Source of the DNA: Parapedobacter indicus
GTDB taxonomy: Bacteria; Bacteroidota; Bacteroidia; Sphingobacteriales; Sphingobacteriaceae
Length of the DNA: 64,000 nt
Direction of reading: 5' to 3'
NCBI RefSeq assembly: GCF_900113765.1
Contig: NZ_FOQO01000002.1
Span: forward strand, 124,001-188,000
How positions within the stretch are numbered: the first letter of the stretch is position 1; the number at the start of each line of letters is the position of its first letter. Made by a program: the position numbers and the translations under genes. Below are positions 1 to 64,000 of this stretch, in pieces. Below the pieces are notes generated by a model. It was not told the DNA's origin. It saw nothing but the letters and a program-made list of their open reading frames with translations, and ran no database searches.

Positions 1-2241
1 CATACAATTGTCGATGATGGTTTTGAACATACCGGATGTCTCATAAAGCTCCTGTACTTCCTCCCATTTGCCTTGTTCCTCAGCCCGCTGAAGCGCCGAT
101 CCTACGCCGAAAAAACCGGGTATATTTTGTTTCAATTGGCTCCAAGAGGTAACGAAGCTAATGGCCCTCAAGTCTTCAAGACGTAACTCTTTATCCGAAT
201 TTCGTTTAACAGGCCGGCTACTGATATTGATTTGAGAGAGGAATTTGAGCGGACTGAATTTCTCAAGATATTTAAGAAATAGCGGGTTGTGTCGCAACGA
301 CAGAAACTGTTCATGACTAACGTGCGCCATCTCATCAATCAATTGCTTTTTTTCCGCCGACAGGGTATCTCCGTCCTTTTGCCCAATGTGAGAAGTGAGT
401 CCGGCGTGAAGAAGTTGTTCGATATTATAATAAGCCGTATCCCACGAACCATATTGGCTACTAATCGTTTGGCCCTGTATCGTTAACTGGATATGATCGT
501 TCGCAATCTCTTTGCCCATCGAAGCATAAAAGCGTTGTGTTTTTCCGCCGCCTCGAGCAGGAGGACCTCCCCTTCCATCGAAAAATACCAAGTCGACATC
601 GTATTGCCGAGCCATGGCGGTAAGCTCCACTTTGGCCTTATAAATCGACCAATTAGCCATCAAATAGCCACCATCTTTCGTGCTGTCTGAAAACCCGAGC
701 ATAATCGTCTGCTTATTGTCCCGCCGCGCAAGGTGCGCCGTGTAATGAGGATGCGTATACAGCGCCTCCATTACTGCTGCCGCGCGTTTGAGGTCATCAA
801 CGGTCTCAAACAGGGGGACGAAGTCGATACAAAGCGATTCAGTATGCCAATCACTCCATAAAAACAATTCCATAAGTTCAAGAATATCAGAAGCTTGTTG
901 GCAGTTGCTGATGATAAACCGCTGTGCCGCGCGCTCGCCGCCCGATCGTTGAATATCCTTAATCAACCGGATAACACTTAACGTGTCAGCCACCAAGGGG
1001 GCCGCATCATCTTCATAAGACAAGTCGCAAGCCTCGAATTTAAATGCTTGTTGTTTAGCAACCTCATCTAGCCGTTCAAAATCGCCTCTAATACGTGTTT
1101 CCTCTACATATTTTTCGCGTATATATGCATGCGTCTGCCGGATTACGCTACTATCCTGACGGATATCCAATGTTGCAAAGAAACAGCCGAACGTTCTTAC
1201 TTTGCGAATCAGGTCATCCACCAATTCGACAAATAAACCGTCGTGGTAGTCAGTTAAGACGCGCTTGATCTCTTTCAGATTATGTATAATAACCGATTTT
1301 TCATTTTCCGGGCTTTCCGAAGGATTAAAGCTGTTCTCATGAAACCTATTCTGCAGGATATCCATATACTTTTCGACACCTTTGAATGTGATGCGTCTCT
1401 TGAGTACCCGAAAATCACGGTAATAACAACGGAACAAAATAGTACGCAGCAGCAGGGCGACGCGCTTTGTGCCCTCAACCGTCACATTTGGATTCCCATC
1501 GCGGTCGCCTCCCGGCCAAAAGCCTAATTCCACCAGTTGCCGGTTTTCATCGACTGGCAGATCAAACTCATCATCGATTTTTGACTGAATAGCCGATGCC
1601 ACGGGATAAAACACCTTTTCGAGAAACCACGCCAAGCTAATTGCCTCATCTACCGGCGTGGGCTTGTTTTTCATCATAAACGGTGTTTTGCCCAGCTGTT
1701 GCAACAATAAATGGATGTTATTGATGTCATTCTTTTTCAAGGCTTCCGTCAAATCCGTGATGATCGCCAAAACTGGCCCCGGATAAAACTGCGTGGGGTG
1801 GGCCGTCAACACCAGCCGCAAGGAGAAATCACGCAGTTTGCTTACCAATTTATTGCGTAAATCCTTATTGTTTTCCGTTTGCTTGAAGACAGAATCCAAT
1901 AATCCCGCTTCATCCGACCGACCGGTTTTCCGGAAGGCAGCGTCTTCTACAGCATCAAATAGGACCACCTGCCGCTCTATATACTGAATGATACGGAAAA
2001 GCAGGTCAATGCGGTCGGCCTCTCGGACATATTGTTCATATTGTCCGAAAAAACTCTCTATAATCGCTTCAGGATCATGCTTTGCAGCGACACCGCGCTC
2101 GCAGTGTGACGTAAAAAAAGGCAGAAGTGTACCCGTGTGTTTTACTTGATAAAATGGCAAAGTCATGAATAAGCTGTTAAACAGCTCGAAACGCGTCAAT
2201 ACCTCGTCTTCAAAGACCGCTTGTTTTTTACTTAAGTTCAT
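1..2241 (-). CDS. ppc: Phosphoenolpyruvate carboxylase, C-terminus beyond window
   Basis: Reading leftward from ATG at 2241, the frame stays open for 747 codons to the window edge, so about the last 100 or more residues of a roughly 850-residue enzyme are missing. It carries the family landmarks in order: TAHPTQFYP (catalytic His about residue 148), FWPGGDRDGNP, a GFSDSTKDGGY segment and the glycine-rich FFDGRGGPPARGGG loop. The enzyme adds bicarbonate to PEP to make oxaloacetate, an anaplerotic cytosolic reaction. The residue after TAHPT is Gln where the E. coli enzyme has Glu; I believe this is common in Bacteroidota homologues. The frame ends at the edge with no stop. Identity is secure. 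Confidence 0.95.
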   Translation of the reverse strand, partial: MNLSKKQAVFEDEVLTRFELFNSLFMTLPFYQVKHTGTLLPFFTSHCERGVAAKHDPEAIIESFFGQYEQYVREADRIDLLFRIIQYIERQVVLFDAVEDAAFRKTGRSDEAGLLDSVFKQTENNKDLRNKLVSKLRDFSLRLVLTAHPTQFYPGPVLAIITDLTEALKKNDINNIHLLLQQLGKTPFMMKNKPTPVDEAISLAWFLEKVFYPVASAIQSKIDDEFDLPVDENRQLVELGFWPGGDRDGNPNVTVEGTKRVALLLRTILFRCYYRDFRVLKRRITFKGVEKYMDILQNRFHENSFNPSESPENEKSVIIHNLKEIKRVLTDYHDGLFVELVDDLIRKVRTFGCFFATLDIRQDSSVIRQTHAYIREKYVEETRIRGDFERLDEVAKQQAFKFEACDLSYEDDAAPLVADTLSVIRLIKDIQRSGGERAAQRFIISNCQQASDILELMELFLWSDWHTESLCIDFVPLFETVDDLKRAAAVMEALYTHPHYTAHLARRDNKQTIMLGFSDSTKDGGYLMANWSIYKAKVELTAMARQYDVDLVFFDGRGGPPARGGGKTQRFYASMGKEIANDHIQLTIQGQTISSQYGSWDTAYYNIEQLLHAGLTSHIGQKDGDTLSAEKKQLIDEMAHVSHEQFLSLRHNPLFLKYLEKFSPLKFLSQINISSRPVKRNSDKELRLEDLRAISFVTSWSQLKQNIPGFFGVGSALQRAEEQGKWEEVQELYETSGMFKTIIDNCM

Positions 2242-2558
2242 CTGCTCGTTAAACGCTTTAATGAATAAAATCGTTGACTATCTTTATGAAACTAAGATAG
2301 GGGTTTGTTGATTAATACAGCTCTGCAACATTGGCAAACATTGCACAATAAGTAATCAAACCGTCAAATATATAAATATTTTACCAAGAAATATTTGGTT
2401 TATTGAAATGATAGCAAAAATAGATAGATAAAATTAAAAATAAAACAATTCATTCAGAACCCTGTTGTTCTTAGATAGTCCCATGCCATTGCAAATCGGC
2501 ACCGGGATCGTTGAATTGTCCAATCGGATTTTTAGCCGCTTGTATCGATGAGCTCGAT
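2242..2558. other. Intergenic stretch between ppc and 2559 gene
   Basis: This 317-base gap is AT-rich, especially 2365-2450. Apart from the TATATTTG box for ppc I see no gene, repeat or convincing hairpin. The minus-strand gene starting at 3365 ends at 2559 without an obvious intrinsic terminator. Confidence 0.6.
2365..2372 (-). promoter_or_regulatory. Candidate -7 box upstream of ppc
   Basis: On the minus strand this reads TATATTTG, a full match to the Bacteroidota TAnnTTTG box, about 120 bases before the ppc ATG. A TTG at the usual 19-20 base spacing is not clear, and the surroundings are very AT-rich, so a chance match is possible. Confidence 0.35.
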
Positions 2559-3365
2559 TTAAAAGCGGATTCCTACGGCTAATCCGGTACGGATTCCCGC
2601 CCACGGCCCTTTCATGTCTAATTTAGCTCCCTTACTGTCCACATGAGCTTCCGTATCAAGCATGGGAATTTCCAAGTTTTCAAGCTCCTCTTCCAAAGCA
2701 GTCTGTGCTTTCGGATCCAATGGCATCGAGCTGCTACCACTTAATTTGCCGTTAGCAGCTCCATAGGCAGGCCCCAATATCCACCAATCCAAGTAAACCC
2801 AGCGTCCGATACGCCATTGCGAACCGAATAATAAACCGCCGGTTATTCCGCTGATCCGTCCCTCCAGCGCCATGGTGTGCGTTTCCGCTTGGTAGTAACC
2901 TGCTTCATCTTCCTCTTCCACCGTATATTCAAATTGACGGAAGCCAAGTCCATATGTACTATAACGCCCATACGGTGCAATATAGAAGCCCCGAGGTCCG
3001 TCATGTCGTCCAAAATAAAACCTTGGCTCGATGGTAATAGCCTGATTGCTGACACGAATATTTTGCAACTCATCAAATGTTTCCGCATCATCGATATATG
3101 ATTCAAAAGCGTCAAGCATCGGAAAGTTGCCTTTTGGAATCATCCGCAGTCCGACGGCTACGGAAATTTTCCGGGATACCAATCGCTCGTACTGTAGCGA
3201 AATGTTTCGAAAAGGCAGAGCAAGCGCATTTAGTTTCACAATGTTCGCGTCGTAATCGTCGGCTGGCATCGAGTAAGACTGTATTTGCTGCGCGACTAGG
3301 TTTTGGGCCACTATAACCGCCAACGCCACTGCAATAAAGGATTTCCAACTAGCTAACAATTTCAT
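2559..3365 (-). CDS. Secreted outer-membrane beta-barrel-like protein
   Basis: The product is 268 aa and begins with a typical signal peptide (basic start, hydrophobic run, then ending near AQNLVAQQ around residue 26). The mature part alternates aromatic and polar residues (QYERLVSRKISVAVGLR, GFYIAPYGRYSTYGLGF) and ends in VGIRF, an aromatic-terminated final strand typical of outer-membrane barrels. No catalytic motif is visible. It resembles the uncharacterised DUF3575-like porin family, but I cannot name a substrate. It is the last gene before ppc on the minus strand and is separated from the 3724-5147 genes by a terminator. Confidence 0.75.
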   Translation of the reverse strand: MKLLASWKSFIAVALAVIVAQNLVAQQIQSYSMPADDYDANIVKLNALALPFRNISLQYERLVSRKISVAVGLRMIPKGNFPMLDAFESYIDDAETFDELQNIRVSNQAITIEPRFYFGRHDGPRGFYIAPYGRYSTYGLGFRQFEYTVEEEDEAGYYQAETHTMALEGRISGITGGLLFGSQWRIGRWVYLDWWILGPAYGAANGKLSGSSSMPLDPKAQTALEEELENLEIPMLDTEAHVDSKGAKLDMKGPWAGIRTGLAVGIRF

Positions 3366-3480
3366 ATGCGGTATCTTATAAAAATAAAGGAGCCAGGGGT
3401 GGATGGTCGCTTCTTCAACTTTTCAAATATATTGAAAATAAGCACCTTCAATACAAACGACGACGAACAAATTCCTTCAT

Positions 3481-3520
3481 AAAAAAAGGCAGCGCATGGC
3501 CTATGCGCTTTACCTTTTCA
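3481..3520 (-). terminator. Rho-independent terminator (minus)
   Basis: On the minus strand, a 7-bp perfect stem (AGCGCAT / ATGCGCT, 5-base loop, 3491-3509) is followed by GCC and seven T. It directly follows the possible small ORF at 3518-3700 and would end the 5147-to-3518 transcript. Confidence 0.8.
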
Positions 3521-3700
3521 AACAAGTTCAGGCAGCGATAATGGTATACTATCGTATTCAGGTATGGTCGGTTTCTCCGCCTTCTTGGCAGCAACGTGCT
3601 GCCGCTTATTTGCCCTAACTTCACGAGGGGCATGTACAAGCATATCTGCTTCCCCTAAACAGGCAAACATAACCGCCAATTGATCCCATTGATGCGTCAT
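3518..3700 (-). CDS. Possible small hypothetical protein, 60 aa
   Basis: An ATG-started frame of 60 codons lies 23 bases after the 3724-4431 gene and just before the terminator, so it would be the last gene of that transcript. The product is hydrophilic, with a basic middle (REVRANKRQHVAAKKAEK) and an acidic/proline tail. It has no signal peptide or recognisable domain. A second frame of similar length overlaps it, and no strong ribosome site is visible, so it may be non-coding 3' sequence. I do not recognise it. Confidence 0.35.
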   Translation of the reverse strand: MTHQWDQLAVMFACLGEADMLVHAPREVRANKRQHVAAKKAEKPTIPEYDSIPLSLPELV

Positions 3701-3723
3701 AACGATTCACTTGATTGATACGA

Positions 3724-4431
3724 TTAATAGAACTGAAGTCCCAATTTAATCTGAAACATACCCATCGGGAATTTCTCTTTTGTTGTATGTTCGATATACT
3801 CTCCGGTTTCCTCATTATATTCACTGTTATAGGAATCATATTTGAACGCCCCGGATTCGTATCCCGCCGTCAAGGTCACCTTCTTATACCGTAAATTAAT
3901 TCCCACATCACTTTTCAAACCAAATAACACTTCTTCTAGGTCTTCCATTTCACTCATTGAAGTCAAAATGGTAGGCGCTAGTTTCACAAATGCGTCGGCA
4001 TAAAAATTCTCCAACGGATTGAAAGAAATAACGGGGCCAAGCTTGACTCCCACGGTTGTTAAATCGGTCTTTTCAGTATAGTCTGGATCATCCGGATCAT
4101 TCCACGTTACGGGATTATAGCCAAGAGAGAGAAAGGAGGCATCAAGTCCAACCTTAAAAAGGCCAGCAATAGGTTCCGAATGCATGAAAAAATATTTTCC
4201 TAGTTCGAAGTTCAACCCCGTCGGCGCGGAATAGGCGTCGTCGAGTTCGCCATCGTTTAACTGTTTAAGGAAATCGTTATTCAGGAAACTTGCGCCAAAA
4301 CGCAAATAAAATTTCCCGAAATCGGGCTCGCTATACTGTCGTTGGCCTACAACCGTTGCTTGTTGAGCCTGGGCAAAAAACAAGGTTCCGAAAGCAATGC
4401 ACAGCATCGCTGATAATTTGGTGATGTTCAT
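3724..4431 (-). CDS. Secreted outer-membrane beta-barrel-like protein
   Basis: This 235-aa protein starts with a signal peptide (cleavage near FFAQAQQ, residues 19-23). It continues as a barrel-like chain: FYLRFGASFLNNDFL, KVGLDASFLSLGYN, VGVKLGPVISFNP, VTLTAGYESGAF and a final IKLGLQFY strand ending in Tyr. Acidic loops (NDPDDPDYTE, SEMEDLEEV) fit surface loops, perhaps cation-binding. It is 32 bases downstream of the PEGA-like gene and probably co-transcribed with it. The family is not recognised beyond a generic porin-like outer-membrane protein. Confidence 0.75.
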   Translation of the reverse strand: MNITKLSAMLCIAFGTLFFAQAQQATVVGQRQYSEPDFGKFYLRFGASFLNNDFLKQLNDGELDDAYSAPTGLNFELGKYFFMHSEPIAGLFKVGLDASFLSLGYNPVTWNDPDDPDYTEKTDLTTVGVKLGPVISFNPLENFYADAFVKLAPTILTSMSEMEDLEEVLFGLKSDVGINLRYKKVTLTAGYESGAFKYDSYNSEYNEETGEYIEHTTKEKFPMGMFQIKLGLQFY

Positions 4432-4463
4432 CGTTATAAAGTGTTGGTGGAAGCGTTGATCGA

Positions 4464-5147
4464 TTAATTGATTCCTAAGCGGCTTTGCAAATCGGGAATA
4501 ACGTTTTCATACGTGCGAAGTATCCGATCCCAGCGGCGAAATGATTCATCAGCGTTGATGCTGGTGCCGGGAGGCGCTATCTCAGAGACTAATTTGGCCT
4601 TGTATTCCAGCGGTTCCGTATTACTGGTTTTTACGATCAAACGAGTGCGTACAACACCCGAGTTAAAGGATTTTGCAGACCATGCTGTAGCCATGTAGCC
4701 CGTAGACTTGTCCATGATCGCAATGACATCAAATGATCCTGTTACAATGCGATTCAGCAGAATCCACGCTTCATCTGCATTTCGGGATGGCCTGATATCG
4801 ATGTCTTGATTAGCCAAATTGGTTACAAATGAGTTTTCGTAGGCCTCATCTTTTGTCAACTGGATAAAGTCGGTTTTGGGAATAATATTAATTCCATTGT
4901 TTTCGTAGTTGCGTATTTCAGTTACGAACCCTACCTTCTCCACACGGACGTTGACAGTAGCATACTTTGGGATTTTAATTTTGACAGGCGAGGTTACCTG
5001 GTTGCCGTCCACATGCATGCTCGAACCGGCCTCCGTACTAATCGTCATGGTACGGTCTTTTGCTTTCTGTCCAAAACCCGGCAGGGCCATGACCAGCAGG
5101 CCACTCGTTACCAGCGCAATCGTTGTGAGTAGATTTTTAATTTCCAT
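4464..5147 (-). CDS. Secreted protein with PEGA-like domain
   Basis: I chose the ATG at 5147 (MEIKNLLTTIALV) over the first in-frame ATG at 5177, because it gives a compact signal peptide ending near ALPGFGQ and a 227-aa product. Residues about 30-75 (TISTEAGSSMHVDGNQVTS then KYATVNVRVEKVGF) read like a PEGA-type beta-sandwich, a domain found on cell-surface and envelope proteins. The C-terminal half (about 110-227) has no family I recognise. It heads a short minus-strand set with the barrel-like gene at 3724-4431. Function is unknown; an envelope role is inferred from the signal peptide and neighbours. Confidence 0.7.
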   Translation of the reverse strand: MEIKNLLTTIALVTSGLLVMALPGFGQKAKDRTMTISTEAGSSMHVDGNQVTSPVKIKIPKYATVNVRVEKVGFVTEIRNYENNGINIIPKTDFIQLTKDEAYENSFVTNLANQDIDIRPSRNADEAWILLNRIVTGSFDVIAIMDKSTGYMATAWSAKSFNSGVVRTRLIVKTSNTEPLEYKAKLVSEIAPPGTSINADESFRRWDRILRTYENVIPDLQSRLGIN

Positions 5148-5241
5148 GTTATTGATTGAATTAATAAGTGTGAGCAAAACTAAACACCAAAACGGCTATC
5201 TGAAATACCCACTATTGAGTATTTTTAGTTATCCTTTTATG

Positions 5242-5249
5242 TATCTTTG
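5242..5249 (+). promoter_or_regulatory. -7 box for FUSC gene
   Basis: TATCTTTG lies 20 bases before the ATG at 5270, so the leader would be short. The nearest TTG is 24 bases upstream, longer than the 19-20 seen at better promoters in this window. Confidence 0.5.
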
Positions 5250-5269
5250 TATGCACCATCCGTCTATGC

Positions 5270-7432
5270 ATGAATAGGGCAAAAGAAATCCAGAATTTTT
5301 TTTACAGCCAGTATTTTGCCGATGGCCTTCGTATCACGTTCGGAGCACTGACCCCCGCGCTTATTTTTTCTTGGTTTGGAAATCTTCAGGTTGGCATTAC
5401 CATCTCGTTAGGTGCAATGGTCGTTGGACTTTCTGACACTCCCGGGCCGTTGAATCATCGCAGAAATGGCATGTTGTTATGTACTGCCGCGGTACTCATT
5501 TCGGCGCTGGTTACCAACTTAGTCAACGATATTCCTGCATTGCTCACCGTGACCATTGTAGGGATAAGTTTTCTGTTCTCCATGTTTGCAGTCTATGGTG
5601 CCCGCGCTTCGTCGGTTGGAACATTGGCTATTCTTGTCATGATACTCAATATCGACGGAGCTGATAATACCTTTTGGGATGTGACTACACACATAGCCTA
5701 TATTCTCCTGGGTTGCGTGTGGTATATGCTACTGAGTTTATCGCTTCATCAAGTACGGCCATACCGCCAAGCGCAACAGGAACTGGCGGAATCTATACAG
5801 AATGTTGCCGACTACATCCGAATTAAAGCAAATTTCTACGATGCCAAATCGGACATTGAACGAAACTACCGAGAATTAATCGAACAGCAAATCATTGTAA
5901 GTCAACACCAAGACAACGTTCGTGACCAGTTATTCCGAAGTAAGAAAACCATACGGGATACCACAAAAATCGGACGGCTGCTGATTCTGATTTTTACGGA
6001 CATCATTGATTTGTTCGAACAGAGTATGGCCACGCACTATGACTACGATGCAATCCGCGAACAATTTAGGCAAACCGGAGTATTGCAGCATTTTAACCTA
6101 ACGATCCGAAGAATTGGTAACGAACTGGAACATTTTTCTTATCAGATTAATGCCAATCGGAGACCCAAAGCGTTATACAATTTTAAAAACGATCTGGATC
6201 GCATATGGGCGGCAATCGAAAAAGTAGACAAAGACTACCAGATTAATACCCTGCCGCTGAAAAAGATCTTGATCAATATACGCAACCTCATCCAGCGTAT
6301 TAACAATATATACGGATATTTTGATAAGGATCCCAAAAACTCTTTCCGCAGAGAAGATACAGATCTCAGTCAGTTTATTGAGCACAAGGACATTGATTTT
6401 AAGCAATTCCGAGAAAACCTGACGCTTAAATCGACATTATTCAGACATGCTGCGCGAATGGGAATCGTAATGGGAATCGGTTACATCCTTTCGTTGGCTA
6501 TTAACGTAGGCAATCATAGTTACTGGATTTTATTGACCATCATGGTCATACTAAAACCCGGATTCAGCCTCACAAAGCAACGGAATTTCCAACGATTGAT
6601 TGGAACCGTTATTGGCGGCATCGCCGGAGCGCTGATTTTAATGCTTGTTAAAGACCAAACTTCCCTATTCGTCTTATTGCTATTATTTATGGTGGCCACC
6701 TATAGCCTGATCCGTGTCAATTACATTGTCAGTGTGATGTTCATGACACCCTATATACTAATCATGTTCAGCTTCCTTGATATGAATACGCTGACCATAC
6801 TCAGGGAACGCATCATTGATACATTAATAGGATCGGGTTTAGCATTTCTTTCCAGTTACGTCATTTTACCCAATTGGGAAAGCACTCAGGTGCAAGCGAC
6901 CATGCGCAAATTACTTGTTGCCAATTATCGTTATATCGCACAAGCACTAAAAATCATCGCTGGTCAGCCATTGAGTATAACAGATTATAAGTTGTCCCGA
7001 AAAGAAGTATATGTCACCACCGCGAATATGGCCTCAGCATTCCAGCGCATGATTACTGAACCCAAAAGCAAACAGAGAGACGCCAAGGAAATAAACAAGT
7101 TTGTAGTGTTTAACCACATTCTTTCGTCCTACTCGGTCACGTTGCTCAATAATGTCACGGACGCAGACAACGCATCGCTAACGGGCGAGCACGTCCGGGT
7201 TATCCGCAAAACGTTGTTCTTACTTGCGCAAACCATCAAACTCTTTGAGTCGGAAGAAGGAGAAGAAGAATTTACGGAAGTAGAAGTAGACACACCACCC
7301 GATTTGGATACAAACAATATCGATTCAGAAGAATCCCGATTGATCACCGAACAGATCAATTTTATAAACCGGATTGTGATTGATCTGAACAAAACCTGCG
7401 ATCAATTAATCAAACAGCAGGCTGTGGAGTAA
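5270..7432 (+). CDS. FUSC-family inner-membrane protein (YccS/YhfK-like)
   Basis: The 720-aa product has the two-part FUSC layout. An N-terminal block of hydrophobic helices (about residues 17-155, including GALTPALIFSWFGNLQVGITISLGAMVVGL) is followed by a long hydrophilic, charged region (about 165-395), a second membrane block (about 400-535, HSYWILLTIMVILKPGFSLTKQRNFQRLIGTV) and a cytosolic tail. The VILKPGFS...R...GT segment is the hallmark of the FUSC/YccS group, linked to efflux of aromatic acids and similar compounds. The substrate is unknown. A TATCTTTG box precedes it. The YpdA-like gene follows after 40 bases with its own promoter. Confidence 0.85.
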   Translation: MNRAKEIQNFFYSQYFADGLRITFGALTPALIFSWFGNLQVGITISLGAMVVGLSDTPGPLNHRRNGMLLCTAAVLISALVTNLVNDIPALLTVTIVGISFLFSMFAVYGARASSVGTLAILVMILNIDGADNTFWDVTTHIAYILLGCVWYMLLSLSLHQVRPYRQAQQELAESIQNVADYIRIKANFYDAKSDIERNYRELIEQQIIVSQHQDNVRDQLFRSKKTIRDTTKIGRLLILIFTDIIDLFEQSMATHYDYDAIREQFRQTGVLQHFNLTIRRIGNELEHFSYQINANRRPKALYNFKNDLDRIWAAIEKVDKDYQINTLPLKKILINIRNLIQRINNIYGYFDKDPKNSFRREDTDLSQFIEHKDIDFKQFRENLTLKSTLFRHAARMGIVMGIGYILSLAINVGNHSYWILLTIMVILKPGFSLTKQRNFQRLIGTVIGGIAGALILMLVKDQTSLFVLLLLFMVATYSLIRVNYIVSVMFMTPYILIMFSFLDMNTLTILRERIIDTLIGSGLAFLSSYVILPNWESTQVQATMRKLLVANYRYIAQALKIIAGQPLSITDYKLSRKEVYVTTANMASAFQRMITEPKSKQRDAKEINKFVVFNHILSSYSVTLLNNVTDADNASLTGEHVRVIRKTLFLLAQTIKLFESEEGEEEFTEVEVDTPPDLDTNNIDSEESRLITEQINFINRIVIDLNKTCDQLIKQQAVE

Positions 7433-7433
7433 G

Positions 7434-7466
7434 TTTTGGTATTCATCTCGTTGACACGTACCTTTG
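7434..7466 (+). promoter_or_regulatory. Promoter of ypdA-like gene
   Basis: TTTTG (7434-7438), 20 bases, then TACCTTTG (7459-7466): a near-ideal Bacteroidota promoter. The box ends six bases before the ATG at 7473, so transcription would start at or next to the start codon. Confidence 0.75.
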
Positions 7467-7472
7467 CAGCAC

Positions 7473-8462
7473 ATGGAAACCTCATCGGCACACTACGAGC
7501 TGCTTATCATTGGCGGTGGCCCCATCGGACTGGCATGCGGTATCGCAGCCCAGGAAGCCGGATTAACATACCTCATTGTTGAAAAGGGATGTTTGGTCAA
7601 TTCGCTGTATCGCTATCCGCAAAATATGACTTTCTTTTCTACGTCAGAAAGACTAGAAATCGGCGACGTTCCTTTCGTTTCCATTAATCCCAAGCCCAAG
7701 CGGGCGGAAGCACTGGAATATTACCGCCGTATCCAACAAAAATTTGGCTTAAACATCCGTTTATTTGAGGAAGTGACCTCCGCATCAAAACAAGATGGTA
7801 CCTTTCATATTACCACAAGTAAATCTGCATATACTGCATCGTACGTAGTGGTGGCTACGGGTTTCTATGACATTCCGTGCCTGCTGAACATCCAAGGAGA
7901 GGACCTGCCCAAGGTAAGCCATTATTACAATGATCCGCATTATTATGCAGGGCAAAAGGTCGTGGTAGTAGGTGCTAGCAATTCATCGGTGGATGCCGCG
8001 CTAGAGACCTACCGAAAAGGCGCTGACGTGACACTGGTGGTAAGGGGCGAAAGCATTGGCCCCCGCGTAAAATATTGGGTGCGCCCCGACATGGAAAACC
8101 GCATCGCAAATAGCGAAGTACGGGCATTGTTCAACAGCAGACTGACCGAAATCAGGCCTACAGAGGTCGACATTTTGACGCCCGATGGTCTGATAACCCT
8201 GGAAAATGACTTTGTATTGGCATTAACCGGATACCAACCCAACTTTACCTTTTTAGAAAAGATAGGCATCAAACTCTCCGATGACGCTTCGCGTCAACCC
8301 CTCCATAATCCCGACACGATGGAAACCAATATTCCCGGCCTTTTTCTCGCTGGCGTGGTTTGCGGAGGAATGAACACACATCTATGGTTTATTGAAAATT
8401 CACGCGTACACGCTACGCAGATCGTGAAGCGAATTTCGGAAATAAAACTGGCAAAGGACTAA
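7473..8462 (+). CDS. ypdA: YpdA-family FAD/NAD(P) thiol-disulfide reductase
   Basis: The product is 329 aa. The FAD-binding ELLIIGGGPIGLACGIAA lies at the N-terminus, and a second Rossmann motif (KVVVVGASNSSVDAALE) sits mid-protein for NAD(P)H. The set YRYPQNMTFFSTSERLEIG is characteristic of YpdA, the putative bacillithiol-disulfide reductase related to thioredoxin reductase. It lacks the thioredoxin-reductase CxxC. ATG 7473 is preferred over the in-frame TTG at 7464 because the promoter box covers that TTG. The stop overlaps the convergent TetR gene by four bases. Substrate assignment rests on family knowledge only. Confidence 0.85.
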   Translation: METSSAHYELLIIGGGPIGLACGIAAQEAGLTYLIVEKGCLVNSLYRYPQNMTFFSTSERLEIGDVPFVSINPKPKRAEALEYYRRIQQKFGLNIRLFEEVTSASKQDGTFHITTSKSAYTASYVVVATGFYDIPCLLNIQGEDLPKVSHYYNDPHYYAGQKVVVVGASNSSVDAALETYRKGADVTLVVRGESIGPRVKYWVRPDMENRIANSEVRALFNSRLTEIRPTEVDILTPDGLITLENDFVLALTGYQPNFTFLEKIGIKLSDDASRQPLHNPDTMETNIPGLFLAGVVCGGMNTHLWFIENSRVHATQIVKRISEIKLAKD

Positions 8463-9073
8463 CGCGAAGGAGCTGCCAGCCCTTTTAAAAATACCGTCGC
8501 CATTTTCTTTTGAAGTTGTAAGATGCGATCAAATTCGTCTTTGGTAGGGAACAATATGCCCTTCAGGTCTTTCAATATACTGAACCGCATACCTACCAGC
8601 GCAAACAGGATGATTTCCGCAGTTTCCTGGAGCTCTTCAATGGCCAGCTGGCCTGTATTCACTCCTTTTTGAAGGATTCCGCGGATTAACGCCACCTCTT
8701 TATCTTTCGAATCCTCCATTACGTGCGCCATCTCATCGGGCATTTGTTGCACCGCAGATACAGAATGTTCAAGCAAGGTATAGTATTTTGTGATAAATGC
8801 GATTCGTTTATCCAATATAAACATCATGGCCGTCTGACAATCTGCAATGGAATCCAACTCCTTCTCCAACTCTTCAAACGATCGTGCCATGACATGTTCC
8901 AACACTGCTGCATATAATGCATTCTTATCCGGAAAGTAATAATACAGGAGTGCTTTGGAAAATGAAAGATCTTGTGCAATTTCAGACATTGTGGTTTTTG
9001 CCAATCCAAAATGTGCAAATCGGCGCGTTGCCGCTTCCAAAATCTGTGTGCGCTTTTTATCTGCGTTTATCAT
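8459..9073 (-). CDS. TetR/AcrR-family transcriptional regulator
   Basis: This 204-aa protein has the TetR helix-turn-helix at residues 7-55 (KRTQILEAATRRFAHFGLA, TTMSEIAQDLSFSKALLYYYFPDKNALY). A longer helical ligand/dimer domain without recognisable specificity follows. It is divergent from murB and convergent, with a four-base overlap, with the ypdA-like gene. Its target is not shown by context; candidates are its own promoter and the adjacent genes. Confidence 0.9.
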   Translation of the reverse strand: MINADKKRTQILEAATRRFAHFGLAKTTMSEIAQDLSFSKALLYYYFPDKNALYAAVLEHVMARSFEELEKELDSIADCQTAMMFILDKRIAFITKYYTLLEHSVSAVQQMPDEMAHVMEDSKDKEVALIRGILQKGVNTGQLAIEELQETAEIILFALVGMRFSILKDLKGILFPTKDEFDRILQLQKKMATVFLKGLAAPSR

Positions 9074-9089
9074 ACAATACCGTCACCTA

Positions 9090-9119
9090 TTGTGCTATCA
9101 GGTCAATCGCTTATCTTTG
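9090..9119 (+). promoter_or_regulatory. Promoter of murB
   Basis: TTG (9090-9092), 19 bases, TATCTTTG (9112-9119), in the gap between tetR (minus) and murB (plus). The expected start is about 60 bases before the murB ATG at 9187. Confidence 0.65.
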
Positions 9120-9186
9120 GCCATTAAAGTTAATATGTTAAAGATACACATATATTTGAATTATTGAAAAAATTAGTCAAAATTGA

Positions 9187-10215
9187 ATGGAGTTTTCGGT
9201 CAAAAAACATTTTTCACTCAAACCATACAACACATTTGGCATTGCGGCATTTGCTGCGCAATTCATTGAAATTGATTCCGAGGAGGCACTCGTACATCTT
9301 TTTTACAACCGGAAGAACCAAACGAAGCAGCCCTTTCTCATCTTGGGAGGCGGGAGCAATATCTTATTTACGAAAGATTTCACCGGTTTGGTTATCCACA
9401 TTGGTATACCGGGAATCAGCCACCGGATATCAGACACCAAGATATTGGTTACCGCTGGAGCGGGTGTGATATGGAACGATCTGGTGTGGTATTGCGTTGA
9501 TCGCAATTTTGCAGGCATTGAAAACATGGCGTTGATTCCGGGCACCGTAGGTGCTGCTCCCGTTCAAAACATTGGCGCCTACGGCACAGAACTGAAAGAT
9601 GTTTTTATCAGTTGTCGTGTATTTGACACAAAAAGTGGGGAAATTTCCACATTCTATAAAGACGATTGTCAATTTTCGTACCGCGACAGCCTGTTTAAAA
9701 AACAGGCCAAAGGCCGCTACATCATCACGCAAGTGACGCTTGAGCTGTCGTTAACCCCATCTATCAATACCTCTTATGGGGCCATCCATTCCGAATTGGC
9801 AAAGCGAAATATCACGCACCCCACCATCAAGGACATTGCCGAAGTGGTATCCGCCATACGCACCGACAAACTGCCCGACCCCTCAACCATCGGCAATTCA
9901 GGCAGCTTTTTCAAAAACCCCATTATAACCGTACAACATTTAAAACAGCTACAGTTCACTTTCCAGGACATGAATTTTGTGTATTACCCCGTTGACGAAA
10001 GCCATGTAAAACTCGCTGCCGGATGGCTCATTGAACAATGCGGATGGAAGGGAAAACGTATCGGAGATGCCGGCACCTGGAAAAACCAAGCGCTCGTACT
10101 GGTAAACCATAAAAATGCTTCTGGATCAGATATTTACAACCTATCCGAACGCATCATTCGCGATGTGGAAGAAAAGTTTAACATCACCCTAGAGCGAGAA
10201 GTAAATATTATATAA
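9187..10215 (+). CDS. murB: UDP-N-acetylenolpyruvoylglucosamine reductase
   Basis: MurB reduces UDP-GlcNAc-enolpyruvate to UDP-MurNAc with NADPH and FAD, the second committed cytosolic step of peptidoglycan synthesis. The 342-aa product has the short N-terminal YNTFGI motif, the FAD-binding PFLILGGGSNILF (about 49-61), NMALIPGTVGAAPVQNIGAYG (about 113-133), and the catalytic-Ser segment SGSFFKNP. Its length and layout fit the E. coli-like type I enzyme. ATG 9187 gives the normal N-terminus MEFSVKKHFSLKPYNTFG. Downstream is a 205-base gap before an ECF sigma gene. Confidence 0.95.
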   Translation: MEFSVKKHFSLKPYNTFGIAAFAAQFIEIDSEEALVHLFYNRKNQTKQPFLILGGGSNILFTKDFTGLVIHIGIPGISHRISDTKILVTAGAGVIWNDLVWYCVDRNFAGIENMALIPGTVGAAPVQNIGAYGTELKDVFISCRVFDTKSGEISTFYKDDCQFSYRDSLFKKQAKGRYIITQVTLELSLTPSINTSYGAIHSELAKRNITHPTIKDIAEVVSAIRTDKLPDPSTIGNSGSFFKNPIITVQHLKQLQFTFQDMNFVYYPVDESHVKLAAGWLIEQCGWKGKRIGDAGTWKNQALVLVNHKNASGSDIYNLSERIIRDVEEKFNITLEREVNII

Positions 10216-10420
10216 TAGTAATAAAAATATAACGTATATTAGCTGGATAATTAAACGATCCATTCTTCTTTAGCACGATACTTGCAGTATACTTCGCGAC
10301 ACTAATTAGACTAAAACGTCAGTTTCTTAAATAAGCATTTGCGACCGCTTATTTTGTATCATAAAATTGTTTAACCCGGAATCCAAGCCCTAACTTGGAA
10401 TCCCTTAAACCGTAAAAAAG

Positions 10421-10936
10421 ATGACGAGATTTGAGTTTAACACATTAGTGGTGCAGCACACAGAATCCCTAAGAGGGTATGCACTGCACTTCACCCGCGA
10501 TGACGAGGATGCAAATGACCTCGTTCAAGATACCATGCTAAAAGCAGTAACGTATCACGGCAAATTCAGGGAAGGTACCAACCTCAAGGGGTGGTTGTAT
10601 ACTATCATGAAAAATACCTTCATCAATCACTACCGGCGATTTGTAAAAACAAACAGCTTTGTCTCGCAATCTGAAGAAATTTCCAGTGCACACCTGGCTT
10701 ATAGCGCTACAAAGAATGCTGGAGAGAATAAATTTGTGATGGAAGATATCAAGGGCGCTATGGCTGAGCTGTCCGATGAATATTATATTCCGTTTACCAT
10801 GTATTTTGAGGGATATAAATACCACGAAATTTCCGAGCACTTACAGATTCCGATTGGTACTGTTAAAACCCGCATTCACGTAGCGCGGCGAACCATGAAA
10901 AAGGCCTTAGGCGCATACAAATATGAGCGATCTTAG
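10421..10936 (+). CDS. ECF RNA polymerase sigma factor (RpoE-like)
   Basis: The 171-aa product has sigma region 2 (residues about 10-75, YALHFTRDDEDANDLVQDTMLKAV, then KGWLYTIMKNTFINHYRR) and region 4 (about 110-165, ELSDEYYIPFTMYFEGYKYHEISEHLQIPIGTVKTRIHVARR). It has no extra domain and no adjacent FecR or other anti-sigma gene. The DDEDANDLVQDTMLKA signature resembles the widely conserved stress-type ECF of Bacteroidota. The cytochrome b5-like gene starts 14 bases before its stop, so the two are probably translated together. Confidence 0.92.
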   Translation: MTRFEFNTLVVQHTESLRGYALHFTRDDEDANDLVQDTMLKAVTYHGKFREGTNLKGWLYTIMKNTFINHYRRFVKTNSFVSQSEEISSAHLAYSATKNAGENKFVMEDIKGAMAELSDEYYIPFTMYFEGYKYHEISEHLQIPIGTVKTRIHVARRTMKKALGAYKYERS

Positions 10937-11189
10937 GGCGATTCCTGACTTACCCCTATATACAAGGTCTCAATTGGCACTAAAAAACGGACAAGACCAT
11001 CCAGCTATCTGGATAGCCTACCGCGGTTATATTTATGATGTATCAAAGAGTCGCCTTTGGTTCAGAGGGATGCACTATGAACATTGGGCCGGGCAGGATT
11101 TGACTGACGAACTGGCGGATGCCCCGCATACGGAAGAAGTATTCTTACGCTTCGAGATCATTGGCAAGTTGGCCACGACAAATCCCTAG
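10923..11189 (+). CDS. Cytochrome b5-like heme/steroid-binding domain protein
   Basis: This 88-aa protein is essentially one domain. YRGYIYDVSKSRLW is followed by GMHYEHWAGQDLTDELADAPHT, the short bacterial cytochrome b5-like signature. Candidate axial or nearby histidines are His51, His54 and His69. There is no signal peptide or membrane anchor, so it should be cytosolic. It overlaps the sigma gene by 14 bases and ends seven bases from the convergent PfkB gene. A soluble electron carrier or heme/sterol-ligand binder is inferred. Confidence 0.8.
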   Translation: MSDLRAIPDLPLYTRSQLALKNGQDHPAIWIAYRGYIYDVSKSRLWFRGMHYEHWAGQDLTDELADAPHTEEVFLRFEIIGKLATTNP

Positions 11190-11196
11190 CCAACCA

Positions 11197-12117
11197 TTAG
11201 CCGTCGATATCAAACTTACTGAGTTCCGTAAACCGGGTAATCCGTTGGGCAATAAGATCGGTATCCAGTTCCCTCAATCGCTCGGTACCAAATTTTTCGA
11301 CGCAGAAAGAGGCAAGTGCCGAACCAAAAATCACGGCGTTTTTCATGTTATGGAAATTGATGGTTCCAACTTTAGCCAAATAACCGATGAATCCACCGGC
11401 AAATGTATCTCCGGCTCCTGTAGGATCATACACATCGGCAAGCGGAAGCGCCGGTGCCGAGAAAATCCGACCCTCGCCAAACAACAGGGCTCCGTGTTCG
11501 CCTTTTTTGATGATCAGGTATTTCGGGCCCAACTGCAGGATCTTCTCCGCGGCTTTGACCAATGCGTATTCGCCCGAAAGTTGCCGTGCTTCGGCATCGT
11601 TGATGGTAAGTACATCCACACGCTTTAACACGTTCATCAGATCATCCAAAGCAATATCCATCCAAAAATTCATGGTATCCAATGCCACTAGTTTCGGTTT
11701 ATGTTTCAGTCGATCCAACGTGGTCAATTGTACTTGAGGGGTAAGATTGCCCAAAAGTAGGTATTGACAATCTTGGTAACTATCCGGAATCACCGGATCA
11801 AAATCGGCCAGCACATTCAGTTCGGTAACCAACGTATCCCGGCTATTCATGTCGTTGTGGTATTTTCCCGACCAAAAAAAAGACTTCTGTCCGTCTTTTA
11901 TCTGTACTCCCTCCAGATCAATACCTTTCGATTTCAATATATTCAGGTTATCTTCACCGAAGTCCTCGCCAACCACACCCACTAATTTTACATCTCGATA
12001 TAAATAAGCCGCGGCTAGGCCCGCAAAGGTTGCTGCCCCTCCTACGATCTTGTCTGTTTTTCCGAAAGGTGTTTCGATCGCATCGTACGCGATGCTGCCG
12101 ACGATAACTAAACTCAT
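11197..12117 (-). CDS. PfkB-family sugar or nucleoside kinase
   Basis: I chose ATG 12117 (MSLVIVGSIAYD) because a promoter box lies inside the longer frame that begins at 12159. The 306-aa product has the N-terminal VGSIAYD strand, the GGAATFAGLAAAYL substrate-lid motif, and the ATP-site signature DPTGAGDTFAGGFIGYL, with the catalytic Asp in GAGD (234-237). This is the ribokinase/adenosine-kinase fold. The acceptor cannot be told from sequence. It stands alone and is divergent from the 12204 gene. Confidence 0.88.
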   Translation of the reverse strand: MSLVIVGSIAYDAIETPFGKTDKIVGGAATFAGLAAAYLYRDVKLVGVVGEDFGEDNLNILKSKGIDLEGVQIKDGQKSFFWSGKYHNDMNSRDTLVTELNVLADFDPVIPDSYQDCQYLLLGNLTPQVQLTTLDRLKHKPKLVALDTMNFWMDIALDDLMNVLKRVDVLTINDAEARQLSGEYALVKAAEKILQLGPKYLIIKKGEHGALLFGEGRIFSAPALPLADVYDPTGAGDTFAGGFIGYLAKVGTINFHNMKNAVIFGSALASFCVEKFGTERLRELDTDLIAQRITRFTELSKFDIDG

Positions 12118-12136
12118 ATAATTCGATTTTTGTGCG

Positions 12137-12144
12137 CAAAGGTA
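12137..12144 (-). promoter_or_regulatory. -7 box of PfkB kinase gene
   Basis: The minus strand reads TACCTTTG, 20 bases upstream of the ATG at 12117. A TTTG lies 24 bases further up. It places the transcription start inside the longer alternative frame, supporting the 12117 start. Confidence 0.6.
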
Positions 12145-12165
12145 GGCCTTTTTAGCCATTTTTTA

Positions 12166-12196
12166 TTGCAAATGTCCCACTTTCGCTGTAAGTTTG
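12166..12196 (+). promoter_or_regulatory. Promoter of the 12204 locus
   Basis: TTG (12166-12168), 20 bases, TAAGTTTG (12189-12196). The box ends seven bases before the ATG at 12204, so the transcript would be leaderless or nearly so. It is back to back with the PfkB promoter. Confidence 0.65.
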
Positions 12197-12203
12197 TCGC
12201 ACC

Positions 12204-12572
12204 ATGGTTCATCGGCTTCTCGCCATATTGCTCATTTGCTCGCTTTTTGCGGAAAATATTTCGCGATTGCTCATCACCGCTGCATTTGAGCTCAATCAAC
12301 CCTATATTACCGAGTATTTCTGTATCAATAAAGACAAACCCATGCTGCATTGCGATGGGAAATGTTATTTGGCAAGAAAACTCAAGGAAGCTGAAGAAAA
12401 AGAAAAAAAATCCGAGAAGGAATCACTGAAAGTCAGTTACCAACTTGCATTCATTACCGAAAAAACAGTATTGACCGTTCCGGTTTCCCCGATGGAAAAA
12501 CACGAACCGGCCGAACTCACTTTTGTTTTGCCTTCACGACCTGCTAAGATTTTCCATCCGCCACGTGTTTAG
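12204..12572 (+). CDS. Small secreted or anchored protein with Cys/His motif
   Basis: The product is 122 aa. A hydrophobic N-terminus (RLLAILLICSLFAENISRLL, about 4-23) is a signal peptide or membrane anchor. It is followed by a compact Cys cluster with Cys40, His49, Cys50 and Cys54 (LHCDGKCYLARKLKEAEE), then a Lys/Glu-rich helix (about 58-77). I have seen the HCDGKCYL-type motif in uncharacterised Bacteroidota proteins next to TonB receptors but cannot name a function. It opens a three-gene plus-strand set with the TonB receptor and the BNR lipoprotein. A metal- or thiol-related role is inferred. Confidence 0.75.
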   Translation: MVHRLLAILLICSLFAENISRLLITAAFELNQPYITEYFCINKDKPMLHCDGKCYLARKLKEAEEKEKKSEKESLKVSYQLAFITEKTVLTVPVSPMEKHEPAELTFVLPSRPAKIFHPPRV

Positions 12573-12678
12573 CCTCCGCTTTATATAGGACGTTAATAAC
12601 TGTATCCCGAATCAACTGGGTTACCGTTTTATTATGTGGCATTGCTGGTATTAATTCAGCCCTTCTGAACTATTTCGA

Positions 12679-14985
12679 ATGAACGTATACCCTATTCTGA
12701 GGACTACTTTCCTCCTGTGTTTTGCTGCGTGGATGTGGCAGGCAAATGCGCAGAACCTTTTTTTAACCGGTCACATCTATGATACCCAAACCCGTCAGCC
12801 ATTGGCCGGCGCTACCATCCGCAACAACAGCGGACAGGTCGTCGCGCAGTCAGACAAAGACGGATTTTTTCGACTGAGCCAAGCGCAAGCAACAACCGCC
12901 ATCGACGTGGCGTTGATGGGTTATAAAACACAACATATTACTATCGCCGCCGAACACCGAGATATTAACATCCAGTTGGAGACCGATCCGGTTCAACTCG
13001 ATGAAGTACGCGTAGGGCTCAACAGTCGCGTCAACCGGGCAACCCCCGGATCAATCGCCCTGTTAACTGCTGATGATATTCAACGCGGCAGCGGTATGTC
13101 TTTGCAATCTGCACTCAACACCGTTCCGGGTGTTCGTATGGATCAAAGCACGCTTTCCGATTCGCGGATTTCCATACGGGGAAACGGTGTCCGTTCTCCG
13201 TGGGGCAGCCGCGCCATCAAAGTTTACATAAACGATATCCCCGTAACGGAAACCGATGGAACGACACGCATCGAGGCGTTGGATGTCAACAACATTGGCC
13301 GCGTGGAGGTAATTAAGGGACCTGCATCCAGCATCTATGGGGCGGGCACCGCCGGTGTGATCAATTTCCAACTGCAACGGGCGCCCTATGGGGAGCGTAG
13401 CCTGGAAGTATCCGGGCTCACCGGCAGTTATGGCCTCAACCGGACTGCCACTACCTTTCGGTCAGGTGGCGACAAAGTAAACAGCTATGTAGCTTACGGT
13501 TGGCAGGAGTACAACGGTTACCGCTTGCACAGCAATGACATGCGGCGATTTATCACCGGCAACTTTCAGTTTTTCCCAAACGATAAGCAGATTATCACGG
13601 TGCTAGTCAGCCGCACGACGCAACATTCACAGATACCTGGCGCCCTCACGCAGACGCAGGTATCGGAAAACCCCTTGCAGGCCAATGTGACCAACGTCGA
13701 TAAACAGGCAGGAAGATACCAAAACTGGACGCGTGTGGGAATCGGTCAGCAATATCGGCTCAGCGACAAGCTCACCAACAGCACCAGCCTATTCAGCTAT
13801 TTTTATGACCTGAATCACCCCCTGGCATACGCGTACATCCGTAACTACTATCAGAGCTACGGTGGGCGCACACGTTTCACCTACGATCCCGGGTTCAACA
13901 TGTTCACTACAGTTTTTACCGTCGGTGCAGAATTCAACCAGGGGCTTACAAAAGGCAGCCAATACGTCAACGAACATGGTTTAGAAGGTGCCATCAATGC
14001 CAACATTGACAATCAGAACACCTTCTATTCACTCTTTTACCAGTCGGAGACGGCACTGGGCCCCAAGACACTGCTCACACTCGGCTTGGGAGTCAATAGT
14101 TTACAATACCGCGTACGTGATTACCTCGCTCCGGGGCAAAGCGGCGTTAAGCGGTTCGACCCGCAGGCAACACCCCGGATTGCGTTGAGCCACACGTTCC
14201 ATGAAGCCTTGAGCCTGCATGCCAGTGTCAGCACGGGCTTTACCCCGCCCACCGGATCAGAGATCAAAACTGTAGATGGGTCCATCAACCCTTTATTGCA
14301 GGCAGAGAAAGCCGTCAATTACGAGCTCAACGCAAAAGGCGGATTACTCCGATCACGGCTCAGCTATGATTTAGCCATCTTTCGTATGGACATGAGCGGC
14401 GAACTAATCGCCCAAGCCGTACAGCAGGGCATCACCATTTACCATAATGCGGGCAAAACCGGCCACCGCGGCGCAGAACTGGCACTTTCGTGGCTGGCGG
14501 TCGACGAAGCAGACAGCCGATGGATCCAGCGGCTGCGTCCGTTTGCCGCGATCACGTATTCCGATTTTACGTTTATCGACTACAAAATCCACGACGCAGA
14601 TGATCGGGTTACCGACGTGTTTGACGGCAATCGCCTGACAGGAATTGCTCCTTGGGTGATCAATGCTGGAATTGATTTCAACACCAAGATGGGCCTTTAT
14701 GTAAACTGCAATTACCTCTACAACGACCACTTGCCGCTGAACGACGCAAATACCGTCCACCACCCGGCCTATCACCTGTTAAACACCAAAATAGGTTATG
14801 CACGGGTAATCCGTAAACGTTTCAAAGCCGAAATCTATGGTGGCGTGGACAACCTGCTAAATCAACGATACAGTTCATTCGTTGCATTGAATGCAGTGGC
14901 TTATGGTGGCGGGCAACCGGCTTTCTATAACCCCTCACCCGATCGCAGTGGCTACGGCGGTCTCAACGTAAGTTTCCTTTTTTAA
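12679..14985 (+). CDS. TonB-dependent outer-membrane receptor
   Basis: This 768-aa protein has a signal peptide (cleavage near WQANAQ, about residue 24), a carboxypeptidase-like regulatory domain (about 27-105, GHIYDTQTRQPLAGATI, MGYKTQHITI), then a plug (about 115-230, GSIALLTADDIQRGSGMSLQSALNTVPGVRMDQ, IEVIKGPASSIYGAGTAGVINF-like) and a 22-strand-type barrel ending in GGLNVSFLF. It is the siderophore/metal type, not SusC: shorter, without STN and without a SusD partner. Substrate is unknown. Neighbours bearing Cys and His clusters suggest a metal or metal complex. Confidence 0.92.
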   Translation: MNVYPILRTTFLLCFAAWMWQANAQNLFLTGHIYDTQTRQPLAGATIRNNSGQVVAQSDKDGFFRLSQAQATTAIDVALMGYKTQHITIAAEHRDINIQLETDPVQLDEVRVGLNSRVNRATPGSIALLTADDIQRGSGMSLQSALNTVPGVRMDQSTLSDSRISIRGNGVRSPWGSRAIKVYINDIPVTETDGTTRIEALDVNNIGRVEVIKGPASSIYGAGTAGVINFQLQRAPYGERSLEVSGLTGSYGLNRTATTFRSGGDKVNSYVAYGWQEYNGYRLHSNDMRRFITGNFQFFPNDKQIITVLVSRTTQHSQIPGALTQTQVSENPLQANVTNVDKQAGRYQNWTRVGIGQQYRLSDKLTNSTSLFSYFYDLNHPLAYAYIRNYYQSYGGRTRFTYDPGFNMFTTVFTVGAEFNQGLTKGSQYVNEHGLEGAINANIDNQNTFYSLFYQSETALGPKTLLTLGLGVNSLQYRVRDYLAPGQSGVKRFDPQATPRIALSHTFHEALSLHASVSTGFTPPTGSEIKTVDGSINPLLQAEKAVNYELNAKGGLLRSRLSYDLAIFRMDMSGELIAQAVQQGITIYHNAGKTGHRGAELALSWLAVDEADSRWIQRLRPFAAITYSDFTFIDYKIHDADDRVTDVFDGNRLTGIAPWVINAGIDFNTKMGLYVNCNYLYNDHLPLNDANTVHHPAYHLLNTKIGYARVIRKRFKAEIYGGVDNLLNQRYSSFVALNAVAYGGGQPAFYNPSPDRSGYGGLNVSFLF

Positions 14986-14995
14986 TTCAAAAAAC

Positions 14996-16318
14996 ATGAA
15001 TAGAAATCCCTGGATATTTGTGGTGGTACTAGCAGGTGCGCTTGGCGCCTGCAGTTCTCAACCACCACCGAATGAAGAATCCCCGAAAACACTGGCCATC
15101 ACGCAGGGGCATTCAGCAACTGCCCCGTATTTCACCTGCGATAACGAGGGGAATCCCGTGCTTTGCTGGACGGAAAAGATTGACACCGATGGCACTTACC
15201 AACTCGCTTTTGCCAAATATGATACAGCGTCCGGTGACTTCGGCACTCCCATTACCGTAACCGGCTCCGAGGGTATAAGCACCTCTCCCGAGAGTATGGG
15301 CAAAATAGCCTTTAAAGACGATGGCACCATCGTTGCCGTCTTTGCCAAACCCTTTTTACGCGAAAAAAGCCCCTTCGCGGGGGCTATTTATTACAGCATT
15401 TCTTCAGACCAAGGGGTTTCGTGGTCGCCTCCCGACTTCCTGCATTCGGACACCGCTCACCACTACGGACGTAATTTTTTTGACATCGCCCGCCTAAACA
15501 ACGGTGAAATAGGTGCCGTATGGTTAGATGGGCGCGACAAATCCATCGAAGGTTCAACGCTGTATTTTGCCACCACTGCACCCGACAGCGGGTTTGTTAG
15601 TGAAACCGCACTCCATCGCGGCACGTGCGAATGCTGCCGCACCGACTTACTCGTAGACAGGGATGGCTCCATCCATGTGGCCTACCGAAGCCTGATGTAT
15701 CCCTCTGCTTTATTTGGCGAACAGGCACGGGATATGGCTTATATACATTCAGAAGACAACGGCCGAACGTTCAGCCCCGAGGCAACCATCAGTGCCGACA
15801 ATTGGGCAATCCGGGCCTGTCCGCATACCGGCCCTACGCTGGCTTCAGAAAATGGGCGCATCCACACCGTATGGTTTACAGCCGGCGGAACACCCGGACT
15901 TTACTACACGCATAACGCATCTGGCGGCAACCGATTCAACGAACGCCAGTTGCTCACCACAACCGGCAGCCACCCACAGTCGTTGGCACTGGGCACAGAC
16001 ACCGTCCTCGTAGCCTACGAAGATCGCCCCATGCCGCCTGCTACCCATTCTACTGGTCATGGAGGAACGCATAGGGATTTGCATGGTCATGATCATCACG
16101 AAAACGCGCCTGACATTGGCATGAGGTCGCACATCCTGATACACCCCATTATCAATGGGTATCCTGCGGCACCCATCGCCATTTCATCTAACGATGCCTA
16201 TAACCATCATCCGGTGATGACAAAAGTGAATGAGGGTGGATTGATCGCGTGGGTATGTGAGGAAAATAATTCAACGGCAATCGTTTACAAGCAAGTAAAA
16301 CTTGGAGAAATCAAATAG
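14996..16318 (+). CDS. BNR/sialidase-fold lipoprotein with CECC and His-rich motifs
   Basis: The product is 440 aa. A lipobox (LAGALGAC, Cys19) marks an SPII lipoprotein. The body repeats sialidase-like Asp-box elements (SSDQGVSWSPP, SEDNGRTFSPE) in a beta-propeller. True sialidase catalytic residues are not obvious. Two unusual motifs stand out: CECC at 211-214 (HRGTCECCRTD) and a His cluster at 351-368 (HSTGHGGTHRDLHGHDHH), nine candidate metal ligands. It begins ten bases after the TonB receptor gene, so they are co-transcribed. I infer a surface metal-binding partner of the receptor; a glycan role remains possible. Confidence 0.8.
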   Translation: MNRNPWIFVVVLAGALGACSSQPPPNEESPKTLAITQGHSATAPYFTCDNEGNPVLCWTEKIDTDGTYQLAFAKYDTASGDFGTPITVTGSEGISTSPESMGKIAFKDDGTIVAVFAKPFLREKSPFAGAIYYSISSDQGVSWSPPDFLHSDTAHHYGRNFFDIARLNNGEIGAVWLDGRDKSIEGSTLYFATTAPDSGFVSETALHRGTCECCRTDLLVDRDGSIHVAYRSLMYPSALFGEQARDMAYIHSEDNGRTFSPEATISADNWAIRACPHTGPTLASENGRIHTVWFTAGGTPGLYYTHNASGGNRFNERQLLTTTGSHPQSLALGTDTVLVAYEDRPMPPATHSTGHGGTHRDLHGHDHHENAPDIGMRSHILIHPIINGYPAAPIAISSNDAYNHHPVMTKVNEGGLIAWVCEENNSTAIVYKQVKLGEIK

Positions 16319-16364
16319 ATATTAGGATTGAATTTTCATAGTTAAAAACCCTTGTTTTCGGGGA

Positions 16365-16395
16365 TTGTTCTACGCAATCGAACAGCGTACCTTTG
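16365..16395 (+). promoter_or_regulatory. Promoter of lipoprotein/two-component operon
   Basis: TTG (16365-16367), 20 bases, TACCTTTG (16388-16395), giving a leader of about 20 bases before the ATG at 16422. Confidence 0.7.
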
Positions 16396-16421
16396 ATACG
16401 TAACACGAATGAAAGCAAAAA

Positions 16422-17369
16422 ATGAAGAAGTTACTCATTTGGTGGTCTTGCCTATCCCTTCTTTCGGCAGCCTGTCGCAAAGACGCGATAGATCCCGAAA
16501 ATCCAATCATTGGAGAAATAAAGAAACTACCGGGCACGATTTATTATAAATGGGCAGACGAAGGCATTTTCAAATTAGATCCGAAAACGGCCAGCCGAAG
16601 TTTACTGTTACCGGATAACATTCGAAGAAACAACTGGGATATCAGTTGGGACAATCAGGCCGTATTGGAATGTGCTGATGTAGCAGGCGACTATCAAGCC
16701 AGCCAGTTTACGGTTTCTAAAATAGCTGATGGTACCCTTGTGAAGCAATTTACGTATTATGCTACCGGTGGCGATATTGCAACAGGCAGACTTTCACCGG
16801 ATGGCCAACGGGTCGCGATCAGCCCTACCTTTCACGACGGTATTGTGATAACGGACCTAGGTGGCAACATCCTAGCGGATATTTATAGTGTAGCTAATGA
16901 AAAGATCGACGAAACGCCCATTTGGATGCCAGACAATACCCTGTTATTCGCACACAACCAATACCTGCTCAAGACAAACAGAGAATTTACCCGCGTAGAT
17001 TTGATAAAGGAATTTGAATTCAACGATTGGGGGCAGCCTGCAGTAAGCAGAGACGGCAGCAAAATAGCTTTTGTAGCATCTAAGCACATTTGGTTGATGA
17101 ATGCTGATGGCAGCGCGATGAAACAGGTAACAACAAGTAACGCCGCGGAAACTAATCCGCAGTTCTCACCGGATGGCAACTATTTATTAATTGGCACAGA
17201 TTATCACATTACCGGTCCCTTTGGAAGCCTTTTTTATCTCAAAGTAATTCCAGCAGACGGTCGTCAATATCAGGTTGACGATGGAGCGGAGAGCGAAGGG
17301 GTGATCCCGATCATACCTGCTGGAAAAAATAACATCGAAGCGGGAGATGGTCGCATGGTGTGGCTGTGA
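16422..17369 (+). CDS. TolB-like propeller lipoprotein
   Basis: The 315-aa product starts MKKLLIWWSCLSLLSAAC, a lipobox with Cys18. The body is a WD40/TolB-like propeller with repeats such as GRLSPDGQRVAISP, SRDGSKIAFVASKHIWLMNADGS and NPQFSPDGNYLLIGTD. Such proteins bind proteins or ligands in the periplasm or at the outer membrane. It is first in a run with a similar lipoprotein (24 bases away), a histidine kinase and a response regulator. Function is unknown; sensing accessory is inferred. Confidence 0.8.
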   Translation: MKKLLIWWSCLSLLSAACRKDAIDPENPIIGEIKKLPGTIYYKWADEGIFKLDPKTASRSLLLPDNIRRNNWDISWDNQAVLECADVAGDYQASQFTVSKIADGTLVKQFTYYATGGDIATGRLSPDGQRVAISPTFHDGIVITDLGGNILADIYSVANEKIDETPIWMPDNTLLFAHNQYLLKTNREFTRVDLIKEFEFNDWGQPAVSRDGSKIAFVASKHIWLMNADGSAMKQVTTSNAAETNPQFSPDGNYLLIGTDYHITGPFGSLFYLKVIPADGRQYQVDDGAESEGVIPIIPAGKNNIEAGDGRMVWL

Positions 17370-17393
17370 GGTTATGAAAGAAAAAATAAAGAA

Positions 17394-18392
17394 ATGAAAA
17401 GAATAGGCTTCTATTTATCGCTCATGGCAGTCCTATCGTCAATTGCTAACATGGGATGTAGCAAGAGAGAGAGTCACCGCCCAGCGGATAATCGCGCCAT
17501 TAAACAAGGGGTTTTATATTATACCGCAGCAGATGAATTAATTCGTTACGACTTTCAGTCTAAAGAGGAAATCACCCTATTTTCGGAAGGCGATCACTAC
17601 CGGATATCGCCAGATGCCAAACAATTTATATGGTATAAAAATAATTTCAGTGATGGCACTGCGCACGTTCAGATTCACGATCTGTCAACTCCTTCTGATT
17701 ATGAATTGGTTACGATACCATCCACATTGGAACGTACGCCTCAATTTATTCCGGGGACTAGCAACTTCTATGCAGCGCTGGTCCGCGCTGCAGACGGAAC
17801 AATCAAGCGGGAAGATTTGATGTTATTCAACAGTGATAACAACCAAATCGTTGGACGTATTCCTCATGTTAAGGACTTTGCTGTGTTGCCCAACGGCCAT
17901 GATTTGGTGATATCAGCGGAAGTATTGGATGCACAGGGCGAAGCCAATGGGTTTGCTTTGGCTGTTATTAAAAACTTCCAATCAGAAAACGGTCAAGAAA
18001 GCATGCTCATTCATCAATACCCGGATTATACTCAATTACCCACTGATATCTCGGTATCGTCCAATGGTCAACAAATTGTCTTTACCCATTTGGACCACCT
18101 TTATACAGTGTATATTCAGGAGCATGCTACGCCCAAACAGATTACCCAATCGCGGTTTCGCGAAGTGGATGCCGCATGGAGTAAAGATGGGAAATATATT
18201 ATTTTTACCGGAAATACGCCGGATCCGTCGTTGGATTGTGGCGAAATAAGAATCATACCCGCTAATCCTCAAAACCCAATCCTTATCCCAGAAGATCGCG
18301 CAAATAATGAACCGGTCGACCCGTTGCAACCCATAGACACGAAAGAAAAGAGCATCCACGCTTGTGGATCGGAACCTTATGTCTGGATTTAA
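17394..18392 (+). CDS. TolB-like propeller lipoprotein, second copy
   Basis: This 332-aa lipoprotein (lipobox Cys near residue 23, IANMGC) parallels its upstream neighbour. It has TolB-like blades (YRISPDAKQFIWYKN, DISVSSNGQQIVFTHLDHLYTV, DAAWSKDGKYIIFTGNTPD). Overall sequence similarity to the first copy is low, so this is an old duplication or convergent architecture. It is followed after 41 bases by the histidine kinase. No enzymatic motif is seen. Confidence 0.78.
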   Translation: MKRIGFYLSLMAVLSSIANMGCSKRESHRPADNRAIKQGVLYYTAADELIRYDFQSKEEITLFSEGDHYRISPDAKQFIWYKNNFSDGTAHVQIHDLSTPSDYELVTIPSTLERTPQFIPGTSNFYAALVRAADGTIKREDLMLFNSDNNQIVGRIPHVKDFAVLPNGHDLVISAEVLDAQGEANGFALAVIKNFQSENGQESMLIHQYPDYTQLPTDISVSSNGQQIVFTHLDHLYTVYIQEHATPKQITQSRFREVDAAWSKDGKYIIFTGNTPDPSLDCGEIRIIPANPQNPILIPEDRANNEPVDPLQPIDTKEKSIHACGSEPYVWI

Positions 18393-18433
18393 CACCGTAC
18401 AAAGCACATCAATTTTCTTATATTGGTCAAACC

Positions 18434-20455
18434 ATGAAAAATACCGGTTGCCATAAAAGCGATTTCAAACGGCTAATTATCGCAGTGATACTTGGTTTGT
18501 GCATGTGCTCGTCCCTTTCTGCACAGGATGCGGTCGCGCGGTATGCGGACAGCCTTTTGGAAAACGCCCGGCAGGCGCCCACCACCGCACGAAAGATTGA
18601 AGGGCTGCTTGACGTCAGCATCTTCTGGATCGACCACGATACGGCAAAGGCTTATCTATACCTAGCTGAAGCCCGCGGGAAGATGGGGAAATCACCCACC
18701 GATTTCCAGAAAGGGTTGTACCATCTTTATCATGCTAATATTCTGATGGACTACGAACCGCAGCGAGCAAAAGCTGAATTTTCTGTTGCCGATAGTCTAT
18801 TGGCTGGTGACTCATCCCAAAAGAGCTACCGTTATCGGGCAAAGCTATGGAACAACTACGGTGTCGTTCTGCAAAGGGAAGATAAGAGTGCAGACTTTAT
18901 GGAGATCATTATCGACAAAACCCTGCCGTATGCGCGATTAGCCGGCGACAGCGCCCAGGTTGGCTATCAACTACAAAATATGGGAATGCTGTTGAGTAAT
19001 GTGCTAGACTACAAAAAAGCCGCTGGTTACTACAAACAAGCGCTCCAAACGATACGTTACTTGCCAAACAAGGAAGAAAACAAACTATATATATTTGTCA
19101 ATGCCGCAAAGAATGTCTTGCTGATGAAAGATCTTGATCAGGCAAAGAGCTATTTGGATAGTGCAAGACATTATGTACAGCTTCTCCCACATTCCACTTC
19201 CGTCCCTACGTTTTACAGAACGGAGTTAACCTATTTCCGTCATACCGGAAAAAAAGATAAAGCACTGCAAAGCTATCAAAAAGGAGTTTCAGCTGCCGAG
19301 AAATTGAGCGATGATTACCTATTAATGGATCTCAATTTTGAACTTTATGCCTTATACAGAGACCTGGGCGAGTATCAAAGGGCAAAAACGTTCCTCGCCT
19401 TGTCACACCAGTATAAACATTTCAGCAATGTAAAAAATCAAGCCTTATACCACCATGAGATGGCACATTTGGAGCGTCATTTAGGCAACTACCGGTCGGC
19501 CTATCACCAAATGGACACCCTATCCAGCCTATTGGATTCCATTTACCAAAAAGACGTAACTACCAAGGTTTTAAATTTCGAGCAACAATATAAAACTGCG
19601 GAAAAAGAGAACCGCATCCTCCGCTTGGAGGCCGAAAACCGGCAACAGGAACTAAAAATTTCCAAAACACGGTGGTGGGCACTGAGTTTGGGCTGTGGGC
19701 TGTTACTGGCATTGTGCGTCACTTATTTTTCCTGGAAAATCGGAAAGAAAAACAAAAAGCTATTGACACAAAATGCACTGCTGCACCAAGAAGAACTACG
19801 CTCGATCCGTCAACAGGAGCGTTTGCGACAATACGATGCCATGCTTCAGGGACAGGAAGCCGAACGAAACCGTCTGGCAAAAGACCTACACGATGGACTG
19901 GGAGGGCTTTTGGCCGGCGTCAAATTGAAGTTATCGTCGATTGTAGCCAAGGTAGACAAAGGCGCTCCTGGCAGAAACGGTGCAGTTGATGACGTCATCC
20001 ATCAATTGGACTATTCGGTGGATGAACTGCGACGGATTGCGCATAATATGATGCCCGAATCACTGCGTCATGGTGGTCTTGCGTCTGCCCTATCCGATCT
20101 GTGCCGATACATGCATACTCCTCAGGTTCAGGTGACCTTCCAGGATCTCGGGATAAAAGATCACTATCCTGAGCAGTTACGCATCACGGTATATCGCGTT
20201 GTTCAGGAGCTGCTTGCCAATGCGGTCAAACATGCCGATGCCGATGAGATTATTTTGCAGTGCAGCGAACTTGACCGTTGGCTATTCCTTACCGTGGAAG
20301 ACAATGGAAAAGGAATGGAATTGGCAAAAAATGATCTGTCAGAAGGACTTGGACTTACCAATATCCAGAACCGGGTATCACTGCTAAACGGCCACATCGA
20401 AACGGTCTCCCAGCCCGGCGAAGGGACCACTGTTAACATTCAGATTCCCTTATAA
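18434..20455 (+). CDS. TPR-containing sensor histidine kinase (HisKA_3/NarX type)
   Basis: I chose ATG 18434 (MKNTGCHKSDFKRL) because it gives a signal peptide ending near SSLSAQ; an upstream in-frame ATG at 18362 sits in the preceding gene. The 673-aa product has an extracytoplasmic TPR region (about 45-390), one membrane helix (about 414-437), a coiled coil, the HisKA_3 box LAKDLHDGLGGLLAGVKLKL with His486, and an HATPase domain (ELLANAVKHA, DNGKGM, GLGLTNIQNR). It should autophosphorylate on His486 and pass phosphate to the regulator beginning at the next base. The signal is unknown. Confidence 0.92.
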   Translation: MKNTGCHKSDFKRLIIAVILGLCMCSSLSAQDAVARYADSLLENARQAPTTARKIEGLLDVSIFWIDHDTAKAYLYLAEARGKMGKSPTDFQKGLYHLYHANILMDYEPQRAKAEFSVADSLLAGDSSQKSYRYRAKLWNNYGVVLQREDKSADFMEIIIDKTLPYARLAGDSAQVGYQLQNMGMLLSNVLDYKKAAGYYKQALQTIRYLPNKEENKLYIFVNAAKNVLLMKDLDQAKSYLDSARHYVQLLPHSTSVPTFYRTELTYFRHTGKKDKALQSYQKGVSAAEKLSDDYLLMDLNFELYALYRDLGEYQRAKTFLALSHQYKHFSNVKNQALYHHEMAHLERHLGNYRSAYHQMDTLSSLLDSIYQKDVTTKVLNFEQQYKTAEKENRILRLEAENRQQELKISKTRWWALSLGCGLLLALCVTYFSWKIGKKNKKLLTQNALLHQEELRSIRQQERLRQYDAMLQGQEAERNRLAKDLHDGLGGLLAGVKLKLSSIVAKVDKGAPGRNGAVDDVIHQLDYSVDELRRIAHNMMPESLRHGGLASALSDLCRYMHTPQVQVTFQDLGIKDHYPEQLRITVYRVVQELLANAVKHADADEIILQCSELDRWLFLTVEDNGKGMELAKNDLSEGLGLTNIQNRVSLLNGHIETVSQPGEGTTVNIQIPL

Positions 20456-21082
20456 ATGGAGAAGAAACCGATTAAAGTAATTATCGTGGATGACCATCCG
20501 GTAGTATTACAGGGATTCGAATACATGCTACAAGATGTTAAAGATATCCTATTTACCGGCAAATTTGCGGATGCTGCAACGGCGCTGGGCTATCTGCAAC
20601 ATAACGCAGTTGATGTTGTATTACTTGATATTAACCTGCCGGATAGGAATGGGATCGACGTATGTGCAGCAATCCGACAACTCCATGCGGATATGCGGAT
20701 CATCGCCATCAGCAACATCAACGAATACAGCATTGTTCAACGTATGCTCACGGCTGGTGCCAATGGTTACTTCTTAAAAAATGCATCCGCCGATGAAGTT
20801 GTCGGGGGGATCCGAAAAACTATGGAGGGCGAAATGGCCTTCAGCAAGGGCATTCAGGATATTCTAAACGGCCATAAAACCGGTGATCTGCCCATTGTAA
20901 CCCGCCGGGAAAAAGAAGTGCTTGCGCTGCTGGCCGCAGGACTGAGTTCGATAGAAATTGGTGAAAGGATTTTCATCAGTCCGCTTACCGTGGAAAGCCA
21001 CCGACGCAACCTGCTTCAAAAATTCAAGGTAACCAATGTGGCCGCACTCATCCACAAAGCCACGGAAATGAAATATATCTAG
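20456..21082 (+). CDS. NarL/LuxR-family response regulator
   Basis: The start codon directly follows the kinase stop codon, so the pair is cognate. The 208-aa protein has a receiver domain (1-120) with acidic pocket D12/D13, phospho-acceptor D58 (VVLLDINLPDRNG) and conserved Lys in YFLKNAS, then a LuxR-type HTH (about 145-205, VTRREKEVLALLAAGLSSIEIGERIFISPLTVESHRRNLLQKF). It should be a DNA-binding activator. Target genes are not shown. The stop lies one base from the convergent zinc-ribbon gene. Confidence 0.95.
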   Translation: MEKKPIKVIIVDDHPVVLQGFEYMLQDVKDILFTGKFADAATALGYLQHNAVDVVLLDINLPDRNGIDVCAAIRQLHADMRIIAISNINEYSIVQRMLTAGANGYFLKNASADEVVGGIRKTMEGEMAFSKGIQDILNGHKTGDLPIVTRREKEVLALLAAGLSSIEIGERIFISPLTVESHRRNLLQKFKVTNVAALIHKATEMKYI

Positions 21083-21083
21083 G

Positions 21084-21365
21084 TCAATCAAAGTCAAAAA
21101 AATCACCAAGGAAGGATTTCTTCTTCTTACGGTATCCCTCATGGTGTTCATTTCGGTAGTCCCTTCTTTCTCGGTACTGATCCTTAGGACTAGCATATCC
21201 CGATCGGCTATCCGACGACTGGGGATAGGCTTTCTCAGATTGCTCGATAATCTTATCCAGTTCACCACGGTCTAACCAGATACCACGGCATTGGGGACAG
21301 TAATCGATCTCTACTTGATTACGTACAGACATTAAAAGAGTTTCGTTGCAATTGGGACACTTCAT
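21084..21365 (-). CDS. Zinc-ribbon (zf-TFIIB type) small protein
   Basis: ATG 21365 (MKCPNCNETLLMS) is chosen over the in-frame upstream start at 21404, because a promoter box lies within the longer version and the family starts with MKCPxC. The 93-aa product has the paired knuckles CPNC and CPQCRGIWLDRGELDKI (residues 3-39), which bind one zinc. A Ser/Arg/Tyr-rich, basic tail ends in KKKKSFLGDFFDFD. The domain family is widespread and of unknown role. Confidence 0.85.
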   Translation of the reverse strand: MKCPNCNETLLMSVRNQVEIDYCPQCRGIWLDRGELDKIIEQSEKAYPQSSDSRSGYASPKDQYRERRDYRNEHHEGYRKKKKSFLGDFFDFD

Positions 21366-21393
21366 TATTCCTAAAATTGGTGCTACATTGACA

Positions 21394-21401
21394 CAAATAT
21401 A
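21394..21401 (-). promoter_or_regulatory. -7 box of zinc-ribbon gene
   Basis: The minus strand reads TATATTTG 28 bases before the ATG at 21365. No TTG is found at the usual distance. Confidence 0.45.
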
Positions 21402-21417
21402 CATAAAAAAAGATTAT

Positions 21418-22314
21418 TTACCCCATCACCTTCACAGCAACATTCCCCCGTTTGCGAAACCGTTCTACATAGCGGTGGGCCTCTTGGATCGTCTCCAAAT
21501 CGTACGTCCTGTCTATCACGGTTGTCAACCTGCTCGACTCAATCAGCTCCTTGACGAACTGCAAATCTGTTTTCCGGGGCTTTGTCGTTCCCTTTACCGA
21601 CACATACTTCCCGCCAGATGCCAACAACTTTTTGCGACGCGACTTTTTTATTTTTCCTACTGCATCGAAAATAAGGTCGAACCGGGTATTCAATGTGGTA
21701 AAATCCGCTTTGGTATAGTCAAGGGTTTCATCAGCCCCGATGGACCTCACCAATTCCGAATTTCTCCCGCTGCATACCGCCGTAACATGGGCTCCGAAAT
21801 GCTTCGCCAGTTGGATAGCAAAAGTTCCAACACTCCCAGAAGCACCATAAATCAGAACCTTCTGTCTGTCTTCGATACCTCCTTTCCGTAATAAAAGCAG
21901 AGCTGTTAGACTGCCGATGGGCACAGTAGCGGCCTGCAAGAACGTCATGTTCGTTGGCTTTTTAGTGATCACACCCGCTTCGGATAAACACCGGTATTCC
22001 GCGTAGCCGCCAAATCCGAGCCCGCAAAAGGCAAAAACTTCGTCTCCTCTCGCCAATGTTTTCACATCGCTACCCACCTGTTCAATTACGCCCGACAATT
22101 CAAACCCAAGTATTTTTACCTTTTTAGGTTTAAACAGCCCGTTAAACAAACGGGCTAAGAATGGGTTAGCGCTCCGCATCCGCCAATCACCTGCGGTGAC
22201 CGTTGTGGCATGTACACGGATTAGGACTTCATTGATTTTCGGGGTCGGCTTTGGCTTTTCTCGCAATTCGAGCACTTCTGGGGTCCCATACCGTTCGTAA
22301 ACTACTGCTTTCAT
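21418..22314 (-). CDS. MDR-superfamily NAD(P)-dependent alcohol dehydrogenase/quinone reductase
   Basis: Start ATG 22314 (MKAVVYERYGTPEVLELRE) is typical of the family; an upstream in-frame start at 22356 lies too close to the promoter box. The 298-aa product has the GroES-like domain (1-115) and a Rossmann domain with IYGASGSVGTFAIQLAK (155-171). Catalytic and structural zinc cysteines are absent, so it belongs to the zinc-independent quinone-reductase branch. It is shorter than the usual 320-340 residues. Substrate unknown. Confidence 0.88.
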   Translation of the reverse strand: MKAVVYERYGTPEVLELREKPKPTPKINEVLIRVHATTVTAGDWRMRSANPFLARLFNGLFKPKKVKILGFELSGVIEQVGSDVKTLARGDEVFAFCGLGFGGYAEYRCLSEAGVITKKPTNMTFLQAATVPIGSLTALLLLRKGGIEDRQKVLIYGASGSVGTFAIQLAKHFGAHVTAVCSGRNSELVRSIGADETLDYTKADFTTLNTRFDLIFDAVGKIKKSRRKKLLASGGKYVSVKGTTKPRKTDLQFVKELIESSRLTTVIDRTYDLETIQEAHRYVERFRKRGNVAVKVMG

Positions 22315-22353
22315 CGTGTTGTTAGCCTTGATTCGTAAATTCGCAGGCTTAAA

Positions 22354-22384
22354 CAAAGTTAGGTATATCTATCCAATAGCTGAA
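22354..22384 (-). promoter_or_regulatory. Promoter of MDR dehydrogenase
   Basis: The minus strand has TTC, 20 bases, then TAACTTTG (22361 to 22354), one mismatch from the window's promoter pattern. It lies 39 bases before ATG 22314. Confidence 0.5.
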
Positions 22385-22404
22385 CAGCGACAGCTCCGTT
22401 ATAA

Positions 22405-22436
22405 TAAAAAAAGCCGATCTCGTTAGAAATCGGCTC
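22405..22436 (-). terminator. Terminator of tRNA-Asn transcript
   Basis: The minus strand shows a 7-bp stem (AGCCGAT / ATCGGCT) followed by seven T, starting eight bases after the tRNA 3' end. Confidence 0.85.
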
Positions 22437-22444
22437 TTTCGGTG

Positions 22445-22518
22445 CTCCTGAAGCTGGGCTCGAACCAGCGACCCTCTGATTAACAGTCAGATGCTCTAAC
22501 CAGCTGAGCTATTCAGGA
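22445..22518 (-). tRNA. tRNA-Asn (anticodon GTT)
   Basis: The minus strand folds into a full cloverleaf: acceptor TCCTGAA/TTCAGGA, D-arm GCTC/GAGC, anticodon arm TCTGA-CTGTTAA-TCAGA with anticodon GTT, and T-arm GCTGG-TTCGAGC-CCAGC with discriminator G. CCA is not encoded. A strong terminator follows. Confidence 0.97.
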
Positions 22519-22644
22519 GTGTTTCTGCTGGTATACCCCGTTTTCGGGATTGCAATATTCGGAACTTTCCGCCGAATAAACAAAAGATTTTTAAAAAAAA
22601 CTGTAAGTCGCTTATTACCAATAACCGAATATGATAAGCTGCCA

Positions 22645-23733
22645 TTACTCGAAAACGTAGTTGTATGGATAGATCAACACTTCCCAATGTTCTCCTCCGT
22701 CTTCGGTAATAAACATCCGATCAATGTCGTAAACAATCCCGCGCTGTTCATTCTGAAAATACATCTCACTACCGGAAACCCGAACGTTCCCAGCTTGTGC
22801 TCCCAAAACATCCCATGTGAAGCCGCCATCGACGCTTTTGCCCAGGCGCCCGTCCACAGAAAGCACATAGATCACATCAGCCGTCGCAGCCTGGCATCGC
22901 TGTATGGGCCCCATTCCCGTAACAACAGATTGAAAGGTCGCTCCACCATCCGCAGAATGGAAAGCAGCTCCCGCTTGTCCGAACACCAATAGATCGCCAT
23001 CATCGATCACGCAGAACAGGGGATCACTGATGTTTTCCAACGTAGCTCCCTCAGACCAGGTACTGCCACCGTCGATAGTTTTTAGCAAGTGTACGCTGTC
23101 CGAATCGATCAAAGGATTTTTCCAAAGCACCCATCCCCTTTGACCATCAAAAGCAGCCGCTGTAACCGCAAGCGCATTCCGCCTTCTTAATAGGGTTTCA
23201 TGCGTTCCTCCGGCTAGGTTCACCCGGTAAAGCAGCAGCCGGCTTTCAGCACCTGTCCCCTGCTGGCATAACAGCCACATCAAGCGTTCCGCCCCGACAA
23301 CTAACTTCACCGGTGATATCTTCCCAAGCGCAAGCCCCCCTTCGTCCACAATAGGATGTCCGTATCGATTCCAGGTCTTACCGTTATCTCTCGAGTAAAG
23401 CAACGAAATGGAGGATTTATCCGGCACGGCTCGCACAATCAGATCAGCACCGAATTCCAGCACCCCTTCTTCCTGCCAGGCAAAAGGCTCGAAGTCAAAA
23501 GATTTAAATTGATCCGGAGTTTCAAAATTTCCGTTAGCCGTAATCCCGCTGATGTGATTCCGCCCGACGAATTGCGCATGAATAATCCGATTATCCTGTA
23601 TTAGGGTACGTATCTCCGGATTTACAATCGGCTGCCATGGATACAGCTCCAAAAGCGTCCCCTCCCCGTCGCATCCCGCCAGTGAGCCAATCAGCAGCAG
23701 TACTATCGTTGTTTTTTTGTAAATAGGATTCAT
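22645..23733 (-). CDS. BNR/YCF48-like repeat lipoprotein
   Basis: The 362-aa product has a lipobox (LIGSLAGC, Cys20). Its body is built from repeats of the type SRDGKTW / KTIDGGSTWSEG / SADGGATFQSV / SVDGGFTWDVLG / TEDGGEHWEVL, the Asp-box pattern of sialidase-like and YCF48-like propellers. No catalytic residues are recognised. Its ATG overlaps the stop of the barrel gene by four bases (ATGA), making it the third gene of an mgtE-led operon. An assembly, scaffold or surface-binding role is guessed. Confidence 0.8.
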   Translation of the reverse strand: MNPIYKKTTIVLLLIGSLAGCDGEGTLLELYPWQPIVNPEIRTLIQDNRIIHAQFVGRNHISGITANGNFETPDQFKSFDFEPFAWQEEGVLEFGADLIVRAVPDKSSISLLYSRDNGKTWNRYGHPIVDEGGLALGKISPVKLVVGAERLMWLLCQQGTGAESRLLLYRVNLAGGTHETLLRRRNALAVTAAAFDGQRGWVLWKNPLIDSDSVHLLKTIDGGSTWSEGATLENISDPLFCVIDDGDLLVFGQAGAAFHSADGGATFQSVVTGMGPIQRCQAATADVIYVLSVDGRLGKSVDGGFTWDVLGAQAGNVRVSGSEMYFQNEQRGIVYDIDRMFITEDGGEHWEVLIYPYNYVFE

Positions 23734-24374
23734 GGTCGAATCGAAAAACCTACTGAAATATTGATGGTGTCGAACTGAAAAGAATGGGATGGAGGCGTAA
23801 CATAACCCGAGGTCAGATCGTTGTCTAGAATCGACCTACGCACCCGCAGCTGGGATCTGAATAGCCCATATCCTGCCTTAACATACCACTCGCTGATCTG
23901 TACACGCAAACCGATTTCCTGCGAGATTCCTGTACCATGTAAGTAATTTTCTGAATAAGTTGCCTCCTCCCCGTCGTAGCTTTCCATATCGAAATTGGAC
24001 ACCCAATTGTAATCAATACCAAGATACGGAAAAAATGTCATCCGCCCCAAGAAGAACGCATCATAGCTCACCTGCATGCCGCCTTTGACGAACAACAGCT
24101 GTTCCGTTACTTCTTCATTTATTTTGTTTCCGTAGAACGTTACGCCTCCTTGCGGTCGCAGTCGCAGCCGTCCCTGGTCTGCCAACGCAAATGCGGCACC
24201 CAGCCGAAGTGCAGCACCCGTCGGAAACACTGACCGCACGGAGGCATCCCCAAAGCGTTCAACACCGAATTCACCTTCCAGGTAAACCGGCAGGGATCGT
24301 TGCGCATGCAACTCCAACGCAGCCAATAGCAACACACCCATCCATCCTGACTTCCGCAACACCGGCGCCATCAT
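23730..24374 (-). CDS. Outer-membrane beta-barrel-like protein in mgtE operon
   Basis: This 214-aa protein has a signal peptide (cleavage near LELHAQ, about residue 25). Its mature chain is rich in amphipathic strands (GAALRLGAAFALADQGRLRLRPQGGVTFYGN, FPYLGIDYNWVSNFD, WYVKAGYGLF), ending NISVGFSIRP. It overlaps mgtE upstream and the lipoprotein gene downstream, each by ATGA. A small barrel of unknown cargo is likely. Location next to an Mg2+ channel hints at cation passage, but that is inference. Confidence 0.75.
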   Translation of the reverse strand: MMAPVLRKSGWMGVLLLAALELHAQRSLPVYLEGEFGVERFGDASVRSVFPTGAALRLGAAFALADQGRLRLRPQGGVTFYGNKINEEVTEQLLFVKGGMQVSYDAFFLGRMTFFPYLGIDYNWVSNFDMESYDGEEATYSENYLHGTGISQEIGLRVQISEWYVKAGYGLFRSQLRVRRSILDNDLTSGYVTPPSHSFQFDTINISVGFSIRP

Positions 24375-25747
24375 AGCAGTACGCCGGTAAGAATCATGGT
24401 AGAAATGCTAAAGTAAATAATCAGCCCGGTTACGTCTACCAGCGTCGATACAAATGGTGCCGATGAAGAGGCCGGATCGGCCCCCAGTCGACGTAGAATA
24501 AAAGGCAGCATCGATCCCACTACCGACCCCCACAGCACCACGCCAACCAATGAAAGACTCACCACCGCACCTACCAACAGCCAATAGTCGCCATACGCAT
24601 GAGCAAAGGCCTGCCACGTACAGATGCGCAAAAACCCAAGAGCCCCCAGAATTAGCCCCAACAATAGCCCCGACAGAATCTCTCGCCGCATGACGTGCCA
24701 CCAATCTGCAAGCGTTACTTCACCAAGGGCCATCGCTTGGATAATCAGCGTGGAAGCCTGTGAACCGCTATTTCCCCCACTGGAAAGAATTAACGGCATA
24801 AACAGGATCAAGATGGCACTGGCCAGTTGGCTTTCATAATGCTCCAATACGGTAGCAGTAATCAGTTGTCCCAGGAACAGCACAATCAGCCACCCCGCCC
24901 GTTTTCTTACCAGATGCGGAATAGACACATCCAGATACGGCTCATCCAATGCTTCGGTACCCCCTATCCGCTGCATGTCTTCGGTGTATTCCTCGTTGGC
25001 GACCCAAAGGATATCATCCACCGTCACAATACCCAGCATAATTCCCTGCGCATCCACCACGGGCAATGCCACGCGATTGTTCATCCGGAATACATTGATG
25101 GCCTCTTCCTGCGGGTCGTTTGCATTGAGTGCTATCAGCCGGTTATCGATTAGGTCTTTTACCTTTGTTTCAGGGTCGGCTAAGAGGATATCCTTGATGC
25201 GGATATCGTCCAATAATTGCCCATCTTTATCGATCACATAGAGCACGTCAATCGTCTCCGAAGCCTTGCCATACCGACGGATATGCTGGAGCACACGGGT
25301 GATGTCCCAGTGCTGTTTCACCGTAATATAATCCGGGGTCATGAGCCGACCCACACTGTCCTCCGGATACCCCAATAAAGCCAGTGCTTCTTTGCGATCT
25401 GCAGGTGGAAGTAAGATGATTAATTGCTTCACCACATCGCCCTTCAATTCACTAAAAAAAGCCGTCCGATCATCGGGTGGCATCTCGTTAATAATCTCGG
25501 AAATCTTAGGGCCGGAGAGTCGTTTGAGAATACGCTCCTGTGTGGGAAAATCAAGGATACGAAAAACGTTCACAGCACGGTTGACGCTAAGCGTTTCGAT
25601 GAAGGTTGCGCCGTACTCCGGCAGCTCGTCAATCAGCGCTTCCACATCTGAAATATTGAGCTCATCAAGGTATTCCTTCAGCTGTTGTTCGCTGCCTTCA
25701 GCCAACAGCAATTCGGTTTGTTCTACTAGCGTATCCAGTTCGTCCAT
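24371..25747 (-). CDS. mgtE: Magnesium transporter MgtE
   Basis: MgtE is a homodimeric Mg2+ channel gated by cytosolic Mg2+ sensing. The 458-aa product has the full layout: N domain (about 1-130), a CBS pair (about 135-260, MTPDYITVKQHWDITRVLQHIRR, LPVVDAQGIMLGIVTVDDIL), a connecting helix, and five membrane helices (about 285-458). The pore-lining SSGGNSGSQASTL and the DPASSSAPFVSTLVDVTGLIIYF motif are present. A clear ribosome site (AGGAGG) precedes ATG 25747. Two envelope genes are coupled downstream by four-base overlaps, which is unusual. Confidence 0.95.
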   Translation of the reverse strand: MDELDTLVEQTELLLAEGSEQQLKEYLDELNISDVEALIDELPEYGATFIETLSVNRAVNVFRILDFPTQERILKRLSGPKISEIINEMPPDDRTAFFSELKGDVVKQLIILLPPADRKEALALLGYPEDSVGRLMTPDYITVKQHWDITRVLQHIRRYGKASETIDVLYVIDKDGQLLDDIRIKDILLADPETKVKDLIDNRLIALNANDPQEEAINVFRMNNRVALPVVDAQGIMLGIVTVDDILWVANEEYTEDMQRIGGTEALDEPYLDVSIPHLVRKRAGWLIVLFLGQLITATVLEHYESQLASAILILFMPLILSSGGNSGSQASTLIIQAMALGEVTLADWWHVMRREILSGLLLGLILGALGFLRICTWQAFAHAYGDYWLLVGAVVSLSLVGVVLWGSVVGSMLPFILRRLGADPASSSAPFVSTLVDVTGLIIYFSISTMILTGVLL

Positions 25748-26377
25748 GAGCCCTCCTATCTCGTTAGTGATCTCCTACATCGGTGAATGAGTTTGCTTGC
25801 AAAAGTCGGTTTTTTAAATCAAAGAATGAATAACTACCTGTTAAAAAAAGAGGAAAGAACGCACCGCTTTTTCGGCTTGCCATCAAGAGATAATAGACAA
25901 AATGTCAGCAACTCATTCCCGACCATTAATCCTTCCAGGACATCCGCCAACGAGCGAATCAATGCATTGCTACGGTACCTCAGACATGCGTTATCTATTT
26001 ATTCATTACGCACTCGTTGCAGACAAGAGCAAGTCGATTGTAGATAGGAGCTAGCCGATCGAACGATACTCCTTTAAGGTCCAACATGGCAGCGACCGGG
26101 CATACGACCTGCAAGCAAGCGAACAAAGTTCGCCCGATAAAATCAAAAAGATAGTGTACATTAGCAGCCATATTCATTTACTTTTCTCCGATTTGTAATT
26201 TTCAGCTATCGGGTCACCTAATTGAATAAATATACATAAAAAATTCGCAATTATTGATTCAGTATGAAAAATATTACTAACTGTAAATCAATAGTAAATA
26301 TATTTTATGTGAAATTAAAAATTAATATAAACCATTTTTAGAAATTGCTTTTTTACCAAAAAAATTAGTAATCCACC
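25748..26377. other. Long intergenic region, AT-rich in its second half
   Basis: This 630-base gap lies between divergent mgtE and the 944-aa gene. The part up to about 26160 has average composition; from about 26165 on it becomes very AT-rich with A/T runs. Short open frames here (25787-26047 plus, 25995-26177 minus) lack ribosome sites and protein-like composition. I found no TAnnTTTG box with correct spacing and no repeat or RNA gene. Confidence 0.6.
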
Positions 26378-29212
26378 GTGAATCGATATAAATTTACATA
26401 TTACAAATTCATAATCAGATATTTATTATCAATAATATTATGCATAAGTTCATCAACGGTATTTTCTCAGTTTTTCAATGGCGACCCCTACCCCCCAAGT
26501 GTAAAATGGAGACAAATCAACACCGAAAATTTTCAGTTGATTTACCCGGCTTCGTTTGAAGATGGCGCTCAGAAATTGGCCAACCGACTGGAAATATTCC
26601 GCGAGCGCGTCAGTCAAACACTCAGCAAAGAGCCCCGCAAAATTTCCATCATTCTGCAGAACCAAACGGTCGAATCCAACGGAAACGTACAACTAGCCCC
26701 CCGCCGTTCGGAGTTTTATACAACCCCTCCACAGCAGGGCGATTTCCAGGAATGGATGGATAACCTTGCCATCCATGAGCTCAGGCACGTGGTCCAGTTT
26801 GACAAATTGACAGGATACTTGCGGGCTCCATTTTTTGAACAACTGGCATTGGCCATCTACGGCGTTACCCTTCCCTCCTGGTTTTTTGAGGGCGATGCTG
26901 TCGTCTCCGAAACCGCACTCTCCGCTGCCGGTCGCGGACGTCTGCCTTCGTGGGAAATGCCTTTCCGCACCAACCTGCTTCACGGAAAAACATACGGTTA
27001 TCAGAAGGACTACCTGGGGTCGCTCAAAGACGTTACCCCAGGCTTTTATGAACTTGGATATTTCCTCACTTCCGGGCTCGAAAAAGCGTATGGTGAAACC
27101 ATCGTCGACAGCCTGATGACACGCATGGCCAAGCTCCCCGTCCGCCCTTACAATTTCAGTAATTCACTGAAGAAATTCACCGGCTATAATACCCGTGAAT
27201 GGCATGAAAAAATCCGCACGGATTTGACCCAGAAATGGCAGGAACAATTGGCCAAAAACAACCCCTTAGATTACCCGCTTTTCCCCACCCCGAAATCCGG
27301 CAAACCGGAGAGTTGGCTACTGCCCCGCACCCTTCCCGACGGACAGCTTTTGGCCTTGCATCAAAGTGTCCGAAACGTGCCCGCGATCGTTGTCATAGAC
27401 TCGCTCGGCAAGCAGACCGAAGTCGTAAAAACCGGTCGCCAAACCGAGCCTAATTTTTCCTATGCACGGGGGGTGCTCGCATGGGATGAAATACGGCGTG
27501 ATTCCCGCTACGGGAAGCGGGTGTACAATGTCATCAATCTATATGATATGCGCACACACACCTATCGTCAACTTTCACACAAAAGCCGCTATTTCTCCCC
27601 CATATTGCGCCCCAACCAATCACAGGTTGTTGCGGTCGCAATTGACGAAGCCGGCCAAATAAGCCTCGATCTGTTGGATACCGAAACCGGCGCGTTGATT
27701 ACCCGTTTCCCAACGCCCGGAAACATCCTGTTGCAGACACCCGCGTTTGACGATACAGGCGATAAAGTCATCGCTACAGGCATTTCCAATCAGGGTGCTG
27801 CCCTGATCGAATTAAACCTTTCAACAGGCATATACCGCACCCTACTGAGCGGACAAGCGCAACAAATCGAACGTCCCATGTATGCCAATGGTCACATTTT
27901 ATTCAAGGCACATTACAACGGCATTGACAATATCTATTCATTGGACACTGCGAAGGGTATTATTCGACAACGCACCAACGTTCGGTACGGTGCGTTTAAC
28001 CCGTGGTTTGATCGTAAAACCGGACAAATCTGGTTCAACGAATACCAGATCAACGGATACCGGATCAGCCACCTGAAATCCAGCGATTTGCCGATAAGCC
28101 ATTTTAACCCCCCTCTCAGCAAAAAAAACATATTGATGACTTCAGATACGTCCGAAGGGAAAATATGGCCGTCAAAACCTTATAAACGACTAAAAAATCT
28201 GATCAACTTCCACAGTTTATCCGTAGACAATGGAAATTTTGACAATCTGGGCAATATCAATCCCGGAATCTATTGGTTATCGGATGACCTCCTGAACACC
28301 ACACAGCTCCGCTTAGGCTACACGTACGACGGCGATGTGCACAGTAGCGAATACCTTGCATCGATTTCCTATCAGCAGCTATTCCCCAAGTTATCATTGG
28401 AGTACCGTAACCGTGGGCAGGTGAGTGCAGCCCGGATAACCGACCAGGGAATGGAAAGCCTAATCGGACTACGGTGGCGGGAACATGCAACCACGCTGAA
28501 GATGGATATTCCCCTCGTATTCTACCAGCTCAATCACGTCTTTACCACCGGGATCAGTGCCGCGACTTCCTACACGCGGCGTTATGGACTCAACGAGCCG
28601 AAGTTTCAGGATCGGTTTATCGACCGTATTCAATTTCCCCTGCACTATCAAATCTATTTTAACCACAATGTGCGGCAAAGCTCGCTCGATCTGGGGCCTC
28701 GTTGGGGTCAGAATTTCAGCGTCACCTATCGACATTTCCCATTCGATGGCCGGATAGCGGGCAAACACCTGTCGCTACGTACGGCATTCTATTTTCCCGG
28801 CGTTTGGCGCAACCATTCATTTCTTGCGCGCTTCAACTACCAGCAGCGCAGCGGCACGTATGCCCAGGCAAATGATATTCCACTCGTAAGCGGATATGAC
28901 CAACTCCGGCCCGTCCCGGTAGATAATACACTGCTTTTCAGCTATCGGTTCCCCATCGCTTACCCCGATTGGGCCCTCGGACCGTTGGCTTACGTCAAAC
29001 GATTCAAGGGCGGCTTTTTTGCTGACTTCCAAAATGTACGTGCCGGAAATGCATTCCGACCCCGTACGTTTGGCCTTGAACTACGGTCTGATATGAACTT
29101 GTTACGTTTCTACCTGCCCAATTTCGATATCGGCATCAAACTGGTTTACGCGAATGAGGCGAACGCCGCGCGACGTGTTTTCGCCACGTATGGAATTGGA
29201 TATAGTTATTGA
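26378..29212 (+). CDS. Surface protein: HExxH peptidase-like domain, propeller, beta-barrel
   Basis: The product is 944 aa and starts at GTG 26378, the only plausible codon after an in-frame TAA. After a signal peptide (to about residue 30), an N-terminal domain carries AIHELRHVVQ (HExxH, His133/Glu134/His137) and WFFEGDAV (Glu171), the arrangement of gluzincin-like MA peptidases. Residues about 290-560 form a TolB-like propeller; about 620-944 is strand-rich, ending GYSY, like an outer-membrane barrel. Proteolytic activity is inferred from the motif only. Its stop overlaps the convergent sulfatase gene by seven bases. Confidence 0.82.
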   Translation: MNRYKFTYYKFIIRYLLSIILCISSSTVFSQFFNGDPYPPSVKWRQINTENFQLIYPASFEDGAQKLANRLEIFRERVSQTLSKEPRKISIILQNQTVESNGNVQLAPRRSEFYTTPPQQGDFQEWMDNLAIHELRHVVQFDKLTGYLRAPFFEQLALAIYGVTLPSWFFEGDAVVSETALSAAGRGRLPSWEMPFRTNLLHGKTYGYQKDYLGSLKDVTPGFYELGYFLTSGLEKAYGETIVDSLMTRMAKLPVRPYNFSNSLKKFTGYNTREWHEKIRTDLTQKWQEQLAKNNPLDYPLFPTPKSGKPESWLLPRTLPDGQLLALHQSVRNVPAIVVIDSLGKQTEVVKTGRQTEPNFSYARGVLAWDEIRRDSRYGKRVYNVINLYDMRTHTYRQLSHKSRYFSPILRPNQSQVVAVAIDEAGQISLDLLDTETGALITRFPTPGNILLQTPAFDDTGDKVIATGISNQGAALIELNLSTGIYRTLLSGQAQQIERPMYANGHILFKAHYNGIDNIYSLDTAKGIIRQRTNVRYGAFNPWFDRKTGQIWFNEYQINGYRISHLKSSDLPISHFNPPLSKKNILMTSDTSEGKIWPSKPYKRLKNLINFHSLSVDNGNFDNLGNINPGIYWLSDDLLNTTQLRLGYTYDGDVHSSEYLASISYQQLFPKLSLEYRNRGQVSAARITDQGMESLIGLRWREHATTLKMDIPLVFYQLNHVFTTGISAATSYTRRYGLNEPKFQDRFIDRIQFPLHYQIYFNHNVRQSSLDLGPRWGQNFSVTYRHFPFDGRIAGKHLSLRTAFYFPGVWRNHSFLARFNYQQRSGTYAQANDIPLVSGYDQLRPVPVDNTLLFSYRFPIAYPDWALGPLAYVKRFKGGFFADFQNVRAGNAFRPRTFGLELRSDMNLLRFYLPNFDIGIKLVYANEANAARRVFATYGIGYSY

Positions 29213-30777
29213 TTCAGATATGCGTGAAGAAACCGTTGGTCATTTTCATCCGAATCACCATATTTCTTCCGTATACGAGTCAGTTTGCGGTGCATCTTCT
29301 TTTTAACCGATTGATAAGCAGGATCGTTGTACACATTATGCATTTCTTGTGGATCCTTCATCAGGTCATACAATTCCCACTCATCGATATCGTAATAAAA
29401 ATGAATGAGTTTGTACCGTTCTGTACGTATGCCGTAGTGCCGTTTCACCGCATGTTCCGCTGGATACTCGTAATAAGTGTAATAAATCGCATCCCGCCAA
29501 CGGTGTGACCTTCCGCTCGCCAGATCCCGGAATGACTCACCTTGCATGTCCCCCGGGATCCGTACGCCGGCATAGTCCAATAGTGTGGGCGCAAAGTCCA
29601 GGTTCTGCACCAATTCGTCAATCCGCGTGCCTGGCTTGATTTCGTTCGGGTACCGCATCAATAACGGTGTCCGAAACGATTCCTCGTACATAAACCGCTT
29701 ATCAAACCATCCATGTTCACCCAGGTAAAACCCTTGATCCGAGGTATAGATCACAATGGTATTTTCCGAAAGGCCTGTCTTGTCGAGGTAGTCCAGCAAC
29801 TCACCTACACCGTCGTCTACCGAGCGGACGGTCCGCAGGTAATCCTTGATGTACCGATTATACTTCCACTCGGCAAGGTCTTTTCCGGTCAGCTTTGCCT
29901 TTAAAAATGCCTGATTTTTGGGCTCGTATGCATTCATCCACTGCTTCCGTTGCTCTTCAGTCATGCGTGCAAGCTGTTTATCAAAACCGGTTGGTTTCCC
30001 ATCGGGGTCCACGAGCAATTTGAAATCGTGTCCCCACCGGGCATGTCCAGCTACTTCCATCTCCTGTTCCTTGGCGGCTGTGCCCCTACCTGCATAATCG
30101 TCAAAATAGGTGGCTGGCGGTGCAAACGTGGTATCGTCATACAGCGTTAAATACCGGGGTGCAGGCTGCCAATTGCGATGCGGTGCCTTTTGGTGATAAA
30201 ATAAACAAAACGGTTTCGTTGGGTCCCGTTGGTCCTGCAACCAATCCAACGCCGCATCGGTGATGATCTCTGTGCAATACCCCTCAATACGTTTACGCTC
30301 GCCGTTGATGAGGAAATCAGGATTATAGTAAAAGCCCTGACCAGGAAGTACCATCGAGTAGTCGAATCCTTGCGGCAGTCCATCCAGGTGGATTTTCCCG
30401 ATCATAGCGGTCTGGTATCCGTTGCGTTGGAGTTGCTTCGGAAAATTGTCCTGATTCCAGTCGAAGCGCATGCGGTTGTCTACCTTCCCATTGACAAAAC
30501 TATGTTTGCCAGTCAACATCACCGCCCGGCTCGGGGCACAGATCGAGTTGGTTACGAAGCCGCGCGTAAAAATGGCACCTTCCTTCGCAAGCCGATCGAT
30601 ATTCGGCGTCTGATTCAATCCGCCGCCGTATGCACTGATCGCCTGAAAGGCATGATCATCGCTCATGATAAAAATGATGTTGGGCCGATCTCCTTCTCGA
30701 TGCTGCGCCACAGCGGTTGATCCAACACATCCGAGTAACAGACCTTGCAGCAATAGCCAAAACTGTCTTACCTTCAT
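29206..30777 (-). CDS. Type I sulfatase (Cys type), secreted
   Basis: The 523-aa enzyme has a signal peptide (ending near TAVAQ), metal-binding DD at 40-41 (RPNIIFIMSDDHAFQ), and the sulfatase signature SICAPSRAVMLTGKH with Cys80 to be converted to formylglycine. GKIHLDGLP and the metal-site segment TSDQGFYLGEHGWFDKRFMYEES are also present. The overall pattern is like N-acetylglucosamine-6-sulfatase-type (S1_11-like) enzymes, though subfamily is not certain. It is last in the sigma/FecR/SusCD locus and overlaps the upstream sulfatase by ATGA. It should cleave sulfate esters in the periplasm or on the surface. Confidence 0.92.
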   Translation of the reverse strand: MKVRQFWLLLQGLLLGCVGSTAVAQHREGDRPNIIFIMSDDHAFQAISAYGGGLNQTPNIDRLAKEGAIFTRGFVTNSICAPSRAVMLTGKHSFVNGKVDNRMRFDWNQDNFPKQLQRNGYQTAMIGKIHLDGLPQGFDYSMVLPGQGFYYNPDFLINGERKRIEGYCTEIITDAALDWLQDQRDPTKPFCLFYHQKAPHRNWQPAPRYLTLYDDTTFAPPATYFDDYAGRGTAAKEQEMEVAGHARWGHDFKLLVDPDGKPTGFDKQLARMTEEQRKQWMNAYEPKNQAFLKAKLTGKDLAEWKYNRYIKDYLRTVRSVDDGVGELLDYLDKTGLSENTIVIYTSDQGFYLGEHGWFDKRFMYEESFRTPLLMRYPNEIKPGTRIDELVQNLDFAPTLLDYAGVRIPGDMQGESFRDLASGRSHRWRDAIYYTYYEYPAEHAVKRHYGIRTERYKLIHFYYDIDEWELYDLMKDPQEMHNVYNDPAYQSVKKKMHRKLTRIRKKYGDSDENDQRFLHAYLNQ

Positions 30778-32261
30778 TCGTCTTTATTTTTATATTCGAT
30801 ACCTAAGTCATTTGCGCGTACATCCTTCAGTTTCTCACCCAGCATAGCCTGGAACCGTCTGACAACAGGCTCATAACGGGGATTCAGCGCGAGATTGTTA
30901 AACTGCTTTTCATCGTATTCCATATCGAATAGTTCCACTCCATCCGATCCGTCTTCGCCGTATTGAATAAAGGCCCACTTATGCGATCGGATCAGAAATG
31001 AAAACGTATTTCTCCATTTCGAAACCGAAAATGCGTAAGGGCGCACCTCCAGTTGTGGGTGATCCAGTATATCGACCAAACTTTTCCCTTGTAAATTCGG
31101 CGAAGCTGTCAACCCGGCCAATTCAGCCACCGTAGGGTACAGATCCAGCAATTCTACCAACGAGTTGCACACTGCTGGCTTTTTTCCGGGCACTTTGATG
31201 ATCAAAGGCACTCTCGCCGATTCTTCTTTAAGGCTTACCTTCATCCAGAAGCGGTGCTCGCCGAGGTGAAAACCGTGGTCGGATGTAAAAATTACAATCG
31301 TGTTTTCTTCAAGCCCTTCTTCCCGCAGTGTTTGGAGCACCTTGCCTACCTGCGCATCCATAAAAGAAACGGCGGCGTAATAACCGGCTATCGCCTTTTT
31401 TTCCTGCTCCTGTGACATTTGGGCGTTCAGGCTGTTGACATAGTTAATGCCCGGCTCGGGGATGTCGTCCCAATCGTTGGCCACCTGTGGTGGCAGCACC
31501 ATTTGATCGTGCGGATAGGGTTTGAAATAGGCTTTGGGTGCTACAAATGGAACATGAGGCCTCACAAACCCCACTGCGAGAAAAAAAGGCTCATGTTTAT
31601 GCTTCCGGATGAGTTCGCTTGCCTTTTCTGCGGTCTTGCCGTCGGCGTGCACCAGGTCATCGCCATCGGCTTTGACAAGGGTCATCACATTTCCACCTTT
31701 CCGCTCGATGGCGCCGTACGGGTTATTCTGCACCAGTTCAGCCTCACCCGGAGCTCGCCATTCCGCAGCCTGACTATTAAACGATTCCGTCCACGAAGCT
31801 GGATCGTCTGTACCATCCGACCCTTTCTCGATGTCTCCGGGAATGCCCATGTGATAAATTTTGCTGACCCGCGCCGTATAATAGCCGTTATCTTTGAACA
31901 ATTGGGGCCACGATTTGCGTGTGGCCCCCACCTTTTCCCGACCACTCACATACCCGAATGTTTCGGTGGCATGGGGATAATACCCAAACAGAAGCGACGC
32001 CCGTGAGGGTCCGCACACCGGGAACTGGGTGTATCCCCGTGTAAAGCGGATCCCTTCAGCAGCCAGCTGGTCGATATGGGGCGTGTGTCCAGCCTGATTT
32101 TCATAGCAAGAAAGGGCCGTTGTAGTGAGGTCGTCGGATATGATGAACAACACGTTGGGCTTTCGCGTATCTTGGGCAGCCGCCAGCAAACACGGCAAAA
32201 GAAAAAAAGCTAGAACTAGGCATCTACCATACATATCCGTAAAATTACAATTTCCTATCAT
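30774..32261 (-). CDS. Type I sulfatase, iduronate-2-sulfatase-like
   Basis: The frame starts at ATG 32261, overlapping the oxidoreductase stop by ATGA; the internal ATG at 32234 (MYGRCLVLAFFLLP) gives a cleaner signal peptide, so either may be used. Features of the 495-aa frame: KPNVLFIISDDL metal site, CGPSRASLLFG signature with Cys83, SKIYHMG, and TSDHGFHLGEHRFWMKVSLKEES. GFVRPHVPFVAPKAYF is typical of iduronate-2-sulfatase-like (S1_7) enzymes. Formylglycine maturation must be supplied from elsewhere. Substrate is a sulfated sugar by inference. Confidence 0.9.
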   Translation of the reverse strand: MIGNCNFTDMYGRCLVLAFFLLPCLLAAAQDTRKPNVLFIISDDLTTTALSCYENQAGHTPHIDQLAAEGIRFTRGYTQFPVCGPSRASLLFGYYPHATETFGYVSGREKVGATRKSWPQLFKDNGYYTARVSKIYHMGIPGDIEKGSDGTDDPASWTESFNSQAAEWRAPGEAELVQNNPYGAIERKGGNVMTLVKADGDDLVHADGKTAEKASELIRKHKHEPFFLAVGFVRPHVPFVAPKAYFKPYPHDQMVLPPQVANDWDDIPEPGINYVNSLNAQMSQEQEKKAIAGYYAAVSFMDAQVGKVLQTLREEGLEENTIVIFTSDHGFHLGEHRFWMKVSLKEESARVPLIIKVPGKKPAVCNSLVELLDLYPTVAELAGLTASPNLQGKSLVDILDHPQLEVRPYAFSVSKWRNTFSFLIRSHKWAFIQYGEDGSDGVELFDMEYDEKQFNNLALNPRYEPVVRRFQAMLGEKLKDVRANDLGIEYKNKDE

Positions 32262-33943
32262 TTGACAAATGATTTTTCAGATAACTCACTCCTTATCGCC
32301 GCTGCATCCAGGTCATGGAGTGCCTGCTGGCTTTTTTCGGCAAGGAAGACCGCAATACCCGCTGCTTGCCCCAGCCCCATAAAAACGGGTTCCATCCGGA
32401 TCGAACCAAAAGAGGCATGGGAAGCTGATAGGCAAACGGGAACCAATAGGTTGGTGATTTCCCCACGCTTGGGCAATAACGATCGATAGGAAATCAGATA
32501 GGGTTCAAAACCCGTGATGTAGTAATTCCCTTCATTTTCAACCCGTCCGTCAACGACGATGCGGTTGCAGGTATGGCCGTCTAATGCATATGCGCCATAC
32601 ACAACGCCATCGGCCACGGGACGATGGCCTACACATTCATGCTCCGTCATCACAAACTCGCCGACCATCCGGCGGGCTTCGCGAATGTATAACTGGTGTG
32701 GCCAACCGTCGGTATCCAAAAACTCATCTCTACAGTATCCCCAGGTTTTCATTTCTTCACGCAAATGTGCTGGCACGCGACTATCCGACGCAATGAACCA
32801 TAGCAATCCTTTTTGATAATCGATATGGTCGTTCCATATTCTTTTGCGTTCATCGTAGTTGGCATCGGGATAGTCATGACTTTTGCCTGTGTAATTGGAT
32901 GAAAATCCGGCCAGCCCGTAATTATTCCAATCTGTCTTTCCGTTAGGCATCGGACTAATAATAAATCCATTGCCCTTACCCAACTGTTTCCATGGTCTTT
33001 TCCTTAGCAATCTGACAAGCAGTTCGTACCGATCCGGCGAATAATTAGTTGGTTCCGCAATCGGTAGTTGATTTTCCTTCTGTTGTGTCATACATAACCG
33101 GAAACAGTAAGATTGCACGCTTTTGTCACCTTGTCCGTCCGGTCGATGGGCAATGTCATTGATTTCAGGCAACAGGCCGCTGGAAGGTTTACCCGGAATC
33201 ATATAGGGGTCTACCGCGACAGGCCACTCGCTTGTTCTTTTTACGGGACCGTTGTAAGAACCAGCAAGACGGGAAAGCACAATACCATTATATTTTTCAT
33301 TATAGATTTCGTTACTCTCCCGACCTACTGTGTACGTAACACCGGCTTTGGCCATCAGATCGCCTTCATACGAAGCATCAATAAAGTGCGTCGCCAGGAT
33401 GGATTGAACTTCGGAAGGATTGGAGGAACTTTCTAGTTCTACCCTTTCGATCTTTGTGCCATTAACATGCACTCTTTTTACCCGGCGCGAGTATAGAACG
33501 TCCAACTCTGCTTCATTCACGTAGCTATTGAAGATGGATTCTGCAACATGAGGTTCGAAGCGGTAAACAGGTTCTTCCTTTCCATAGTATCGACCAACCC
33601 GTTGGTAAAAATCATCCGCTAACCCAACGATAACATGTTCCTTTCCTCCTGTATCAGTTGCCCCCAAACCACCGGAAGATAATCCTCCTAAATGTCTCCC
33701 TGGCTCGATAAGCAAGACGCTCAACCCATATTTCTTAGCGGTATAAGCTGCAATGATGCCACCCGAAGTTCCTCCGTAAACCAGTAGGTCGTAACGATGT
33801 CCTTTCGTATCGGCCGCACCTCGTTCCGCAGTGTTAACGGCTGCACCTGCGGTTGCAGATATACCGGCCATACTCGACGCTGCAATTGTTACTTTTTTTA
33901 TAAAATCCCTTCTCGAATCTATTATTTTCTTTTCCATTGTCAT
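32258..33943 (-). CDS. Tat-exported FAD-dependent oxidoreductase (FAD_oxidored family)
   Basis: The 561-aa protein begins with a twin-arginine signal (SRRDFIKK, residues 10-17, then a hydrophobic Ala/Ser run), so it should be exported folded with its cofactor. The dinucleotide fold follows: YDLLVYGGTSGGIIAAYTAKKYG (51-73) and IEPGRHLGGLSSGGLGATDTGG. This matches the FAD_oxidored family common in Bacteroidota sugar-use loci. It sits 15 bases after susD and overlaps the sulfatase by ATGA, so it belongs to the locus. Oxidation of a sugar or inositol-like unit is inferred. Confidence 0.9.
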   Translation of the reverse strand: MTMEKKIIDSRRDFIKKVTIAASSMAGISATAGAAVNTAERGAADTKGHRYDLLVYGGTSGGIIAAYTAKKYGLSVLLIEPGRHLGGLSSGGLGATDTGGKEHVIVGLADDFYQRVGRYYGKEEPVYRFEPHVAESIFNSYVNEAELDVLYSRRVKRVHVNGTKIERVELESSSNPSEVQSILATHFIDASYEGDLMAKAGVTYTVGRESNEIYNEKYNGIVLSRLAGSYNGPVKRTSEWPVAVDPYMIPGKPSSGLLPEINDIAHRPDGQGDKSVQSYCFRLCMTQQKENQLPIAEPTNYSPDRYELLVRLLRKRPWKQLGKGNGFIISPMPNGKTDWNNYGLAGFSSNYTGKSHDYPDANYDERKRIWNDHIDYQKGLLWFIASDSRVPAHLREEMKTWGYCRDEFLDTDGWPHQLYIREARRMVGEFVMTEHECVGHRPVADGVVYGAYALDGHTCNRIVVDGRVENEGNYYITGFEPYLISYRSLLPKRGEITNLLVPVCLSASHASFGSIRMEPVFMGLGQAAGIAVFLAEKSQQALHDLDAAAIRSELSEKSFVK

Positions 33944-33958
33944 TACGTTTTTATGTGA

Positions 33959-35674
33959 TTACCAACCCGGATTCTGAACGAGGTTGGGGTTATTTGTCAA
34001 CTCATCCTGAGGAATGGGGTTTAAGTAATCCTGATCTTCCCTGAATCCGAATCCATCGGGTATCTGATCGCGAAAATAGTCAATGAGCCCATCTTGATTT
34101 AGTCTAGGCACCGGAAGCGCCGGAAATTCCGCAGCATTAAACGGGTATCCTAACGGTCTCGTTCCTCGAAATAATGTATGCGCCGCCCACCGCATGTAGT
34201 CGTCCGCACGGTATCCTTCCAACGCCAATTCCACCCGCCGCTCCCTTCTGATTTCATACAATGCATTGTCAATCGCATAACCGTAATCCTGGCGGTTCGG
34301 ATCATCCATTTGGGTTATGGACCTGAAATCAGGCATACCCGCCCGGTGCCGCAATAAATTCAATGCATCATATTGGATCGTTTTGTCCAGTTCATAGGAG
34401 GCCTCAGCATAGTTAAGCAGCACTTCTCCATACCGGAATATGATATAACCCGTTTCACTGTTATTGTTGCCGCCATCGGTCAAGCCCGCTGCAGAAGAGT
34501 AAGGATTAGCACATTTTTTCACCTGAAATCCCGTCGGACAAAGTTCATTGCCACCACGATCTATCCACGGCTTGTCAAACAACTCCGCAGTAGCCGCTAC
34601 GCGCAGATCACCCGGAAACCACACCGTCGCATGCAGACGATTATCGGCCTGTTCTTTCAGCACGTTCAGAAAATCATTTCCCTTGTTTTCATCCGCAAAG
34701 CTCAGGTAGTCCAACGGCGTCCCATTCTTACTCAAATAGGAAGACACCAGCGACCAGGTTACCCCCATCCCATAGGTACTAGCCGTAGTATAAAACTGTA
34801 CTCCGCTTCCCATTGATTCACTGGAGTTGGCGACCCTGTAGAGCAAGACTTCGTCCACTGAAGACATATTATCCATTCCAAAAAGGGTAAAGTAGTCGCT
34901 CTCCGGGTTTCCCGTGTTATAGAGGCCACGTGTGTAATCACCCTGCATAAGCTCCTCGGCGGCATCGACGCATTGTTGGAAGTATTTTTCTGGCTGGCTG
35001 CCAACCGTTCCAAAAGGAGTGCCAGCGTGATACTTTTGCCAAGTACCTTCGTATAGCGCTACACGCGTCTTGAATGCAAGTGCGGCTTCTTTATTCAGCC
35101 TGAAATTTCCCGCCGATGAACGGGGGTTTAAGTAGGCAATTGCTTTGTCCAATTGCGCCAAAATAGAATCAGCAATCAACGTTCTGGGATCACGCGGATT
35201 AAGCAATTCAGGCGAGCCAGGTTCCAATGCATGGTTGTACCAAGGAAGGTCTCCATAACGCTTTAAGAGATCAAAATAAAACCATGCTTTAAAAAAATGC
35301 GCTTCACCGAGGACATGCCGGTATGTCTCAAATCCATCCTTTACCTTCGTGTAATTATCGAAAAACACATTGATACTACGAATATTTGACCATTGACTTA
35401 TCCAATTACCGGCCACGATACCCCGGACTCCATTCATGACGTTGTTGGGTGTCAAACGGATCATATTGTCCGAATTAGCATCCTCAAATGGCATTCCGTT
35501 TCCATGTTGGGGTAGCAACGGATAATATTGTAAAACATATTTCTCTAAGTCGCTTGATGAATTCCAATAACTATCCGTGGAGATAGCATCCAACGGCGGA
35601 CGATCCAGAAAATTATCGCAGGAATAAGAAAACACCGCGAAAAATGCGATTATCAACAGATTAAACTTCTTCAT
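33959..35674 (-). CDS. SusD/RagB-family outer-membrane lipoprotein
   Basis: The 571-aa product has a lipobox (FAVFSYSC, Cys19) followed by the family's N-terminal NFLDRPPLDAISTDSYW. The helical TPR-like core contains ARs such as FDLLKRYGDLPWY, and the C-terminal region RRERRVELALEGYRADDYMRWA is typical, closing with YLNPIPQDELTNNPNLVQNPGW. SusD caps the SusC channel and binds the glycan. It lies 21 bases after its susC. The ligand is unknown; adjacent sulfatases argue for a sulfated one. Confidence 0.95.
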   Translation of the reverse strand: MKKFNLLIIAFFAVFSYSCDNFLDRPPLDAISTDSYWNSSSDLEKYVLQYYPLLPQHGNGMPFEDANSDNMIRLTPNNVMNGVRGIVAGNWISQWSNIRSINVFFDNYTKVKDGFETYRHVLGEAHFFKAWFYFDLLKRYGDLPWYNHALEPGSPELLNPRDPRTLIADSILAQLDKAIAYLNPRSSAGNFRLNKEAALAFKTRVALYEGTWQKYHAGTPFGTVGSQPEKYFQQCVDAAEELMQGDYTRGLYNTGNPESDYFTLFGMDNMSSVDEVLLYRVANSSESMGSGVQFYTTASTYGMGVTWSLVSSYLSKNGTPLDYLSFADENKGNDFLNVLKEQADNRLHATVWFPGDLRVAATAELFDKPWIDRGGNELCPTGFQVKKCANPYSSAAGLTDGGNNNSETGYIIFRYGEVLLNYAEASYELDKTIQYDALNLLRHRAGMPDFRSITQMDDPNRQDYGYAIDNALYEIRRERRVELALEGYRADDYMRWAAHTLFRGTRPLGYPFNAAEFPALPVPRLNQDGLIDYFRDQIPDGFGFREDQDYLNPIPQDELTNNPNLVQNPGW

Positions 35675-35695
35675 GACAGTTCATTTACAGGTATG

Positions 35696-38600
35696 TTAAT
35701 AGGTTATCGTAAGCCCAAAAGACAGCATACGATCTGCACCATAGGTCTTACCAGCTCCCCAATTGCCATCTAAAGCAACGGGGTCGATTGCCGGACTTAG
35801 GTTGGTAAACGTAAAGAGATTTTCACCCGACAAATACATTCTCACAGTTTGCAGGTGAAGTTTCGACGCAATTCTACTCGGCAGGTGATATCCAAATTGC
35901 ACGTTCTGTATCCGCAGATAAGCACCACTTTGAAGATATCGCGTGGAAGGAGCCTTATTTTTTGCTCCCTCGGCATTGAGGTAAGGGCGCGGCCAGTATG
36001 CGTCTGTATTGATGTTTGTTACGCCTTCATTCAACCCCGTATACACATCCCCCTCTTCACCCCTGAAATAGTCTAGGTGATTAATAAAAGGAGAAGATTG
36101 CGTAGCATTTTGGACAAATCCCCAAAAAACATTCTCATCGGCACCAAAAAACAAGTCGCGTTTGGCAGTTCCTTTCAATAGAATTGAAAAGTCAAATCCC
36201 CCAAAAGTGGCGCCTGCTGAAAGGCCAAATTGATATCGCGGTGTCGAATTTCCGATAATCCGGTAGTCGCCGTGATCGGCCAGTGTATTAGCACCGTTAT
36301 TTACCGCGCCATCGCCGTTTAAATCTTCATATTTGAGATCACCGGCACGCCATGCTCCTCCCCAAATCCGGTCGAGATCCGCATTCGCGGCGTAGCTCTC
36401 GGCCTCCGCGTTTGTACGGAACAGGTCGTAAGCAGTGTAACCCCATATTTCACCTTGTTCTTTGCCGTTATACCAAGTGGATAACAATCCGGTAGGATTG
36501 AGATATTTGGTAACAAACATACGACTATCGTACAAGGTGGCATTGGCGAAATACGAGAACCGTTCATTCACCTGATGATTCCAACGGACGGACAATTCCC
36601 ATCCTTTTGTTTTTAAGGTCGAGTTATTGGCTTGCGGCAGCGCTGCACCCAACACTCCCGGTTGTGCTTCCGCAGGCCCTATCATATCCGTTGTCACACG
36701 GTCAAACCAGTCAAACGTCCCCTGAAGTCTATCAGACAGAAAAGAAATATCCGCTCCGATGTTCCGGGTAGTTGCGGTCTCCCACCTCAAATCAGGGCTC
36801 ACCAATAAAGGGGTAGCTGCGTAGCCGATAGGTCTGCTTTGCCCATAACCGAAAATCCAATTGAGCGGAGTGGATTGCAAAGGGATGAGATTGAGGTCCT
36901 GATAAGGAGAAACATTCTGATTACCTAAGGCGCCCCATGAGCCTCTCAATTTGAAAGAATTGATTACGTTATCCACTCCCGTCCAAAAAGACTCTTTATG
37001 AATATTCCATCCGACAGCCAAGGAAGGGAATGTGCCCCATCGGTTAGCAAAACGGAACCTGGACGTCCCATCATACCTTACGTTGAATTCCGCCAAATAC
37101 TTCCCCTCAAAATTATAAGTAAGCCTACCAAAATATCCCTCAGTAGCCCAATGCGTAAGACTTTCTGTAGCTGTAGGATCCCCGATAGCGGTTTCCAGCG
37201 ATAGAACATCTTGAACCAGCAGGTTGCTTTTCCTGACAGTTAATGATTTTTGTCTATTTAATTCTGCTTGGTATCCACCTAGTATCGTAAAATTATGTCT
37301 GTTGTCGAGCGTGAAACGATACGAGGTATACAGATTGTACGTCCAATAATTGGCACTTTGGTGGTTTTGCTGGATCCAGTTTGGCGTTGTCTGCGCATCT
37401 GCATAGGGCATGTTGTTGACATCGTGTTCATAAACAGTAAGACTGCGCCTCGTTCCAAATACGTCAACCGCCCGATATGCAAAGTCCATATTGATGTCCC
37501 AACCACGGAGCGGTCGTATAACGGTCGCAAAATTGTGGATATTTTCCGTGATCTCATTGCTATTCGTTCCGGCATCATTCACCCAGGGAATTTTTGAGGA
37601 AGTAACCATCAGATTACCGTATCCATCGTACTTAGCCGAATTAGGCCTCGTTCTAGCAATCTGGTGAAAAATGATCGAGTAGTCTTCTCCGCCCTGTACA
37701 TTCGGAGCCATCCGGATGCTCTTCATAAATCGGGGTTGGTACGTAAAATCCCACCACTTCGTCAGTGATGTGCTTATTTTTCCCATAAGGTTTGTCCGGT
37801 TATAGGTATCGGTGCCATAATTCAATACACTGCCTTGATCAAATCGTCCGGCCGAAAAGTAATAGGAAGTTGACTTGGAACCTCCTTGAACCGAAATATT
37901 ATGTTGTTGATTGAGGCTGTTTCCATAATATTCGTCAAACCAATCGTAATCTGCATTGGAATTTTGATTGAACCCCCACGTTCCATTGGTCAACGGAACC
38001 GTTTCAAAAAAGGTGGCTTCAGGAATCGTAAATTGTTTGATGTAGTCTATATCGCCCCTTTGAAAAGCAATAATTCGATCTACAACGGCGTTGGTATGAA
38101 CTCTGCCACCGCCGTTTACGCCAGCTTCATTCATGACCCGCGCATATGTGTACGAGTCAAGCATTTCCGGTAACCGCTGAGGAGTAGCGTGTGTCACGTT
38201 ACCCGAATAAGAAATGCTGATGGTTTCATCTTTTGCACCCGATTTCGTGGTGATGAGAATCACGCCATAAGGTGCCCTAGCCCCGTAGATGGCGGATGCG
38301 GCCGCATCTTTCAATACCGATATGGATTCAATATCCTGTGGATTGAGCCGATTCATATCACCCGGGATACCGTCGATCACGACCAACGGAGCTCCGCCAT
38401 TCAATGAGCCGACACCGCGGATATCTATACTCAACTCCGCGCCGGGATTAAAGCCACTGTTGCTGGCTGAAAACGAAAGGCCTGGAGATTGTCCCTGAAG
38501 TAACTGTGAAACCGTCGGCGATTGCCGGTTTTGAAGTTGCTTATTGGAAATAACATCTACCGCGCCTGTAACGTTTTCTCTTTTCTGTACCGCATAGCCT

Positions 38601-39277
38601 ACCACCACTTCATCCAATTGGTTTTCCTCGGGTACCATATGGATTGACAGCTGCATTCGGCCTACTAGGTTTACTTCTTGTGTTTGGTAACCAACAAATG
38701 AAAAAATAAGGGTTGCCATCAAATCAGGTACTTCTAGTTTAAATTGACCGTCGCCATCGGTAATAGTACCGCCGCTCCCACCGAATACATGAATACTGAC
38801 TCCTGCAAGCGCACTGTCACGCTCATCTCGAACGGTTCCCGAAACGTACAGTTGCCCTATCATTGCATCTGTTTTTAGTTTCGATAGCTCTCTTTTTGGC
38901 AGCACGCTGATGATGTTATCGATCAGTTGGTAATCCACGGGTTGCCCCGCAAACAGCTGATCAAGCACTTCCTTGACCGGTACATCCGAAACATGCAGTG
39001 ATACCGGTTTGGTCTTTTTTAGTAATTCATCATTGAAAAAAAATGCATATCCGCTTTGTGCTTTTACCTGTTGCAACGCGGTCTTAAGTGGCACGTTGAC
39101 AACGGAGATGCTGACCGTCTGCCCGTACGATGTGGCATGTGTCTGCAACACGATCATAGCAACGAAAAAGTATGCTAATTTCATAATTAAAACGGTCTTT
39201 TTTGTTAAAACTCGTTGGGTCGTGACTTGAATAAGCCGCACGAAATCGCATAGTTGATGAATACAAATTGAATTCAT
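35696..39277 (-). CDS. SusC/RagA TonB-dependent receptor with STN domain
   Basis: This 1193-aa receptor has an extended N-terminus with a signal peptide (cleavage near HATSYGQ, about 53), an STN signalling domain (about 57-125), a carboxypeptidase-like domain (about 145-225), a plug (VVVGYAVQKRENVTGAVDVI, SIDIRGVGSLNGGAPLVVIDGIP, SVLKDAAASAIYGARAPYGVILITTK) and a long barrel ending MLSFGLTITY. The STN domain marks a receptor that signals ligand uptake to FecR and the ECF sigma, both encoded just upstream. It pairs with the SusD gene 21 bases downstream. Confidence 0.96.
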   Translation of the reverse strand: MNSICIHQLCDFVRLIQVTTQRVLTKKTVLIMKLAYFFVAMIVLQTHATSYGQTVSISVVNVPLKTALQQVKAQSGYAFFFNDELLKKTKPVSLHVSDVPVKEVLDQLFAGQPVDYQLIDNIISVLPKRELSKLKTDAMIGQLYVSGTVRDERDSALAGVSIHVFGGSGGTITDGDGQFKLEVPDLMATLIFSFVGYQTQEVNLVGRMQLSIHMVPEENQLDEVVVGYAVQKRENVTGAVDVISNKQLQNRQSPTVSQLLQGQSPGLSFSASNSGFNPGAELSIDIRGVGSLNGGAPLVVIDGIPGDMNRLNPQDIESISVLKDAAASAIYGARAPYGVILITTKSGAKDETISISYSGNVTHATPQRLPEMLDSYTYARVMNEAGVNGGGRVHTNAVVDRIIAFQRGDIDYIKQFTIPEATFFETVPLTNGTWGFNQNSNADYDWFDEYYGNSLNQQHNISVQGGSKSTSYYFSAGRFDQGSVLNYGTDTYNRTNLMGKISTSLTKWWDFTYQPRFMKSIRMAPNVQGGEDYSIIFHQIARTRPNSAKYDGYGNLMVTSSKIPWVNDAGTNSNEITENIHNFATVIRPLRGWDINMDFAYRAVDVFGTRRSLTVYEHDVNNMPYADAQTTPNWIQQNHQSANYWTYNLYTSYRFTLDNRHNFTILGGYQAELNRQKSLTVRKSNLLVQDVLSLETAIGDPTATESLTHWATEGYFGRLTYNFEGKYLAEFNVRYDGTSRFRFANRWGTFPSLAVGWNIHKESFWTGVDNVINSFKLRGSWGALGNQNVSPYQDLNLIPLQSTPLNWIFGYGQSRPIGYAATPLLVSPDLRWETATTRNIGADISFLSDRLQGTFDWFDRVTTDMIGPAEAQPGVLGAALPQANNSTLKTKGWELSVRWNHQVNERFSYFANATLYDSRMFVTKYLNPTGLLSTWYNGKEQGEIWGYTAYDLFRTNAEAESYAANADLDRIWGGAWRAGDLKYEDLNGDGAVNNGANTLADHGDYRIIGNSTPRYQFGLSAGATFGGFDFSILLKGTAKRDLFFGADENVFWGFVQNATQSSPFINHLDYFRGEEGDVYTGLNEGVTNINTDAYWPRPYLNAEGAKNKAPSTRYLQSGAYLRIQNVQFGYHLPSRIASKLHLQTVRMYLSGENLFTFTNLSPAIDPVALDGNWGAGKTYGADRMLSFGLTITY

Positions 39278-39344
39278 AACTTTGAAGGGTTAAGTGTAAA
39301 AAAAAGATGAGTTATTCCTTTCATCCAGCTGCACTTGGCATTCT

Positions 39345-39369
39345 CGGGGAGTGTTTGCGGCACTTCCCG
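39345..39369. promoter_or_regulatory. Hairpin between fecR and susC (locus 1)
   Basis: A 9-bp stem with one G-T wobble (CGGGGAGTG / CACTTCCCG, 7-base loop) lies in the 124-base gap between fecR and susC. A T-rich run follows on the plus side, not the transcribed minus side. The same position in locus 2 holds another hairpin. Confidence 0.5.
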
Positions 39370-39401
39370 CTTTTCTGTACAACTAGCGCATTAAATCAGG
39401 T

Positions 39402-40616
39402 TTATTTGGTAATCATTAGCCTCCTTTCTTCGTTTGGATTATCGGGATTATAAATTAGTTCGCAATGGAGATCGCTCGTCGACTCAATCAATTTCAACAA
39501 GGTTGATAATTTCACGCTGCGGGGTATTTCAGCTGAGAATGTCTGATGCGGCAAGTCTATGCAATCCACTTCAATACCATACCAGCGTCCAATTTGGGCG
39601 GCGATGGTTTCCATCGTCGCGTTGTTAAATACAAAATACCCTTCCTTCCAAGCCGTTGACGCAGCCAGGTCACCCGAACGCTTTTCTAGTTGCCCCGCCG
39701 CATGTATCGCTACCTCGCCGGGTTTAAGGACAACCGAAGTCGTTTGGGAGTCCGATAAGCCCTCCAATGTGACGCGCAATGACCCACTGACCAAGGTCGT
39801 GGCCATCGCTTTTTCATCGGGATAGGCGTTTACATTGAAAGAGGTTCCGAGTACCTCGATAGTTTGACTTTCGCTTACAACCTTAAACGGCCACGCTTCG
39901 CTATTCCGTACTTCGAAATAGGCTTCACCTGCCAGCTCCACTACTCGTTCTTGGCTGTTAAATCGAACGGGATATCTCAAAGTGGATGCCGCATTGAGCC
40001 ATACCCTTGTACCATCTGGCAGGGTGATCTGGTAAGTGCCCCGCTGAGGAGTGGACAGCGACATGGGGTATTCATTCGGCCCACTTTCTTGCGCCGCATA
40101 TCGGGTCGCAGATACGTTAGTGCCGTCCAAATACCTAACTTCTTCTCCAACAACAATCCCCTCCTGCGCTTCGCTTAATTCAATAATTTGACCATCTCCA
40201 AGTGTAAGGGTGGCCCGGTTGCCACCCGGTTCGATATCTTTGGGAATTGGTTGAGATTGATTCATAAAATAAATCCAACCGATGGTTAACGCAATGAGGG
40301 CCACAGCTGCCGCAGATATCGGGAGCCACTTACGAATAGCATGTACAATCGCGCGAGGACTGGATAAAGTTTTGACATCGGCAACGCGACGCTGCATCAT
40401 TTGTTCAAAAAGTACATCTAACTTCTGACGCGTATCCGCAGATTGCTTCATCCAATCGGAAGGCTCATCCAACAATCCTGCTGAAATGGCCGTTTCAATA
40501 ACGTCGGAATTTACCCCAGACTGGATCTGATGTAACAAATGCCGCACTTCCTCTTCGGTCGCGATTCCCTGCCGATAGCGCTGGATAAGTCTAAAAATCT
40601 CTTCCCGTTTTTCCAA
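39402..40616 (-). CDS. FecR-family anti-sigma factor
   Basis: The only usable start is TTG 40616, preceded by AAAAGG; an in-frame stop lies five codons upstream. The 404-aa protein has a cytosolic N-terminus (about 1-90), one membrane helix (about 95-117, PISAAAVALIALTIGWIYFM), the periplasmic FecR domain (about 185-290, YQITLPDGTRVWLNAASTLRYPVRF, GEAYFEVR) and a C-terminal DUF4974-like domain (about 325-400). It should hold the adjacent ECF sigma until the SusC STN domain signals. Confidence 0.94.
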   Translation of the reverse strand: MEKREEIFRLIQRYRQGIATEEEVRHLLHQIQSGVNSDVIETAISAGLLDEPSDWMKQSADTRQKLDVLFEQMMQRRVADVKTLSSPRAIVHAIRKWLPISAAAVALIALTIGWIYFMNQSQPIPKDIEPGGNRATLTLGDGQIIELSEAQEGIVVGEEVRYLDGTNVSATRYAAQESGPNEYPMSLSTPQRGTYQITLPDGTRVWLNAASTLRYPVRFNSQERVVELAGEAYFEVRNSEAWPFKVVSESQTIEVLGTSFNVNAYPDEKAMATTLVSGSLRVTLEGLSDSQTTSVVLKPGEVAIHAAGQLEKRSGDLAASTAWKEGYFVFNNATMETIAAQIGRWYGIEVDCIDLPHQTFSAEIPRSVKLSTLLKLIESTSDLHCELIYNPDNPNEERRLMITK

Positions 40617-40679
40617 GATTGCCTTTTCTTATAAATAACCTTCAGGCAATCGCAAGGTGGGTTGTCTATGAAAAAAAAA

Positions 40680-41291
40680 TCAGAAAAATTTCCCGTATAG
40701 CAATTGAGCGCCAATCATCGCCACTAAGATCGCGGTTTGCGTGCCAGACATGCGATCTTTAATAAACCGGTTTGCTTTGACAATGTGGTCTTGAACCGTG
40801 GTCGTAGAGATTCCTAACAACACCGCTACCTGCTCGTAGCTCATTCCGTCGATCTTGCATAGTGTGTATACCTTCTGCCGTTGCGGAGGCAGTTGCGCGA
40901 TGGTCTTATAAAGAAACCCCTCCGTCTCCTTATTGAAAACGCCTTCTTCAATATGCTCATAAGCCTCCGATCGCGTGTGGGAAAGGTAGTTTTCCACCTG
41001 CTTTTCAATCGAGACATGACGCAGAAAATTCAATACGAGAAACCTTGAACAGGTAAATAAGTAGCCTTTGAACGATTTAGCTGGATCAATTTGTTGCCGG
41101 TTTTCCCAAATTTTCAGAAACACCTCTTGGAGTAAGTCACTTGCCGCAGCTTCATCGCGTACCATACGCAAAATGTTAGCATAGATTGCGAGGCTATGTT
41201 TCTGATAGATTGCCTCAAAGGCCAGCTCATCCCCCTCGCGTAGCTTAAGAAGTAAGTCCTGTTCATTGTATGGCTGATGCGATGGAGACAT
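40680..41291 (-). CDS. ECF sigma factor (FecI-like) of sulfatase locus 1
   Basis: The 203-aa product has region 2 (about 15-85, LREGDELAFEAIYQKHSLAIYANILRMV, LLQEVFLKIWENR) and region 4 (about 130-180, LPPQRQKVYTLCKIDGMSYEQVAVLLGISTTTVQDHIVKA). A hydrophobic tail (AILVAMIGAQLLYG) is often seen in this Bacteroidota subgroup. The 63-base gap to fecR and the order sigma-fecR-susC-susD define an autonomous signalling locus. Confidence 0.95.
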   Translation of the reverse strand: MSPSHQPYNEQDLLLKLREGDELAFEAIYQKHSLAIYANILRMVRDEAAASDLLQEVFLKIWENRQQIDPAKSFKGYLFTCSRFLVLNFLRHVSIEKQVENYLSHTRSEAYEHIEEGVFNKETEGFLYKTIAQLPPQRQKVYTLCKIDGMSYEQVAVLLGISTTTVQDHIVKANRFIKDRMSGTQTAILVAMIGAQLLYGKFF

Positions 41292-41308
41292 AATTAAAAG
41301 CTTCCATC

Positions 41309-41316
41309 CAAAAATA
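41309..41316 (-). promoter_or_regulatory. -7 box of ECF sigma gene (locus 1)
   Basis: The minus strand reads TATTTTTG 17 bases before ATG 41291. The sigma gene of locus 2 has the same octamer 39 bases before its ATG. No well-spaced TTG is seen. Confidence 0.45.
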
Positions 41317-41370
41317 GCTTTTTTCTTTTAAACAATTGATGAAAACAGGTATGTTCAATTTCCAAAGAAG

Positions 41371-41407
41371 CGGGCACCGATTCGTTTGTCTATACACTCG
41401 GTGCCCG
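41371..41407 (-). terminator. Long hairpin after sulfatase (end of locus 2)
   Basis: A perfect 10-bp GC-rich stem (CGGGCACCGA / TCGGTGCCCG, 17-base loop) starts five bases after the sulfatase stop codon. On the minus strand it is followed by CTTCTTT rather than a clean T-run. It probably ends the locus 2 transcript before the sigma gene of locus 1. Confidence 0.65.
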
Positions 41408-41412
41408 TTCAC

Positions 41413-42846
41413 TTAGTCCGTCACACGGTCTTTAAAGGGAAATACCTCACTTTCCCGATGCGAACGATCCATGTACCCTTCCAATTGAGCGACTACATCC
41501 GGATGCTGGGTTGCTAAATCTGTGGTCTCTCCGGGGTCTTTTTCCAGGTCGTATAGTTCGGTAGACGGATCGGCAGTCAATGCATTGAGCCGGATAGCCT
41601 TCCACTTACCTGACCGAATGGCCTGCCTACCTCCCAATTCATGAAACTCCCAATACAGATACGGATGCTGTACCTGCTGGTTTGCATTTCCCAATAACGT
41701 AGGCAAAAAAGACAACCCATCGGTATAATGCGGGCGATCCAATCCTGCAACATCCACCAAAGTAGGCATGATGTCCCAAAAGGCACCGTTAAAATCGGAC
41801 TGCGAACCGGCGGTCACCTTTCCGGGCCAGCGGACGATAAACGGCACCCGGATTCCGCCCTCATAGAGATCCCGCTTGTATCCCCTAAAGCCACCGCCAC
41901 TATTGAAAAAGTCGGGATCTGCTCCACCCTCCTTGTGAGGACCGTTGTCACTGCTGAAGATGACGAGCGTATTTTCAGATAAACCCAACTCATCCAGCTT
42001 GGCCAACACTTCGCCCACATATGCATCCAACCGGCTTACCATACCAGCAAATGTAGCTCGTGGATCTTCAACCGAGGCATATCCGCCGACACTAGCGTCC
42101 CGGCCGTAATCCTGCCCCTTGTGCGGGTGTTCTTCAAAGCGCCCCGCATACTCCTTGTAATATTGGTCATCCGGTCCCTGCAATTCGGCATGCGGCAACA
42201 CAACCGGTATAAAGGCAAAGAAAGCTCGGTCTTTGTTTTTCTCGATAAACTTCAGCGCCTGCTGCTGAATCAGCTGCGGCGCATAAACCGCTTTATGAAG
42301 AAGCCCGTTCCCTTCCAGTACGACCCTGCGATCATTGTCCCACAGATGCGTCGGATAGTAGCGGTGCGACTGCCGCTGGCAATTGTAACCGAAAAACCGA
42401 TCAAACCCCTTCTTGTCCGGCGCACCGGACGTGCCCACCATGCCCAATCCCCACTTTCCAAAGGCTCCGGTACGGTATCCGCCTCGCTGTAACAATTGGG
42501 CGAATGTCTGCACTGAATCGGCAAGTGGGTACTGACCCTCGGGCTGGATTTCCTTGTTGCCGCGGATGAAGGTATGGCCGGTATGCTGACCCGTAAGCAG
42601 CGACGATCGTGACGGGGCACATACGGTAGTACCTGCATAAAACTGCATAAACCGCATCCCTTCGCCAGCTAAACGGTCAATATGGGGTGTTTCTATTTTC
42701 TCCTGTCCATAGCATCCCACATCGCCATAGCCAAGGTCATCGGCGAGGATAAATACGATATTGGGTTTCGGGGGTACTGTCTGCGCGGCAACCGACAGAA
42801 ATGCCAATAATGCCACTGCATTCAGGAATAGTCGTTTCTTCATCAT
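41413..42846 (-). CDS. Type I arylsulfatase A-like, secreted
   Basis: The 477-aa enzyme has a signal peptide (cleavage near SVAAQ), the KPNIVFILADDLGYGDVGCYG metal site, the TTVCAPSRSSLLTGQHTGHTFIRGN signature with Cys76 for formylglycine, GKWGLG, and FSSDNGPHKEGG. This is the arylsulfatase A group seen in many sugar-use loci. It is the last gene of locus 2, 39 bases after susD, and a strong hairpin follows. Substrate is unknown. Confidence 0.93.
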   Translation of the reverse strand: MMKKRLFLNAVALLAFLSVAAQTVPPKPNIVFILADDLGYGDVGCYGQEKIETPHIDRLAGEGMRFMQFYAGTTVCAPSRSSLLTGQHTGHTFIRGNKEIQPEGQYPLADSVQTFAQLLQRGGYRTGAFGKWGLGMVGTSGAPDKKGFDRFFGYNCQRQSHRYYPTHLWDNDRRVVLEGNGLLHKAVYAPQLIQQQALKFIEKNKDRAFFAFIPVVLPHAELQGPDDQYYKEYAGRFEEHPHKGQDYGRDASVGGYASVEDPRATFAGMVSRLDAYVGEVLAKLDELGLSENTLVIFSSDNGPHKEGGADPDFFNSGGGFRGYKRDLYEGGIRVPFIVRWPGKVTAGSQSDFNGAFWDIMPTLVDVAGLDRPHYTDGLSFLPTLLGNANQQVQHPYLYWEFHELGGRQAIRSGKWKAIRLNALTADPSTELYDLEKDPGETTDLATQHPDVVAQLEGYMDRSHRESEVFPFKDRVTD

Positions 42847-42885
42847 CGAATCAAATCAATTTATAATCATATCAAACTTACAAAA

Positions 42886-44667
42886 TTATTCCCACCCCTC
42901 ATTCTGTTCGATGTTCGGATTTAACACGAGCTGATTGGATGGAATGGGGTCCAAATAATAATAGTCAAGATAAGGAGTTGGTGGCACCCCTTCATAAGCG
43001 ATGTAGCCTTCTGTGGCTCCATCCAAAATCGGGATAGTTGCGCTGACTGGCACATCGACACCTTTCCGCAACCACCTGCCTAGCTTGCGCGCTACTGTAT
43101 AATCCAACTTCTTCCACCTGCGCAGGTCGTCCAACCGGAATCCTTCACCGATGAGTTCCACAGCCCGCTCCCGCCGGATCTCCCAAAGCAATGGGGTAAC
43201 GGTTGGATCACGGGTCGGGTCGTCAGGTATATCCATCACGTCTAGTGCCAGCACACCACCGCGTTCGCGGAGTTTATTCATCGTGATATCGGCGATGTTT
43301 TGGTCAAACCGGCCTAATTCGTAAGCCGCCTCCGCATAGTTGGCCAATACCTCCCCCATCCGGAAGATGGGCGCATCGGAAATATCCTGACCCTGCGCAT
43401 CGGTGACTTGCTGATTGTAATACTTATAAAACCGATAGCCTGTATAAGTCACGTTGTACGGCTGTCCGAGGTTGTAATCCACATAGTGGGGCTCTCCTCG
43501 CACGACAAAACGGTTCCAGTTTCGGGAAGGCAAGGCTTTGTGTTGGCCATCTGAAATAGATGTCATCAACCCAAAATAGGAGGTATCCTGCGGATTGTCC
43601 GTATATGTAAAATCTAAACTTGGAGCATTGGTGTTCACAAAATACGGTGGTGGCACAACGTAATACAGCCGCCGGTCGCGGTTCCTGAATTCGTCGTACG
43701 GAGATTTGTCACCTTCGAACAGGTCGCTTGTGAATCGGGTTTTGCCATCGGTCATCAGAAACAGGTCGACCGCCTTTTTAGTTAGGTCGTGCCGACCCGA
43801 AGAGTTACGGTTACGGGTAGATAAGTTATGCGTGATCTGGTTCAACACGTACTGCTTGTAAAGCAATATGCCCGGTACACCCGCCAAAGATTCACTGTTG
43901 AAATCCAGGTCATAGTTGCTGTTGAGCACCGGAAAATCCGTTGCTAACCGTGCGGAGGCAGCTAGGCTTGCCTCTAGATAGGTCTCTGCATTCGCCAGGC
44001 CGTGATACTTCCGCCAAGTTCCTTCCATCAGTCCGAACCGTGAAATTTGCGCCCGGACTACGTGCACATTAACGGTATTAGCTCCATCGCCTTCCGGATT
44101 GATATTCGCTTCAGCAAACTGCAAATCTTCCAGTATGTGCTGAGCCACCTCATCCCGTGTGTTCCGCGGCGCCATCAGCGCTTCCGTATCGGCATCCGTG
44201 AGTACGCGGTCGATGTATGGTACCCCGCCGTAACGGTTGAGCAATTCAGCATAATTGCAGGCTCGGAAAAAATACCCCACGCTCCGCCAGTGACTCGCTT
44301 CGGCTTCACTCAGTATGCCGTTATCCACATTGGCAATCAACATATTTACTTCCCGGATTCGCTCATAAGGTTTGGTATAATCGTCTGACGCAGTGGGCAC
44401 AACCCGCCGTTGCCAGATCCACGTGGATTCAGCATTGGGGTTGGCTTCCAGAAACAAGTCGCTGTGCACATCCCGATCCAACTTACTCGTATTATTGTAA
44501 CCGGTAAATACTTCGTAAAACTGCCAAGCATAGGTTTTAAATCCATCGTAGCTCCCAAAAATGCTTTCCTCGATCAATTGATCCTTCGGTAATACTTCAA
44601 GTTTCACGCACCCCCCAAACATCCACAGGAAGACTATCAAGGAGAATGATGCCATATATTTGTTCAT
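42886..44667 (-). CDS. SusD/RagB-family outer-membrane lipoprotein
   Basis: ATG 44667 (MNKYMASFSLIVFLWMFGGC) is chosen over the in-frame TTG at 44676. Lipobox Cys is at residue 20. The 593-aa protein has the SusD landmarks: YFFRACNYAELLNRYGGVPYIDRVL, WEIRRERAVELIGEGFRLDDLRRW, and DPIPSNQLVLNPNIEQNEGW at the C-terminus. It lies 36 bases after its susC and caps that channel. It is only distantly similar to the SusD at 33959-35674, so the two loci likely bind different ligands. Confidence 0.95.
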   Translation of the reverse strand: MNKYMASFSLIVFLWMFGGCVKLEVLPKDQLIEESIFGSYDGFKTYAWQFYEVFTGYNNTSKLDRDVHSDLFLEANPNAESTWIWQRRVVPTASDDYTKPYERIREVNMLIANVDNGILSEAEASHWRSVGYFFRACNYAELLNRYGGVPYIDRVLTDADTEALMAPRNTRDEVAQHILEDLQFAEANINPEGDGANTVNVHVVRAQISRFGLMEGTWRKYHGLANAETYLEASLAASARLATDFPVLNSNYDLDFNSESLAGVPGILLYKQYVLNQITHNLSTRNRNSSGRHDLTKKAVDLFLMTDGKTRFTSDLFEGDKSPYDEFRNRDRRLYYVVPPPYFVNTNAPSLDFTYTDNPQDTSYFGLMTSISDGQHKALPSRNWNRFVVRGEPHYVDYNLGQPYNVTYTGYRFYKYYNQQVTDAQGQDISDAPIFRMGEVLANYAEAAYELGRFDQNIADITMNKLRERGGVLALDVMDIPDDPTRDPTVTPLLWEIRRERAVELIGEGFRLDDLRRWKKLDYTVARKLGRWLRKGVDVPVSATIPILDGATEGYIAYEGVPPTPYLDYYYLDPIPSNQLVLNPNIEQNEGWE

Positions 44668-44703
44668 GATTTTCAAATTAACGTTATAAGAATCCCTCCG
44701 CTA

Positions 44704-47700
44704 CTAAAACGATGCATTTAGGCCGATGCTGTACTTTCTAAGAAACGGATAAATACCACCCGTGCCTAAATTCCGGGCTTCGGCATCCAACCCGTCGGGA
44801 AGGTCATCCCAGGTGAATAGGTTTTCGCCGGTCACAAATACACGTGCCTTGCCGATGCCGATACGGTCCATCCACCGCGTTGGAAGGGAATAACCAAGGC
44901 TGATATTTTTCAGCCGAAGATAAGCCCCGCTTGACAGATATTTGGTCTGCACATTACGGCTGGTGCCGGTGTTACCAGACGCATTCGCATACGACCGCGG
45001 GTAATAAGCATTGGTACGATCGGGCGTCCAATAATCCAGCTGGTGAACGAATATACCTGCGAACTGGCTCATATACGGCCAGAACACCTGATTGCTGATC
45101 CATAAATCCCGTTTGCCGACCCCAACCAAGAAGAACGAAAGATCGAATCCTTTGTAAGATGCGTTTCCATTGATACCATATTGGTACCGCCGGGTTGAAT
45201 TGCCGATTACTTTACGGTCGCCCGGGTTTTCCAGTGTATTTACACCGGTGAATATCGTTCCATCTCCGTCAAGGTCCTCATACCGGATATCTCCCGGATT
45301 CTGCGGCACCCCACGATAGGGGGCGATGCCTGGTTTCAGTGTACCACCCTGTAAATTATCATTTAAGGTACCCGGTTCAAAGTCATCCACGGTAAAATAG
45401 CCTTGGGTCACGTAACCCCAGATGTCGTTGATCCGCTGACCTTCGTAGTAATTGGTCAGTTGGCCATTTCCACCGATGGATAAAAGCCCTCCCTCGTTGT
45501 TGAAACGTGTGATATACGCATTGTTATCGGAAATGTTAAATCCCAGCGAATAATTGAAATCCCGAAACTGGTCTTTCCAGGCGAGTTCCAGCTCCCAACC
45601 TTCGGATTTCAGGTCGGCCACGTTTTGCAGCGGGGCCGGTGCGCCCAGCACGGCAGGCAGCTCGGCGGCATCGGCAAGCATAGCCAGCGTACTCCGCCGG
45701 AACCAATCTACCGACCCATTTAGCCGTCCCTGCAGCAGCCCCACATCTAATCCAACATTAAGTGTTTTGACGCGCTCCCAGGTAAAACTCGCGCTTACCA
45801 ATCCTGGCGCAGGCAGCGTGACGTACCGGATGTTGGTAACCGGGTCAATCCAAGGGCCGTTTTGCGGTCGGGAACCGGGTAGATACGGATAATAATCCTG
45901 ATCATTCGTACCTCGGATAAGCACCACCTGATTACCGATCTGTCCATAGGATCCGCGGAGTTTCAATAGATTGATCCGACTGCGCAGGTCGTTCATAAAC
46001 GCTTCTTCGCTGATGTTCCAGCCCGCTGAAAAGGATGGAAAAAATCCAAACCGATCGCCCTCGGCAAAGCGCGATGACCCGTCAAAACGGCCGGTGGCCT
46101 CAAAAAGATAGCGGTCTTTATAATTGTAGTTGAACCGGCCGAAATATCCGGATACCGCAAATTCGTTGAATGCATCGCCCCCATTCAGCACACCTGTACT
46201 ACCCGATATAGACGGTACGCCAGGACTGATGATATCATAGCGGCTTACTTCAATGCTGTTTTGTTTACTCGACTCTTGGTTCGTACCTACCATCAATTCG
46301 ACGTGGTGATCACCGCCCAGCGATTTTGTATACTGTGCATAGAGATTAAGCGCATGGTAATCCGTAGAGCCACGTACACGTTGATACTGTGAATTCGTGT
46401 TTTCGTACCCGATTGAGAAATTCAGCGGATTGATGTAGCGGTTTACATTCAACTGCGTGGTGTTGTTGACGTTCTTTTTATCGAATGTATATTCACCCGT
46501 GATTTTTAACCCCTCGATTACATTGTACTCCAGTTGCCCGAACAGCCGCAGATTATCACCCGCCTCTACCCGATACGGTTCGATACGGATCATGTTATTC
46601 GGTGTGTAATAAGGCAAAATACTGCCATCGGGGGCTTCACCATAACCCGTATTAGCATACGGACCAAAAGTGATGGCATTGTAAAAGAGCCCTTCATAAT
46701 CCACCGGCACGTGCCGTGTTTGGTTGTTATAAAACACATTTACGCCCGCTGTAAGTTTGGAAGACAGCGAGGTATTGATGTAGGTATTCAGGTTATAACG
46801 CTTCAGCGCATCAGCGTTGGTCGCCATGATACCATCTTCATCGGCATATCCCAGCGAAATCCGGAAATTCGATTTTTCGGAGCCTCCGCTCACCGAAAGG
46901 TTATGCAACTGTTCGCCTCCACCGGTAAAAAGTTCACCGTAGATATCCGACTGCGCCAGTGGATAATTGGTTCCATCCACATTTTCCATTCCCGTAGGAA
47001 AGGAAGTGGGATTTTGCTGGTAGTGCTGCATAAGATCCAACCATGTAGGTACATCCTGACCCGCCCAATAGGATGTCGTGCCAAAGTCACTCAATGCCTG
47101 CACAAATTGCAGCGGTGTCGTCTTTTCGGGCAGCGTACTTGGTCCTGTCTTTGTCAGATTTACCGAATAATCGAACTTCAGTGGCTGGTTGCGTGCACCC
47201 CGTTTGGTGGTGATGAGGATCACACCGAAAGCAGCTCTCGCTCCATAAATGGATGCCGCAGATGCATCCTTCAGCACATTCACCGTAGCTATATCTTTGG
47301 GATTAACGTCGTTCATGTTCATCGGCACGTTGTCTACCAAGACCAGCGGGTCTCCACCATTAATGGATGTAAAGCCCCGGATGTTGATGCCAGACCCGGT
47401 GCCTGGTTGCCCGGAATCGGTGGTAATCTGCAATCCGGGAATCGCACCCTGTAGGGCTTGCGCCGTGTTGCTGACCGGCCGGTCGGCCAGTACCTCGTCC
47501 ATATTGACTACGCTCACCGCACCCGTCAAGTTGGCCTTGCGCCGTGTACCATAACCTACGACCACTACTTCTTCCAAGGCAGAAAGGTCTTCTTCCATCA
47601 CAATCCGCACGGCACTGGATGAGGGAATAAGTTCTTGGGTCACATAGCCGATGATCGAAAATACAAGCGTAGCATTGGCATCAGAAACCGAAAGCGTAAA

Positions 47701-48195
47701 TGCCCCGCCCTCATCGGTGGAAATTCCGTTGGTTGTCCCTTTCTCTACGATGCTCACGCCGGACAAGGGCTGGCCGGTTGCGGTCACTACACTCCCTTTA
47801 ATTACGTGCTGTACTTTACGTATTGGCTTATCTTCGGTTTTGATCACTACCATGTTTCCCTCTAATTTTTCAAAAGATAATCCGCCTTGCTGCAGCACAG
47901 GTGCCAGCAGATGGCTCCACTCAAGATTGTTCGCCGCAATATCTTTAACAATGTGTCCACTGATCGCATCGTCGTTATACACAAAATGGAGATCGGTTTG
48001 CCGCTCGATTTCCTTGATCAGATCTTTGACGGTGACATTGCGCATCTTGATCGACACTTTTGCCTGCGCAAAACTTTCAAACGCCTGTGTCTGGAAGGTC
48101 AACATGGCCAGGAAAAAGAGCGTCAATTTTGTCATGAATAGTAGTTTTAGGATCGCGTGATACCGCCATCCCATACGAAGTATGAGAAAATTCAT
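44704..48195 (-). CDS. SusC/RagA TonB-dependent receptor with STN domain
   Basis: ATG 48195 (MNFLILRMGW) is used because the longer frame starts only at TTG 48207. The 1163-aa product has a signal peptide (cleavage near ESFAQ, about 45), an STN domain (about 48-115, VKDLIKEIERQTDLHFVYNDD), a carboxypeptidase-like domain (about 130-205, PLSGVSIVEKGTTNGISTDEGGAF), a plug (VVVGYGTRRKANLTGAVSVV, INIRGFTSINGGDPLVLVDNVP) and a barrel ending SIGLNASF. The STN domain links it to the fecR and sigma genes upstream. Confidence 0.96.
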   Translation of the reverse strand: MNFLILRMGWRYHAILKLLFMTKLTLFFLAMLTFQTQAFESFAQAKVSIKMRNVTVKDLIKEIERQTDLHFVYNDDAISGHIVKDIAANNLEWSHLLAPVLQQGGLSFEKLEGNMVVIKTEDKPIRKVQHVIKGSVVTATGQPLSGVSIVEKGTTNGISTDEGGAFTLSVSDANATLVFSIIGYVTQELIPSSSAVRIVMEEDLSALEEVVVVGYGTRRKANLTGAVSVVNMDEVLADRPVSNTAQALQGAIPGLQITTDSGQPGTGSGINIRGFTSINGGDPLVLVDNVPMNMNDVNPKDIATVNVLKDASAASIYGARAAFGVILITTKRGARNQPLKFDYSVNLTKTGPSTLPEKTTPLQFVQALSDFGTTSYWAGQDVPTWLDLMQHYQQNPTSFPTGMENVDGTNYPLAQSDIYGELFTGGGEQLHNLSVSGGSEKSNFRISLGYADEDGIMATNADALKRYNLNTYINTSLSSKLTAGVNVFYNNQTRHVPVDYEGLFYNAITFGPYANTGYGEAPDGSILPYYTPNNMIRIEPYRVEAGDNLRLFGQLEYNVIEGLKITGEYTFDKKNVNNTTQLNVNRYINPLNFSIGYENTNSQYQRVRGSTDYHALNLYAQYTKSLGGDHHVELMVGTNQESSKQNSIEVSRYDIISPGVPSISGSTGVLNGGDAFNEFAVSGYFGRFNYNYKDRYLFEATGRFDGSSRFAEGDRFGFFPSFSAGWNISEEAFMNDLRSRINLLKLRGSYGQIGNQVVLIRGTNDQDYYPYLPGSRPQNGPWIDPVTNIRYVTLPAPGLVSASFTWERVKTLNVGLDVGLLQGRLNGSVDWFRRSTLAMLADAAELPAVLGAPAPLQNVADLKSEGWELELAWKDQFRDFNYSLGFNISDNNAYITRFNNEGGLLSIGGNGQLTNYYEGQRINDIWGYVTQGYFTVDDFEPGTLNDNLQGGTLKPGIAPYRGVPQNPGDIRYEDLDGDGTIFTGVNTLENPGDRKVIGNSTRRYQYGINGNASYKGFDLSFFLVGVGKRDLWISNQVFWPYMSQFAGIFVHQLDYWTPDRTNAYYPRSYANASGNTGTSRNVQTKYLSSGAYLRLKNISLGYSLPTRWMDRIGIGKARVFVTGENLFTWDDLPDGLDAEARNLGTGGIYPFLRKYSIGLNASF

Positions 48196-48275
48196 ATTTT
48201 TGTTCAAATTGGTTGTAAAATCGTTAGCACTTCACTTTCTCAGGGCGCTGTGCTAAGGGGTTAACAATTCATCCG

Positions 48276-48302
48276 AGAAGTGGAACAAGTCGTTCCACTT
48301 CT
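48276..48302. promoter_or_regulatory. Perfect hairpin between fecR and susC (locus 2)
   Basis: An 11-bp perfect stem (AGAAGTGGAAC / GTTCCACTTCT) with a 5-base loop lies in the 172-base gap between fecR and susC. The minus-strand side has no T-run, so a simple terminator is unlikely. Its position matches the locus 1 hairpin. Confidence 0.6.
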
Positions 48303-48367
48303 TTCCGCTTTTAAGTCTTCATTCAAATCATTGGCATATACTTTTTAAGGGTTTAAAATCATAATGG

Positions 48368-49435
48368 CTAATTGGCTTCGTTTGGCAAGAACAATACGGT
48401 GTCGTCGCTGATCCGATACTGAAGCGTTCCCGTGCGTGTCAGCGCCTGCAAAACGGCATCCAGACTCATATCTTCAAAGATGCCACTGAACTTCAATTTG
48501 CGCAACGCCGTGTCGGCAACAGAAACCTCTACGCTGTACCACTTTTGGAGCTTTGACGCGATCAAATCGAGGTTATCGCCATCAAAGACCAATTTATTCT
48601 CTTTCCAGAGCACGTCATTCACCTCAGTTTCGCCGTCGGCGGTCCGAATCTCGGTCAAGACAGCCACCTCTCTATTCTCCAGCGCAATTTCCTGCAACTT
48701 ATCGGGTAGTTCGGGAAGATTTCTTTCATCCTTAAAAACCGACAGCTTTTTTCCGGGGGTAAGTAAAATCGGAGCGCTCGAAGATGACGTCACCGTGAGT
48801 TCTACCTGTCCCTCAATGAGCGAGGTCTCCACCCGCTCCTCTTCTTTGTATGCTCGTAAGTTAAAAATAGTCCCCAGTACTTTGACGGTAGCGTCTCCGG
48901 CATCAATCACAAAAGGGCGGCTCGGATCTTTCTTAATTTCGAAATATCCTTCTCCATGAAACGTGACTTTCCGGTCTTCGACGTTAAACGTAACTCCATA
49001 CATTAGCTTGCTTCCCCCATTTAGCCACACAACAGAGCCATCCGGCAATTCCACACGCTTTCGCTGCCCATACTCGGTGGTAATCTCTTTCATCCCATCG
49101 CGGTAAACGGTCAGCCAAAGCAGCCAGCCCAAACAAAAAATCACCAAAGCGGCAGCTCCCACCTGTACCATGCTACGGATCGCCACTTGCCTTCGAAATG
49201 CGGGCGCAACGTTGTCTGCATATCCCATTTCACGCATCTGCGCCCAATGTCGATGAAAGGCGGCGTCGGCCTGTGATTCATTGCGATACGTATCTTCCAG
49301 ACACGCGCGATAGACTAAGCGCTTCTGCTCGTCGCCTTCGATTAATTGTTCCAATTCTGCTTTTTCGCTTTTCGAAGCCATTCCCTCCATCTGCTTATTC
49401 AGCAGCCATTCAAAACGATTTATATCTGGGTTCAT
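48368..49435 (-). CDS. FecR-family anti-sigma factor
   Basis: ATG 49435 (MNPDINRFEWLLNKQ) is preferred to the upstream GTG at 49483. The 355-aa product has a cytosolic sigma-binding part (about 1-80), one membrane helix (about 92-110, VGAALVIFCLGWLLWLTV), the periplasmic FecR domain (about 125-220, KRVELPDGSVVWLNGGSKLMYGVTF, GEGYFEIKKDPSRPF) and a DUF4974-like end (about 275-355). It should control the sigma factor encoded 117 bases upstream. Confidence 0.94.
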   Translation of the reverse strand: MNPDINRFEWLLNKQMEGMASKSEKAELEQLIEGDEQKRLVYRACLEDTYRNESQADAAFHRHWAQMREMGYADNVAPAFRRQVAIRSMVQVGAAALVIFCLGWLLWLTVYRDGMKEITTEYGQRKRVELPDGSVVWLNGGSKLMYGVTFNVEDRKVTFHGEGYFEIKKDPSRPFVIDAGDATVKVLGTIFNLRAYKEEERVETSLIEGQVELTVTSSSSAPILLTPGKKLSVFKDERNLPELPDKLQEIALENREVAVLTEIRTADGETEVNDVLWKENKLVFDGDNLDLIASKLQKWYSVEVSVADTALRKLKFSGIFEDMSLDAVLQALTRTGTLQYRISDDTVLFLPNEAN

Positions 49436-49552
49436 GATATCGTGTTGTCGTGAGACGCTCTTGCAAAGACGGCTTTGCTCCACAAATTCGCCAATGTGAT
49501 GCTCAAAAAAAATAAAATTCCTCGCAAACCACTGAGTGACAACAAGAAAAAT

Positions 49553-50101
49553 TTATACTTTTAACACCTTATTGAGATGACCAATCGCTAGTTGAATATG
49601 CCGGTTTACGGTGTTTTCTGATATACCGAGGATTTCGCCAGCTTCGCGATAACTGCAACGCAGTTCACGTACCAACGTGAATACCGCTTTGCATTTAGGA
49701 GGGAGTGAGTCTATCGCAGCAACAATCGCTCCGACTGTCTCTGTAGCAATCATCGCTTCTTCGGGCGATTTAAGATCAGAGACAATGTCAGGCGTCAGTT
49801 CTGACTGAAAACGGTATTTTTTATCTCGCTCAAGGTAATCCAATGCCTTATTCCGCAAGGCCGAAAAAAGATAGACGTTCAGGTTCTTTACGTTGGCTAG
49901 CTTTTTCCCTAACAACCACAAATTCATCATGACGTCAGAGACCGCCTCTTCTGCCAGCTGTCGATTCTTAAGGTAGTTAAGGCAGAAATGGAGTGCTTTC
50001 GGATAGAAGTACAGGAAGATACGGCGATAAGCTGTGGTGTCTCGATAATAAGCGACACGCCGTTGCAATGCTACCAGCTCTTTATCCCCTAACAATTTCA
50101 T
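49553..50101 (-). CDS. ECF sigma factor of sulfatase locus 2
   Basis: ATG 50101 (MKLLGDKELVALQRRV) is chosen because the longer frame begins with a TTG that lies inside the promoter box. The 182-aa product has region 2 (about 20-90, FYPKALHFCLNYLKNRQLAEEAVSDVMMNLWL) and region 4 (about 125-175, LPPKCKAVFTLVRELRCSYREAGEILGISENTVNRHIQLAI). It lacks the hydrophobic tail of the locus 1 sigma. It heads the locus sigma-fecR-susC-susD-sulfatase. Confidence 0.94.
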   Translation of the reverse strand: MKLLGDKELVALQRRVAYYRDTTAYRRIFLYFYPKALHFCLNYLKNRQLAEEAVSDVMMNLWLLGKKLANVKNLNVYLFSALRNKALDYLERDKKYRFQSELTPDIVSDLKSPEEAMIATETVGAIVAAIDSLPPKCKAVFTLVRELRCSYREAGEILGISENTVNRHIQLAIGHLNKVLKV

Positions 50102-50140
50102 TCCGTTGTAATAAACGTTTAAAAATTGGCTGCTCGAATG

Positions 50141-50148
50141 CAAAAATA
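50141..50148 (-). promoter_or_regulatory. -7 box of ECF sigma gene (locus 2)
   Basis: The minus strand reads TATTTTTG, the same octamer as at the locus 1 sigma gene, 39 bases before ATG 50101. It overlaps the alternative TTG start. Confidence 0.45.
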
Positions 50149-50230
50149 CAATTAAAAACCCAGCTTTCTTTATTACTAACCTTCTCTACTTTTCACCCAA
50201 TTTCCGTATAAAAACACCCCGGTCTTCTAA

Positions 50231-51742
50231 TCAGCCGATCAATTTCAAAACATCTTCCAGATACGTTCGATCATTGGCCAGTCTGGGCACTTTATTTTGC
50301 CCCCCCAGCTTACCTCGCGATTTCATCCAACGGTAAAACGTACCCTCAGGAGCAATATGGACGATCGGAAACCGCAAAGCCAGATTATTAAACCGCTTTG
50401 CATCATAATCCGAGTTGATTTCGCGTAGCGTAGCGTCCAGTATCTTACAGAATTTATCAACGTCGACAGGCTGCTCTTCAAACTCAATAATCCACTCATG
50501 TGCTCCGGCTTCTCCGTCGTTGAAATACACGGGGCCTGCCGTATAGTCGCGGACAGAAGCCCCGGTTTCGGCACATGCCTGCTTCAAGGCTTCATCCGCA
50601 TTGTCTACGATTACTTCCTCACCAAACGTATTGATAAATTGTTTGGTGCGACCGGTGATCTGAATGCGATACGGGTGCAAATTAACAAACTTGACAGTAT
50701 CCCCAATCAGGTATCGCCAAAGCCCTGCATTGGTGGAAATGACAAGCGCATAGTTTTTACCCAATTCCACCTCATGCAATCCCAGCGTCTTAGGGTGCGC
50801 GTCATGCAAATTCTCGATCGGCAGAAACTCGTAATAGATACCATAATCAAGCATAAGCAATAGATCGTCAGCATCCGACTGGTCCTGAAGTGCAAAATAT
50901 CCCTCTGAAGCATTGTAGTTTTCTAAATAGTACATCCGATCCGAAGGGATGAGTTTCCGGAATTGTTCGCGGTAGGGTTTAAAGCTGACACCACCATGAC
51001 TATAAAATTCAAGATTGGGCCACACCTCCAACAGATGATCTTTACCTGTAATCTCCAGAATACGCTTGGACAGCACCACGTTCCACGTCGGCACTCCGGA
51101 GAGGTTTGTTACGTTTTCGTGGATCGTAAGTTGCGCCACATTTTCGATTTTTTCCTCAAAATTTGGATTGAGGGTCGTTTCGACATCCGGAGTCCGATGA
51201 AATTCCGCCCAAAAAGGAAGGTTCCGGATGATGATGGAGGAAAGGTCTCCATAATAGGAATCAGAGTTGAAACTGTTAATTTGGGAGCTTCCCCCCAATA
51301 CCACCGATTTTCCCGTTAAGATTTTGGTATTGGGGCGATTGTGGCAATATACGGTCAGCATATCTTTCCCGCCCTGAAAGTGGCAGTCTTCCAGCGCCTC
51401 CTCACTTACGGGAATAAACTTGCTGCGGTCTGCGGTAGTACCGGACGATTTGGCGAACCATTTAATATCAGATGGCCAAAGGATATTTTGCTCGCCTTTA
51501 ATCATCCGGTCGATATAAGGCTTCAAGCTATTGTAATCTTGCAGCGGCACACGTTCTTTATACGTCTCCGGTGTAAGGATGGAATTGTAATCGTATTTCT
51601 TGCCCCATTCAGTTGCTTCAGCTGTAGAAATAAGACTTTGAAACCACTCCTCCTGCACTTCATGCGGGTATTTCATGAATAGCTCAATCTGGTGGATGCG
51701 CTTTTTCATGATCCATGTGAATATCGAATTGATGATGGCCAT
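50231..51742 (-). CDS. GH3-family acyl-adenylate-forming protein
   Basis: The 503-aa product matches the bacterial relatives of plant GH3 proteins (auxin-responsive family), which belong to the ANL adenylating superfamily. Landmarks are WFAKSSGTTADRSKFIPVS (about 95-113, the phosphate loop), GVSFKPYREQF, YNASEGYFALQD (about 267-278) and YRIQITGRTKQFINTFGEEV near the hinge. Plant members join amino acids to acyl acids, while the bacterial role is not settled. It is alone on the minus strand, 129 bases before the sigma gene's start. Confidence 0.88.
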   Translation of the reverse strand: MAIINSIFTWIMKKRIHQIELFMKYPHEVQEEWFQSLISTAEATEWGKKYDYNSILTPETYKERVPLQDYNSLKPYIDRMIKGEQNILWPSDIKWFAKSSGTTADRSKFIPVSEEALEDCHFQGGKDMLTVYCHNRPNTKILTGKSVVLGGSSQINSFNSDSYYGDLSSIIIRNLPFWAEFHRTPDVETTLNPNFEEKIENVAQLTIHENVTNLSGVPTWNVVLSKRILEITGKDHLLEVWPNLEFYSHGGVSFKPYREQFRKLIPSDRMYYLENYNASEGYFALQDQSDADDLLLMLDYGIYYEFLPIENLHDAHPKTLGLHEVELGKNYALVISTNAGLWRYLIGDTVKFVNLHPYRIQITGRTKQFINTFGEEVIVDNADEALKQACAETGASVRDYTAGPVYFNDGEAGAHEWIIEFEEQPVDVDKFCKILDATLREINSDYDAKRFNNLALRFPIVHIAPEGTFYRWMKSRGKLGGQNKVPRLANDRTYLEDVLKLIG

Positions 51743-51747
51743 TGTTA

Positions 51748-51807
51748 TATATCAGCTTTAGGCGATCGGCGATCAAGCTTTCGGCTTTAGCTGAATGCGG
51801 ATCGCCG
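51748..51807. repeat. Dyad-containing intergenic element upstream of GH3 gene
   Basis: TATATCAGCTTT (51748-51759) is followed by an 8-bp inverted repeat CGGCGATC / GATCGCCG (51767-51774 and 51800-51807), with a second short dyad of AGCTTT/AGCTGA type in the loop. The 12-base head recurs exactly at 52567-52578, on the other side of lptB. Confidence 0.5.
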
Positions 51808-51828
51808 AAGTTGATTACCGAAGGCTAG

Positions 51829-52563
51829 TTAAAGTTTCTTTCGACGTAGTTCAAAATTACGACCTAGATAGAATTTCCGGGCCATTTCATTGTCGGCTAT
51901 TTCCTCCGGCGTGCCTGCTAACATGATTTTACCTTCGGTTAAGAGATAAGCCCGGTCAGTGATCGATAGGGTCTCCTGCACGTTATGGTCTGTAATCAGG
52001 ATACCGATATTCCGATGTTTGAGCTTGGAAACAATGGTTTGGATTTCTTCCACGGCAATGGGGTCCACTCCCGCAAACGGTTCGTCTAATAGAATGAAAT
52101 GCGGATTGGCAGCCAAGGCGCGGGCGATTTCCGTACGCCGGCGTTCTCCACCCGACAGCAGGTCGCCCCGATTTTTCCGCACGCGATTCAGGCTGAATTC
52201 CGCCAGCAATTCCTCCAACTTCTCCTGTCGCAACGCTTTGTCCTTATAGTGAATTTCCAACACCGCCATGATGTTGTTTTCTACAGAAAGTTTCCGGAAT
52301 ACCGATGCTTCCTGCGCCAGGTAACCGATGCCTTTTTGCGCCCGGCGGTACATGGGATCTTCGGTGATCTCTTGACCGTCCAGGTATACATGACCCTCAT
52401 TGGGTTTAATGAGCCCTACAATCATATAAAAAGACGTCGTTTTCCCTGCCCCATTCGGGCCCAGTAAACCCACGATTTCCCCTTGAGACACCTCAAACGA
52501 CACGTCGTTCACAACGACGCGTTGCCTGTATTTTTTGATCAGATGTTCTGCTTTTAAAATCAT
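51829..52563 (-). CDS. lptB: LPS export ABC transporter ATP-binding protein
   Basis: LptB powers the Lpt bridge that moves lipopolysaccharide from the inner to the outer membrane, working as a dimer with LptF and LptG. The 244-aa product has Walker [10 protein letters not shown] (35-43), the Q-loop at [15 protein letters not shown], signature [15 protein letters not shown] (136-150), Walker [15 protein letters not shown] (155-168) and the switch His in TDHNVQ. The length and the F(A)GVDP variant fit LptB. It stands apart from the other lpt genes here. Confidence 0.94.
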
Positions 52564-52566
52564 TTT

Positions 52567-52578
52567 TATATCAGCTTT
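52567..52578. repeat. Second copy of TATATCAGCTTT upstream of lptB
   Basis: This is an exact 12-base match to 51748-51759, followed at once by CGGATATCAGCTG, which repeats the ATCAGCT core again. No large dyad accompanies this copy. Confidence 0.45.
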
Positions 52579-52639
52579 CGGATATCAGCTGCCAGCCACC
52601 TACTATCCGCTCAACCTCCTAGTTCTATTCAGCACACAC

Positions 52640-54340
52640 TTAAAACCTAATATCCTTCACATTCAATTGGATACTCCGTTTATCCCGCCATACATTTTCC
52701 TCGATGGTATAGCAGATATCAAAGGGCACACCCCTGTTGATCGCTTTTGCATATTCACCCAATCCAAATCCGATACACTCAAAAGTTGCCGATCCCAATT
52801 GCATCACGGTCATTTTTAGGTGACTTCCGCCTACCACCATTGCATTCCCAACAGCATTCACCTGATTACTGAGAAACAAGGGTGCTTCGTTCTGCGGACC
52901 AAACGGTTCGAATTGCCGCAAAATACGGAAAAATTTGGCGTTGATATCCGACAGTTGCAACACGGCATCAATCCCAATTTCGCGCTGCAGCATATCGGGT
53001 AAAATACTGGCAGACACTACTTCTTCAAAACGTTGCTCAAACAACGCAATATTCTCCGGTTTCATGGTCAGTCCCGCCGCGTATTTGTGGCCCCCAAACT
53101 GGTCAAGCAAATCGGCACATGAATTAAGCGCTTGATACAAATCGAAGCCCACTACCGACCGGGCAGATCCCGATACATGTCCGTTGGCCTGGGTAAGTAC
53201 TACGGTCGGGCGGTAGTATTTTTCCGTGAGGCGCGTAGCCACAATACCGATGACCCCTTTGTGCCAATCCGGCTTAAAAACCACGGTCGTTTTACGTTGC
53301 TTCAGGATGTCGTCTCCGTCGATGATCGCCAGCGCCTCCTCGGTAATACGAATATCAAAATCCTTCCGTTGTGAGTTTTGCAGATCAATGCTGCTGCTGT
53401 ACACGAAAGCTTCCTGCATCGATTTAGAAACCAACAGTTTGACAGCATCCTTCGCATGATCGATTCGCCCGGCGGCATTAATACGCGGTCCGATCTGGAA
53501 AATAATGTCATTAACCGTAAAATGACTGCTTTTATGGGTCGACAGATCAATTAACGATTGCAACCCGCAACAAGGGTTTGTATTTAGTTTTTGCAATCCA
53601 AAATGGGCAAGCACACGGTTTTCTCCCGTAATGGGCACGATATCCGAAGCAATGCCCACCGCTACTAAATCCAGGTACTGGTAACACTGCTGAATATCCA
53701 TGTTGTTTTTCTGGATAAACGCCTGGATAATCTTGAAACCAATACCGCACCCAGGCAGTTCCTTATAGGGGTACGGACAATCCGTGCGCTTGGGGTCGAG
53801 CACCGCAACGGCCGCAGGCAGCTGATCTCCCGGCAGATGGTGATCTCCGATGATAAAATCAATGCCCCGTTCACGGGCATAGGTTATCTTGTCCAGCGCT
53901 TTGATACCGCAATCCAGTGCAATAATGAGCGAGAAACCATTTTCAGCCGCATAATCGATGCCTTGCGTAGAGATACCATATCCTTCAGCGTACCGGTCGG
54001 GAAGATAAAACTCCAGACGGGAATGGAACTGGCGGAAAAAATTATACACCACCGCTACGGCAGTCGTACCATCTACATCATAATCGCCGTAAATCAGCAC
54101 TCCTTCTTTATTACCTATAGCTTGCTCAATGCGGGCAATAGCCTTGTCCATATCCCGCATCAAAAATGGGTCATGTAATGCGGACAAATCCGGACGGAAA
54201 AACCGCCGGGCGTCTTCAAACGTACCCACTCCTCTATTTATCAGCAAGTCTGCCAATATCTTATGGATACCGAGCTCCTTGCGAAGCCTTTGTGACGCCA
54301 TCCGGTCAGAACATGAAGCGATTGCCCATCTTTTTTGCAT
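52640..54340 (-). CDS. recJ: Single-stranded-DNA-specific exonuclease RecJ
   Basis: RecJ is a 5'-3' ssDNA exonuclease in recombination and mismatch repair. ATG 54340 (MQKRWAIASCSD) is chosen over an in-frame start at 54406, which would read into the promoter of the divergent gene. The 566-aa protein has DHH-family motif I GVLIYGDYDVDGTTA (about 80-94), LDCGIKA, motif III IIGDHHLPGDQ (about 163-173), the DHHA1 nucleic-acid part (SGSARSVVGFDLYQAL, FGGHKYAAGLT) and a C-terminal OB-like domain. Confidence 0.95.
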   Translation of the reverse strand: MQKRWAIASCSDRMASQRLRKELGIHKILADLLINRGVGTFEDARRFFRPDLSALHDPFLMRDMDKAIARIEQAIGNKEGVLIYGDYDVDGTTAVAVVYNFFRQFHSRLEFYLPDRYAEGYGISTQGIDYAAENGFSLIIALDCGIKALDKITYARERGIDFIIGDHHLPGDQLPAAVAVLDPKRTDCPYPYKELPGCGIGFKIIQAFIQKNNMDIQQCYQYLDLVAVGIASDIVPITGENRVLAHFGLQKLNTNPCCGLQSLIDLSTHKSSHFTVNDIIFQIGPRINAAGRIDHAKDAVKLLVSKSMQEAFVYSSSIDLQNSQRKDFDIRITEEALAIIDGDDILKQRKTTVVFKPDWHKGVIGIVATRLTEKYYRPTVVLTQANGHVSGSARSVVGFDLYQALNSCADLLDQFGGHKYAAGLTMKPENIALFEQRFEEVVSASILPDMLQREIGIDAVLQLSDINAKFFRILRQFEPFGPQNEAPLFLSNQVNAVGNAMVVGGSHLKMTVMQLGSATFECIGFGLGEYAKAINRGVPFDICYTIEENVWRDKRSIQLNVKDIRF

Positions 54341-54347
54341 ATCTTTG
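54340..54347 (+). promoter_or_regulatory. -7 box of MBL-fold gene
   Basis: TATCTTTG, 29 bases before ATG 54376, overlapping the first base of the divergent recJ start codon. A TTG is present only 14 bases upstream. Confidence 0.5.
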
Positions 54348-54375
54348 CTCACTACGAAGGGGTAAAGATAAAAAC

Positions 54376-55155
54376 ATGCAAGCATATTCCTTATTCGAAG
54401 GTTCATTTTCCGTAGACGCTTCCAAAAAATTCATTCCATTTGATGCCAGCAAAGACAGCAAAAAGGATCGCCCGGGTTCGATATTTATCCACGTACACCC
54501 GTTTCTGATCGAATCGGCAAACGGGTTGCTCCTGCTCGATACAGGCATTGGGCACACCAATCCCGAAGGCGGATTACAACTGCATGACAACATCCAGAAA
54601 GTCGGCTTCGACCCTGGTGACGTTCGGTATGTTCTCCTATCTCATCTACATAAAGATCACGCAAGCGGCATGGTCGTGGAGAAAGAGGGAAATTTCCGAT
54701 TGGCCTTCCCAGATGCCGAATATGTGGTGCAGCAGGGCGAATGGGAAGATGCCTACAGCGGCAAATCGGATTCCTACAAAACAGAAATCTTTGACGTATT
54801 GCAGCGAAGTGGTAATCTGGTACTGGTCGACGGTGATGGCACGCTGAATAACGAAATCAGCTACGAAGTTTCGGGGGGGCACACGCCCCATCACCAGGTT
54901 TTCCATATTCACGTCGGGGGCGAACATTACTTCTACGGTGGCGACGAAGCGCCCGAACCTGAGCAATTTTTTCGGCAATTTGCTGCTAAATACGATTACG
55001 ATGGACGCCGTTCAATGGCCTTGCGCCAGCAATACTGGGATCAGGGAAGTGTCGAAGGCTGGATTTTCCTGATGTATCATTCCACCAATATCGCAATTGG
55101 ACGGCCCCAACCAAAGGAAAGCGGCGGATACCGGCTGGTGGACGCCACCGAATAA
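54376..55155 (+). CDS. Metallo-beta-lactamase-fold hydrolase
   Basis: ATG 54376 (MQAYSLFEGSFSVD) follows the promoter box; longer in-frame versions would run antisense through recJ. The 259-aa product has the metal motif SHLHKDH (His90, His92, Asp94, His95), an earlier LLLLDTGIG, a later SGGHTPHHQVFHI and GGDEAPEP, all in the order of the lactonase/glyoxalase II-like fold. No signal peptide is present. Substrate is unknown; acyl-homoserine lactones or other esters are possible. Confidence 0.88.
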   Translation: MQAYSLFEGSFSVDASKKFIPFDASKDSKKDRPGSIFIHVHPFLIESANGLLLLDTGIGHTNPEGGLQLHDNIQKVGFDPGDVRYVLLSHLHKDHASGMVVEKEGNFRLAFPDAEYVVQQGEWEDAYSGKSDSYKTEIFDVLQRSGNLVLVDGDGTLNNEISYEVSGGHTPHHQVFHIHVGGEHYFYGGDEAPEPEQFFRQFAAKYDYDGRRSMALRQQYWDQGSVEGWIFLMYHSTNIAIGRPQPKESGGYRLVDATE

Positions 55156-55238
55156 AAAAATTTAATCGTTGCTGTCCTATTTCTTTTTGCCCGTGCATTA
55201 TATCGGTGTATTTGTTCACTAATAAAACACGAAAAAAA

Positions 55239-55709
55239 ATGACACAACGAATCAATGGCTGGCAAAAAGCCCAGCACGCAATCAAAGCACTAGGCGGATT
55301 TGCGATGTATCTAGGCAAATCAACCCTTGACAGCAACCTGCTGCATCTCGTATATTTCCGCGTTTCACAACTAAATGGCTGTGCTTTCTGCCTCGATATG
55401 CATTCCAAGGATCTACGAGTTGCCGGCGAAAGCGAACAACGTTTGCATATGATTGCCGCATGGCGCGATGCCCCGCAATACTCCGCAAGGGAAAAAGCAG
55501 CCCTGGGGTATGCCGAAGCACTCACGCGCATCGCAGCAAATCCCCTGAGCGACGACGTATATGGCGAAGCCCTTGCTCATTTTTCGGAAGCGGAGTTTAT
55601 CGATTTGACAATTGGCATCATTGCCATCAACAGTTATAACCGGCTGAATGTTGCGTTGCCGGGAGAAGCTGGCAGCTATGTACCTGGCCAGTTTGCCACA
55701 GCGCACTAA
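55239..55709 (+). CDS. Carboxymuconolactone decarboxylase/AhpD-like protein
   Basis: ATG 55239 (MTQRINGWQKAQHAI) is chosen over the upstream in-frame ATG at 55206. The 156-aa product has the AhpD-type redox motif NGCAFCLDMHSKD, with Cys48, Cys51 and His55, in an all-helical domain. It should be a peroxidase or thiol-redox partner. It is followed after 12 bases by the YCII protein and then the ECF42 sigma gene, so the three form one transcription unit; pairing of such genes with ECF42 factors is known. Confidence 0.88.
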   Translation: MTQRINGWQKAQHAIKALGGFAMYLGKSTLDSNLLHLVYFRVSQLNGCAFCLDMHSKDLRVAGESEQRLHMIAAWRDAPQYSAREKAALGYAEALTRIAANPLSDDVYGEALAHFSEAEFIDLTIGIIAINSYNRLNVALPGEAGSYVPGQFATAH

Positions 55710-55721
55710 ATTTAAACGAAG

Positions 55722-56072
55722 ATGAAAGAGTTCGTTATTCTATTCAGGCAACCTACCGGCAGTTATCAGAAACCCCTACCCGAAGCCATGGAAGCACTGG
55801 AGAAAAAATGGGCCGATTGGACGGGCGGAATCGCTGCCCAAGGGAAATTGGCCAGTCAGGGCATCCGTCTGGCGTACGATGGCCGGGTGTTGAAATCCAG
55901 CGGCGTGGTTACCGACGGTCCGTTTGCCGAGCTACGTGAAATCTTGGGTGGTTTTATGGTTGTACGTGCCGCAGACTACGATGAGGCGGTAACCTTAGCA
56001 CACGGCTGCCCAGTATTGGAAACCGGCGGAAGCGTAGAAATAAGGCCGATTTATCAAGAATCGCCTGCCTAG
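55722..56072 (+). CDS. YCII/DGPF-domain protein
   Basis: This 116-aa protein has the YCII-related fold with the DGPF motif (VTDGPFAELREILGGFMVV, DGPF at 65-68). DGPF proteins are the usual genomic partner of ECF42 sigma factors, and that is the case here: the next gene's GTG start overlaps this stop (TAGTG). The biochemical role of DGPF proteins is unclear. Confidence 0.9.
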   Translation: MKEFVILFRQPTGSYQKPLPEAMEALEKKWADWTGGIAAQGKLASQGIRLAYDGRVLKSSGVVTDGPFAELREILGGFMVVRAADYDEAVTLAHGCPVLETGGSVEIRPIYQESPA

Positions 56073-57322
56073 TGCCGACATCACCGGATACCCAGTTCCT
56101 GCTGAAACAATTGTTTCAGCAGGAATTTTCGAAGATTGTCGCCGTCATCAGCAGCCGATACGGATTGGCGCATGTGGAGATTGCCGAGGACCTGGTGTCC
56201 GATACGTTCCTATCAGCAACCGAGCATTGGACAACGGATGGCTTACCTCCTAACCCAACGGCTTGGTTGTACGCGGTAGCAAAGCAAAAAACACTGGCCC
56301 ATTTCCGCCGTGAGAACATCTATGCCAAGAAGGTGGCGCCCGCACTCACCGCATCCGCGGAATTGGCTACATCGTCTCCAGAGATCGATTTTTCGCCTCA
56401 ATATATCCGGGATAGCCAATTGAAGCTGTTTTTCGCAATCTGTACGCCATTGATCGCTGGCGAAGCCCAAATCGCCCTCGCACTCCGCGTATTGTGTGGA
56501 TTTGGCATCGACGAAATCGCCATGGCCTTCCTCACCAATAAAGAGACGATCAATAAGCGGTTGGTCCGTGCCAAGGCGAAGCTACGTACGGAAGGTGTTC
56601 GTATGGAACTTCCGCCCGAGCCGGAAATTGCCGACCGCCTCAATCGTGTATTACACATCATTTACCTGCTTTTTAACGAAGGATATTATTCACGTACCCA
56701 AGATGAGGTAATCCGCAGGGAGCTTTGTTTGGAAGCGATGCGATTGGCTCTTTTCCTTACGGAAAGCGAACTCACCAACCGTCCTGAAACGCAGGCATTG
56801 CTGGCACTGATGTGTTTTCATGCCTCCCGTTTTGATGCACGGCAGACCGCCGACGGCGGCATCGTATTATATGGCCAACAGGATAGGCGTAAATGGGATG
56901 CCGACCTCATCGCACAGGGCATCCAATACCTTGACCGTTCCGCACGGGGTAACAGACTAAGTTCCTATCACTTGGAAGCCCGTATTGCCCAGTTGCACTG
57001 CCTCCCGGGCGACGGCCCCGATAAATGGGAAAAAATCCTTCAGCTGCATAACCAGTTGCTGATGTTGCAATACAGCCCGGCATTGGCTTTGAATCGGACT
57101 TACGCACTTTACCGCGCCCGCGGTGCAGCAAAAGCGTTGCCGGAAGCACGCAAACTCCAATTAGAAACCAATCATTTTTATTGGGTATTATTAGCCGAAT
57201 TGCTACAGCATACCCATCCACAGGAAGCTATTATTTACCTAAAGCGTGCTCTTGAACAGGCTAGAACAATACCGGAGCAGCAGTTGATCCACGAACGCAT
57301 CGATCGGCTATCTAAAGCGTAA
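56072..57322 (+). CDS. ECF42-type sigma factor with long C-terminal domain
   Basis: The start is GTG overlapping the upstream stop. The 416-aa product has sigma region 2 (about 15-80, VEIAEDLVSDTFLSATEHW, PTAWLYAVAKQKTLAHFRR), region 4 (about 115-170, ALRVLCGFGIDEIAMAFLTNKETINKRLVRAKAKLR), then a large C-terminal DUF6596/TPR-like region (about 185-416, LLFNEGYYSRTQDEVIRRELCLEAMRLALFL). This is the ECF42 design, in which the C-terminal domain replaces a separate anti-sigma factor. Neighbours fit. Confidence 0.92.
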   Translation: MPTSPDTQFLLKQLFQQEFSKIVAVISSRYGLAHVEIAEDLVSDTFLSATEHWTTDGLPPNPTAWLYAVAKQKTLAHFRRENIYAKKVAPALTASAELATSSPEIDFSPQYIRDSQLKLFFAICTPLIAGEAQIALALRVLCGFGIDEIAMAFLTNKETINKRLVRAKAKLRTEGVRMELPPEPEIADRLNRVLHIIYLLFNEGYYSRTQDEVIRRELCLEAMRLALFLTESELTNRPETQALLALMCFHASRFDARQTADGGIVLYGQQDRRKWDADLIAQGIQYLDRSARGNRLSSYHLEARIAQLHCLPGDGPDKWEKILQLHNQLLMLQYSPALALNRTYALYRARGAAKALPEARKLQLETNHFYWVLLAELLQHTHPQEAIIYLKRALEQARTIPEQQLIHERIDRLSKA

Positions 57323-57394
57323 AAAAAGAACCCCGTTCCATGAAAGGAAACGGGGCTCCGCCCCAATGGGGTTAGGGGCTATCAACCTAAACCT
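57321..57394 (-). ncRNA. Candidate small RNA with own promoter and terminator
   Basis: On the minus strand, a TACCTTTG box (57406 to 57399) would start a transcript near 57393. The next about 70 bases contain GCCCC, GGGGC and GCCCC blocks that can pair in two exclusive ways. They end in a 7-bp hairpin (CCCCGTT / AACGGGG, 57331-57355) followed by TTCTTTTTTT. No open frame or ribosome site is inside and no minus-strand gene follows. The T-run overlaps the ECF42 stop codon. The family was not recognised. Confidence 0.6.
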
Positions 57395-57398
57395 AAGA

Positions 57399-57429
57399 CA
57401 AAGGTAGGGAAAAATAGTAACTTACCGAA
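57399..57429 (-). promoter_or_regulatory. Promoter of candidate small RNA
   Basis: The minus strand has TTC, exactly 20 bases, then TACCTTTG. This is one mismatch from the TTG-N20-TAnnTTTG pattern of the window. Confidence 0.55.
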
Positions 57430-57496
57430 AAAATCTTTTTTTTTGAGCAGACCAACGATTAGGCAGTTTTATCGTCGCGTTTTTACCGATAAATGA

Positions 57497-57504
57497 TATA
57501 TTTG
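57497..57504 (+). promoter_or_regulatory. -7 box of cstA
   Basis: TATATTTG, 28 bases before ATG 57532. No TTG at standard distance. Confidence 0.5.
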
Positions 57505-57531
57505 CCGAATACCAATTGATTGATTCTATAC

Positions 57532-59370
57532 ATGGAATTTTTAGATGGGGTTAATGCCCTAACCTTAGTATTTGTAGCACTTTTGATTCTGGCCATCGCT
57601 TATCGGTTTTACGGCATCTTCATGGCCCACCGGGTATTGCGCCTCAATGGAAACAATTTGACGCCAGCGGTATCACTTGCCGACGGACGGGACTACGTAG
57701 CCACCAACCGGAACGTACTGTTCGGCCACCATTTTGCGGCTATCGCTGCGGCAGGGCCATTGGTGGGGCCGGTGCTCGCCGCACAGTTCGGCTATCTCCC
57801 CGGAGCATTATGGATCCTGATCGGCTGTGTACTGGGGGGCGGGGTACATGATATGGTGGTACTTTTTGCCTCCGTACGGCACAAGGGACAAAGTCTGGCC
57901 ACCATTGCATCAAAGGAAATCGGCACAACTACCGGCATGGTTGCCGGAGTGGCCGTACTATTTATATTGGTCCTCACACTGGCAGGGCTGTCACTTGCAT
58001 GCATCAGTGCCATGCACGAAGCCTCTTGGTCGTTGTTCACCGTACTGATTACCATGCCAATAGCGATCATCATGGGCCTGATTATGCGATACCGGCAAAA
58101 CAGCGTTACCTTTGCCAGTATACTGGGAGGCGTCCTCCTCCTCATCGGTATCATTGGTGGCCACGGCCTGATGCAATACGAAACCATCAGCAATCTCTTT
58201 CATTGGAATATCCAGACAATTTCCATTGCCATTGCCGTCTATGGCCTATTGGCCTCCATATTGCCCATATGGCTGTTGCTGGTACCGCGTGATTACCTTT
58301 CTACCTACTTGAAAATCGGCACCATTCTGATGCTGGCTGTGGGCATTATATTCGTACATCCTACACTGGAAATGCCGGCCATCACCGAATTCGCCGCAGG
58401 TGGCGGCCCCATCATCGGCGGGCCGGTGCTGCCATTCATTTTCATCGTCATTGCCTGCGGTGCCATCTCCGGTTTCCATGCCATCATCGCCACCGGCACC
58501 ACTCCGAAAATGCTCGGGAACGAAAAAGATATTTTATTTGTTGGCTATGGAGCGATGCTGGTAGAGGGCTTTGTTGCATTAATGGCGTTGATCGCCGCCT
58601 GTACGCTTATGCCGGGCGACTATTTTGCCATTAATACGCCCACGCAGGCCTATGAAGGCTTCCTAGCAGCTAACCCAGCCCTCCACCAGGTGGATTTACC
58701 GCATTTCGTGGAAAAAATCGGTGTGGAACTTCAAGGTCGTACCGGAGGAGCCGTATCGCTCGCCGTCGGTATGGCGCATATTTTCAACCGCATTCCGTTT
58801 ATGGATGAAGTGATGGCCTATTGGTACAACTTTGCCATCATGTTTGAGGCGGTGTTTATCCTCACCGCCATTGACGCGGGTACACGCGTGGGACGCTTCT
58901 TCCTACAGGAGATGCTGGGAACGGTCATCCCCAAATTTGGCGACAAAAATTGGGTACCCGGTATGATTATCAGTAGCGTGATTTTCACATTCTGTTGGGG
59001 ATACCTGGTTTATACCGGCAACGTAAGCAGCATTTGGCCGCTATTTGGAATCAGTAATCAGCTATTAGCGGCATGCGGTCTAATCGTATGTACAACCATG
59101 CTCATTCGGCTAAACCGCGGTAAATACGCGCTGGTTTCGGCCATACCAGGGATATTTATGGCCGCCATTACCTTCTGGGCTGGGTACCTTCAGGTAGTCG
59201 ACATTTATTTGCCCAATGGGCAATACCTATTGGCCAGTCTGGCTATTTTAGCCATGCTGTTAATGGCCTTTGTTTTTGTCGGGGCCTTCCGCAAGTGGTA
59301 CCAGCTTCTGGGGATTCCCGCTGAACAAACGGATAGCTACGGTGAACGCGTAAGAGAAGTGGTTCGCTAA
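57532..59370 (+). CDS. cstA: Carbon starvation protein A (peptide/pyruvate transporter)
   Basis: ATG 57532 (MEFLDGVNALTLVF) is used because the longer frame begins with TTG 57520. The 612-aa product has about 15-16 membrane helices and the CstA hallmarks DGRDYVATNRNVLFGHHFAAIAAAGPLVGPVLAAQFGYLPGALWILIG (shown by its parts at residues about 43-90) and GGGVHDMVVLF. CstA family members take up peptides or pyruvate, often under carbon limitation. It is single and not in an operon with a sensor. Confidence 0.93.
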   Translation: MEFLDGVNALTLVFVALLILAIAYRFYGIFMAHRVLRLNGNNLTPAVSLADGRDYVATNRNVLFGHHFAAIAAAGPLVGPVLAAQFGYLPGALWILIGCVLGGGVHDMVVLFASVRHKGQSLATIASKEIGTTTGMVAGVAVLFILVLTLAGLSLACISAMHEASWSLFTVLITMPIAIIMGLIMRYRQNSVTFASILGGVLLLIGIIGGHGLMQYETISNLFHWNIQTISIAIAVYGLLASILPIWLLLVPRDYLSTYLKIGTILMLAVGIIFVHPTLEMPAITEFAAGGGPIIGGPVLPFIFIVIACGAISGFHAIIATGTTPKMLGNEKDILFVGYGAMLVEGFVALMALIAACTLMPGDYFAINTPTQAYEGFLAANPALHQVDLPHFVEKIGVELQGRTGGAVSLAVGMAHIFNRIPFMDEVMAYWYNFAIMFEAVFILTAIDAGTRVGRFFLQEMLGTVIPKFGDKNWVPGMIISSVIFTFCWGYLVYTGNVSSIWPLFGISNQLLAACGLIVCTTMLIRLNRGKYALVSAIPGIFMAAITFWAGYLQVVDIYLPNGQYLLASLAILAMLLMAFVFVGAFRKWYQLLGIPAEQTDSYGERVREVVR

Positions 59371-59386
59371 GCTAATTACTATTCCG

Positions 59387-59563
59387 TTACCCTTTCTTTT
59401 TCGGCACCTTCGCACCGGCTTTCCGCGCTTCGGAAAGTCCGATTGCGACTGCCTGCTTGCGGGAAGTGACTTTTTTGCCCGAACCGGATTTTAACTTCCC
59501 TTCTTTCATTTCCTTGACGGATTTCTCGACCTTTTCCCCGACCTTTTCTGAATACTTTGCCAT
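59387..59563 (-). CDS. Small basic protein (DUF6496-like), 58 aa
   Basis: Reading left from ATG 59563 gives 58 codons, MAKYSEKVGEKVEKSVKEM then KEGKLKSGSGKKVTSRKQAVAIGLSEARKAGAKVPKKKG in two parts, followed by TAA. The pattern YSxKVGxKVxKxMxEfKxGxLKSGSGxKVTxRKQAIAIGLSEARxxGxKVPxK is a widely found short family of unknown function, sometimes listed as DUF6496. It is very Lys-rich and probably binds nucleic acid. It is convergent with cstA, and a different 81-residue frame overlaps it without protein-like composition. Confidence 0.85.
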   Translation of the reverse strand: MAKYSEKVGEKVEKSVKEMKEGKLKSGSGKKVTSRKQAVAIGLSEARKAGAKVPKKKG

Positions 59564-59652
59564 GTCTAACTTGTTTTGCCTGCGCTATCCTGATCGCACT
59601 GGATAGTCGCCGTAAACTTGACAAATCAAGTTAGAAATTGTTTTTCTGCAAA

Positions 59653-59703
59653 TCGCGAAACTGTACCTCGCGAAATCGCGACTTAGCGATTCAGTGATTT
59701 CGC
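59653..59703. promoter_or_regulatory. Nested dyads upstream of khtT-like gene
   Basis: Three TCGCGA palindromes lie at 59653, 59668 and 59676. GCGAAATC (59670-59677) and GATTTCGC (59696-59703) form an 8-bp inverted repeat, and AATCGC (59674-59679) with GCGATT (59686-59691) form a second one in the same span. They sit 17 bases before the -7 box, a normal place for a regulator site. Confidence 0.5.
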
Positions 59704-59719
59704 TTGTTAAATAAAGTCG

Positions 59720-59727
59720 TATCTTTG
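59720..59727 (+). promoter_or_regulatory. -7 box of khtT-like gene
   Basis: TATCTTTG, 29 bases before ATG 59757, with a ribosome site AGGGAGA between. No TTG at 19-20 bases; upstream dyads may replace it if an activator binds. Confidence 0.55.
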
Positions 59728-59756
59728 TGGAATTTTAAATTTAGGGAGAGACTATT

Positions 59757-60233
59757 ATGTCAATTGTAAGAGAATCGGACCTGATTGGTATTGGCAAAAA
59801 ATATCAAATCGAAACCGACGCTGGCGACAACATGGTGGTGGTGATTCATGACGACGGTCGAAGGGAACTATACCGATACGACCAAGAAGAAAGCGAATCC
59901 AAGTGCGTGATGACGTTGTCTGACGAGGAATCCAGACAGGTGGCTGGCATCATCGGTGGTTTGTCCTACAAGCCCAAAGCACTGGAAACCATCGAAGTGG
60001 CGCTGGACGACTTGATTATTGAATGGTATAAGGTGGAAAGCGGTGCATCCAGCATCGGCAAATCCATCGGCGATCTGGAAGTACGCAAACGGACAGGTGC
60101 ATCCATTATTGCCGCCATAAAGGAAGGCGATAGCATCATCAATCCAGGACCCGATTATGTCATCTCAGCCGATACCACGCTGGTCGTGGCCGGAAAAAGG
60201 AGCCACATCAAGTTATTGAAAGAAATACTCTAA
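59757..60233 (+). CDS. khtT: KhtT-like TrkA-C (RCK_C) regulatory subunit
   Basis: The 158-aa cytosolic product has a unique N-terminal part (about 1-75) and a C-terminal RCK_C/TrkA-C domain (about 78-158, [59 protein letters not shown] read in segments). In Bacillus, KhtT gates the KhtU antiporter and senses nucleotide and pH. The antiporter gene begins 24 bases downstream, so the pair matches KhtTU. The symbol is by analogy. Confidence 0.85.
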
Positions 60234-60257
60234 TAGTATCCAACAAACCAAAAGCGT

Positions 60258-61499
60258 ATGCTGTCACACACCCTGATATTGGAAATTGGAATCGCCGTAG
60301 GGCTGGTGGCACTTGTTGGATTAATATCCAATAGATTGCGCTTTTCCGTGATTCCTTTTTTCATCCTTATCGGGATGGTCCTGGGACAGCATGCACCCCA
60401 ATTCGGGAATATCGATCTTACATTCACCGAGAGCAAACCTTTTATCGACTTTATGGGTAGGCTAGGGGTGCTATTCCTATTGTTTTACCTGGGATTGGAA
60501 TTTTCGGTGGGTAGATTAATCAAATCAGGAAAATCCATCGTCACAGGAGGCACATTCTATGTAGCCCTCAATTTCTGTTCGGGATTACTGATAGGTTGGT
60601 TGATGGGATTGCCCTTTAAAGAAACGATGGTCGTGTGCGGCATGATGACAAGTTCGTCGACAGCCATCGTAGCCAAAGTATTGACCGACCTCAAACGCAC
60701 GGCCAATCCGGAGACCGAAGTAATCATGGGAATGATCATGTTTGACGACTTATTTATCGCCATGCACATATCCTTCCTATCCGGGCTTATCTTGACAGGT
60801 AGCAGTTCGTTTTGGACCGTGGCGGGCACTTCCTTACTCGCCCTAGGATTCATATTGGCTTTTCTCATTTTGGGCCGGAAGCTTGTTCCGGCCATCGACC
60901 GCATACTCCAAGAAAAAACCTCCGAACTGTTTATACTCGTCATATTTGCCCTCCTTTTTATTGTCGCCGGTTTCTCCGAAACCATCCATGTAGCAGAAGC
61001 CATTGGTGCCTTGATGGCCGGTTTGGTGCTGGCAGACTCCCAATACATCAAGCGTATCGAACAGATGGTATTGCCTTTCAAAGATTTTTTCGGTGCGATG
61101 TTTTTCTTCAGTTTTGGGCTTTCTATCGACCCAATGTCGCTGACCGGAGCAGTTATGTGGGCTTCCGTTGCAGCGCTGGTAACCATCTTGTGCAACGTAG
61201 CCTCTGGCTATTTTGCGGCTCGATTCTCCGGCTTGAAAAAACGGAACTCGGTCGACATCGGTTTCACGCTGGCTGCTCGGGGTGAGTTTTCCATCATCAT
61301 GGCTAACATCGGCAAGGCCGGCAAGCTCCTTCCAGTTATCCAATCGTTTGTCGTGGTATACGTATTGATCTTATCCATTGTAGCACCACTCCTCACCAAA
61401 GAATCGCGTAACATCTGGAATGCGATTTTTGGAAAAGACAACGTAGAGAAGAAACCGGTAAAAACGCTAGCTGATTTGGAAAGACAGGCCCGCAAATAA
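60258..61499 (+). CDS. khtU: KhtU-like K+/H+ antiporter (CPA2 family)
   Basis: The 413-aa membrane protein has about 12 helices and the CPA2 exchanger pattern. Landmarks are LFLLFYLGLEFSVGRL, MMTSSSTAIVAKVLTDL, the ion-site helix IMGMIMFDDLFIAMHISFL with adjacent Asp residues, and FTLAARGEFSIIMAN near the C-terminus. No cytosolic KTN domain is fused; regulation is by the separate KhtT-like protein. It exports K+ or other monovalent cations for protons. The stop lies 11 bases from the convergent SufT-like gene. Confidence 0.9.
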   Translation: MLSHTLILEIGIAVGLVALVGLISNRLRFSVIPFFILIGMVLGQHAPQFGNIDLTFTESKPFIDFMGRLGVLFLLFYLGLEFSVGRLIKSGKSIVTGGTFYVALNFCSGLLIGWLMGLPFKETMVVCGMMTSSSTAIVAKVLTDLKRTANPETEVIMGMIMFDDLFIAMHISFLSGLILTGSSSFWTVAGTSLLALGFILAFLILGRKLVPAIDRILQEKTSELFILVIFALLFIVAGFSETIHVAEAIGALMAGLVLADSQYIKRIEQMVLPFKDFFGAMFFFSFGLSIDPMSLTGAVMWASVAALVTILCNVASGYFAARFSGLKKRNSVDIGFTLAARGEFSIIMANIGKAGKLLPVIQSFVVVYVLILSIVAPLLTKESRNIWNAIFGKDNVEKKPVKTLADLERQARK

Positions 61500-61510
61500 A
61501 CCAACGGCAG

Positions 61511-61831
61511 CTACATAAACCCAAGCTCCAGCCGAGCAACGTCACTCATCATGCTCTTCTCCCACGGTGGATCAAAGGTAAGCTCCACCAGGGCTTGCTT
61601 CACGCCTGCTACTTCCCCTACCTTCCGCTGCACTTCGTCAATAATGTCACCGGCTACCGGGCAACCCGGAGCGGTAAGCGTCATCACAACTTTGGCAATA
61701 CCGTCTGCTTTCGTAATCACTTCGTAGACCAACCCCAACTCAACGATGTTGACCGGGATTTCCGGATCAAATACCGTTTCGAGCACTTCGGTGATGGCAG
61801 GTGCAAGATTTAATGGATCGTTAATAATCAT
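61511..61831 (-). CDS. SufT/MIP18-family (DUF59) iron-sulfur assembly protein
   Basis: The 106-aa protein is one MIP18 domain: VFDPEIPVNIVELGLVYEV (about 20-38), VVMTLTAPGCPVAGDI with Cys57, and ELTFDPPWEKSMMSDVARLELG (about 83-104). Such proteins (SufT, PaaD-like) help load or mature Fe-S clusters. A strong GGAGG site precedes ATG 61831, and a perfect promoter lies upstream. No other suf genes are in the window. Confidence 0.92.
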   Translation of the reverse strand: MIINDPLNLAPAITEVLETVFDPEIPVNIVELGLVYEVITKADGIAKVVMTLTAPGCPVAGDIIDEVQRKVGEVAGVKQALVELTFDPPWEKSMMSDVARLELGFM

Positions 61832-61859
61832 GGGAATCCTCCGTCGATGATAATACGCA

Positions 61860-61892
61860 CAAAGATAGCTGCTATTTCACGAAGATGCAAAA
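61860..61892 (-). promoter_or_regulatory. Promoter of SufT-like gene
   Basis: The minus strand has TTTTG, exactly 20 bases, then TATCTTTG, 29 bases before ATG 61831. It is one of the best promoter matches in the window. Confidence 0.75.
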
Positions 61893-61998
61893 TTACGGTA
61901 GTGCGGCTTCGCAATTTTACGCCTTCGCCATATTGACATTATACCTGCAATACCGTACCTTTAATTACCATTAAACTGAAACTATTGAAATGAATCGT

Positions 61999-62052
61999 CC
62001 ATGTTTAAAATTTCATTTTTATCACACAGGGGAATGTAAATTTTAAACATGG
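61999..62052. repeat. Perfect 15-bp inverted repeat upstream of nnr
   Basis: CCATGTTTAAAATTT (61999-62013) and its exact complement AAATTTTAAACATGG (62038-62052) flank a 24-base spacer. It lies 38 bases before the nnr ATG and about 130 bases from the SufT promoter. Pairing does not extend further. Neither side has a T-run right after the stem. Confidence 0.8.
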
Positions 62053-62090
62053 TAAGCTCCATCTGACCGATGGATTAAAATTATTTACAG

Positions 62091-63584
62091 ATGAAAACCA
62101 TCCTCACTGCAGCGCAAACACGGGAAGCCGATAGGTATACGATCGAAACCACCCCGATCGCGTCCATCGATCTAATGGAAAACGCATCGTTGGCTTTTGT
62201 TACTGTTTTCATGCAGCTCTATCCCGACAAAAACACGCAGGTATTGATTTGCTGCGGCACGGGGAACAACGGAGGCGACGGGTTAGCAATCGCACGGCTC
62301 TTGCAGGAGCACAGCTACGACGGGGTTGCCGTATGGATTGCCCGTTTTAGCGAAAGAGAAAGTGATGAGTTTGCCACCAACGTTGCCCGGCTCTATAACA
62401 CCCCCATTCCGATTACTGAATTCTTCACCGGCGACGAGTTGCCTGCCATTCGTCAACGCGTCGTAATTGATGCGTTATTAGGGTCAGGTCTGAACAAACC
62501 GCTGCAGGGAGATTGGCTACGGATGGTGGAACACATCAATCAAGCGGGCAAACCAATTGTGGCCGTAGACATCCCCACCGGCCTGCGCGCGGATGGTATG
62601 CTGCCCCAAGAGGAACCTACCATACAGGCACACCATGTCATCTCCTTTCAACGGCCGAAACTCAGTTTTTTCTTTCCCGAGTCTGCCAACGCTGTCGAGC
62701 GCTTCCACGTAGTGGATATCGGACTGAACGAGCCGTTTATTGAAAAGCTGCCCAGTGATTTCAAGTTGATCGAATCATCGGATATCCAACAGATTTATCG
62801 CAACCGGAAGCCGTTTAGCCACAAAGGTACCTATGGCCACGCACTCATCATTGCGGGAGATACAAATACGCTTGGCGCGGCGCTTTTGGCTTGCGGTGCC
62901 TGTCTGTACAGCGGAGCCGGACTTACCAGTGCCTGTATTCCTCCAACGGGTCTTACCGCGTTGAACGCGCATCTACCTGAAGTGATGTATTGCACAGAGG
63001 AGGAGTTGCTGACAATGTGGGATCGGTTTGATGCCATCGGTATCGGACCCGGCTTAGGTCAGCGGATATCCCTGCTGGAAGATTGTATGGCCCACACCCA
63101 TAAACCCATGGTCGTTGATGCCGATGCACTTACATTTCTTTCGCAAAACAAAGGATTGGTAGACGGACTGCCCAAACATAGCATTCTTACCCCACACATG
63201 AAGGAGTTTGACCGCCTCTTTGGAGCGCACGACAGCTGGTGGGACCGCGTGCAGACGGCCAGGGAACAGGCTATGGCGCTTCAACTGATTATCCTTCTAA
63301 AAAACCAATATACGTTTATCGCCTTACCGGATGGCAACGTGCTAATTAATCCCACGGGCAATCCGGCGATGGCCAGCGGGGGAATGGGCGACGTATTAAC
63401 CGGTATGCTGACGGCTTTTCTTGCGCAGGGATACCCTCCACGCGATGCTGCTATTTTGGCCTGTTACCTGCACGGAGCCGCCGGCGACCGGCTGGCTACC
63501 GATTCCGGCATGGCCGTCGTTCCAGCCAGGCAACTTATTCAGGCAATACCATCTACCTTCGGAAATTTGTTCCCTCCACACTAA
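62091..63584 (+). CDS. nnr: Bifunctional NAD(P)H-hydrate epimerase/dehydratase
   Basis: Nnr repairs damaged NADH and NADPH hydrates: the N-terminal half epimerises R-hydrate to S-hydrate and the C-terminal half dehydrates it with ADP. The 497-aa product has YjeF_N (about 1-215, SIDLMENASLAFV, VLICCGTGNNGGDGLAIARLL) and the ribokinase-like dehydratase (about 225-497, GHALIIAGDTNTLGAALLACGACLYSGAGL, GPGLG, ILTPHMKEFDRL, GNPAMASGGMGDVLTGML). ATG 62091 fits the family start. No partner gene follows closely. Confidence 0.95.
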   Translation: MKTILTAAQTREADRYTIETTPIASIDLMENASLAFVTVFMQLYPDKNTQVLICCGTGNNGGDGLAIARLLQEHSYDGVAVWIARFSERESDEFATNVARLYNTPIPITEFFTGDELPAIRQRVVIDALLGSGLNKPLQGDWLRMVEHINQAGKPIVAVDIPTGLRADGMLPQEEPTIQAHHVISFQRPKLSFFFPESANAVERFHVVDIGLNEPFIEKLPSDFKLIESSDIQQIYRNRKPFSHKGTYGHALIIAGDTNTLGAALLACGACLYSGAGLTSACIPPTGLTALNAHLPEVMYCTEEELLTMWDRFDAIGIGPGLGQRISLLEDCMAHTHKPMVVDADALTFLSQNKGLVDGLPKHSILTPHMKEFDRLFGAHDSWWDRVQTAREQAMALQLIILLKNQYTFIALPDGNVLINPTGNPAMASGGMGDVLTGMLTAFLAQGYPPRDAAILACYLHGAAGDRLATDSGMAVVPARQLIQAIPSTFGNLFPPH

Positions 63585-63618
63585 TCCATCTACCTTAAGC
63601 GGAATTATAGCAAATACA

Positions 63619-63649
63619 TTGTGAACTTATTTTTTTATGCGTAGCTTTG
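63619..63649 (+). promoter_or_regulatory. Promoter upstream of the last sigma gene
   Basis: TTG (63619-63621), exactly 20 bases, TAGCTTTG (63642-63649). The expected leader to ATG 63798 is about 140 bases, long for this window, and holds a 16-codon mini-frame at 63672-63722. Confidence 0.6.
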
Positions 63650-63797
63650 AGTGTTCCTCCGTAGCGATTACATGGAGAAACATAACCAATTACTGGCATC
63701 TGTGCTCCTTGGTTTTACTTAGGCTATATGAAACAACACAAGAAACAACGGAGTTGAACAGGCGTTTCCGAGATGTAAGTAGATATCACAAAAATCG

Positions 63798-64000
63798 ATG
63801 ACTAATATGGGGGTTAATAATCAGTTTGATGAATCTAGGTTATTAATTTCATTGCAAAAAGGAGATATAAAAGCTTTCGAGCAATTATACTTCTTCTACA
63901 GCAGAAAACTTTACGGCAATATCTTAAAAATGGTAAAATCGACCGATATTGCAGAAGAGATCTTGCAGGAATTATTTCAGCGCGTATGGGAAAAACGTGA
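63798..64000 (+). CDS. ECF sigma factor, N-terminal part only
   Basis: From ATG 63798 the frame is open to the window edge (67 codons). It reads as sigma region 2: LISLQKGDIKAFEQLYFFYSRKLYGNILKMV, then IAEEILQELFQRVWEKR. This is the FecI-like subgroup that usually precedes fecR and susC/susD, so another such locus may lie to the right. ATG 63807 is an alternative start. Confidence 0.88.
   Translation, partial: MTNMGVNNQFDESRLLISLQKGDIKAFEQLYFFYSRKLYGNILKMVKSTDIAEEILQELFQRVWEKR

Follow-up and report, generated by a model that had tools for sequence, protein, structure and literature searches.

Does the short interval between the sigma factor gene annotated as ECF42 and cstA, in the 64,000 nt stretch of Parapedobacter indicus DNA analysed here (the window), encode a free-standing small RNA, and how might such an RNA act? 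The initial annotation had proposed a compact small RNA or an orphan attenuator on the minus strand. The elements it described, TTC-N20-TACCTTTG, the blocks GCCCC, GGGGC and GCCCC, and a T-run, are all present on that strand (Table 1). The TTC lies 20 nt from TACCTTTG, and three bases separate the latter from the first base of the invariant 5′ end, called the seed below. GCCCC (57375–57379) and GGGGC (57360–57364) are the arms of the first hairpin; the second GCCCC lies within the 5′ arm of the terminator. The T-run (57321–57327) overlaps the stop codon of the ECF42 gene (CDS 56072–57322), as had been stated, and no gene follows on the minus strand, the unit ending in this convergent gene. The length, estimated at about 70–75 bases, is 75 nt if position 57395, where TAGG begins, is taken as the start of the RNA. 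The terminator, described earlier as a 7 bp hairpin, has 13 pairs (57359–57327), seven of which are G-C.

Table 1. Features of the predicted small RNA locus and its neighbours in the window.
Feature	Position	Strand	Basis
Predicted small RNA, 75 nt (TAGG to end of T-run)	57321–57395	−	16-copy family; fold beats 200 of 200 shuffles
Invariant 5′ end (seed), TAGGTTTAGGTTGA	57382–57395	−	Exact 14-mer copies; mostly unpaired
Promoter element TACCTTTG, Bacteroidota TAnnTTTG type	57399–57406	−	Pattern at fixed spacing over copies
TTC, proposed upstream promoter box (initial annotation)	57427–57429	−	Presence in sequence
First hairpin, GCCCC-N10-GGGGC	57360–57379	−	Predicted fold
Terminator hairpin, 13 pairs, with T-run	57321–57359	−	Fold; arms vary among copies and pair with their own partner
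Convergent sigma factor gene (ECF42 of the initial annotation), Sigma70_r2 and DUF6596	56072–57322	+	
Divergent neighbour cstA (PF02554)	57532–59370	+	

The minus strand of the locus folds at −32 kcal/mol (z −2.87), a value equalled by none of 200 shuffles, while the plus-strand fold is weaker (z −1.35, 20 of 200 shuffles equally good). The predicted structure consists of two separate hairpins preceded by an unpaired 5′ end, UAGGUUUAGGUUGA. When the entire window was compared with Rfam 15, one tRNA alone reached its gathering threshold; the best model at the small RNA locus was anti-hemB (21.7 bits, 49.5 needed), and nothing relevant was found at 13 loci bearing other copies. Among the matches listed for literature searches of open-licence PMC texts, none described a family with this seed.

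The seed 14-mer occurs exactly 16 times in the 6.16 Mb host genome, the reversed-pattern control not once. Since, in addition, a nucleotide search of this genome with the window unit gave 12 more matches at E ≤ 5e-6, the unit is more than a chance sequence. In all 15 other copies the shared 5′ end is followed by a hairpin. Unit length is 58–75 nt in the 15 of 16 copies where a T-run was found; in the sixteenth (L024) a hairpin follows the seed and the rule detects no T-run. Two further places in the host genome are variants. L127 (C8:103722) carries TAGGATTAGGTTGA followed by a strong hairpin and is likely a seventeenth copy, one that a search for the exact 14-mer does not pick up. At L128 (C21:77128) a degenerate seed, and at L358 and L368 of two relatives an intact one, is followed by a CCGGATGAC-like sequence extending to CGTTACACTACC, which replaces the usual hairpin and is perhaps another repeated element.

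Beyond the host, the exact 14-mer was found in 67 of 151 sampled Sphingobacteriaceae genomes. All nine genomes of the genus, host included, have it, with 3–16 copies each and 81 in total, against a single match of the reversed control over the nine together. Genus g15, which is probably Olivibacter (L111 and L190 share sequence), has 5–12 copies in each of five genomes; other genera of the family have 0–3, by count alone near the control (0–3). In a phylum-wide sample, seed plus T-run occurred in two of 296 genomes, both from Sphingobacteriaceae. Named genomes contributed at least 80 loci with at least 81 copies, mostly from Sphingobacterium, Pedobacter, Parapedobacter and Olivibacter. Among the named-genome matches listed there are also five loci in Prolixibacteraceae, two copies in tandem in Fulvivirga and some matches probably due to chance. 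The Prolixibacteraceae loci (L161, L172, L187, L199, L224) and the Fulvivirga pair (L231) have seed and terminator and do not follow efp. Of 11 viral contigs with the seed, one (L405, minus strand 4138–4200) combines it with a stable, convincing hairpin and a T-run, and the other ten look like chance matches. A query of 84 nt from the window copy had no match among plasmids.

For comparison across copies we assembled a set of 99. It contains 63 distinct sequences from the 64 retrieved out of 65 non-host copies of the genus, and 20 of the 33 copies of genus g15; a few members match the seed by chance within genes. Of the 99, 98 passed the T-run rule, which is lenient enough to let chance matches through as well.

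We consider that the locus belongs to a multicopy family of small RNAs that would act in trans, their common 5′ end serving as a seed for pairing with mRNAs (probability about 0.6). This reading draws on the copy number, the conserved 5′ end, the fixed promoter spacing, stems which differ and still pair, and the association with efp. The family-wide conservation of 5′ end, hairpin and promoter spacing likewise favours the compact free-standing small RNA originally suggested.

What might the seed bind? Its mean unpaired probability is 0.81 over the 99 copies, compared with 0.39 for the remainder of the unit, and, written as RNA, it contains two UAGGUU units in tandem, (UAGGUU)(UAGGUU)GA. Seed pairing energies did not stand out from those of shuffled seeds: 32 of 200 shuffles were as good at 66 SusC-like gene starts and 24 of 200 at 449 other starts. 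For the best of 11 SusC windows, 3 of 40 shuffles were as good, and on retesting 44 of 400 and 36 of 300. Words complementary to the seed were not enriched near gene starts, and genome-wide the complement with up to two mismatches was found at 35 sites, not counting the 16 copies, whereas the reversed control gave 84. Among the 14 of these 35 sites inspected, L140 (two mismatches, sense orientation, 25 nt past a possible ATG) stays as the single target candidate. These tests would overlook targets that are few in number or weakly paired, since gene starts were taken as the farthest ATG of mechanically defined open reading frames and the tests covered about 0.73 Mb of the genome, the window and 30 SusC loci.

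The main rival to mRNA pairing is that the RNAs bind a protein, the two tandem UAGGUU units titrating an RNA-binding regulator. Such a role would fit the absence of any apparent class of complementary targets for an unvarying 5′ end, as well as the repeat itself; in the efp copies of Pedobacter, further UAG units stand just before the seed. There is, however, no candidate protein: PF00076 had no match in the host genome, whereas a Bacteroides control genome did match, so that an RRM protein was not found. The unpaired 5′-terminal position, moreover, also fits an mRNA seed. We regard titration as the sole function as unlikely. Hfq was not detected in the host genome; five of 14 control genomes gave a match, Bacteroides not among them.

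Three mutually unrelated patterns recur at constant distances upstream of the seed. In the 50 nt preceding the 99 copies TAnnTT[TC]G occurs 33 times, 29 of them at −12 to −10 relative to the seed; for CGTT, 26 of 44 occurrences fall at −12/−11, and for TGGCA, 18 of 23 at −26/−25. Under strict rules the 99 copies comprise 29 with TAnnTT[TC]G, 26 with CGTT, 18 with TGGCA, 10 efp copies and 16 with none of these, the last including some chance matches in genes. For the 16 host copies the corresponding numbers are six, six, two, one and one. A promoter pattern at fixed spacing thus precedes 14 of them, the efp copy being one of the other two; L024 is of the ABfr type by looser rules and in the CGTT class by strict ones. 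CGTT copies, whose promoters we take to be ECF-like, have ACAA at −35 to −29, where it occurs 22 times in the 26 copies of this class and twice in the other 73. In the TGGCA class, which includes two host copies, the window copy not among them, a GC follows about 12 bases after TGGCA. This arrangement resembles a −24/−12 promoter of sigma-54, and rpoN is present in the host genome. With the usual distances between promoter and start, all three spacings predict that transcription would start close to where the seed begins. These fixed spacings are the strongest indication that the seed would be the 5′ end of an RNA and that the copies would be genes.

In the host genome, 14 nt separate one copy from the preceding stop codon of efp (TIGR00038 match, C19:276471–277019), and a copy likewise follows efp in Sphingobacterium, Pedobacter and Olivibacter. 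Among the named-genome matches listed, a frame ending in ..ERVK or similar precedes 48 of 81 copies; the distance from the start of its stop codon to the seed is 8–28 nt in 47 of these 48 and 63 nt in one, and 44 of the 46 comparable frames are at least 60% identical, ungapped, to the host EF-P. The two below 60% are probably offset. At 30 efp loci from outside the family, drawn from 124 genomes with an efp match, no seed was found within 130 nt past the presumed stop, a weak negative since several of the loci were read in a wrong frame. Two genomes from two other genera of the family (G013, G014) have two strong efp matches each. Because of the same placement in Sphingobacterium, Pedobacter and Olivibacter, the efp copy may be the ancestral one.

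The efp-associated terminators were compared in an alignment of 23 sequences, chosen by hand for a common hairpin register and with Pedobacter-type hairpins left out. Its eight pairs hold in 98.9% of cells, a value reached by one of 500 shuffles. Five cells are changed on both sides (none of 500 shuffles), and six of the eight pairs are invariant. Such two-sided changes affect two pairs, a count that 48 of 500 shuffles also attained, and there was no excess of further pair types in this alignment.

That many copies stand just downstream of genes, efp foremost, and that each has a terminator, could also mean that they are terminator cassettes which have spread and have no function in trans, the 14 nt being kept for termination or through recent copying. 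Against this speak the three promoter patterns at exact distances. Divergence, furthermore, is seen in the terminator stems and not in the 14 nt, the seed remaining an exact word across genera, a property for which the exact-match search itself selects. We find this explanation quite improbable.

As the flanks of the 16 host copies are unrelated except in two pairs, it appears that the unit has spread on its own. In one case (L002 and L006) about 160 nt are common on the 3′ side, containing an opposite-strand leader and a ATGAAAAGACAA start, which looks like the broken start of a transporter gene. At its own position the window copy is not conserved: in the two relatives whose cstA orthologues are near full-length (91% and 87% identity), the 1.5 kb flanks examined lack the seed. 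The conservation expected from the initial annotation is accordingly found for seed, hairpin and promoter spacing across copies, and not for the copy at this exact locus; family members turn over while the family persists. In several relatives of the genus (L388, L389, L393, L394, L386, L390) cstA-like stretches are broken or partial. Dispersed copies, turnover at single loci and hairpins are also what a mobile or REP-like palindromic, self-copying element would leave. Only seed and hairpin are common, however, with matching flanks in no more than those two pairs, and the promoters differ among copies, which makes such an element very improbable.

Hairpin stems differ among the 99 distinct copies and yet remain paired in the predicted folds. 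For 58 distinct terminator 5′ arms, the mean pairing energy was −18.0 kcal/mol with the copy's own 3′ arm and −8.1 kcal/mol with the arms of other copies; 2.6% of the cross-copy pairs reached the own-partner mean. Among the genus copies, 55 have the GCCCC hairpin, and between them they show 32 distinct outer stems, taken from predicted folds and hence paired by construction. The orphan attenuator or riboswitch-like leader, in which the GGGGC of the window copy could pair with either GCCCC block, was rejected because there is no downstream gene on the minus strand and the first hairpin, present in 13 of the 16 host copies, is missing from the other three and from all 20 genus g15 copies examined, the alternative pairing also finding no counterpart in a fold of two separate hairpins. 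In many copies lacking the GCCCC hairpin (L098, L110, L113, L371, L376 and others) the loop of the terminator contains CCC (TTCCCAA, ATCCCAAA), which may be another conserved feature.

For the trans-acting RNA family favoured here, the following course of events can be envisaged. The ancestral copy would probably have been the efp 3′ UTR with its terminator. The unit of seed and terminator would then have multiplied in Parapedobacter, its copies being brought under different promoters. Each RNA would begin with the common unpaired 14 nt and end in a copy-specific terminator hairpin. The window copy would be driven by a housekeeping-type TAnnTTTG promoter, its siblings by sigma-54-like or CGTT-type promoters, so that different signals would yield RNAs with a common 5′ end. 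Our guess is that this end would work in trans through base pairing to mRNAs. Tentatively, one may go further and picture an RNA hub with many inputs, in which a 14 nt 5′ end born at efp has been rewired to housekeeping, sigma-54 and CGTT-type promoters with the start set on the seed, and which works without an Hfq or RRM chaperone, possibly titrating a protein via UAGGUU; this we would put as somewhat doubtful. Sixteen copies with an identical first 14 nt and, apparently, at least three kinds of promoter point to one common regulatory output. If the reading is correct, the family would provide a clear natural record of how a 3′-UTR element becomes a free-standing small RNA family acquiring different promoters.

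Several multicopy small RNAs from other bacteria invite comparison. Vibrio Qrr small RNAs are multicopy and have sigma-54 promoters. The Neisseria sibling small RNAs resemble the present family in having several near-identical copies with a common active region. The same holds for Listeria LhrC (PMC13350326); the LhrC model of Rfam scored 17.1 bits at the window locus, with 110 needed. Compared with LhrC, the Neisseria siblings and Qrr, the occurrence of several promoter types within one family is unusual. Small RNAs derived from 3′ UTRs offer another parallel, one copy here using the efp 3′ end while most are free-standing; an efp-derived small RNA did not appear among the open-licence PMC matches listed.

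The closest analogue in design is FopS of Bacteroides thetaiotaomicron. As described, FopS comprises 14 paralogues of about 65–70 nt with an unpaired 5′ seed, has sigma-ABfr promoters with one copy derived from a 3′ UTR, and represses SusC translation, RbpB acting as antagonist (PMC11697453); the family includes GibS (PMC11697453, PMC7366714). Like FopS as portrayed there, the present family is multicopy (16 copies, 58–75 nt), with an unpaired 5′ stretch and a terminator. Membership of FopS was considered and is not supported, failing on two points, seed similarity and the RRM partner: the resemblance to its R1′ seed is striking by eye, but a local alignment of TAGATTTAAGGTT with TAGGTTTAGGTT, based on the printed R1′ consensus only, scores 8, and 12.7–24.8% of shuffles score as high. 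An 18 nt piece of the FopS consensus had no match in 148 genomes of the phylum, which says little because this sample may hold no Bacteroides. The RRM-1 protein RbpB, partner of FopS in that text, has no counterpart detected in the host genome (PF00076). The text gives FopS canonical sigma-ABfr promoters, whereas by strict rules this type precedes six of the 16 host copies and 29 of all 99, others being under sigma-54-like and CGTT promoters. The 3′-UTR copy belongs to efp here and to BT_4331 in the case of FopS-14, the main text leaving open whether BT_4331 is efp (PMC11697453). FopS is described as targeting SusC near the start codon, whereas the 66 SusC-like starts gave no significant pairing excess for our seed. 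The family shares the design of FopS, with a seed of apparently unrelated sequence. If the reading is correct, Sphingobacteriaceae would have a FopS-like multicopy small RNA system, a second example of the way in which global regulation by RNA may operate in Bacteroidota where Hfq is not detectable.
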